Shown here: piece after piece, positions 1 through 37,081 of the stretch
Layout of the letters: every line of letters starts with the position of its first letter
How positions within the stretch are numbered: position 1 is the first letter of the stretch
From: Candidatus Shapirobacteria bacterium
GTDB taxonomy: Bacteria > Patescibacteriota > Microgenomatia > UBA12405
Assembly (NCBI GenBank): GCA_028704635.1
Contig: JAQWFB010000008.1
Location: forward strand, 1-37,081
Direction: 5' to 3'
DNA length: 37,081 bases
Notes under the pieces: model-generated
What the model was told of the DNA's origin: nothing
The model's database searches: none
The model's input: only the letters and a program-made list of their open reading frames with translations
Position numbers and translations under genes: made by a program

Positions 1-91
1 GTCCAAAGTTTCACTAAAGAAATTATATCCCCTTTTTCTAAAAAGATTAAAAATTAATTAAGAAATTATTAAAACAAAAGTATTGTAATAT

Positions 92-120
92 AAAAAAATC
101 CCTAAAGATAGGGATTTTTT
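92..120 (-). terminator. Rho-independent (bidirectional) terminator downstream of tRNA-Asn
   Basis: AAAAAATCCCTA-AAGA-TAGGGATTTTTT hairpin with T tract on both strands. Confidence 0.8.
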
Positions 121-124
121 GTAG

Positions 125-196
125 CTCGCCCTTCTGGATTCGAACCAAAAACCTTTCCGTTAACAGCGGATTGCTCTACCGTTGAGCTAAGGGCGA
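125..196 (-). tRNA. tRNA-Asn (GTT)
   Basis: Reverse complement TCGCCCT TA GCTC..GAGC ..CTGTTAA.. TTCGAAT ..AGGGCGA G: cloverleaf with anticodon GTT; no encoded CCA. Confidence 0.9.
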
Positions 197-263
197 TCGT
201 GAGGTTATTATAGCATCAGATTTGGATTTAGAAAATAAATAAGTCTGAGGTATAATATCTGGC

Positions 264-809
264 ATGAAATTAATTTTAATTAGACATGGCGAAACAGAAG
301 AAAATGCTAATCATATTGTTGGTGGATTAGACGATAGTAAATTAAATAAAAAAGGGATTGAACAGGCAAAAAAAGCAGGCAAGGAATTAAAGGAAAAATA
401 TAAGATTGATATGATTTTTTGTTCACCTTTAAAAAGGTGTGTGGAAACTTTGGAAAATATTTTAGACGAATATCCGTTTGAAGGGCAAATATTTATGTCG
501 AAGTTAATTGAAGAAAGAGATTTTGGTGAATATATTGGGATGGAAGATGTTTTGGTTGATTGGGATGATATTAATAAAATTAATAAAATAAATAGAGAAA
601 TGGGGGTGGAAAGTTTGCCAGAATTAGAAAAAAGAATTAATCTTTTTTTGGAAGATTTAAAATTAGAAGACGAAAACTCAACTGTTTTAGTGGTTAGTCA
701 TGATTGGGCAATCAGGATGATGATATCTAAAATTACCGGAAAAGATCTTGATGAAATCAGAGTTGATAATGCTGCGATAAACGAGTTTGAAATTGATTAT
801 TCTAAATAA
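264..809 (+). CDS. Histidine phosphatase (phosphoglycerate mutase-like) family protein
   Basis: N-terminal [12 protein letters not shown] (RHG motif), [19 protein letters not shown]. Confidence 0.9.
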
Positions 810-1882
810 TCTTGTAATTTCTTACGGCGGCTGGGATGTCTTAATTTACGCAAGGCTTTGGCTTCGATTTGACGGATACGTTCGCGAGTGACATTAAAAA
901 TTTTGCCAACTTCTTCGAGAGTTTTTGGAGTTTCCCCCATTAAGCCAAAACGAAGACTTAAAACTTTAGTTTCGCGTTCATCGAGACTACCTAAAACTTC
1001 TTCAATTGATTCTCGTAATAATTCTTTACTGGTTTCTTCATAGGGAGACATTTGAGTGGTGTCTTCAATAAAGTCACCTAAAAATGAATCTTCATCGTCG
1101 CCAACAGGTGTTGAGAGTGAAGTGGTGTCTTGAGAAATTCGATAAATTTCTTCAACTTTTTCAACAGAAATGCCCACTTCTTCGGCAATTTGTTCAATTT
1201 CTGGCTCATGACCAAGTCGTTGAGTTAGAGCGCGAGTGGCTTTATAAACTTTATTGATAGTTTCGACCATGTGAACTGGAATACGGATGGTTTTAGCCTG
1301 ATCGGCAATAGCACGAGTAATAGCTTGTCGAATCCACCAGGTGGCGTAAGTAGAGAATTTAAAACCACGGTGCCAATCGAATTTTTCAACAGCACGCATT
1401 AAGCCTTGATTACCTTCTTGGACTAGATCTAAAAAGGTTAAACCGCGACCGATATATTTTTTGGCAATGGAAACAACAAGACGCAAGTTAGCATTAATAA
1501 GGGCTTCGCGAGCCGAAAGAGAACCTTTTTCGATTTGTTGAGCCAGATCGACTTCTTCTTCAAAGGTTAAAAGATTAATTTTTCCAATTTCTTTTAAATA
1601 CATTCTGACCGAATCGACATTACCTTTTTGAGATAACATACTGAGAAGATCAGCGGAAGTATTTTTTTCTTTTTCAATTTCAAGAACTTCTTTAGATTCG
1701 ACTTTATCGTAAACATCAACACCATGTTCGAAGAGATAATCAAAAACATCATCGACTTCTTGAATGTGTTTTTCTGGTTCGGGAATTTGATTTAAAATCT
1801 CATCATTGGTAAGATAGTGAAGCTTCTTAGCTTGAGTGAGTAACGCCTGCTTGACTTTGGATATGTTTAACGTGGCTACCAT
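797..1882 (-). CDS. rpoD: RNA polymerase primary sigma factor RpoD/SigA
   Basis: Region 2 ([49 protein letters not shown]) and region 4 ([32 protein letters not shown]). Confidence 0.97.
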
Positions 1883-1915
1883 GCGGTATATTGTATAGGA
1901 AAAATTGGGAAAAAG

Positions 1916-3709
1916 CTAGATTTTATTTGTCTGGAGTTGATGAAGTTTTTCTAACGTTTGATTATATTCGGTTTCAACCTCTTTTAAGGCCTCTTCGTTT
2001 TCTTCTGATTCAAATTTGGTTATTTGATTACTAAGCTGATTTAACCTATCTTTCAATAAAATTTTATTTATATTATTAGTGGCTTTTTTGATTTCTGATA
2101 AACGAGCAACTGAATCAATTTGATTTTTTTGGGATTCAAAATAAAGATTTTCAAAGAGCGGTTTGATTTCGGCTGGCAAGGAATCGAGAATTTGTCTTAA
2201 AGTTAAATCTTCTTTTTCTAAAAGATACTTGGCAATAGTTTTAAAACGAGAAACTGTTAATTGATCAAGATATTTTTTAAGTTTTTGAGATAATTTGACA
2301 GGATCTTTGGCGCCAATAATTAAAGTTAATAATAATTCTTCGAGTTTTTCAGTTTTGCTTTCCGATGTTTCAATAATTTCAACCCCTTTGGGAATTAATT
2401 TAAAATTAGTGGGGTTAGAATTCTGGTATTTTTTAGCTTCTTCGTAAATTGATTCTTCACTAGAATTAATTTCATTGGCTAATTTTTTAAAATAATCCGA
2501 TTTAACGACAGAATTTTTTATTTTGATTAAAAGAGGTAAAACTACACTTAAAACTTCTTTTTTACCTTTAATGGTATTAATGTCGTGAATTTTTAATTGA
2601 GATTGAATAATAAAATCCCAAACATCAGTGGCTTTTTTAAATTGAAATTTAAAAAATTCTAGGTCGGATTTAATGGCCTCATCAGGATCTTTGTATTTAT
2701 CACCTAAATTTAAAACTTTAATATCAAATTCCATAGAATCGGCTAATTCAATACTTTTACGAGCAGCATTGTTGCCAGCAAAATCGGAATCAAGAGCCAA
2801 AATTAAAGTATCCGTGTAACGACGAAGAAGTTGGAGTTGGTCTTGGGTAAAGGCAGTGCCTTTTAAAGCAACGATGTTTTTAAAACCAGATTGAAATGGG
2901 GAAATCATATCGAATTCACCTTCGACGACAATTACTGAATTTTCCTGTCTTATGGCTTCTTTGGCAAGGTTAAGACCAAAAAGCATTTGGCTTTTGTGGT
3001 AAATTTCGGTTTCGGGAGAATTAATATATTTAGCTAAATTAGGATTTTTACTGGTAGGCAAAATTCGACCAGAAAAACCGACAATGTGGCCACGATAATC
3101 GAGAAGAGGAAAGGTTAGTCGACCATTAAAACGATCGTAAAGGCCTGAATTAAAACGACTGTTGCCAAAGGTACCGGTGTCGATTAAATCGTCAATTTTA
3201 TAACCTTTTTTTAAAATAAAATTGCTTAAATATTTTGAATCTTCTGGAGAGAAACCGATATTAAAAGTTTTAATAGTTTCTAGAGTTATTCCCCTATTGG
3301 TGACATATTCAAGAGCATCTTTGCCCAGTGAATGGGATAAAAGAATATAGTTATAAAATTTGGCGACTTGAGAATTAATTTCGATTAATAATTTCTTTTT
3401 GGATTCTTGATGGTCAATAAGACTGCTTTTGATTAAAGTAACACCACTTAATTTGGCTAATTCTTCTAAGGCTTCTCTAAAATCGATTCGTTCATATTCT
3501 TGTAAAAAGGTAAAAACATCACCGGCCTTACCACAACCAAAACATTTAAAAATTTGGAGTTCTTCTGAAACTGTAAAAGAAGGAGTTTTTTCGCCATGAA
3601 AAGGACAGCAGGCAAAATGATGACGACCTCGCTTTTTTAAAGGGACATAGCGATTAATGACATCAATAATGTTGACTTTTTGCTTAATTTCTTCAACTTG
3701 ATTATCCAC
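1916..3709 (-). CDS. dnaG: DNA primase
   Basis: N-terminal zinc motif CCPFHGEKTPSFTV..FKCFGCGKAGDVFTFLQ; TOPRIM VVEGEFDMI..DSDFAGNNAA; directly upstream of rpoD. Confidence 0.96.
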   Translation of the reverse strand: MDNQVEEIKQKVNIIDVINRYVPLKKRGRHHFACCPFHGEKTPSFTVSEELQIFKCFGCGKAGDVFTFLQEYERIDFREALEELAKLSGVTLIKSSLIDHQESKKKLLIEINSQVAKFYNYILLSHSLGKDALEYVTNRGITLETIKTFNIGFSPEDSKYLSNFILKKGYKIDDLIDTGTFGNSRFNSGLYDRFNGRLTFPLLDYRGHIVGFSGRILPTSKNPNLAKYINSPETEIYHKSQMLFGLNLAKEAIRQENSVIVVEGEFDMISPFQSGFKNIVALKGTAFTQDQLQLLRRYTDTLILALDSDFAGNNAARKSIELADSMEFDIKVLNLGDKYKDPDEAIKSDLEFFKFQFKKATDVWDFIIQSQLKIHDINTIKGKKEVLSVVLPLLIKIKNSVVKSDYFKKLANEINSSEESIYEEAKKYQNSNPTNFKLIPKGVEIIETSESKTEKLEELLLTLIIGAKDPVKLSQKLKKYLDQLTVSRFKTIAKYLLEKEDLTLRQILDSLPAEIKPLFENLYFESQKNQIDSVARLSEIKKATNNINKILLKDRLNQLSNQITKFESEENEEALKEVETEYNQTLEKLHQLQTNKI

Positions 3710-3724
3710 TGGCCTATTCTAACA

Positions 3725-4795
3725 TTAATGGGTTCGAGTGAGGATGAAATCGAAAATTGATTGTAATTCAGAGCGGAAAGGTTCTTTTGATAAAAATTTT
3801 AAATCATTGTCAAAAATTTCTTGAGCTTGAATAGCAAATTTTTGGGCTAATTTTTTTCCATAATCTATGCTGCCACATTCTTCCATTTTTTCGATTACCC
3901 AATTGACTTCATCTGGAGTTTTTTGTGATCGGTTTTTGGATAAAATTTCTTTTAGTTTTAATAAGTCCTTCGATGCGGCATTTTTTAATAAATGAATTAA
4001 CATAATGGTACGTTTACCTTCATAAATATCATTACCCTGTTGATTCTTTTGGCCGGCAAAATCGGAAGTTAAATCAAGAAGATCATCGACAATTTGAAAG
4101 GAACGGCCAAGTAAAATGCCAAATTTATAGATTGATTCTAATTGAGAATCAGTGGCGCCAGCCAAAATGGCACCAAGACGCATTGGACCAGCAATGGTGT
4201 AGTAACCAGTTTTACTTTCGAGAATTAATAAAATATCCTCTTCAGTTAAATCAAATATATTGTCTTGAGTCCATTTGATTTCAATAGTTTGACCAAGAAT
4301 AGTGCGGTTGAGCATACAAAAAAATTCGTCTTGGATTTTTTGAGCAATTTTGGGATCTAGGATTGAGTAGTTTTTTGATAAAACTTGCCACATTAAAACA
4401 TGAAGAGCATCGCCAGCGTTGATAGCTAATTCGTCACTATAAATTTTTTGAAGGGCTGGCTGGCTGCGACGCTGAAGTGATTGATCTTCAACATCGTCAT
4501 GAATTAAAATCCAATCTTCAGAAATTTGCATAGCGGCGGCAGTTGACAGAGTTTGGTTTAAATCAAAACCGAGCGATTGGGCAGTCAATATTACAAGGTT
4601 GGGACGAAAATATTTACCCTTTCTTTTGGGGTAATCTGAGACTATTTGGAAATGAAAATCGGAAAGTGGCTGATATTTAGATTTTATTTGGCAAAATTCT
4701 GGGTGATTTTTAATTAGATCGAGATATTTTTCAATTTCGGGCCACAAAATATTTTTATTTTTAGTTAAAACTTCAACAGCATCTATTTTTTTCAT
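3725..4795 (-). CDS. Polyprenyl (geranylgeranyl/farnesyl) diphosphate synthase family protein
   Basis: First Asp-rich motif-like LIHDDVEDQSLQRRSQPA; second QIVDDLLD. Confidence 0.9.
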   Translation of the reverse strand: MKKIDAVEVLTKNKNILWPEIEKYLDLIKNHPEFCQIKSKYQPLSDFHFQIVSDYPKRKGKYFRPNLVILTAQSLGFDLNQTLSTAAAMQISEDWILIHDDVEDQSLQRRSQPALQKIYSDELAINAGDALHVLMWQVLSKNYSILDPKIAQKIQDEFFCMLNRTILGQTIEIKWTQDNIFDLTEEDILLILESKTGYYTIAGPMRLGAILAGATDSQLESIYKFGILLGRSFQIVDDLLDLTSDFAGQKNQQGNDIYEGKRTIMLIHLLKNAASKDLLKLKEILSKNRSQKTPDEVNWVIEKMEECGSIDYGKKLAQKFAIQAQEIFDNDLKFLSKEPFRSELQSIFDFILTRTH

Positions 4796-5946
4796 GAAAT
4801 TTTTTCAATAGGTAATTCGATTGGGTTCGGCTTAGTGGTTTTTTTAACGAGACGGTCAAAAGTGAAAGGTGAAATGAAATAAATAAATTCAAATGAAAGT
4901 ACAGACAAATCATGCGAACAAGGCATAAGTCGAGTGACCCAAATGGTAAAAAGAGAAAGGAGTAAACCGTTTTGAGCACTTTTTTGAAGATGTTGACGAG
5001 TAACTTTTCGAATTGATTCTTCAGAAATATTATTAAGTCTGGCTTCAGCACTTAATTCGCGATTACTTTTGATACCAGATGAAATGGTGGCAATAAAGGT
5101 GCAGATAGCAGTGATGATATTGAAGCCATTATTTTGTTTGGTTAAATCGGCTGAAATAATAATTATTTCTCCAGCGGTGGGAATGTGACGAAAAACAAAA
5201 AGGGAGATTATAAAAAGGGTACCAATAAAACTGCTAATAAAAATTAATAGCTGATTATATTGGATGCGGATATTTAAGATTGATTTATTTTTTGATAAAA
5301 ATCGACGAAGAAAAACCCAAAGAAGACGAAGAATAACAAAAAAACCTAATAAGACTCCCCAAATAGTAAAAATAGTTTGCCAATTTAGAGCAGTGGTTTT
5401 TAAAACATGGATCCAAGGAAACCGGAAGATAGTACCTTGAAGAGGGTATGTTGGATAAGGAATGAAATTGTAAAGAAATTTACTAGCATCAATTGGATGA
5501 TGATAAAAATCCATAAAGAAAATACGACCAACTGAAAAGAATGCTAGGGCCAATAAAATAAAATTGAGAGTATGAAAAACAACTGACCAACTACCACTTT
5601 TAATTTGTCGCGTAAGTAAAATTTGCTGATTTTCTCCTTTAGTTTTTTCTAATTCTTTCTCAAATTCTTTTAAATCAGGACTAAGATTTTCATTAATAAT
5701 TCGAAATGGTAAAAAAATTAGAGTCTGAACTACACCAACAAAAATAATAGAAATCCAGGTACTTTTGGTTAAAAAATAAAGACCAAAAAAAAGACTGGCG
5801 TAAAAACGAAAACTGCCACCACTGAAAAACCAAACGAGGACGACTACTAAAAAAACTAAAAACAACAAAGTAATTATAGGTAACCGTTGTTTACTGTTGT
5901 CTATTTTACGAACATGGGCAAACGATGTTTGATCGGTTTGAATCAT
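4792..5946 (-). CDS. Multi-pass membrane protein of unknown function
   Basis: Several hydrophobic helices; 4-nt overlap with the downstream polyprenyl synthase start suggests coupling. Confidence 0.7.
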   Translation of the reverse strand: MIQTDQTSFAHVRKIDNSKQRLPIITLLFLVFLVVVLVWFFSGGSFRFYASLFFGLYFLTKSTWISIIFVGVVQTLIFLPFRIINENLSPDLKEFEKELEKTKGENQQILLTRQIKSGSWSVVFHTLNFILLALAFFSVGRIFFMDFYHHPIDASKFLYNFIPYPTYPLQGTIFRFPWIHVLKTTALNWQTIFTIWGVLLGFFVILRLLWVFLRRFLSKNKSILNIRIQYNQLLIFISSFIGTLFIISLFVFRHIPTAGEIIIISADLTKQNNGFNIITAICTFIATISSGIKSNRELSAEARLNNISEESIRKVTRQHLQKSAQNGLLLSLFTIWVTRLMPCSHDLSVLSFEFIYFISPFTFDRLVKKTTKPNPIELPIEKIS

Positions 5947-5981
5947 TGTGTTAATTATACAATTTAACTTATACTGTATGT

Positions 5982-6356
5982 ATGCCTGAAAATAAAGAAA
6001 TAATAAATAGTCAAAACGAGCAAATAGTCAGACAACCAACTGAAAGACCAACTGAAATAATGAGAGATTTGCAAAAAGATCAGGAAGCTTTTGTTCCAAG
6101 AGAAGTTAGAAGTTGGATGGAAAAAGTAGAAAAAAATCCATCTTTAAATAATCAAGGTCAAAAAATAAATGGCGATGATGATTCGGTTTTACAATCAATT
6201 GCTCCAGCGGTAACAAAAATTGTATTGCCGGTGGATAGAAAAAATTTTTCTGAAGGTTTTAATAAAACTATGGATGATGCTGGAAGATGGCTATCAGAAT
6301 TTGTGTTTAGATTGATTAAAAAGAATAAAGGTAATGTAAAATTTAAAGAGGAATGA
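5982..6356 (+). CDS. Small hypothetical protein coupled to the following TraD-like ATPase
   Basis: ORF after TATACT-like promoter; 4-nt overlap (ATGA) with next CDS. Confidence 0.65.
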   Translation: MPENKEIINSQNEQIVRQPTERPTEIMRDLQKDQEAFVPREVRSWMEKVEKNPSLNNQGQKINGDDDSVLQSIAPAVTKIVLPVDRKNFSEGFNKTMDDAGRWLSEFVFRLIKKNKGNVKFKEE

Positions 6357-8686
6357 ATGAAAGTTTGATAGTTCAACAAATAAGTAGTTTTTTAATGTCA
6401 CTATTAATAGTAGTAATGGTTTTGTTGGTGTTAGTGCTTTTGGGTTTTGTTTTTTTAATGTGGTGGAAATGGAAGGATAGGGAAGAAAAATCGTTAAAAT
6501 TAATAACCTTATTAGTGGCAGTGCCTCAGGATAATGAGGTAAAGATTGATGCCGGTGAACAGATTATTAATTCAATTTCCAGTATTTATAAGTCGGCAAA
6601 AATAAAAATTTTTCAGCCTTGGATAGCTCAGCCAAGTGTGTCACTGGAAATTATTGGAACCCATGATGATATTAAATTTTATATTTCTGTTCCAGAAAAA
6701 TATCAGGATTTAATTGAAAAACAAATTTATAGTGTCTATGCTGGATCCGATATTAAAGTAGTAGAAGAGCCTAATATTTATACTAATGATGGTAAAGTCG
6801 AATATTTATGGTTAGCTTTAAAAAAATCACCACACTCCCCGCTTAAAACTTATAAAGAAATAGCTACTGATCCGTTGGCAGCAATAACTTCAACTTTATC
6901 TAAATTGGATGAAAAAGAAACAGTAGTAATTCAATTGGTGTTATCACCAACTGGTGGAGAATGGGCAAGAGTAGGTAGAAGTTTTATTAGTAGCACTAAA
7001 AAAAGCGAGTCTAATCCAGAAAAGGCTTCTTATAAGATTGATGCTAAACAATTGGAATCGATTGAACAAAAAACCAGTAAACATGGATTTGAGGTAGTAA
7101 TTAGAGTAATGGCAGTGGCTCCAAATAGAGAAATCGCTAAAATGAATATTGCCAATATTAAGGCTTGTTTTGGTCAATTTGAATCGCCATGGAATAAATT
7201 TACTGGTAAAAAAATAAGACTTAAATCAATGTTTATGATGGATTTTATTTATAAATATCCGGTATTGATGTGGTTTAGAAATAAAACTATTTTGTCATCA
7301 GATGAAATTGCAGGAATATTTCATTTTCCAAATAAGTCAATTGAAACACCAAATATTTATTGGTTAAAAGCAAAAAAGGCACCGGCCCCAACAGATTCAC
7401 CACAAGAGGGACTTTATATCGGTGATAATTTGTATCGCGGAATTGATAAAAAGTTTTGCATGGCAACATCTGATCGCCAAAGACATTTTTATATTGTGGG
7501 ACAAACTGGTGTGGGTAAATCGTGGCTTTTAGCTGATATGGCATTACAAGATATTAAGGCCGGACATGGGGTTTGTTTTATTGATCCACATGATACTTAT
7601 GAAAGTATTTTAGAAAGAATTCCACCAGAAAGAATTGAAGATGTGATTTATTTTGATCCATCTCAAACAGAACGACCAATGGGCTTTAATGTGATGGAAT
7701 GTGATCGGGAGGATCAAAAGGATTTTGTGACGAGTTCAATTATCAACTTAATGTATAAACTTTATGATCCTTATAAAACGGGTATCATTGGTCCACGATT
7801 TGAACATGCCATCAGAAATATAATGTTGACGGTGATGATTGAGCCAGGAGCAACATTTATTGAAGTGGTCCGCTGTTTAACAGATCAAAGTTATATTCAA
7901 GAATTATTGCCAAAAATAAAAGATCCGATGGTAAAACGATATTGGACTGATCAAATTGCCCAAACAAGTGATTTTCATAAGTCAGAAGTTTTGGATTATA
8001 TCGTGTCGAAATTCGGCCGATTTATTACCAATACAATGATGAGAAATATCATTGGACAATCGACTTCGTCTTTTAATTTTAGAAAAGCCATGGATGAAGG
8101 GAAAATTTTGATAATTAATTTGGCAAAAGGCACAATCGGAGAAGAAAATTCGGCATTCTTAGGCTTAGTTTTAATCCCAAAAATTTTAATTGCCGCTATG
8201 AGTCGACAAGACACACCAGAGGCATTAAGAAAAGATTTTTATTTATACGTGGATGAATTCCAAAATTTTGCCACTCAAGATTTTGCGGTGATTTTATCGG
8301 AAGCCAGAAAATATCATTTAAATTTAACAGTGGCCAACCAATTTATTTCCCAAATGGATGATGAGGTGAAAAATGCGGTTTTTGGAAACGTAGGTACTAT
8401 TTGTAGTTTTAGATTGGGTATTTCTGATGCTGGGTTTTTAGCTAAACAATTTCAACCAGAATTTGGCGAACATGATTTGTTGAATTTAGGGACTGGAGAG
8501 ATTTATATGAAAACCATGATAAATGGAGTACCAAAACAACCATTTTCTCTAAAAGTGTCAGCAGCGGAAAGACAAAAACAAGGAGATCCGAAGAAGGCAG
8601 AAATGATTAAGAAGTTATCGGCATTGAAATATGGACGACCACGAGAACTAGTAGAGGCAGAGATTGCAAAACGAGCGCGTCTTTAA
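6353..8686 (+). CDS. Type IV secretion/conjugation-like ATPase (TraD/VirD4/HerA-like), N-terminal TM helix
   Basis: Walker A GQTGVGKSWLLADMALQDI; Walker B FYLYVDEFQNFAT; N-terminal hydrophobic helix. Confidence 0.88.
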   Translation: MNESLIVQQISSFLMSLLIVVMVLLVLVLLGFVFLMWWKWKDREEKSLKLITLLVAVPQDNEVKIDAGEQIINSISSIYKSAKIKIFQPWIAQPSVSLEIIGTHDDIKFYISVPEKYQDLIEKQIYSVYAGSDIKVVEEPNIYTNDGKVEYLWLALKKSPHSPLKTYKEIATDPLAAITSTLSKLDEKETVVIQLVLSPTGGEWARVGRSFISSTKKSESNPEKASYKIDAKQLESIEQKTSKHGFEVVIRVMAVAPNREIAKMNIANIKACFGQFESPWNKFTGKKIRLKSMFMMDFIYKYPVLMWFRNKTILSSDEIAGIFHFPNKSIETPNIYWLKAKKAPAPTDSPQEGLYIGDNLYRGIDKKFCMATSDRQRHFYIVGQTGVGKSWLLADMALQDIKAGHGVCFIDPHDTYESILERIPPERIEDVIYFDPSQTERPMGFNVMECDREDQKDFVTSSIINLMYKLYDPYKTGIIGPRFEHAIRNIMLTVMIEPGATFIEVVRCLTDQSYIQELLPKIKDPMVKRYWTDQIAQTSDFHKSEVLDYIVSKFGRFITNTMMRNIIGQSTSSFNFRKAMDEGKILIINLAKGTIGEENSAFLGLVLIPKILIAAMSRQDTPEALRKDFYLYVDEFQNFATQDFAVILSEARKYHLNLTVANQFISQMDDEVKNAVFGNVGTICSFRLGISDAGFLAKQFQPEFGEHDLLNLGTGEIYMKTMINGVPKQPFSLKVSAAERQKQGDPKKAEMIKKLSALKYGRPRELVEAEIAKRARL

Positions 8687-9375
8687 TTTTTTTTGAAGAT
8701 TAAAATTGCGGCACGAGGCAATCCAATGTAATCTTGATATCTGGGATATTTTTTGGCCAAATCAGCGGGAATAATAGCGTCTTTTTGTTGAACTAATTTG
8801 AAACCGGAATTTAAAAATTTTTTTATGATTAAATCTAATGGTTCATATTGAAGTGTTAACTCTGCTGACCCACCGAGAGTTGAGGTTTTATATGGTGTTC
8901 TAGTTTTAGTAGATTTTAAAGATTGATTTTTGGTTGATTCAAAAATGGGATGAGCAAAGGAAAATATAATTAAACCATTAGGCTTAATTATTCGATACAA
9001 CTCTTCGGTTAATTTAATTAAATTTTTAATATAGTGAATAACCATATTGGAAAATATAAGATCAAAAGAATCATTAGCAAACGGAAAATCTGTTTCAATT
9101 TCAACTAATTTATATTCAATATTGGATAACTGTCTTTTATTTTTAGCAATTTTAATTAAATTTTGAGAATTATCTATCCCAACGACTTTTTTATATTTTT
9201 TAGCAAGTAATTTGGTCCAATATCCATTACCACAGCCTAGATCTAAAACAGTTAAATCTTTTTCTTTGGGTAAAGAAGACGACATTAAAGGATTTATTAG
9301 AAATGTATGAGGGATATCACCGGTATCACCCATTAATTCATCATAAGGTTTGGCAATTTGATCGTATTGAGCCAT
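8683..9375 (-). CDS. Class I SAM-dependent methyltransferase
   Basis: VLDLGCGNGYWTKLLAKKYKKVVGIDNS motif I/II; FDLIFSNMVIHYI. Confidence 0.92.
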   Translation of the reverse strand: MAQYDQIAKPYDELMGDTGDIPHTFLINPLMSSSLPKEKDLTVLDLGCGNGYWTKLLAKKYKKVVGIDNSQNLIKIAKNKRQLSNIEYKLVEIETDFPFANDSFDLIFSNMVIHYIKNLIKLTEELYRIIKPNGLIIFSFAHPIFESTKNQSLKSTKTRTPYKTSTLGGSAELTLQYEPLDLIIKKFLNSGFKLVQQKDAIIPADLAKKYPRYQDYIGLPRAAILIFKKN

Positions 9376-9394
9376 TACTAAATTGTAGCAATTT

Positions 9395-10264
9395 TTAAAG
9401 CTCTTTTAGTTTAATACCTTTGGATTCTTCTTTGTTGTCGATTAATTCCAAATATTTTTCAGTAGTGGAAATTCTTTTATGACCAACAATTTGGGAAACA
9501 ACATCGATTGGAACACCTGATTTAAGTTGAAAAACAATGAAGGTGTTGCGAAGATCGTTAACTTTAATATCTTTAATATCTGCTTTATTAAAATAACGAT
9601 TTAAAAGACTTCTAATATTTCTAGCTAAAAGACTACGACCAGTTTTGGTGACAAAAACATTTTTAGCTTTGCCAGGATAACGACCGTCGTCTAAGTATTT
9701 TTTAAGAGCAGTTTTGGCTGAATTATTTAATGGAACAACTCGAGAAGAATGAGATTCGTAAGTTTCGATTAAGATTTCGTTTTCTTTAACGTCATCTAAT
9801 TTTAAATTTTCAATTTCTTTAATTCGTAAACCTGATTGGAGCATTAATTCAACAATAGCAGTGGCACGATTATCGTTACGACAAGCGTCACGAAGAGATC
9901 GATATTCAATTGGTTTTAAAATTTTTGGTAAATCATTTTCATATTTTGGATGTTTAACTTCAACCGAAGGATCGGTAGTAATAATACCCTCATTTTTTAA
10001 AAAAGAGAAGAAATTTTTGATTGAGTTAAGTTTACGAGAAATAGATTTAGCCGTGTATTCGTTTTGGGTTAAATCTTTTTTAAAAGCTTCAATAGAACTC
10101 TCGGTGACAGTTTCAATATTAAAAGTTTGATCCTGTTTTTTTAAGAATGTAATTAATTGGTTTAAGTCGCCTTTGTAAGCTACAATAGTATTACTTGACT
10201 TGCCATTTTTGGTAAGCGCATTGGTAAAAAGACTTAGAGCGTTTTCAAGTGATAAGTCGGCCAT
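9395..10264 (-). CDS. Tyrosine recombinase/integrase (Xer-like)
   Basis: SAM-like N-terminal domain; LMLQSGLRIKEIENL; NDLRNTF; VGHKRISTTEKYL. Confidence 0.88.
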   Translation of the reverse strand: MADLSLENALSLFTNALTKNGKSSNTIVAYKGDLNQLITFLKKQDQTFNIETVTESSIEAFKKDLTQNEYTAKSISRKLNSIKNFFSFLKNEGIITTDPSVEVKHPKYENDLPKILKPIEYRSLRDACRNDNRATAIVELMLQSGLRIKEIENLKLDDVKENEILIETYESHSSRVVPLNNSAKTALKKYLDDGRYPGKAKNVFVTKTGRSLLARNIRSLLNRYFNKADIKDIKVNDLRNTFIVFQLKSGVPIDVVSQIVGHKRISTTEKYLELIDNKEESKGIKLKEL

Positions 10265-10327
10265 AAATATAAATTTTACTAATAAATATGGCTTATAATA
10301 ACATTAATTAGGATTAATTACAAGTTA

Positions 10328-10675
10328 ATGAAAAAAATTTTTTTAATTGTCTTTGGTTTAATAATATCTGGGTCAATAATTGGTAATATAAAAACTCAAT
10401 ATAGTACCCTGAGTGAAGCAGAAAAACAGAATTTAAAAATAGAAAAGGAAATATCTAAACTTAATCAAGAAAATCAGATTTTAAATCAGAAGGTGGAATA
10501 TGCCACTAGTAGTGCTTTTTTAGAACAGGAAGCACGTGATAAATTAGCTTTGGGGAATGAAAATGATACTTGGCTGGATTTGGGTGAGGAAAAAAAGATA
10601 GATTTGTTTCCTAAGATTAATGAAACCAAAAAAATAGCTAGAATTAAGCAGTGGATTAGCCTGTTTACTCGGTAA
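10328..10675 (+). CDS. FtsB/DivIC-like septum formation initiator
   Basis: Short TM plus coiled coil followed by EQEARDKLALGNENDTWLDL (resembles ExxAREKLGLxxPGE). Confidence 0.7.
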   Translation: MKKIFLIVFGLIISGSIIGNIKTQYSTLSEAEKQNLKIEKEISKLNQENQILNQKVEYATSSAFLEQEARDKLALGNENDTWLDLGEEKKIDLFPKINETKKIARIKQWISLFTR

Positions 10676-10734
10676 AATGATCGTGATAGAATATCGAACA
10701 AGTCTCCTACTCATAAAGCTTCGGAGACTATACA

Positions 10735-10804
10735 TGCGGGGTAGTGTACGGCTGCACGTGAGGCTCATAATCTCACAGGCTAGGTTCAACTCCTAGCCCC
10801 GCAA
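10735..10804 (+). tRNA. tRNA-Met (CAT), best candidate for the initiator tRNA
   Basis: TGCGGGG/CCCCGCA acceptor (G2:C71, C3:G70, G4:C69 as in bacterial initiators, weak T1:A72), TGAGG CTCATAA TCTCA anticodon arm, CTAGG TTCAACT CCTAG T arm. Confidence 0.85.
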
Positions 10805-10815
10805 CAAACAAAGGG

Positions 10816-10848
10816 GTCGTCTTTAATTAGACGGCTTTTTTGTTTTTT
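10816..10848 (+). terminator. Rho-independent terminator after the first CAT tRNA
   Basis: GTCGTCT-TTAATT-AGACGGC followed by TTTTTTGTTTTTT. Confidence 0.85.
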
Positions 10849-10877
10849 AAAAACAGGGAAATTATTATATTTTTTGG

Positions 10878-10883
10878 TATAAT
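10878..10883 (+). promoter_or_regulatory. -10 element of the tRNA-Met/tRNA-Ile unit
   Basis: GGTATAATTCC 13 nt before the tRNA 5' end. Confidence 0.5.
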
Positions 10884-10895
10884 TCCAACTACCAT

Positions 10896-10969
10896 AGCAG
10901 GGTAGCTCAGCCGGTTAGAGCGTAGCATTCATAACGCTAAGGTCGCGGGTTCGAGTCCCGCTCCTGCTA
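10896..10969 (+). tRNA. tRNA-Met (CAT), elongator-like
   Basis: AGCAGGG TA GCTC..GAGC, TAGCA TTCATAA CGCTA, GCGGG TTCGAGT CCCGC, TCCTGCT A. Confidence 0.9.
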
Positions 10970-10970
10970 C

Positions 10971-11023
10971 AAACCCCTCTGTCCTACGGACATCTCCCCT
11001 TGACGAAGGGGGAGAAAATTAAA
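10971..11023. repeat. Palindromic mini-element copy A (between tRNA-Met and tRNA-Ile)
   Basis: CCCCTCTGTCCTACGGACATCTCCCCTTGACGAAGGGGGAGAAAATTAAA: hairpins GTCC-TAC-GGAC and CTCCCC..GGGGGAG. Confidence 0.75.
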
Positions 11024-11027
11024 TCTA

Positions 11028-11101
11028 GGGTATGTAGCTCAGTTGGTTAGAGCACCGATCTTATAAGTCGGGGGTCCATGGTTCGAATCCATGCATACCC
11101 A
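11028..11101 (+). tRNA. tRNA-Ile (TAT)
   Basis: GGGTATG/CATACCC acceptor; CCGAT CTTATAA GTCGG gives anticodon TAT; CATGG TTCGAAT CCATG. Confidence 0.9.
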
Positions 11102-11117
11102 CCCTAAAAAATAGATT

Positions 11118-12134
11118 TTAGTAATTCAAAAACATTTTCTCTTTAACTTGGCGGAGGGTTTCGGCGGCGACTTTGCGGGCTTTGGCAGTTCCTTCCATAA
11201 TAATTTTATCGACAATTTCAGGATGAGTTTCGTAATAATGACGTTTTTCTTGAATAGGAGCTAAGAATTTAATAATGTTATCGGCTAATTGATTTTTACA
11301 AGCAACACATCCCCTACTGCCGGCTTTACATTCAGATTCAACAATTTTTACATCTTTTGGGTCAGTGAACATTTTATGATAATAAAAAACCATACAATCA
11401 GCTGGATGACCCGGATCAGTAAGGCGGATTTTTAGAGGATCGGTGTAGGCCATTTTCACTTTTTGGCGAATAATTTCGGGAGAATCACTTAAATAAATGG
11501 CATTATTTAGACTTTTACCCATTTTAGAGTTACCATCGAGGCCTTTGACTCGAGGAAAATTACCGACTTGAGCTTTGGGTTCAACTAGAATTTGACCATA
11601 AATTTCATTGAATTTTCGAACAATTTCTCTAGCTAATTCGATGTGAGGAAGTTGATCTTCGCCAACAGGAACTAATTCAGCTTTGAAAGCAGTGATATCG
11701 GCGGCTTGGCTGACAGGGTAACCTAAAAATCCATAGGTAATATTTTTTTTAAACAATTTTTCTTTTTGTTTAAATTCTTCTTTGGTAGTGGGATTGCGCT
11801 CGAGACGAGCAATAGAAACTAAATTTGAATAGTAAACGGTTAATTCAGCAATTTCGGGAATCATTGACTGAATAAAAATAGTTGATTTTTGGGGATCGAT
11901 GCCAACGGCAAGATTGTCCATTACTACTTCTTTAACATTATCACGGACATTGCTGGGAGTTAAAAAATTGTCTGTTAAAGCCTGAACATCGGCAATAATT
12001 ACAAAAGTTTCGTATTTATCTTGAAGCTCGACACGAGATTTAAGAGCACCAAAATAATGGCCGATATGAAGCGGACCAGTAGGACGGTCACCTGTTAGAA
12101 TGCGGGGTTTTGTTGTCATAAAGAATTTTACCAT
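11118..12134 (-). CDS. trpS: Tryptophanyl-tRNA synthetase (start may be the internal MTTKPR at about 12119)
   Basis: RILTGDRPTGPLHIGHYFGAL (HIGH), GNSKMGKSLNNAI (KMSKS-like). Confidence 0.95.
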   Translation of the reverse strand: MVKFFMTTKPRILTGDRPTGPLHIGHYFGALKSRVELQDKYETFVIIADVQALTDNFLTPSNVRDNVKEVVMDNLAVGIDPQKSTIFIQSMIPEIAELTVYYSNLVSIARLERNPTTKEEFKQKEKLFKKNITYGFLGYPVSQAADITAFKAELVPVGEDQLPHIELAREIVRKFNEIYGQILVEPKAQVGNFPRVKGLDGNSKMGKSLNNAIYLSDSPEIIRQKVKMAYTDPLKIRLTDPGHPADCMVFYYHKMFTDPKDVKIVESECKAGSRGCVACKNQLADNIIKFLAPIQEKRHYYETHPEIVDKIIMEGTAKARKVAAETLRQVKEKMFLNY

Positions 12135-12150
12135 GTGTTATAATTCTTCC

Positions 12151-12221
12151 TAGTTTATTAAGGCCGAAGTTAGGTAGCCCACGCAGTAGCGGGGCAAAGG
12201 AACATTAGGCAAAAAATTAAA
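12151..12221 (+). promoter_or_regulatory. Structured 5' UTR upstream of the L25 gene
   Basis: TATAAT at about 12139-12144, then a 70-nt GC-richer leader with GCCC..GGGC and outer GCC..GGC complementarity in an AT-rich background. Confidence 0.35.
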
Positions 12222-12881
12222 ATGACAAAAGAAAAAAAACAAATAAAAGCAGAATTAAGAACTGTTTTAGGTAGAAAAGTTAAAAAAATAAGAAAAGAAG
12301 GTCTTTTGCCAGCGACTGTTTACGGACGTAATTTTGAACCAATTTCGGTTCAATTTAAAGCCATGGAATTGGAAAGACTTTTTAATGAAGTGGGAGAGTC
12401 TGGGTTGGTGGAATTATTGATTGATACTCAAAAAATACCAGTTTTATTTAGGAATCCACAATATAGTCCGGTTGAAAGTGATTTAGTCCATATTGATTGT
12501 TATAAAGTTAATTTAAAAGAAAAAATAACAGCAACTGTGCCAATTGAATTTATTGGAGAATCTCAAGCAGTTAAAGAAGGAAATAATTTGGTTGAAGTTA
12601 GTAATGATGTTGAGATTGAGGCTTTACCGGCTGATTTACCAGAAAGTATTACTGTGGATATTACTGTATTGAATACAGTTGACGATATGATTACTGTTGG
12701 TGATATTAAATTGGGTGAAAAAATGGAGATGGTGACTCAATTGGATCAAGTGATTGTTAAAGTTGAAAAACCAAGAGTTGAAGAAGAAGCACCAGTTGAA
12801 GAAGAAGCACAAGGGGCAGCTCCAGCAATGAATCAAAAGACTGAGGAAGAAAAAGCCGAAGCTGAGAAAAAAGAAGAGTAA
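12222..12881 (+). CDS. rplY: 50S ribosomal protein L25/CTC family
   Basis: LRTVLGRKVKKIRKEGLLPATVYGRNFEPISVQ; two-domain CTC form with acidic/Ala C-tail. Confidence 0.93.
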   Translation: MTKEKKQIKAELRTVLGRKVKKIRKEGLLPATVYGRNFEPISVQFKAMELERLFNEVGESGLVELLIDTQKIPVLFRNPQYSPVESDLVHIDCYKVNLKEKITATVPIEFIGESQAVKEGNNLVEVSNDVEIEALPADLPESITVDITVLNTVDDMITVGDIKLGEKMEMVTQLDQVIVKVEKPRVEEEAPVEEEAQGAAPAMNQKTEEEKAEAEKKEE

Positions 12882-12882
12882 T

Positions 12883-13341
12883 TTATTTGGACAGTGAATA
12901 ATAAAGCCTGTCAATATCATCCCGAATGGGATCGAGTTGGCGGGCTTTTTGGATGGAAACCAAACTATTTTGTTTTTGATTTAAAAGAAACTGAACTCGG
13001 GCTAATTCAATAAGATCTTCGACTGATTTATTAGATTTGGAATTTAAATAATCAACTTTTTTTTGAAGTTCTGATGGTTGATAGTTAAATTTATAATCGC
13101 TTATCTCTGAGGAATTTAATTTTGGTTCGAGCTTGGCAGCGTTTACCCAATCATTGTTTTGAACCAAAAGACGCCATAAATTAAGACGACCAGAATAACT
13201 GTCGCCTTGATTTAGGCTGAATAATTGAATTTTGGTTTGAGTAAAAATATCTGGATTTTTATTTAAAATAAAAAAATTAAGACTGATGATACCGATTAGA
13301 AAAAGACAAATAAATGAATAGATTATTTGTTTAATTTTCAT
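12883..13341 (-). CDS. Membrane-anchored hypothetical (TPR-like) protein
   Basis: N-terminal TM; helical repeat-like C-terminus. Confidence 0.5.
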   Translation of the reverse strand: MKIKQIIYSFICLFLIGIISLNFFILNKNPDIFTQTKIQLFSLNQGDSYSGRLNLWRLLVQNNDWVNAAKLEPKLNSSEISDYKFNYQPSELQKKVDYLNSKSNKSVEDLIELARVQFLLNQKQNSLVSIQKARQLDPIRDDIDRLYYSLSK

Positions 13342-15637
13342 TGATAGGCCAGGAAGAAGAAATTAACAATTCTTTTTTGAAATTGAACTTTTCTTTAAGG
13401 TTTTGATAGACGGTTTCGGTGACGAAAGGAATAAATGGATGAAGTAATTTAAGGCTAGCTTTTAAAACAGTAAGTAAAATTGGTATAGTTTCCTCTCCTC
13501 TATCTTTGGCGTTTTCAATGTAGACGTCGCAAAATTCATGCCAAAAGAATTGGTATAAATTTTCAGATGCTTGTCCGAAATGATAACTTTCTAAATTTTT
13601 AGTAGTGGAAATAATGATTTTATTTAATTTTTCTAAAATATCTTTATCGGCTTGACTAAATCCCTCTAAATCTCCCTTTGACAAGGGAGACTTTAATTCA
13701 GAAATTTTTAAATCTGGATTTTTTTCATGGAGACGGTCAATTAACATTTCGACAAAACGAGAGGCGTTCCAAATTTTATTAACAAAGTTACGTTGGGCAC
13801 GAATTTTATCTTCGGAAACAACAAAATCACTGGCTGGAGCGATGCCATAAACAAGTGACATTCTGAGAGCATCAGTGCCGTATTTTTCGGTCATATCTAA
13901 AGGATTAATAACATTGCCTTTACTTTTACTCATTTTTTGACCTTTAGCATCGGTAACTTTGGAATGAAGGTGGACAGTTTTGAAAGGGACATCACCAGTA
14001 AGATAAAGACCAAACATAGTCATACGAGCAACCCAGAAAAATAAAATATCCCAAAGGGTATCCATAATAGTGGTGGGGTAAAAATAATCAAAATCTGGGG
14101 AAGATTTGCTAGGGTCGGCAGTATTAAAACCAAGTGTGCTTAATGGCCATTGACCACTTAAAAACCAAGTGTCAAAAGTGTCGGTTTCTTGGATTAGATT
14201 TACTGAATTACATTTTGAACAATTATCGAGATGTTCAACAGTAAAATCAGTACCAACTGGAGCAACTAAAGATTGAAGGCCATTGTTAATTTCTTCAAAA
14301 GAATATTTATTTTTTGTATTACGATAAAAATCAGAAACAATATTTTTATTTTTATCTAAGAAGTTTAATTTTATGTCGGGATTACAATCTAAACAGTACC
14401 AAGCAGGAATACGTGGACCCCAAACAATTTGGCGAGAGATGTTCCAATCTCGAATATTTTCCATCCAGGTGATATAAGTTTTTTTGAAACGATTTGGGAA
14501 AAATTTTAATTGACCGGTTTTAGCAGCTTCAATGGCTGGTTTGGCTAAAGGAGCAATTTTGACATACCACTGAGGAGCAGTGATGGGTTCGATGGGGTTA
14601 CCACAACGATAACAATGACCAACTTCATGGGAATAATTTTCAATTTTTTCCATTAAGCCGGCGGCGGTCAAGTCATCGACAACCATTTGACGGACTTGTT
14701 TTGGAAAAAAACCACGATATTTTTCAGGAACATTATTGTTGGATTTACCGTCGTAATCAAAAATGCGAACAAATTCCAAATTATGTTTTTTGGCCATGTC
14801 GTAATCTTCAGGAGAATGACTTGGGGTAACTTTAACAGCACCGGTACCAAATTCGATGTCAATTGAATCTTCCCCAATTACAGGGATTTCTTTATTAACT
14901 AAGGGAAGAGTAATAGTTTTACCAATTAAGTCTTTATATCTTTTATCTTTGGGATTAACGGCGATGGCAGTATCACCGAGCATGGTTTCAGGACGAGTGG
15001 TGGCGACAGTTATTGGGCCATATTTAATGTACCAAAGATGAGAGTCGACAGTTTTATGGTCAACTTCGAGGTTAGAAAAAGCAGTGCCACAACGAGTACA
15101 ATAATTGACGATTTTTTCATCGCGATAAACTAAACCATCGTGGTAAAGTTTTTTAAAAGTGGCGAGAACATTATCAACAATGGCTGGTTCTAAACTGTAA
15201 TGGTAACGAGTCCAATCCATAGAGAAGCCAAGCTTCTTCATTTGGAATTGATTTAATTTTCGGTTGTCTTCAACAAAATCCCAAATCATTTGGTAAAGGG
15301 TTTGGCGATCAAAATCGAAACGACTTTTACCTTCTTTTGCCAATCTTTTTTCAAAAACGAATTGTGTTTCAATACCGGCATGATCGCCACCAGGAAGCCA
15401 AAGAGTGGGTTGGCCAAGCATGCGATGATAACGAACTAAAATATCTTGAATAGTAAAAAGAGCGTGACCCATGTGCATGGGGTCGTTAGCATTGGGAAGA
15501 GGCAAAATTATAGAAAAAGGTTTATCTTTAATTTTGGCAACTTTAGGGTTTTTAGGGACAACTGGGGTGAAAGCGCCAGACTCGAGCCATTGATCATAAA
15601 TATGGCCTTCTTGGGAGGAATTATAAGCTTTATCCAT
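13331..15637 (-). CDS. valS: Valyl-tRNA synthetase
   Basis: PNANDPMHMGHALF (HIGH-like), CP1 editing TTRPETMLGDTAIAV, KMSKSKGNVINP. Confidence 0.96.
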   Translation of the reverse strand: MDKAYNSSQEGHIYDQWLESGAFTPVVPKNPKVAKIKDKPFSIILPLPNANDPMHMGHALFTIQDILVRYHRMLGQPTLWLPGGDHAGIETQFVFEKRLAKEGKSRFDFDRQTLYQMIWDFVEDNRKLNQFQMKKLGFSMDWTRYHYSLEPAIVDNVLATFKKLYHDGLVYRDEKIVNYCTRCGTAFSNLEVDHKTVDSHLWYIKYGPITVATTRPETMLGDTAIAVNPKDKRYKDLIGKTITLPLVNKEIPVIGEDSIDIEFGTGAVKVTPSHSPEDYDMAKKHNLEFVRIFDYDGKSNNNVPEKYRGFFPKQVRQMVVDDLTAAGLMEKIENYSHEVGHCYRCGNPIEPITAPQWYVKIAPLAKPAIEAAKTGQLKFFPNRFKKTYITWMENIRDWNISRQIVWGPRIPAWYCLDCNPDIKLNFLDKNKNIVSDFYRNTKNKYSFEEINNGLQSLVAPVGTDFTVEHLDNCSKCNSVNLIQETDTFDTWFLSGQWPLSTLGFNTADPSKSSPDFDYFYPTTIMDTLWDILFFWVARMTMFGLYLTGDVPFKTVHLHSKVTDAKGQKMSKSKGNVINPLDMTEKYGTDALRMSLVYGIAPASDFVVSEDKIRAQRNFVNKIWNASRFVEMLIDRLHEKNPDLKISELKSPLSKGDLEGFSQADKDILEKLNKIIISTTKNLESYHFGQASENLYQFFWHEFCDVYIENAKDRGEETIPILLTVLKASLKLLHPFIPFVTETVYQNLKEKFNFKKELLISSSWPINEN
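13658..13700. repeat. Palindromic mini-element copy B, in frame inside valS
   Basis: AAATCCCTCTAAATCTCCCTTTGACAAGGGAGACTTTAATTCA; encodes ELKSPLSKGDLEGF in ValS. Confidence 0.75.
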
Positions 15638-15652
15638 GGATGTATTTTAGCA

Positions 15653-16165
15653 TCATTTAAGTTTTAATGATGGTAATTCCTGGTGATATTGGTTAATTAA
15701 ATTTAATTGACTGAGAAAAAAATTTTCAATTATTTCATCAGGCAATTGACCATTAAGTACTATTATTTTCTTTTTTATTAAAATTTCTTTGGCAATAGAA
15801 TAATTAATGCTAAATTTTTGATAAAAATTCAAAACATATTGGATACTTGATTTAATTTGAATACCAACTGAATTGACATTGTCTCCATTAAGAAAAACTG
15901 TTAGATCATGTTTTTTTACAGCATCTTCGTAACTGTTGGGCTTAGATTCAATAATTTCTTCAATAAATGGAAGCGTTTTAATAACTCTTTTAACATTGAC
16001 GACTGATATATTACTAACTGCATCATTGCGTATTTCTGGAATAAACTGAAGTCTTTGTTCAATTTCTTCGTAAGGAATTCCTTCTTTAATTCCACCACAA
16101 ATAATATTTATTCGTTGTTGAGCTATTTGATTTTTAATTGATCTTTCTTTATGCCCCATATTCAA
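15653..16165 (-). CDS. Hypothetical protein with possible PD-(D/E)XK nuclease-like core
   Basis: SYEDAVKKHDLTVFLNGDNVNSVGIQIKSS (E..D..QxK pattern). Confidence 0.5.
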   Translation of the reverse strand: MNMGHKERSIKNQIAQQRINIICGGIKEGIPYEEIEQRLQFIPEIRNDAVSNISVVNVKRVIKTLPFIEEIIESKPNSYEDAVKKHDLTVFLNGDNVNSVGIQIKSSIQYVLNFYQKFSINYSIAKEILIKKKIIVLNGQLPDEIIENFFLSQLNLINQYHQELPSLKLK

Positions 16166-16212
16166 ATCGTAAATGATGGGGAGGTAAGAAAGATTATAAA
16201 GTATAATCAGTT

Positions 16213-16803
16213 ATGAAACAAAGCGATATTTATAAACTGCATCAAAAATATGCTCACGGGAAATATAAAAAAGAGATTTTGGAAATTGTGTGGACTCATA
16301 GTTTGATTGTTAAAAATATTTCTTTGCAAATTGCTGATAACTTGGAAAAAAATTATAGTATCAAAACAGATAAAAAATTAATCGAAATTGGGGCATTGAT
16401 TCATGACATTGGTTTTTATGATTGTTTTGATGATGATTATAAAAATAAATGCGAATATGTGCTTCATGGAAAGACAGGTTATGAGATTTTGATTAAAAAA
16501 GGTGTTTCTAAAAAAAGAGCGCGATTTGCCTTGGCCCATGTGGGAGTTGGTTTTGAAAATGATATTCCAATAACTTTAGAAGAAGAAATTGTCTGTTATG
16601 CTGATAATTTTCATTCGAAAGGTCATCCAAGATTTAATAGTTTTGAAGAATCGATGGAAGAAATGATTAAAATTAATCCTGATTTTGGGGTTATTTTAAA
16701 TAGATTTAAAGATAAATTTGGAATTCCAGACGTAAAAGAATTAAAGGAAAAATATAAAAAATGGCATGAAGAGATTAATGAGTGGGTAGAGGGAGTAAAA
16801 TAA
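16213..16803 (+). CDS. HD-domain phosphohydrolase-like protein
   Basis: THSLIVKNISLQIADNL..IGALIHDIGFYDC..VLHGKTGYEIL. Confidence 0.85.
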   Translation: MKQSDIYKLHQKYAHGKYKKEILEIVWTHSLIVKNISLQIADNLEKNYSIKTDKKLIEIGALIHDIGFYDCFDDDYKNKCEYVLHGKTGYEILIKKGVSKKRARFALAHVGVGFENDIPITLEEEIVCYADNFHSKGHPRFNSFEESMEEMIKINPDFGVILNRFKDKFGIPDVKELKEKYKKWHEEINEWVEGVK

Positions 16804-16849
16804 AACCCTCCGCCCTGCGGGCACCTCCCTTGACAGGGAGGCTTTAATT
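16804..16849. repeat. Palindromic mini-element copy C
   Basis: AACCCTCCGCCCTGCGGGCACCTCCCTTGACAGGGAGGCTTTAATT: GCCC-TGC-GGGC and CCTCCCT-TGAC-AGGGAGG. Confidence 0.8.
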
Positions 16850-16852
16850 GGA

Positions 16853-17950
16853 ATGTTAGAATACATTATGAAATTGTTGGAAATTAGTGAAGATAATTAT
16901 CAAAAAATCATTGAAGAAACTGTAAAAGTTTTGCGAAGTGGTGGGTTGATGGTATTTCCAAGCGATACTGTTTATATTTTGGCAGTGGACCCAACAAACG
17001 AAGAAGGAGTTAAAAAACTTTTGGAATTTAAAAATAGATGGACCGGTAAGGCAATTTCCGTCGCGGTTTTGGATAAAAAAATGGCCAGGGATTATGTGAA
17101 TTTAAATGAAAATGGTGAAAATATTTATACAAATTTACTCCCGGGTCCGTTTACAATTGTGAGTAATGGAAAACATAAAGTGATTAAAGAAATTGAGGCG
17201 GAAAATGGGACTCTGGGAATTAGAATTCCAGATAATAAATATGTTCATGATTTAGTAAAACTTTTAGGGAAACCAGTAACAGCAACTTCGGCTAATTTAT
17301 CAGGGAGAACACCAAATTATTCGATTGCTAGTTTTTTGAAACCATTGTCAAATAAGAAAAAAGAAATGATTGATTTGATTGTGGATGCTGGAAAACTACC
17401 GAGAAATAAGCCGTCGACAGTAATTGATGCGACTGAAGCCGAATTAAAAATTTTAAGACGTGGGGATTTGGTCACAAAAAATAGTCAGACATTGATTTCA
17501 AAATCCGAAAAAGAAACAGAGAAGATTGCAGAATTTTTATTAAAAAAATTCGGCGGTAAGCCAATAATTTTTGCATTAACTGGCGATTTGGGATGTGGAA
17601 AGACAGTTTTTAGTCGAAAAATAGGACATTTATTAGGAGTAAAAGAAAGAATTACTTCCCCTACTTTTGTTATTTATAATGAATACAAATTAGTTAAAAG
17701 TTCGTCAATTTTATCAAGTTATAAAGTTGGAGATATTGATAGTTTTTTGCATTTTGATTTGTATAGAATTAGTGCGGATTATGAATTAGAAGAAATTAAA
17801 TTTTTTGATTTATTTAAAAATAATGTTGCATGTGTTGAATGGCCAGAAAATATGGGTGAGAAAAATTTTGAAAGATTAAAAAAAGAAAACAAAGTGGTGA
17901 CGATTCAATTTAAGTATTTGGATGAAAAGACGAGAGAAATAAGGTATTGA
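16853..17950 (+). CDS. Fused TsaC (YrdC/Sua5) - TsaE protein for t6A tRNA modification (start likely at internal M, about 16868)
   Basis: N-terminal YrdC: GGLMVFPSDTVYILAVDP..KPVTATSANLSGR..STVIDATEAELKILRRGD; C-terminal TsaE: FALTGDLGCGKTVFSRKIGHLLGVKERITSPTFVIYNEY..HFDLYRI. Confidence 0.9.
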   Translation: MLEYIMKLLEISEDNYQKIIEETVKVLRSGGLMVFPSDTVYILAVDPTNEEGVKKLLEFKNRWTGKAISVAVLDKKMARDYVNLNENGENIYTNLLPGPFTIVSNGKHKVIKEIEAENGTLGIRIPDNKYVHDLVKLLGKPVTATSANLSGRTPNYSIASFLKPLSNKKKEMIDLIVDAGKLPRNKPSTVIDATEAELKILRRGDLVTKNSQTLISKSEKETEKIAEFLLKKFGGKPIIFALTGDLGCGKTVFSRKIGHLLGVKERITSPTFVIYNEYKLVKSSSILSSYKVGDIDSFLHFDLYRISADYELEEIKFFDLFKNNVACVEWPENMGEKNFERLKKENKVVTIQFKYLDEKTREIRY

Positions 17951-17957
17951 AATGGCT

Positions 17958-18641
17958 TTACAAAAGCTGGAAGGAATTTATGAATTCTTCACACTCTGTT
18001 TTTAAAGCCTCTTTACCGTTGTGAACACATTGAATAGTGTAGTTTTTGGTACTTGATTGGAGATCGACAATGGTTTGGGTGGAAATATCGTAATGATAAG
18101 TATTTTGACCGGAAACGACTAGATCTGAATTGAAATTACGATCGGGATTGGTCCAAGACCAAGTTCCACTTTTGGCAACATGAACAGCAAAATTGCCAGT
18201 AGGACTGTAAAAAGTATAACGATTACCGGAGCTTTCAGTGTCTTGATAAAGTTTTCTATTAGAACTGTAATTTACAGAAAAACTATCATTGGTATTTTTA
18301 AAATTTAAAATACTGGAAATGATGGTTGGTGTTGGAATAACAGTAATAGTTGGTATTTTAGTAGGAATGGAAGTGGGTGTTATTTTTGTTTTGGTTTTAG
18401 TAGATGGTGTGGCGGTGGGAGTAATAGTAGCTGTGGCGGTGGCAACGGGAGTAATAGTGATGGTAGGTATTTGGGTGGGAATAGAGGTGGGTGTTAGTGT
18501 TGGAGTAGTGATGGTTATGGCAGTTTCGGTTGAATTATTTATTTTAAAAATGAAAAAAATGCCTAAGCCTGATAAAATCAGCAAGACGATGGATGGTATA
18601 AGAAATTTCATATTTTTCGGATCCATATATTTATAATACAT
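17958..18641 (-). CDS. Membrane-anchored protein with Thr/Pro-rich stalk and C-terminal globular domain
   Basis: N-terminal TM, about 65-aa T/P/I-rich linker, then a folded-looking domain. Confidence 0.65.
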   Translation of the reverse strand: MYYKYMDPKNMKFLIPSIVLLILSGLGIFFIFKINNSTETAITITTPTLTPTSIPTQIPTITITPVATATATITPTATPSTKTKTKITPTSIPTKIPTITVIPTPTIISSILNFKNTNDSFSVNYSSNRKLYQDTESSGNRYTFYSPTGNFAVHVAKSGTWSWTNPDRNFNSDLVVSGQNTYHYDISTQTIVDLQSSTKNYTIQCVHNGKEALKTECEEFINSFQLL

Positions 18642-18646
18642 TAATT

Positions 18647-19717
18647 ATGAAAATATTAGCAATAGAAACTAGTTGTGATGATACTTGCGCAGCCGTTTTG
18701 GAAAACGACTGTCTGATTTCAAGTGTTATTTCGTCACAGACTGATTTGCATGCAAAGTGGGGAGGAGTGGTGCCAGATATTGCTAAAAGGGCGCATATAG
18801 AAAGAATCGAGCCGGAAATAAAAATTGCCTTAAAAAGGGCAAAAATTAAGATGGAAGAAATTGACGCGATTGCGGTGACGGTGGGACCAGGGTTAGCAAT
18901 TGCTTTAGGGGTAGGAGTAAATAAGGCCAAAGAATTGGCGATAAAATTTAATAAAAAATTAATTGGGATAAATCACGTGGAAGGTCATATTTTGGCTAAT
19001 TTAATTAAAAATAAAGAAGGAAAACCTGAAAGAAAAATTGAATTTCCGGCACTGGCGTTGACGGTTTCAGGTGGACACACAAAGCTGGTTTTAATGGAAC
19101 AAACCCACCCGTCCCGCCGCTGCGGGACACCCTCCCTTGAAAAAGGAGGGTTTAAATACACAGTGGTTGGAGAGACTTTGGATGATGCGGCGGGTGAGGC
19201 TTTAGATAAAGCGGCAAAAATGATGGGGTTGGGATATCCAGGTGGACCAATTATTGAAAGATTAGCAGAAACTGGTGATAAAAATTATTTAAAACTTCCC
19301 CGCCCTTTGTCTACTCAGAAAAATTTTGATTATTCTTTTTCCGGATTAAAAACATCATTTTATTATCAAATTAGAGAATGGCCAAAAGAAAAAATTGGTG
19401 AAAATTTAACCAATTTATCGGCTAGTTTTCAAGATGCTGTTTTTGATAGTCTGTTAATAAAATTTAAAAAAGCCATTGAATTTTATAATCCAAAAACTTT
19501 AATGGCCAGTGGTGGAGTGGTGGCTAATTTGGAATTGAGAAAAAGATTGAGAAAATTGGCTAAAGAGTTCAATGCTCCCCTGTTAATGCCAGTTAAAAAA
19601 CAATTTAATACTGATAATGCAGCGATGATTGGAGTGGTTGGTTATTACAAAGCTTTGAGAGGTGAATTTGTGGAGAATAAGGAAGAATTAGACAGAAATC
19701 CGAGACTCAACTTTTAA
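18647..19717 (+). CDS. tsaD: tRNA t6A threonylcarbamoyltransferase TsaD
   Basis: ILAIETSCDDTCAAVLE; VEGHILANL; ALTVSGGHTKLVLM; GETLDDAAGEALDKAAKMMGLGYPGGP. Confidence 0.97.
   Translation: MKILAIETSCDDTCAAVLENDCLISSVISSQTDLHAKWGGVVPDIAKRAHIERIEPEIKIALKRAKIKMEEIDAIAVTVGPGLAIALGVGVNKAKELAIKFNKKLIGINHVEGHILANLIKNKEGKPERKIEFPALALTVSGGHTKLVLMEQTHPSRRCGTPSLEKGGFKYTVVGETLDDAAGEALDKAAKMMGLGYPGGPIIERLAETGDKNYLKLPRPLSTQKNFDYSFSGLKTSFYYQIREWPKEKIGENLTNLSASFQDAVFDSLLIKFKKAIEFYNPKTLMASGGVVANLELRKRLRKLAKEFNAPLLMPVKKQFNTDNAAMIGVVGYYKALRGEFVENKEELDRNPRLNF
19101..19158. repeat. Palindromic mini-element copy D, in frame inside tsaD
   Basis: AAACCCACCCGTCCCGCCGCTGCGGGACACCCTCCCTTGAAAAAGGAGGGTTTAAATA; encodes THPSRRCGTPSLEKGGFK. 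Confidence 0.8.
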
Positions 19718-21438
19718 TTAGTTTTAGTGCCGCGGCGATAGACAGCAGCCCATGGAACGAAATTAGAGATGAAAGTTTTTTGATGAAGCATGGTGCCATC
19801 TGATTTAGTAACAGTCCAATCGAAGGAAGTTTTTAGACCGGGAACTTTACTTTCAGTTTTGATTAATTTACCAACCTCAAGGGTCGGATCGTCAATATAA
19901 ACATCGGGTGGGGCTGATTGAGCGCCCCATTGCTTATAATTGGAAATTTCAGTTTTACGACCATCACTAGTGCCATAAATTTCATAGGTAAGTTTTTTAT
20001 TATCGCCGTCATAGATATTGCGAATTAAAACATAATGACCAGTGTCGTTAATAAATTTAAGATCAGGACTGGGAATGAAAACAGTGGCATCAAAACCCGG
20101 TTTAGAGTCTTCCTCGTAGTAGCTGACACGGTAAGCATGTGCTTGTCTTTGGATGATATTTAAACCAGCATTGAGCATTGCTCTAAAAAGAGTGGTGGAC
20201 ACTTGACAAATTCCACCACCAACATCAAGCTCAGTTTTACCCTCTCTAATAATATAAGCGTTGGTATAACCATTTTTAAGACTAACTTCTCCTAGATTCT
20301 TAATAAAAGAAAAAGTAGTATCGGGAGCGACTAAAATATTATTAACAATTGAGGATCCTTTTTTGACGTTAATGTTACGAGTGGCACTGGAATGGTTAAA
20401 AGTAGAAACTCCTTGGCCTAATAATTCGTTAATGCCTAAATTATTAGTGTCAGAATTTTTTATTTTTGGTTCAGCAATAGTAACGGGAATAGTAATTTCT
20501 TCAGATAAATCTTCGGTGTTAATTAATTTGTTTAATGATTCAATTATTAAATTGGCCAATTCATCGGTTTTTATAGTGATACCATTTTGGGCTGGAATAA
20601 ATTCAACGACTTTATTATTTTCCATTTTAAAAATGGCATCAGTGCCCTCTTTTTTAAAAGTAGAATTTAATTTTTCAATATATTTATTAATTTTGTCGGT
20701 TTGATAATTATTATTAAATCCAACCCAAGAAATTAAAGTGGCATTATTAATTGTGTTTTGATTAGAATCTTGTCTTAAAATTAGTGATTTTTTGATTAAT
20801 TTTTGGGCTCGCGACTTAGCGTTATTTATTTGATCATTAGTGGGGATACTACCAATAATTTGCGTTTCTAACCTAATTTTTTGATTGAAATTTCCAATTA
20901 AAAGTAAAGTGTTAAGATTATTAATAAAAACATCTCGATCGAATTGTGTCCCGGTTGAACCGACAGCGACTGAAATGGAACCATTTTTATAATTTAATTC
21001 GGTGGGAATAAAAGGTTTATCTATTTGGGATGCAAATAAATCGGCTTGTTGATTTAATTTATCGGCGTCTAAGGTGATTTCTAAATTAAAATTTTTAGGC
21101 TTAAAAAAATATTTTATGTAGGCAATTACTCCTTGATTGAGTCGGCGAGAAAGCATGGTATTGGCAATTTCATTTTTATTTATTTGGGCTGAAATTGTGG
21201 CCAATTTAAGACTTGTTTCTTGTTGATTTGGTAAAACTAAAATAAAATGATCGGGAAGAACAAAATCCTGATCGATTTTGGATAAAATCTGATCACGAGA
21301 AAGATAGGAGTAATCCTTATTTACAAGAAGAGTATTACTGCCAGTTTTGTTGTAATTAGCGATGATGGGACCAAAAAAAAGAGTTAAAAAAATGAATACA
21401 ATTATGAGAATTAAATAAGGAATTGATTTTTTATTCAT
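19714..21438 (-). CDS. VanW-family / YoaR-like peptidoglycan-associated protein
   Basis: N-terminal TM; VanW core SFIKNLGEVSLKNGYTNAYIIREGKTELDVGGGICQVSTTLFRAMLNAGLNIIQRQAH. Confidence 0.88.
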   Translation of the reverse strand: MNKKSIPYLILIIVFIFLTLFFGPIIANYNKTGSNTLLVNKDYSYLSRDQILSKIDQDFVLPDHFILVLPNQQETSLKLATISAQINKNEIANTMLSRRLNQGVIAYIKYFFKPKNFNLEITLDADKLNQQADLFASQIDKPFIPTELNYKNGSISVAVGSTGTQFDRDVFINNLNTLLLIGNFNQKIRLETQIIGSIPTNDQINNAKSRAQKLIKKSLILRQDSNQNTINNATLISWVGFNNNYQTDKINKYIEKLNSTFKKEGTDAIFKMENNKVVEFIPAQNGITIKTDELANLIIESLNKLINTEDLSEEITIPVTIAEPKIKNSDTNNLGINELLGQGVSTFNHSSATRNINVKKGSSIVNNILVAPDTTFSFIKNLGEVSLKNGYTNAYIIREGKTELDVGGGICQVSTTLFRAMLNAGLNIIQRQAHAYRVSYYEEDSKPGFDATVFIPSPDLKFINDTGHYVLIRNIYDGDNKKLTYEIYGTSDGRKTEISNYKQWGAQSAPPDVYIDDPTLEVGKLIKTESKVPGLKTSFDWTVTKSDGTMLHQKTFISNFVPWAAVYRRGTKTN

Positions 21439-21441
21439 GAA

Positions 21442-21873
21442 TTATGTTTTTCTGTCCATGGCCTCATTGGCCAATTGATCGGCGAGTTTATTGAAATCTC
21501 GACGAACATCCTTAAAAATAATCGGCGAGGAAATTGAGTTGATTAAATCTTTGGCTTTATGAAAAATTGGAATTAAATTAGGGGCTTTAACTTTATAAAG
21601 ACCAAGGAGTTGACGAATCATTAATTGAGAATCCGAATTAAAATTAATTTTAGAAATTTTTAATGAATCTTGATTATTATTAATCCAAGTTAAAGCGCCA
21701 ATTAAGCCTGAGTATTCGGCTTCATTATTGGTTTTGATGCCAATATATTTTGATTCTTGAAATAAAATTTTTTGGTCATCGTCGTAAACAACCAATCCAT
21801 AGCCAGAATGTCCTGGATTTCCGCGAGAACCACCGTCGGTATAGACATTAATATTCATGTTGAAATTATACAT
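21442..21873 (-). CDS. RNase H-like (RVT_3 type) protein
   Basis: NVYTDGGSRGNPGHSGYG; NNEAEYSGLIGAL; FNSDSQLMIRQL; NKLADQLANEAM. Confidence 0.9.
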   Translation of the reverse strand: MYNFNMNINVYTDGGSRGNPGHSGYGLVVYDDDQKILFQESKYIGIKTNNEAEYSGLIGALTWINNNQDSLKISKINFNSDSQLMIRQLLGLYKVKAPNLIPIFHKAKDLINSISSPIIFKDVRRDFNKLADQLANEAMDRKT

Positions 21874-21894
21874 GATTAAAACTGCTTTTAATTC

Positions 21895-21935
21895 AATCTT
21901 CCCCTAACCCCTTCTTTGACAAGACGGGGAATTTA
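21895..21935. repeat. Palindromic mini-element copy E (diverged)
   Basis: AATCTTCCCCTAACCCCTTCTTTGACAAGACGGGGAATTTAT: CCCCTTCTT-TGAC-AAGACGGGG. Confidence 0.6.
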
Positions 21936-22691
21936 TTCGAGAAAAACTAGAAGGGACATGAGGGCGACGCCAAGGATAATAAAAAATAGTTGAAGTAAAG
22001 AATGTTTAGCTCGCGATTGATGGCGGTGAAGCTCAGGAATTAAATCTGAAGCAGCCAAATAAATAAATCCCCCGGCAGTAATAGGGACTAGAAAAGAAGC
22101 AACATTAATAAAATATTGACCGAGTAAAAAAGTTAAAATGACACCCAAAACAGAGGCAAGAGCGGAAATAAAATTGTAAACTAAAGATTTAGAAATAGAT
22201 AAACCGTTGTGAATGAAAATACCAAAATTACCTATTTCTTGGGGAATTTCATGTAAAACAACCGCGAGACTAGTAGTGACACCAAGCGGAATACTAACCA
22301 TAAAGCTGGCAGCAATAATCATGCCGTCGGTAAGATTGTGAACAGTATCACCGATTAGATTGATTAAAGTTGAGTGAGAAGAATCTTCTGAATCTTGATG
22401 ACAATTTGGATCGTGGCAATGACGCCAGCGCAAAATTTTTTCAATAGCAAAAAATATGAGAATACCCAAAATAATAAGCAAAGAAGCTGAAAGGCTTTGA
22501 TTTTGGGATTTAAAAGATTCGGGAATTAAATGAATAAAAGCATCACCTAAAAGACCACCAATAGCAAAACTGACCAAGAATAAGGTAATCTTTTTGAGAA
22601 CAGGAGTTTTTATAAAAATAAAAAAAATGCCGATCAAGGAAATCAGACTAACAAGAACGGTGGCAATGATTGAAAAAATAAAAGATTGCAT
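21933..22691 (-). CDS. ZIP-family metal transporter
   Basis: GGLLGDAFIHLIPES; LIGDTVHNLTDGMIIAASF; VVLHEIPQEIGNFGI. Confidence 0.92.
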   Translation of the reverse strand: MQSFIFSIIATVLVSLISLIGIFFIFIKTPVLKKITLFLVSFAIGGLLGDAFIHLIPESFKSQNQSLSASLLIILGILIFFAIEKILRWRHCHDPNCHQDSEDSSHSTLINLIGDTVHNLTDGMIIAASFMVSIPLGVTTSLAVVLHEIPQEIGNFGIFIHNGLSISKSLVYNFISALASVLGVILTFLLGQYFINVASFLVPITAGGFIYLAASDLIPELHRHQSRAKHSLLQLFFIILGVALMSLLVFLE

Positions 22692-22737
22692 GAATTAATT
22701 ATAGCCAAGAGATTGATATTTAGGGTATGATATAGAT

Positions 22738-24234
22738 GTGAGTATTGAAGATATAAAATCACCATTACCAGCCAGGAAAGTGTTCTTTGAGGGCGAAAAT
22801 AAAACTGAAGATGTGAATGAACAACCAATAGTGATGCCACGAATAGAAAACGTTGATCAACCGATAAAAACAGAAGAAATAAAAAAGAAAAATAAAAAAC
22901 CTCTAATTTTGATGGTGGTATTAGCAATTTTATTGTTATTGGGTGGAGGAATTTTCTTTTTTTTAAAAAGTAGAAATGTAGATAAAACAGTAACACTAAA
23001 CTATTGGGGATTATGGGAAGACGAAAGTGTTATGAATGGGATAATTGCTGATTTTGAGACAAAAAATCCGAATATAAAAATTACATATAAAAAGAAACAA
23101 AAAGATGGATATAGAGGTTTATTAGCCGGAAGATTGGCAAAATCAGGAGAAACTGAGGATGTGCCAGATATTTTTAGAATTCATAATACTTGGATTCCGA
23201 TGTTTGAAAACAATTTAGCGCCAGTTCCTAGTGAAACAGTGACCAATATTGGACTAGAAACTGATTTTTTTGATGTTTATAAAAATGATTTAAAGGTAAA
23301 TGGAGGGTGGTTATCGGTGCCATTGATGTATGACGGTTTGGTTATGTTTTACAATTCAGAACTTTTAAATAAAGCACAAGTCGAGGTCCCAAACGATTGG
23401 TGGAGTTTAAAAAAAGCAGCGGTTAAAATAACTGAAAAAGATGACAAGGAAAAAATTAAAGTGGCAGGGGCGGCACTTGGTTTAACTGATAATGTGGATC
23501 ATTGGAGTGATGTTGTTGGGTTGATGATGAAACAAAATGGAGTTAATTTTACAGATATTGGTTCGACTGAAAATGCGACTAAATTGAAGGATGTTTTTAG
23601 TTTTTATACTTTGTTTAAAACTAGCGATAAAGTTTGGGATGAAACACTACCAAATTCGACTCAATTTTTTGCCAGTGGAAATTTAGGTTTTTATTTTGGC
23701 CCATCATGGAGGGTTTTTGACATTCAAGCTTTAAATCCAAATTTAAAATTTGGGATAGCGAGTATGCCTCAATTACCAACGACATCATCTGTATCGACTA
23801 GTGAAGTAGGCGCTGGAGCTGAGTTGACAAATATTTATTGGGCAAGTTATTGGACTGAAGGTGTTAATAGTAAAAGTAAATATCAAGAAGAAGCTTGGAA
23901 ATTTTTGGAATATTTATCGTCGGCTGAAGTTTTAGAAAAAATGTATCAAGCTGATTCACAAATCAGAAGTTTTGGACAAATTTATCCAAGAAAGAGTATG
24001 GTTAATAAAATAAGCAGTAATGATAAAATTAAACCTTTAGTTGAGACGGCAAATAGTGCCACAAGTTGGTATTTGGCTTCAAATACTTGGGATGATGGTT
24101 TAAACACACAGATGCAAAAATATTTTAGTGATGCTGTGAATACTATTTTGATTAATAGTTCAGACACTGAAGAAGCTGTTACTACGGTAGTTAGTGGGAT
24201 ATCTCAATTACAACAAAAATACGAATTAAAATAA
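22738..24234 (+). CDS. Extracellular solute-binding protein, TM-anchored (GTG start)
   Basis: N-terminal TM helix; VTLNYWGLWEDESVMNGIIADFETKNPNIKITYKK; C-terminal SBP-like EEAWKFLEYLSS. Confidence 0.85.
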   Translation: MSIEDIKSPLPARKVFFEGENKTEDVNEQPIVMPRIENVDQPIKTEEIKKKNKKPLILMVVLAILLLLGGGIFFFLKSRNVDKTVTLNYWGLWEDESVMNGIIADFETKNPNIKITYKKKQKDGYRGLLAGRLAKSGETEDVPDIFRIHNTWIPMFENNLAPVPSETVTNIGLETDFFDVYKNDLKVNGGWLSVPLMYDGLVMFYNSELLNKAQVEVPNDWWSLKKAAVKITEKDDKEKIKVAGAALGLTDNVDHWSDVVGLMMKQNGVNFTDIGSTENATKLKDVFSFYTLFKTSDKVWDETLPNSTQFFASGNLGFYFGPSWRVFDIQALNPNLKFGIASMPQLPTTSSVSTSEVGAGAELTNIYWASYWTEGVNSKSKYQEEAWKFLEYLSSAEVLEKMYQADSQIRSFGQIYPRKSMVNKISSNDKIKPLVETANSATSWYLASNTWDDGLNTQMQKYFSDAVNTILINSSDTEEAVTTVVSGISQLQQKYELK

Positions 24235-24237
24235 AAT

Positions 24238-24885
24238 ATGATTTTAGTAAATTTTAAATTATATAAAGAAACATTTGGAGATGGAGCTTTGAAGTTGGCG
24301 GAAATTTGTAAAAAGGTAAGTCAAAAAAGTGGAGTGAAAATTATTCCGGTGGTTTCGGTATTAGATGCGGTTAGAATTAAAGAAAAATTAGACATGGAAG
24401 TTTATTTACAGGCAGTGGATGAATTTAATGATGGGGCAAAAACAGGATTCACATCCCCTTTTCAAGCTGCATCTCTTAAAATAGACGGATCGATTTTGAA
24501 TCATTCAGAACACCGAATTAAACCAGGAACAGTAAAGAAAATGTTGGCTGATTGGCCAAAAGATTTTAAATCAGTGGTTTGTATTAGTAGTTTGGGACAG
24601 GCGGAAGGATGGGCAAAAAATATTAAACCAGATATAATTGCCTACGAACCGAAAGAATTTATTGGAAATAAAGAAAAATCGGTGGCCAGTGAAAAACCAG
24701 AAATAATAAAAAAAATAGTAGAAAAATATCCTAAGATTCCAATCTTAGTAGGAGCTGGAATACATTCAAAGGAGGATGTATCTGTATCTTTAAAATTAGG
24801 GGCAAAAGGAGTTTTAATTTCAACCTTTATTATAAAAGCAAAGGATCCGGAAAAGGAATTAACTGAAATTGCATCTGCTTTTTAG
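24238..24885 (+). CDS. tpiA: Triosephosphate isomerase, short archaeal-like type
   Basis: ILVNFKLYKE (Lys), ILNHSEHRI (His), IIAYEPKEFIGNKEKSVASEKPEII (Glu), ILVGAGIHSKEDV. Confidence 0.88.
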   Translation: MILVNFKLYKETFGDGALKLAEICKKVSQKSGVKIIPVVSVLDAVRIKEKLDMEVYLQAVDEFNDGAKTGFTSPFQAASLKIDGSILNHSEHRIKPGTVKKMLADWPKDFKSVVCISSLGQAEGWAKNIKPDIIAYEPKEFIGNKEKSVASEKPEIIKKIVEKYPKIPILVGAGIHSKEDVSVSLKLGAKGVLISTFIIKAKDPEKELTEIASAF

Positions 24886-24922
24886 TTTTTTGACTATATT
24901 ATTGATATAATCATCTAGATAT

Positions 24923-25582
24923 ATGGCATCAATAGACAATTTATTAGTATCACTTCTCGTTGACGAGGTTGTTGGCGGTTTTATAGTGACAGTACCACCA
25001 GGCCATGTGGCTTGTATTTATAGTATTTTTACGGGGGTGATGAAAAATGTTTGGTACCCGGGAATGCATTTTAAAGTGCCATTAATTCATAGGGCTAAGC
25101 TTTTTAACGCTCAATTAATTGAATACACTATTTCGAAGGATGTTACTTTGAAAGACAATAAAGAAATCATGGGTGATGAAGTGATTAATGCAGTGACATC
25201 TGATAATAAATTTGTGGCGGTAGAAGCTACGGTTTTAATAAAACTTGACACTGAAAGATTGCCAGAAATTTGGCAAAATATCGGCGAGAATTTTGTTTCA
25301 AAAGTGGTTAGACCCGTAACTAGAAGTCGCATAAGAAAAGTTTTAACAAATCATACTTTAATTAAAGCCTTGTCAACCGACAGAAGTATTATTGAAGATG
25401 AAGTCAAACAAGAATTAATAGACTCTTTGAGTCAACATGGATTACAAGTTGATAATTTTTATCTAAGTTCACTAACTCCGATCGAAGGAATGCAACAAAT
25501 GGAAGGAACAATTATTAACCAGGAAGAAGTTATCCAGCCGATAGAGTTAAAAACCAACACTGATTTGGGGATGAGATTTTAA
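24923..25582 (+). CDS. SPFH/Band 7 (prohibitin-like) domain protein
   Basis: VPPGHVACIYSIFTGVMKNVWYPGMHFKVPLI..; VRPVTRSRIRKVL.. Confidence 0.85.
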   Translation: MASIDNLLVSLLVDEVVGGFIVTVPPGHVACIYSIFTGVMKNVWYPGMHFKVPLIHRAKLFNAQLIEYTISKDVTLKDNKEIMGDEVINAVTSDNKFVAVEATVLIKLDTERLPEIWQNIGENFVSKVVRPVTRSRIRKVLTNHTLIKALSTDRSIIEDEVKQELIDSLSQHGLQVDNFYLSSLTPIEGMQQMEGTIINQEEVIQPIELKTNTDLGMRF

Positions 25583-26177
25583 GAGTTTTTTGAGCAGAAA
25601 TTAGAGTTGATTGGGTGGTACAGACATCATCAAAAAGAATAAAGTTTTGATGTTTAAATTTTCCTGATACTGGGGATAAAGAGAAAATATTGGCGACATT
25701 GTTTTTTCTGTCTTTAATATTTTTAAATCGGGCTTGAACGGCAGTGTTTTGGTAACGGATTAAAATTTGATTGGAAAAATCTAAAGAAAGTTTTGAGGCA
25801 ATTTTTTGACTTAAAATATCTGATTGGTTAAAACCACGCCAGTTTTGACGAGATTGATGAAGAGGAATAGGAATTAAAACAAAATTATTTTGATGCCAAT
25901 ATTTAATTAAATTTGGAAATTTTGATTTTAAGGTTTTAACGCAAAAATCGGCTAAATCATTGGTATTATCGGAAACAAAACCATATTTTAAATCGACAAT
26001 GGCTGATTTTATAAATGAATGATATTTAAAAAGACTAAGACCTCCATTAAAACCATTTTGAGGTGGTTTAGTATTTAAAATGTTGATATTTTTTTGACAT
26101 TTTGAACAGATGTATTCCCCTGTTTGGCCGCAACCGTAGCATTTTTTAGGAAAGATTAGATCTAAAATTAATGACAT
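25530..26177 (-). CDS. ComF-family amidophosphoribosyltransferase-like protein
   Basis: N-terminal zinc ribbon CYGCGQTGEYICSKC; LIPIPLHQSRQNWRGFNQSDIL; PRPP loop FILFDDVCTTQSTL. Confidence 0.9.
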   Translation of the reverse strand: MSLILDLIFPKKCYGCGQTGEYICSKCQKNINILNTKPPQNGFNGGLSLFKYHSFIKSAIVDLKYGFVSDNTNDLADFCVKTLKSKFPNLIKYWHQNNFVLIPIPLHQSRQNWRGFNQSDILSQKIASKLSLDFSNQILIRYQNTAVQARFKNIKDRKNNVANIFSLSPVSGKFKHQNFILFDDVCTTQSTLISAQKTLKISSPNQCWFLTLSAG

Positions 26178-26193
26178 TGTTGTATGATATATT

Positions 26194-27249
26194 ATGAATC
26201 AAAATTTGACAAAAAGAGGGAACGCAGCGGATTTAGTTTTAATTTTGATGATTTCAGCTTTGGTAACACTTTTAGTGACTAGATATTTTTTGCAATTATT
26301 TGGTTGGCCAACAATCAGTTTTGGAGTGTGGCATATTGCTCATGCTAATTGGGGAGGGATGCTGATGGTAATTGGTAGTATGTTAATGTTGGTATTTCAT
26401 GGCGAAAAAATTAGAAAAACGGCAGCAATAATTTCGGGAATGGGATGGGGACTTTTTATTGATGAGGTGGGTAAATATATTACTAAAGATAATGATTATT
26501 GGTTTCAACCAGCGATAATTATTATTTATATTAGTTTTATTGCGTTGTATTTAATTTATCGACATTTAGAAAATAATCAGCCACAGGACACAAAGACTCT
26601 TTTGTATGCGGCGATTACTAAATTGGAAGATGTAGTAGAAAATGATTTGGATGAAAATGAAAAACGAGAGACGATAAAAAATTTGCAAAAAGTTATTAAA
26701 AAGAAAAATGATTTAAATATTAAAAATTTAGCAAAAGAATTAAAATTATTTTTTGAAAAACAAGAAACAAAAAAAATAAATCCAAATAGTTGGTGGAGAA
26801 TGTTAATAGCTAAAACCGGGTACTTTTCATATAATAAATTTTTTAAAACAAGACTGGTGACTTTTATTTTGGCTATTTATGCCAGTGTTTGGGCAATCGA
26901 TAAAATTCAGGAAACGATTCGTATTTTAATTAATCCACAAAAAATGCAAATGCTTCAGAAGTTTAGTGGTGGTTATGATCTTATTTCTAAATCGGATTTT
27001 TATATGATGGCGGGCAAAATATTTTTTGATTCAATTACGGCGATATTTTTTGTAATGGGAATATTTTTTATGACCACCAAAAGGAAAGTTAAGGGATTAA
27101 AGTTTTTTCAAATGGGATTGATTGTGGGTATATTTTTATCGTCGGTGTTTAAATTATATTTTGAACAATTTAGTGAAGTGTGGGTTTTGGCGACAAGTAT
27201 TATTTTATTTTTCGTCATTTCTAAGATGAAAAAGGAGATTTCCGCCTAA
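26194..27249 (+). CDS. Conserved multi-pass membrane protein, unknown function
   Basis: Multiple TM helices; FGVWHIAHANWGGMLMVIG, GWGLFIDEVGKYIT. Confidence 0.7.
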   Translation: MNQNLTKRGNAADLVLILMISALVTLLVTRYFLQLFGWPTISFGVWHIAHANWGGMLMVIGSMLMLVFHGEKIRKTAAIISGMGWGLFIDEVGKYITKDNDYWFQPAIIIIYISFIALYLIYRHLENNQPQDTKTLLYAAITKLEDVVENDLDENEKRETIKNLQKVIKKKNDLNIKNLAKELKLFFEKQETKKINPNSWWRMLIAKTGYFSYNKFFKTRLVTFILAIYASVWAIDKIQETIRILINPQKMQMLQKFSGGYDLISKSDFYMMAGKIFFDSITAIFFVMGIFFMTTKRKVKGLKFFQMGLIVGIFLSSVFKLYFEQFSEVWVLATSIILFFVISKMKKEISA

Positions 27250-27262
27250 ATTGTTTGGGGGT

Positions 27263-27290
27263 GTAGAGACGCAATATATTGCGTCTCTAC
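27263..27290. repeat. Perfect 28-bp palindrome (14-bp inverted repeat, no spacer)
   Basis: GTAGAGACGCAATATATTGCGTCTCTAC. Confidence 0.95.
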
Positions 27291-27310
27291 TAAAAATGAC
27301 CCAAAAATGC

Positions 27311-27316
27311 TATAAT
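27311..27316 (+). promoter_or_regulatory. Extended -10 of the tmRNA promoter
   Basis: TGCTATAATATAG about 12 nt before the mature 5' end. Confidence 0.6.
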
Positions 27317-27327
27317 ATAGACCTCCT

Positions 27328-27750
27328 GGAGATGTATTGCATTGACGGAGTTAGAACTTTAAAAAGCTGCAAGCCGACTTTGATTCATGAGTCGTTAAAC
27401 AGAGTCAAAACAATTATGCCAAAAATACTTTTGGTGTCAAATTAACCGAAGTTGCAAACGCCTTTACTGGTGCTTTCGTTCCTAAAGTTAATGCTTACGC
27501 TTTAGCTTAAGCACGACCATTTTTTAGTTTTCTGTTCTGAGGGGAATTAAAAAGTGTTAACTAAATCAGAACGCTGTTATTAGGATCTCGATTTTCTAAT
27601 AATTTAAGAGAGGGGTAATGCCCTCAATAATCGACATTCCAACACTTTTCGCTTACTTTAGTTGTTGGAAGTGTAGGATAAAGTAATTTAAGCTTGTAGA
27701 GGTTTTTTACAGTCGACTTTCGGACCTGGGTTCATTACCTGGCATCTCCG
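27328..27750 (+). ncRNA. ssrA: tmRNA (SsrA)
   Basis: GGAGATG/CATCTCC acceptor; 5' ATTGCATTGACGG; resume context AAGTT-GCA; tag ORF 27454-27510 ANAFTGAFVPKVNAYALA*; paired stems GTTCTGA/TCAGAAC, TTATTAG/CTAATAA, GAGGG/CCCTC, TTCCAACA/TGTTGGAA, CTTTA/TAAAG; P2 CTGCAAGC/GCTTGTAG. Confidence 0.93.
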
Positions 27751-27758
27751 CTAAATAG

Positions 27759-27783
27759 AAAATCCGCTTTGGCGGATTTTTTA
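27759..27783 (+). terminator. tmRNA terminator, shared with the convergent PIN gene
   Basis: AAAATCCGC-TTTG-GCGGATTTTTT. Confidence 0.85.
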
Positions 27784-28395
27784 ATGAAAATTATCTAAAT
27801 TAATACGAAATGGAATTTTGACAGAATTGTTTGTTTTTTTATTTGTTATTTGGTCTAATTTTTCAAAAAAAGTATCAAATTGTTCTTTATTAAAACTTAA
27901 AACAGAGAAAGAATTAATAGAACCATTTTGTGGGTGTTCAGTATTAATTACCCCTTCAATATTAAAAACGCATGACGGAAAGTGTTTCTTATTGCCCGTA
28001 ATCAATAAACTATTTTTATAACTGACCATGATTCTTGCTGCTAGAAAAAAATCAGTAAGACTGGCTCCATTTTCGTTTTGTAATTTATAAATTTTTGATA
28101 GCAAAAGAGCATTTTCTTTAATTTTTAGAAAAAATTCTGATGTGTCAGCTATTAAATTAAAGGCATTACTACTTAAAAAATTTTTTCTGGTTTGTAAAGA
28201 TTTTGGTTCATATAAATCTCGATAAAACTCAAATTCGATTAATGGATCTATTTTTAAAAAACTTTTAATTGATATTTTTAAAAATTCTTCACTAAATTGA
28301 CTATCTTTTAATAATCTACAAAGAAAATCATTATCTAAATAAATATCTTTTCCTTTTAAAATTTCAAACAAGTCATTGTTAGCAATTAAGCCCAT
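27781..28395 (-). CDS. PIN-domain (VapC-like) ribonuclease toxin
   Basis: IYLDNDFLCRLL; SLTDFFLAARI; SLLITGNKKHFPSC (PIN-like acidic positions and TGNKKHF strand). Confidence 0.72.
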   Translation of the reverse strand: MGLIANNDLFEILKGKDIYLDNDFLCRLLKDSQFSEEFLKISIKSFLKIDPLIEFEFYRDLYEPKSLQTRKNFLSSNAFNLIADTSEFFLKIKENALLLSKIYKLQNENGASLTDFFLAARIMVSYKNSLLITGNKKHFPSCVFNIEGVINTEHPQNGSINSFSVLSFNKEQFDTFFEKLDQITNKKTNNSVKIPFRINLDNFH

Positions 28396-28558
28396 TTTCT
28401 TGAGGTGATAATTCTTCTTCTACTTTTTTATTTTCTTCTATCAAAGAAAGCATTTCTTTAATTAATTGCTCTTCTTCTCTAATAGATAATTGTTTATCTT
28501 TTAACGCCATTTCTTCATCTGATAAAAAATGAGGCTTTAAAACATCGTTTAATTTCAT
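28379..28558 (-). CDS. Small putative antitoxin upstream of the PIN gene (not in ORF track)
   Basis: Hand-translated MKLNDVLKPHFLSDEEMALKDKQLSIREEEQLIKEMLSLIEENKKVEEELSPQENGLNC* (59 aa); 17-nt overlap with the toxin start. Confidence 0.65.
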   Translation of the reverse strand: MKLNDVLKPHFLSDEEMALKDKQLSIREEEQLIKEMLSLIEENKKVEEELSPQENGLNC

Positions 28559-28579
28559 ATATTAATAATACAGGAAAAA

Positions 28580-28993
28580 TTATTTTAAAGTTTTTTTCAT
28601 TTCTTTGGCTTTGATTTTTTCGCGTTTTTCGTACTTGCGCATTTTGCGGCCGACACCGATTTCAACTTTAAACCACTTCCCTTTTGTAAAAATAGAAATG
28701 GGAATCAACATATATTTTTGATTACGAAGGCTGATTAGTTTTAATATTTCTTTTTGAGATAATAATAAATTTCTTTCTTGGGTGGTGTCGATTGGTTGGC
28801 CTTGAGAATATTTATATAAAGGAATAGTTAAATTAAAAAGAATTGGTTGGCCGTTTTTAATTTCAACCTTAGAATTGGCAAATTGAGGGGTTTGAGTGCG
28901 TAACGACTTGGCATCAGAGCCAGTTAAGGCAATGCCGGCTTCAAATTTGGCGATAAATTCGTAATCTCGTGATTCTTTGTTGAAATGTTTCAT
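28580..28993 (-). CDS. smpB: SsrA-binding protein SmpB (start trimmed from ORF-track 29104)
   Basis: MKHFNKESRDYEFIAKFEAGIALTGSDAKSLR..; C-terminal basic tail GRKMRKYEKREKIKAKEMKKTLK. Confidence 0.93.
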   Translation of the reverse strand: MKHFNKESRDYEFIAKFEAGIALTGSDAKSLRTQTPQFANSKVEIKNGQPILFNLTIPLYKYSQGQPIDTTQERNLLLSQKEILKLISLRNQKYMLIPISIFTKGKWFKVEIGVGRKMRKYEKREKIKAKEMKKTLK

Positions 28994-29014
28994 GCTTGAT
29001 TGAATTATATCAAT

Positions 29015-29032
29015 ATCCCGATAAATCGGGAT
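29015..29032. repeat. Small palindrome
   Basis: ATCCCGAT-AA-ATCGGGAT. Confidence 0.85.
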
Positions 29033-29052
29033 CGTGTCTTTAGGTGGAAATG

Positions 29053-29068
29053 CTCCGATAAATCGGAG
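29053..29068. repeat. Small palindrome related to the previous one
   Basis: CTCCGAT-AA-ATCGGAG. Confidence 0.85.
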
Positions 29069-29074
29069 TTTGAT

Positions 29075-29117
29075 AAATAGGCAAAATTTGGCCCTACGGT
29101 TCAAATTTAGACCTATT
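29075..29117. repeat. Long interrupted inverted repeat
   Basis: AAATAGG-CA-AAATTTG-GCCCTACGGTT-CAAATTT-AGA-CCTATTT: two 7-bp helices. Confidence 0.8.
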
Positions 29118-29121
29118 TAAC

Positions 29122-29165
29122 AAAAAAAAAGGGGCTTTGTTGATTTTGTAATCAAAAAGCCCCAT
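29122..29165 (-). terminator. Rho-independent terminator of the 3D-domain gene
   Basis: Minus strand GGGGCTTTTTGATTACAAAATCAACAAAGCCCCTTTTTTTTT. Confidence 0.9.
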
Positions 29166-29202
29166 AGGGTTCAGCATAAATAGATTTTTTGAATATTATT
29201 TT

Positions 29203-29931
29203 TTAATATACCAAAAACATGTTCGTTGTTTCCGGTATCGGTGTTGTTTTTGAAGTGGTTAAATAATCGGCCCGATTTTGGCCTTTTATAGATCCACCAG
29301 TGTCAGCAGATATGACAAAACCAAGATCTTTGGAATAAAAAATTCTCTTTAATTGTCGAGCATTAGGATCCACTGCAATAGTGAATCCAGGGGTGGCTAG
29401 TTGACCAGAGGTAGTGATACCTAAATTATTACCACATTCTTCGGCAGATGTTGTATAGTGGCTTATTTTCCAACTACCCAAATTCTGCCATGAAATTAAG
29501 TCATCAACATCAAAAAAAACTTCTTCTTGCTTATATTGATATGATCCTTTTTTGGTAATATTTTTTAGAGTTTCTTGACGAAGGAAACGGTTAAAACCAC
29601 CACGATTAGTTAAAATAAAACGTGGGGAAATTCCGGAGTTTGCTGGTTTAATATTTCCACTCTGAGCTTGTTTTCTAATTCCTTCCAATTTTTCATTAAA
29701 AGCATTGATTAAGTCTTTGTTTTCTTTGGTAAGTTTTTTATTTTCCTCCATTAAAAGATGGTTTTCAAGAGAAAAACTTGTTATTTCATCTTGTAGGCTG
29801 TTTATTTGATTTTGTTGGTTCTTGATGGCCTTTTTTAATCCCTGATTTTCTAATTCTATGTTGACAGTAAATAATGATAAGACGAAAACAAAAATAATGG
29901 CAATTACAGTAAGTATTTTTGAATTTTTCAA
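29203..29931 (-). CDS. 3D (Asp-Asp-Asp) domain cell-wall protein with N-terminal TM and coiled coil
   Basis: TSAEECGNNLGITTSGQLATPGFTIAVDP..FVISADTGGSIKGQNRADYL. Confidence 0.88.
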   Translation of the reverse strand: MKNSKILTVIAIIFVFVLSLFTVNIELENQGLKKAIKNQQNQINSLQDEITSFSLENHLLMEENKKLTKENKDLINAFNEKLEGIRKQAQSGNIKPANSGISPRFILTNRGGFNRFLRQETLKNITKKGSYQYKQEEVFFDVDDLISWQNLGSWKISHYTTSAEECGNNLGITTSGQLATPGFTIAVDPNARQLKRIFYSKDLGFVISADTGGSIKGQNRADYLTTSKTTPIPETTNMFLVY

Positions 29932-30053
29932 AACACCACAATCCTTTCTTATTTTTTAATCTATTATGCTGTAAAAGTACGATTAAATAAATTAATCTAA
30001 CTTGGTGAAGATTTTAACATAAAATATCCTATAATGCAAATAATTGAGGCTAA

Positions 30054-31892
30054 CTAGAAACTTTGGCGGTAAATTTTTTGGTCGGTACCGAGAATATAAA
30101 GAACATTATTTTTTTCATCAAAAGCAATATCACTAACCTTTAGTTGACCAAGATTATATTTTGAAAGCAACTCCCCTGATTTTTGATAAAGATAAATAGT
30201 GTTGTCATTGTCAACAAAAGATAAAAGCTCTTTTTCTTGGGTGACATCTAAATTGTCTGTTTTGATAAATTGAGAGGTTTGGCTGGGGGTAAAATCTTCT
30301 TTGACTCCGCTTAAATAAGGAACCACTGTGCCATTTTGATGAAGAACCCAAATCTTGCCATTAATGGAAAGGGAAATGGCACCCAAATCTAATTTAGCGT
30401 CATTTTTTAACCAATTTTGGGCTTTAGAAAAACCAGAAGAATTGGGGGTAAATTTCCAAATGGTTTGATTTTCGGAATCAACAACATAGGCTGATCCGTT
30501 CCAGAATTTGAAATCAGTAGGTTTTACATCGACTAGGCTGATTTTTGAAGTGACATCGCTTTTATCAACCAGACTAATATTGTCTTGATTCATTAAATAA
30601 AGATTAGTTTTGTCTAAGGTTAGATTTATGGCCGACTTGATTTTTTCAGAAATTAAAACTGATTTGGTTGATTTTGAATCGACATCCAAGTAATCAATTC
30701 GACCATTAATTGAATCGAGAAGATAGATTTTATTGTCATTAAAAATTATTTTTTTAAATTGAGGATTACTGACAATATTGCTGGTGTCATAAAAAAAATC
30801 AGGAACATAGCTTTCAGAAGAACCTGTTTGTGAAAGAATAGTTTTTAATTGAGAATTGAAATTTTCAATTTCGTCTTGATGAATTTTTAAAGCTACCATT
30901 TTTTCGATAGTGTTTTGAGCAACGGTAGCGGCTTCGCTAGCACTGTCAAGACTTAAGTTCTTAGTTTGATTAATATTTTCAATTTGGGAAACGATTTCTG
31001 TTTTTAGTTCTTGGTATTGTTTCTCAGTTTTTTGAGTTTTATTTTTTTGAAGCCCAAAATAAATACTGCAAGAAAGGCCAATAATTAGAATTATTCCTAA
31101 TAATAGACTTATTTTTTTTCTTTTTCCGACTTCTTTAATTTCGTGATGAGAAATAAAAACTGAAGAATCTTTTTTATGATCAGTAATAATTTGAGAAATT
31201 TTTGAGAAATTAAAATTAGGTTTCTCAATATTAATAGTCGGATTAATGGTTAAATCTTGATCGTCTTGATAGTCTTCCTCGATTTCAATAAGAGCAGCAG
31301 CTAAATCTTTTTGATCTTTGAGAGAAAAAATGGCAGACAAAAAATTTTCTTCAACGTTTTCGATTTTTGGGTCGGATAAAAATAATTTTATTTTTTGCCA
31401 AGTGATTTTTTCAAAAAACGAATTGGTTAGTAAAAAAATCCTGTCTTGGTTTTCAATTTGACCAGTAAGAGTTTCTATTTGATTTCCAGAATTATTTAAT
31501 AGAAGACTGATTTGATTTTGGCGCTTTAGTATGACTTTACTGTTGCCAAAGGTAGCTAAAAAAAGTTGGTTATTTAAAATAACAGCAAGCGAAAAATCTA
31601 TTTGATAATCGGAATAAAGCGGATTTTTGACAATAGAATTAATTGATTGTTGAAGATTATTTAGAATATCTAAATTGTTTTCGGAATTAAAATAATTTTG
31701 GTTAAATTCAAAATTAATGTCATGACCAATTGAATTTAATTCTTTTTCTTCATCAGAGCTGATATTAATCAAAGCAAAAAGATGTCCTTTGGTAGATTTT
31801 AAAAATGGATCATCGGGGTCATTCTCCCAATAACGGGACCAAGAATTTGACTCGGAGTTACCGCTAAATGAACGACAAATGAAGTGCATCAA
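30054..31892 (-). CDS. PP2C-like (apparently catalytically degenerate) domain - TM - beta-propeller-like protein
   Basis: FLATFGNSKVILKRQNQISLL and DRIFLLTNSFFEKI resemble PP2C strands; TM SLLLGIILIIGLSCSIYFGL; repeated WxF/YxxD-like sheets at C-terminus. Confidence 0.55.
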   Translation of the reverse strand: MMHFICRSFSGNSESNSWSRYWENDPDDPFLKSTKGHLFALINISSDEEKELNSIGHDINFEFNQNYFNSENNLDILNNLQQSINSIVKNPLYSDYQIDFSLAVILNNQLFLATFGNSKVILKRQNQISLLLNNSGNQIETLTGQIENQDRIFLLTNSFFEKITWQKIKLFLSDPKIENVEENFLSAIFSLKDQKDLAAALIEIEEDYQDDQDLTINPTINIEKPNFNFSKISQIITDHKKDSSVFISHHEIKEVGKRKKISLLLGIILIIGLSCSIYFGLQKNKTQKTEKQYQELKTEIVSQIENINQTKNLSLDSASEAATVAQNTIEKMVALKIHQDEIENFNSQLKTILSQTGSSESYVPDFFYDTSNIVSNPQFKKIIFNDNKIYLLDSINGRIDYLDVDSKSTKSVLISEKIKSAINLTLDKTNLYLMNQDNISLVDKSDVTSKISLVDVKPTDFKFWNGSAYVVDSENQTIWKFTPNSSGFSKAQNWLKNDAKLDLGAISLSINGKIWVLHQNGTVVPYLSGVKEDFTPSQTSQFIKTDNLDVTQEKELLSFVDNDNTIYLYQKSGELLSKYNLGQLKVSDIAFDEKNNVLYILGTDQKIYRQSF

Positions 31893-31901
31893 TTAATGAT
31901 A

Positions 31902-32132
31902 CTACAATCCAAGCATTATTAGGATTAATAGAACTGAAAAGGCAAGATGGAGAAAGGAAAAAATAATAAGAATGTAATTGAATTTATCGCTAACACTTTT
32001 AGACATTGAAGTGACTTGTTTGACTACAATTATGGCAAAAACAAAATAGAGAAGAGCAAAAAGAACAAAGAAAATTTTGGTAATGCCGAACAAATAAAAT
32101 TCTAAATTATTACTAGTTAAAAAATTATTCAT
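31902..32132 (-). CDS. Small membrane protein
   Basis: Hydrophobic helices; 4-nt overlap with the upstream gene. Confidence 0.6.
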   Translation of the reverse strand: MNNFLTSNNLEFYLFGITKIFFVLFALLYFVFAIIVVKQVTSMSKSVSDKFNYILIIFSFLHLAFSVLLILIMLGL

Positions 32133-32863
32133 AATTGATCTCCTTGGTGTTCATCTAAATCCCTAAGTTCTTTTAAGAGTCGCATTATCTTTTGAGGGTT
32201 AGCAACATTGTTAAAAATTATTTGGTTTTTTTCGGAAGCGGTTTGAATTAAAACAGTGCCAAAATTGAAAAAAGTTCCTAAAATACCCTTAATAGAAAAA
32301 GAGACATCTTGGATTGCAGAAATGTCAGCCTCGGCAAAATGTTTGTTTAGAAGATTATTAAAATCAATATCAACTAATCTTTCATTGGTAACTAAAAAAA
32401 GATCAAAATACCAAGATAAAAATTTTTCAAAAGCATAAATAAAAGTTATTAAATACCAAAAAAGAACAAGGGCAAATCGATATTGAATTGGAAAGACATT
32501 GAGAAAAGTAAGATATCCGAATAATAAAGGGAAAAAAAGCATGGCAATGGAAATAAAAAACCAAGAAATATTAGTGATCCAGTGTGGACGAACGGCAAGA
32601 TAAATTATTTCATGGTCGTCTTGCTCGGTAAATTTGAGAACTTTGGGATGAACTAAAAAGGAAGAAAATGGATTTTTGGTGTGACCTAAAATGTCGTGGA
32701 TTTTTTGATTGAAATCTTCTTTGACAATAAATTCTTCTGTTTTAATTTTAGTTTTAATTATTTTCTTTTTTTTGGGAGAGTGGACAACTTCATCCACCTT
32801 CGTTGAAACTTCGGTGGACAAATCATCTGGAGCAATAGTGTCTAAATCTTTTGAACGAGTCAT
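32129..32863 (-). CDS. Bacterial PH-domain membrane protein
   Basis: Two TM helices followed by LFLVTNERLVDIDFNNLLNKHFAEADISAIQDVSFSIKGILGTFFNFGTVLIQTA. Confidence 0.82.
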   Translation of the reverse strand: MTRSKDLDTIAPDDLSTEVSTKVDEVVHSPKKKKIIKTKIKTEEFIVKEDFNQKIHDILGHTKNPFSSFLVHPKVLKFTEQDDHEIIYLAVRPHWITNISWFFISIAMLFFPLLFGYLTFLNVFPIQYRFALVLFWYLITFIYAFEKFLSWYFDLFLVTNERLVDIDFNNLLNKHFAEADISAIQDVSFSIKGILGTFFNFGTVLIQTASEKNQIIFNNVANPQKIMRLLKELRDLDEHQGDQL

Positions 32864-32885
32864 TGAGTTATTTTAACATGAAATT

Positions 32886-32965
32886 CAATCTCCCCTAGCC
32901 TATTACAAATCCTCACTCCGGATAAACCGGTATCTCCCCTTAACAAAGGGAGAAGTCTTAATTAA
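32886..32965. repeat. Palindromic mini-element copy F (composite)
   Basis: CTCCCCTAGCC..CTCCGGATAAACCGGTATCTCCCCTTAACAAAGGGAGAAGTCTTAATTAAA. Confidence 0.65.
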
Positions 32966-32966
32966 A

Positions 32967-34685
32967 TTATCTTTTTTCAACGTTGTAAAGAGGACCAACG
33001 ATGGAAATGTTGGATGGGGCACGAGAATTGAAATAACTTTTGAAAGTGGAACCATCAAAACTGACTGAACCAGCGTCGCCAGAAAGAGAAATTTGAGTAG
33101 TGCGACCACTACCTTTGTCCCAAGAAACAGAGGCTGAATTAATGGTGTTGTATGGAGTAACGCCACGACTTTGAAGTTCATTTTTAATCTGATCAATACT
33201 CCAACCACCTTGATCTGGAGGTAAAAGATTATTATTAACAGAAGAATCTTTTTGAGATAAAAGAATTGAATTAACGATGTCGGCAACTTCACTAGGTTTT
33301 AACCAGGCTGATTTATTATATTCTTTACGATAACCTTGGGCGGCATAAAAACAAGGCGAATCTTTATCATAGGCTTTATTTTGTAAATCTTCAAAAGAAT
33401 TAACATCACCGGAAGTATCGCGAGTATTTTTAGTCCAACCGGTGGATTTCCAGCCAACGTCGGCAGAGGTGTAGGTGTAACCACCAGCAGTAGAAGCAAA
33501 CCAAGCGGTGACTACTTGACCATTTTGAGTGAGAACTTCGCCTTCGGTAGTATTAACCGCCTGCTCCCAGCCACCACCTTTAGAATCTGTTTTAAATACT
33601 TGACAATGTTGATTGTTACAAATTGAATTTTGACCATTATTTGTTACAGCTAAAACATAAGACCGGGCAGCGACTACTTGAGCCTTAAGTGCTTCTGATG
33701 GCCAACTACTTGGCACTTCATAAATTCTCTTTAAATAATCTTCTAAACTACCAGTCCAAATAATTTTTCCTTTTCCTCTTGTTTCAGCACCAATTTCATT
33801 ACCATCATTTACTTTGATATTAACATTGGGTTTTTTATCAAAAGTAACATTATTAAAATAGGCATTAATAATGTCTTTATAATTTTGACCAGCTTTGGCT
33901 CGACCATAAGCACCATATTGGTTTAAACCGACATGATGAGGAATTCCGAAAGTAAAAAAGGCAAAACCAGTGCCAAATCCAGGATCAGTCTTACGATCGT
34001 CAGTACAGAGCATATTTCCCCCACTACCAACACTAGTTGGTAAGTTTAAACTGGCTAATTTTTTAGCTTCGAGATCTTTTTGTTTAGCCGATAATTCGGC
34101 TTTGTAAGTTTCGGCTTTTTTAATTTCTCCGGCTAAAAAACTAGAACGGGATTCGAGGTCTTTTTTAACTTTAGCTAATTTATTTTTTTCGACTTCGAGT
34201 TTATTTTTATTGTCAGTTAAAATGGTGATATCGGTAGTGTATTGGGTGATAGTATTTTTATCTTGAGAAATAATTGATTGATACCAGGCATATTGTTGAA
34301 AAACAGAACCATTTTTATTATCAGAAGTGGAAAATAAGATTAAAAAAGAATTATAACTTTTACTATTTTTGTAGTAACGTTTGACTCTTTCCGCTAATAA
34401 AAGTTTTTGGACTTCAAGATCTGTTTCTTTATTGACTAATTTTTGACTAAGACTGTCGACTTGATTACTTATAGATGCAATTTGGGTTTTGGCAGAGGTA
34501 AGTTTGGCTTGAAGACCAGTTGATTCTTTCTTTAAAGGAGCAATGGAATTTTCTAAATCTGTAATTTGTTTGGTAATATCGGCAATTTCTTCATCAATGG
34601 TTTTGGCAAAAACGGATTGAGTGATTAAAAAAGCCGAGAAAAAAAATAAAATAAAAATTAATAATTTTTTGGGCTTTAAATACAC
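32967..34685 (-). CDS. Secreted coiled-coil (PcsB-N-like) + SpoIID/LytB domain protein
   Basis: Signal-like N-terminus; long coiled coil; SpoIID IYEVPSSWPSEALKAQVVAARSYVLA..HCQVFK..AVNTTEGEVLTQNGQVVTAWFASTAGGYT. Confidence 0.9.
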   Translation of the reverse strand: MYLKPKKLLIFILFFFSAFLITQSVFAKTIDEEIADITKQITDLENSIAPLKKESTGLQAKLTSAKTQIASISNQVDSLSQKLVNKETDLEVQKLLLAERVKRYYKNSKSYNSFLILFSTSDNKNGSVFQQYAWYQSIISQDKNTITQYTTDITILTDNKNKLEVEKNKLAKVKKDLESRSSFLAGEIKKAETYKAELSAKQKDLEAKKLASLNLPTSVGSGGNMLCTDDRKTDPGFGTGFAFFTFGIPHHVGLNQYGAYGRAKAGQNYKDIINAYFNNVTFDKKPNVNIKVNDGNEIGAETRGKGKIIWTGSLEDYLKRIYEVPSSWPSEALKAQVVAARSYVLAVTNNGQNSICNNQHCQVFKTDSKGGGWEQAVNTTEGEVLTQNGQVVTAWFASTAGGYTYTSADVGWKSTGWTKNTRDTSGDVNSFEDLQNKAYDKDSPCFYAAQGYRKEYNKSAWLKPSEVADIVNSILLSQKDSSVNNNLLPPDQGGWSIDQIKNELQSRGVTPYNTINSASVSWDKGSGRTTQISLSGDAGSVSFDGSTFKSYFNSRAPSNISIVGPLYNVEKR

Positions 34686-34717
34686 AGTTTAATTTTAACA
34701 TTTGATATACTACAAAT

Positions 34718-35104
34718 ATGTTGAAGAGAAAGATATTATTGGTTTTAGGAATGTTGACTTTCGGTTTTGGAGGCTTTTTTAAAAAGACAGTTTTGGCTTA
34801 TGATCCTTTTGCCGGTTGTACTAGTTCTTCAATTAATACAGCATTGGGGTGTATCCCGGTGGAAATGGAAAAATTTGTGCCATGGTTATTAACTTGGTTG
34901 TTTGGAGTGGCAGGTGGAATTGCATTTTTATTGATGGCTTATGGTTTTATTTTAATTGCAACATCTGCTGGGGATGAAAAGAAGGTTCAGGGGGCAAGAG
35001 AAACAATCACTTCGGCGATAGTTGGTTTATTGGTCTGCATTTTTTCGATTTTTATTTTAAGATTAATAGCAGTTAATATTTTACAAATTCCAGGAATTAA
35101 TTAA
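34718..35104 (+). CDS. TrbC/VirB2-pilin-like small membrane protein
   Basis: Signal peptide, two TM helices, GDEKKVQGARETITSAIVG loop. Confidence 0.7.
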   Translation: MLKRKILLVLGMLTFGFGGFFKKTVLAYDPFAGCTSSSINTALGCIPVEMEKFVPWLLTWLFGVAGGIAFLLMAYGFILIATSAGDEKKVQGARETITSAIVGLLVCIFSIFILRLIAVNILQIPGIN

Positions 35105-35106
35105 AA

Positions 35107-35394
35107 ATGGCATTAATGGATTATTATAGTGGTACTGGTTTTAAATTTCAAAATGCAACTATCGGGGAAATAGTTGGAAAACTTTTGCCTTATGTTTATG
35201 TTGTAGCGGGATTAATATTACTTTTATTGTTGGTTGCTGGCGGAATTGGATTAATGACATCGGCAGGAAATCCAGACAAATCAAAGGCTGCTTATGGAAA
35301 AATAACCGGAGCATTGATTGGGTTTTTAATTATTTTTGTGTCTTATTTTATTGCTAAGATCGTGGAAGTTTTGTTGGGTGTGAGTTTTATGTAG
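35107..35394 (+). CDS. TrbC/VirB2-pilin-like small membrane protein, paralogue-like
   Basis: Two TM helices separated by GNPDKSKAAYGKITGALIG; tandem with previous gene. Confidence 0.7.
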   Translation: MALMDYYSGTGFKFQNATIGEIVGKLLPYVYVVAGLILLLLLVAGGIGLMTSAGNPDKSKAAYGKITGALIGFLIIFVSYFIAKIVEVLLGVSFM

Positions 35395-36520
35395 ATTTTT
35401 TAATCTGATTATATTCGATTAACATTTTTTCAATCATATTTTGACTAGAAGATTTGGAAACAACCTTGGTCGCCTTTTTGGCGATTTCAGTTTTGTCGTG
35501 TTTTTCAATTAATTTTACCTTGATCGAAAAATCTTTAGGATTATTTTGGGCTAGAATTCCCCCACCGGGTAGTACCCATTCTCGGGCGGCTTCGCAATCA
35601 ACGGCAACAATGGGGAGATTGAAACTTAAGGCTTCTAAAAAAATGAGGCCTTGAGTTTCAGTAATAGAACTGTAGGTAAAAATATCAGCTGTTTGATAAA
35701 AAATTCCTAATTTATGATGTTCTATTGGTCCAAAAAATTTTATCCTATTTATTACTTTTTCTTCTATGGCTATTTTTTCAAGTTGTTTTTGATATTCACC
35801 TCCACCAACAACCATCAAAAAATAATCATCATTTAATTTTTTTAAACTTTTAATTAAAAGGGGGACATTTTTTTCTTTGGCTAATCGACAAACGACTAAT
35901 AATATTTTTTTATCTTTAGGTAAATTAAGTGCATCTCTGGTTTCTTTTTTAGACAAGTTTACTTTAGGAATGACTGGTAGTCCAAAAGGAATAGTGGCAA
36001 CTTTTAATTCCGGTATTCTATGCAGTAATTCCTGTTTAATTGATTCTGAATTGGAAATGATAAGATCTACATCTTTACAGAAACCGTCAACTTTTTTCAT
36101 TACTAATTTTTTTTTGATTTGTCCAGGTAAAAACCTTAGATAATTTTGAGCATAATCATCGTATCGAGTATGATAAGTAAAAACTAATGGAATTTGGTAA
36201 TATAAAGCCAATTTTTTAGCAAAATTACCTATATAGAAAGGATCATGAACATGAATTATGTCTGGTTTTTTGTTTCCTAAAATTTTGATAATTTTTTTAA
36301 AATTAGGATAAAGAGGTAGTGGATAATCTTTTACGACCGGATTCGGCACTGATGGGTATCTGATTATTTTGTCTTTTGATTTATTTTTTTTAAAATTATT
36401 GGGGGCAATTACTATTACTTGGTGACCTTTTTTCTTTAGTTCTTCACTTATTTTTTCAACACCAATAGCTACCCCATTTATACTTGGTGGATAAGTTGAT
36501 GTTACTTGAATAATAAACAT
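35387..36520 (-). CDS. Glycosyltransferase family 4-like
   Basis: TSTYPPSINGVAIGVEKISEELKKKGHQVIVIAP; ADIFTYSSITETQGLIFLEALSFNLPIVAVD. Confidence 0.93.
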   Translation of the reverse strand: MFIIQVTSTYPPSINGVAIGVEKISEELKKKGHQVIVIAPNNFKKNKSKDKIIRYPSVPNPVVKDYPLPLYPNFKKIIKILGNKKPDIIHVHDPFYIGNFAKKLALYYQIPLVFTYHTRYDDYAQNYLRFLPGQIKKKLVMKKVDGFCKDVDLIISNSESIKQELLHRIPELKVATIPFGLPVIPKVNLSKKETRDALNLPKDKKILLVVCRLAKEKNVPLLIKSLKKLNDDYFLMVVGGGEYQKQLEKIAIEEKVINRIKFFGPIEHHKLGIFYQTADIFTYSSITETQGLIFLEALSFNLPIVAVDCEAAREWVLPGGGILAQNNPKDFSIKVKLIEKHDKTEIAKKATKVVSKSSSQNMIEKMLIEYNQIKKST

Positions 36521-36548
36521 GAGTAAATATATTGTAGCAATTTACAAT

Positions 36549-37081
36549 TTATTTACCCATACGACGATCGCGTTGTTGATACCAATAAATAGCTTTTTCT
36601 AATTCTTTGGGGGTGAAGTCTGGCCAGAGAATATTAGTAAAATAAAGTTCAGCATAGGATGTTTGCCATAAAAGAAAATTAGAAAGACGAAATTCTCCGC
36701 CTGGACGAATAACTAGATCTGGATCGGGTTGACCAGTGGTGTAAAGATAATCAGAAACTAATTTTTCATTAATATCTGAAGCTTTAACTCCATCTTTGAC
36801 AATATTTTTGATGGCGTTAACAATTTCGTCGCGACCCCCATAATTAAGAGCAACGTTAAATTTAATTCTCTCTTTATCTAAAACCATATTTAAAATCTTT
36901 TTGATGGCATGTTTGACTTTAAAAGGAAAGGCTTGAAAATTACCTAAGACAAAAAATTTAATACCAGATTTTTGATATTCTTTACTTTTAGTTTTAACAA
37001 CATTAATTAGTAAATTAAAAATACCTTTGACTTCTTCGGCTGAACGTTTACGCCAATTTTCAGTGGAAAGAGCATAAACAG
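36549..37081 (-). CDS. uppS: Isoprenyl (undecaprenyl) diphosphate synthase, 5' end beyond the window
   Basis: ORF extends past the ORF-track M to the edge: ..ALSTENWRKRSAEEVKGIF..FNVALNYGGRDEIVNAIK..PDPDLVIRPGGEFRLSNFLLWQTSYAELYF..WPDF. Confidence 0.95.
   Translation of the reverse strand, partial: VYALSTENWRKRSAEEVKGIFNLLINVVKTKSKEYQKSGIKFFVLGNFQAFPFKVKHAIKKILNMVLDKERIKFNVALNYGGRDEIVNAIKNIVKDGVKASDINEKLVSDYLYTTGQPDPDLVIRPGGEFRLSNFLLWQTSYAELYFTNILWPDFTPKELEKAIYWYQQRDRRMGK

Follow-up and report, generated by a model that had tools for sequence, protein, structure and literature searches.

A Shapirobacteria tmRNA lacking both alanine identity determinants, with serine as the probable amino acid

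The ssrA gene of the window and its acceptor stem

The window analyzed here is the whole 37,081-nucleotide stretch of contig JAQWFB010000008.1 from a Candidatus Shapirobacteria bacterium, and it carries an ssrA gene together with a convergent smpB gene (Table 1). The RF00023 covariance match to ssrA had an E value of 3.3e-28 over model positions 1-374 and lay above the gathering cut-off of 47 bits, whereas ARAGORN did not report the gene. A second, canonical ssrA, as the initial annotation had suggested seeking, was searched for genome-wide, and in the 96%-complete genome only the ssrA of the window exceeded the cut-off. At the 3' end only C74 of the CCA is encoded in the DNA (...G-CTA). Between the upstream open reading frame and ssrA, at 27263-27290, is a perfect 28-bp palindrome, GTAGAGACGCAATATATTGCGTCTCTAC, of which no second copy was found in the window and none in the other loci fetched.

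Table 1. Features of the ssrA-smpB region, in window coordinates
Feature	Position	Strand	Remarks
ssrA (tmRNA) gene	27328..27753	+	RF00023 match, 76.6 bits, full model
Mature tmRNA (expected)	27328-27750	+	CCA added post-transcriptionally
Acceptor stem, 5' strand GGAGATG; position 3 = A (27330)	27328..27334	+	identical in 28/28 family members
Acceptor stem, 3' strand CATCTCC; position 70 = T (27747)	27743..27749	+	identical in 28/28 family members
Discriminator N73 = G	27750..27750	+	family: G or T, never A or C
T arm CTGGG-TTCATTA-CCTGG	27726..27742	+	5/5 pairs in all 28 family members
Tag reading frame, resume codon GCC to TAA, AKNTFGVKLTEVANAFTGAFVPKVNAYALA (30 aa)	27418..27510	+	
Probable -10 box TATAAT of ssrA	27311..27316	+	inferred from direct reading of the sequence; absent from the scan's list
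Probable intrinsic terminator AAATCCGC-TTTG-GCGGATTT-TTT	27760..27782	+	sequence read directly; scan gave no call
smpB (137 aa), convergent with ssrA	28580..28993	-	PF01668 E 1.7e-30 at 28583-28978; 827 bp downstream

The acceptor stem forms seven of seven pairs, with A27330-T27747 as pair 3:70. The initial annotation had read the acceptor and the adjoining G73 in this way, and alignment to RF00023 bears the reading out, as running Infernal with this model did not move the register to one having a G-U third pair. When examined for G3:U70 and A73, the features through which AlaRS charges canonical tmRNA, the RNA was found to have A3-U70 and G73 instead. By homology and anatomy the RNA of the window is a tmRNA, and we do not file it as an alanine-accepting one.

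Distribution and descent of the A3-U70 acceptor

A tmRNA was recovered from 28 of 35 genomes of the family (Candidatus Shapirobacteria), representing 13 genera, with RF00023 scores of 58-91 bits. The acceptor GGAGATG/CATCTCC was identical in all 28, which derive from independent MAGs, and each had C74. The discriminator was G in 12 and U in 16, and in none was it A or C. The loss of canonical alanine identity claimed in the initial annotation is thus well supported, both for the window and for the whole family, in which 28/28 tmRNAs are without both determinants. The comparison with ssrA of relatives showed that the A3-U70 shared by the family gives way to G3:U70 with A73 in three sister families of the order, whose seven tmRNAs have GGGGATG/CATCTCC followed by A73. 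Position -1 (27327 in the window) was T in all 12 members with G73 and C, T or A in those with T73, a pattern that maybe reflects an effect of -1:73 pairing on RNase P.

A sequence-pattern scan of named genomes returned 27 A3-type and 22 G3-type tmRNAs along with 4 chance matches. The A3-type set, all having the acceptor of the family, contained every match named Shapirobacteria, and the G3-type set contained every match named Levybacteria or Levyibacteriota. Both ends were readable in 40 of these tmRNAs, and they fell without exception into A3 with G or T73 (25) and G3 with A73 (15). The census was extended to another 135 tmRNAs of the class and phylum (Patescibacteria), of which 133 had G3:U70 and A73; the first 55 of this sample were biased to canonical genes because the best-scoring matches were chosen, and the second 80 extended to lower scores. 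One of the canonical genes was L332, with GGGGGTG/CACCTCC-A. Of the remaining two, L349 could not be read at pair 3:70 since its sequence begins inside the gene and lacks the 5' end, and G102, considered below, had A3-U70 and G73.

A tree was constructed from 35 tmRNAs (the 28 of the family and the seven of the sister families) with positions 1-3 and 73 left out. The Shapirobacteria formed one branch (support 100/99), and position 3 changed once. Within the family N73 underwent seven or more changes, all of them exchanges of G and U. Since these changes never reached A or C, both bases seem to be selected against; a free site would show G-to-A and U-to-C transitions, none of which were seen. 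The T arm, which had been described as weak, proved otherwise: all five pairs are formed in each of the 28 genomes and compensatory changes occur, with 26 cells altered on both sides and pairing maintained at 100%. An invariant acceptor beside a compensating T stem argues against relaxation and decay. The T54-A58 pair, missing from the gene of the window, was likewise absent in most of the family and in the sister families that retain G3:U70, and its loss is therefore unconnected with the change of the alanine determinants.

The tag reading frame was open in 28/28 family members and encoded 28-41 residues. The readable tags of the sister families were shorter, having 13-14 residues and once 27. 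A core of AKxxFGVDLTKVADAF recurred in the family, and in 7/28 members the tag ended in Cys instead of Ala (e.g. LAVC, EATC). An SmpB gene was present in 25/25 genomes tested. The protein has the motif GSDAKS or GADAKS in the family versus GxEVK in the sister families, and a conserved Glu, which we take to be E. coli E31, a contact to tmRNA, is replaced by Asp in every aligned sequence of the family. This replacement is a possible co-change with that of the tmRNA.

Alanine and serine identity in the family and in a second lineage

All tRNA-Ala genes read, whether from this genome, its congeners or the rest of the family, had G3:U70 and A73. AlaRS was detected in 24 of the 25 genomes searched and was single copy in all but one of those. 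The enzymes of Patescibacteria are without the C-terminal domain. The Asn of the PSN motif (E. coli N303) was invariant, and the residue at E. coli D400 was Glu, Gln or Ser in the family and in relatives with canonical tmRNA alike; this numbering, and the role of both residues as G3:U70 contacts, we presume from AlaRS structures. Co-divergence of AlaRS at these contacts was considered and rejected, the N303 equivalent being invariant and D400 being replaced across Patescibacteria whatever the tmRNA type. Because the D400 position differs, the tolerance of E. coli AlaRS is not transferable to Patescibacteria. With tRNA-Ala canonical and the Asn of AlaRS retained, only the tmRNA has departed from the alanine code, and according to the strongly supported tree it did so a single time, in the ancestor shared by the Shapirobacteria.

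The tmRNA is without an anticodon, so the enzyme that charges it must not need one, and it is in the tRNA families for Ala and Ser that the anticodon carries no determinants. SerRS does not read the anticodon, and it recognizes tRNAs with a long variable arm. The genome carries one intact SerRS, and the combination of G1-C72, G2-C71, A3-U70 and G73 was found among its tRNAs in the four tRNA-Ser genes alone. According to the literature, most bacterial tRNA-Ser retain G1-C72 and G2-C71, and G73 is of moderate importance in E. coli. U73, the base of 16 family members, was absent from the tRNA-Ser genes read, and SerRS would have to tolerate variation at N73 if serine is indeed the amino acid. The tmRNA has neither an anticodon arm nor a true variable arm; according to the published structure, the long helix (P2) leaving the tRNA-like domain points in the same direction as the long variable arm of tRNA-Ser (PMC3985003).

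Two further genes of this genome were observed among its tRNAs. A low-scoring tRNA-like gene (L101, G000:C3:41760-41836) has a long variable arm, a GAT anticodon and unpaired terminal acceptor positions, and looks like a decayed relative of tRNA-Ser. The tRNA-Tyr (L093, G000:C3:134832-134903) has C1-G72, an archaeal-type identity. Archaeal-type tRNA-Tyr identity has been described in some CPR bacteria, the Shapirobacteria being among the groups whose TyrRS was analyzed (PMC5370408).

The tmRNA of G102, a genome from another family of the class, has the acceptor GGAGACG/CGTCTCC, G73, a textbook T arm and an adjoining smpB gene. In this genome, of which approximately 38 kb were unread, three tRNA-Ala had G3:U70 and A73, and four tRNA-Ser had G73. 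The A3-U70 and G73 of G102 represent a change independent of that in the Shapirobacteria, that is, convergence.

Charging of the tmRNA and comparison with known systems

We consider it probable that the tmRNA has undergone a natural switch of identity from alanine to what is probably serine, and that it is a working tmRNA, predicted to be charged by SerRS. In the ancestor of the Shapirobacteria, G3 changed to A and A73 to G or U, removing both strong AlaRS determinants, and the remaining G1-C72, G2-C71 and A3-U70 with G73 (or U73) present the acceptor end of the organism's tRNA-Ser. SerRS, being anticodon-independent, would most likely load serine, the long helix pointing toward the place of the variable arm. 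SmpB would then bring this charged RNA to stalled ribosomes, where the tag would be added as Ser-AKNTFGVK... instead of Ala-AKNTFGVK.... Without G3:U70 a Ser-tmRNA should be spared deacylation, so loss of the pair would hide it from AlaRS editing, and avoidance of A73 would keep both LeuRS and AlaRS off. Serine loaded by SerRS is the simplest reading because of the match to the acceptor of tRNA-Ser, the indifference of the enzyme to the anticodon, and the direction of P2.

If AlaRS instead continued to alanylate the tmRNA, either by relaxed recognition or with the assistance of SmpB, the lost determinants would be irrelevant. Replacement of Asp at the D400 position and absence of the C-terminal domain in Patescibacteria could permit this, and animal mitochondria have G3:U70-independent AlaRSs (PMC6451123), but the D400 change is common to relatives having a G3:U70 tmRNA, and tRNA-Ala has G3:U70 and A73 everywhere read. 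Relaxation would also predict drift, yet the acceptor is invariant, and A73, favorable to AlaRS, is never found despite the repeated changes at the site. We regard continued alanylation as improbable. Charging by a different synthetase, such as that for Gly, Cys, Thr, Asp/Asn or another amino acid, we hold to be unlikely. G73 or U73 does occur on the tRNA-Asp, Asn, Trp, Gly, Cys and Thr of this genome, and U73 alone can confer cysteine identity on minihelices (PMC9976931). Such enzymes, however, require anticodon bases, which the tmRNA is without, and the Gly and Thr tRNAs of this genome have C2-G71 versus the G2-C71 of the tmRNA. We know of no synthetase of the Gly, Cys, Thr or Asp/Asn type that regularly accepts either G73 or U73.

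An RNA that is decayed or repurposed, and either uncharged or functioning without an amino acid, would be in keeping with the loss of both AlaRS determinants and with the low RF00023 scores of the family. It is nonetheless very improbable given an identical and fully paired acceptor, a covarying T stem, tag frames open throughout, an intact smpB and a C74 that is always encoded; such features, kept over 13 genera, are not those of a decayed gene. A pseudogene, against which the initial annotation had also argued, is ruled out by the paired and covarying T stem, the 7/7 acceptor and the open tag frame in 28/28 members. Base 27330 is a single change off the canonical state, but an assembly error or contamination can be dismissed almost entirely, as all 28 family tmRNAs, from independently assembled genomes, have this acceptor, and it is coupled with the change at position 73. 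Among the three options initially offered, charging with another amino acid is therefore the one favored, now with serine as the specific candidate; error at 27330 is rejected, and divergence of the AlaRS/tmRNA pair is unlikely as stated, since tRNA-Ala keeps its G3:U70 and A73 and the N303 equivalent is unchanged.

That two lineages reached A3-U70 with G73 fits the prediction of a switch to serine and not chance decay. From these genomic comparisons we lean toward at least two independent natural exchanges of alanine for serine, in the Shapirobacteria and in the lineage of G102, in which trans-translation would run on Ser-tmRNA charged by SerRS, G3:U70 having been lost to escape charging and editing by AlaRS, and avoidance of A73 serving to evade LeuRS and AlaRS. 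The dropping of G3:U70 by a whole family and a second lineage, with tRNA-Ala remaining canonical, suggests that trans-translation need not be tied to alanine. The question of why alanine is used becomes directly testable, the prediction being charging by SerRS and a tag starting with Ser.

The third pair of tmRNA has been described as "completely conserved as G-U" (PMC3985003), and we found no description of a tmRNA naturally departing from alanine in the open-access literature, subscription papers being outside the scope of the search. The authors of the tmRNA Website discarded certain calls, archaeal or multiple, in which the alanyl-tRNA synthetase features were poor (PMC4131195); with filtering of this kind, non-alanine tmRNA genes could be overlooked. 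The Shapirobacteria tmRNA resembles canonical tmRNA, charged by AlaRS, in its full-length RF00023 match, tRNA-like domain, P2, tag reading frame with stop codon, and SmpB, and differs in having A3-U70 and G or U73 in place of G3:U70 and A73. With tRNA-Ser (and tRNA-Sec) it shares the acceptor end of G1-C72, G2-C71 and A3-U70, together with G73 in the window and in 12/28 family members overall, and it would share anticodon-independent charging and the position of the long arm; unlike tRNA-Ser, it is without an anticodon arm or true variable arm, and U73 is present in just over half of the family. A natural anomaly of the acceptor stem is also known in the tmRNA of Carsonella HC/HT, which has an A1:U72 closing pair (PMC4131195). 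There the first pair was changed through gene overlap and recognition by AlaRS is thought to be kept, whereas in the Shapirobacteria the alanine determinants themselves are lost. E. coli tmRNA was given a histidine identity in vitro, according to the papers citing that work (Nameki et al. 1999, cited in PMC3929946/PMC3985003); the likeness is that the identity of a tmRNA proves to be switchable and alanine perhaps dispensable. The histidine tmRNA is a laboratory construct, whereas the switch proposed for the Shapirobacteria would be natural, fixed and family-wide, with another amino acid predicted.
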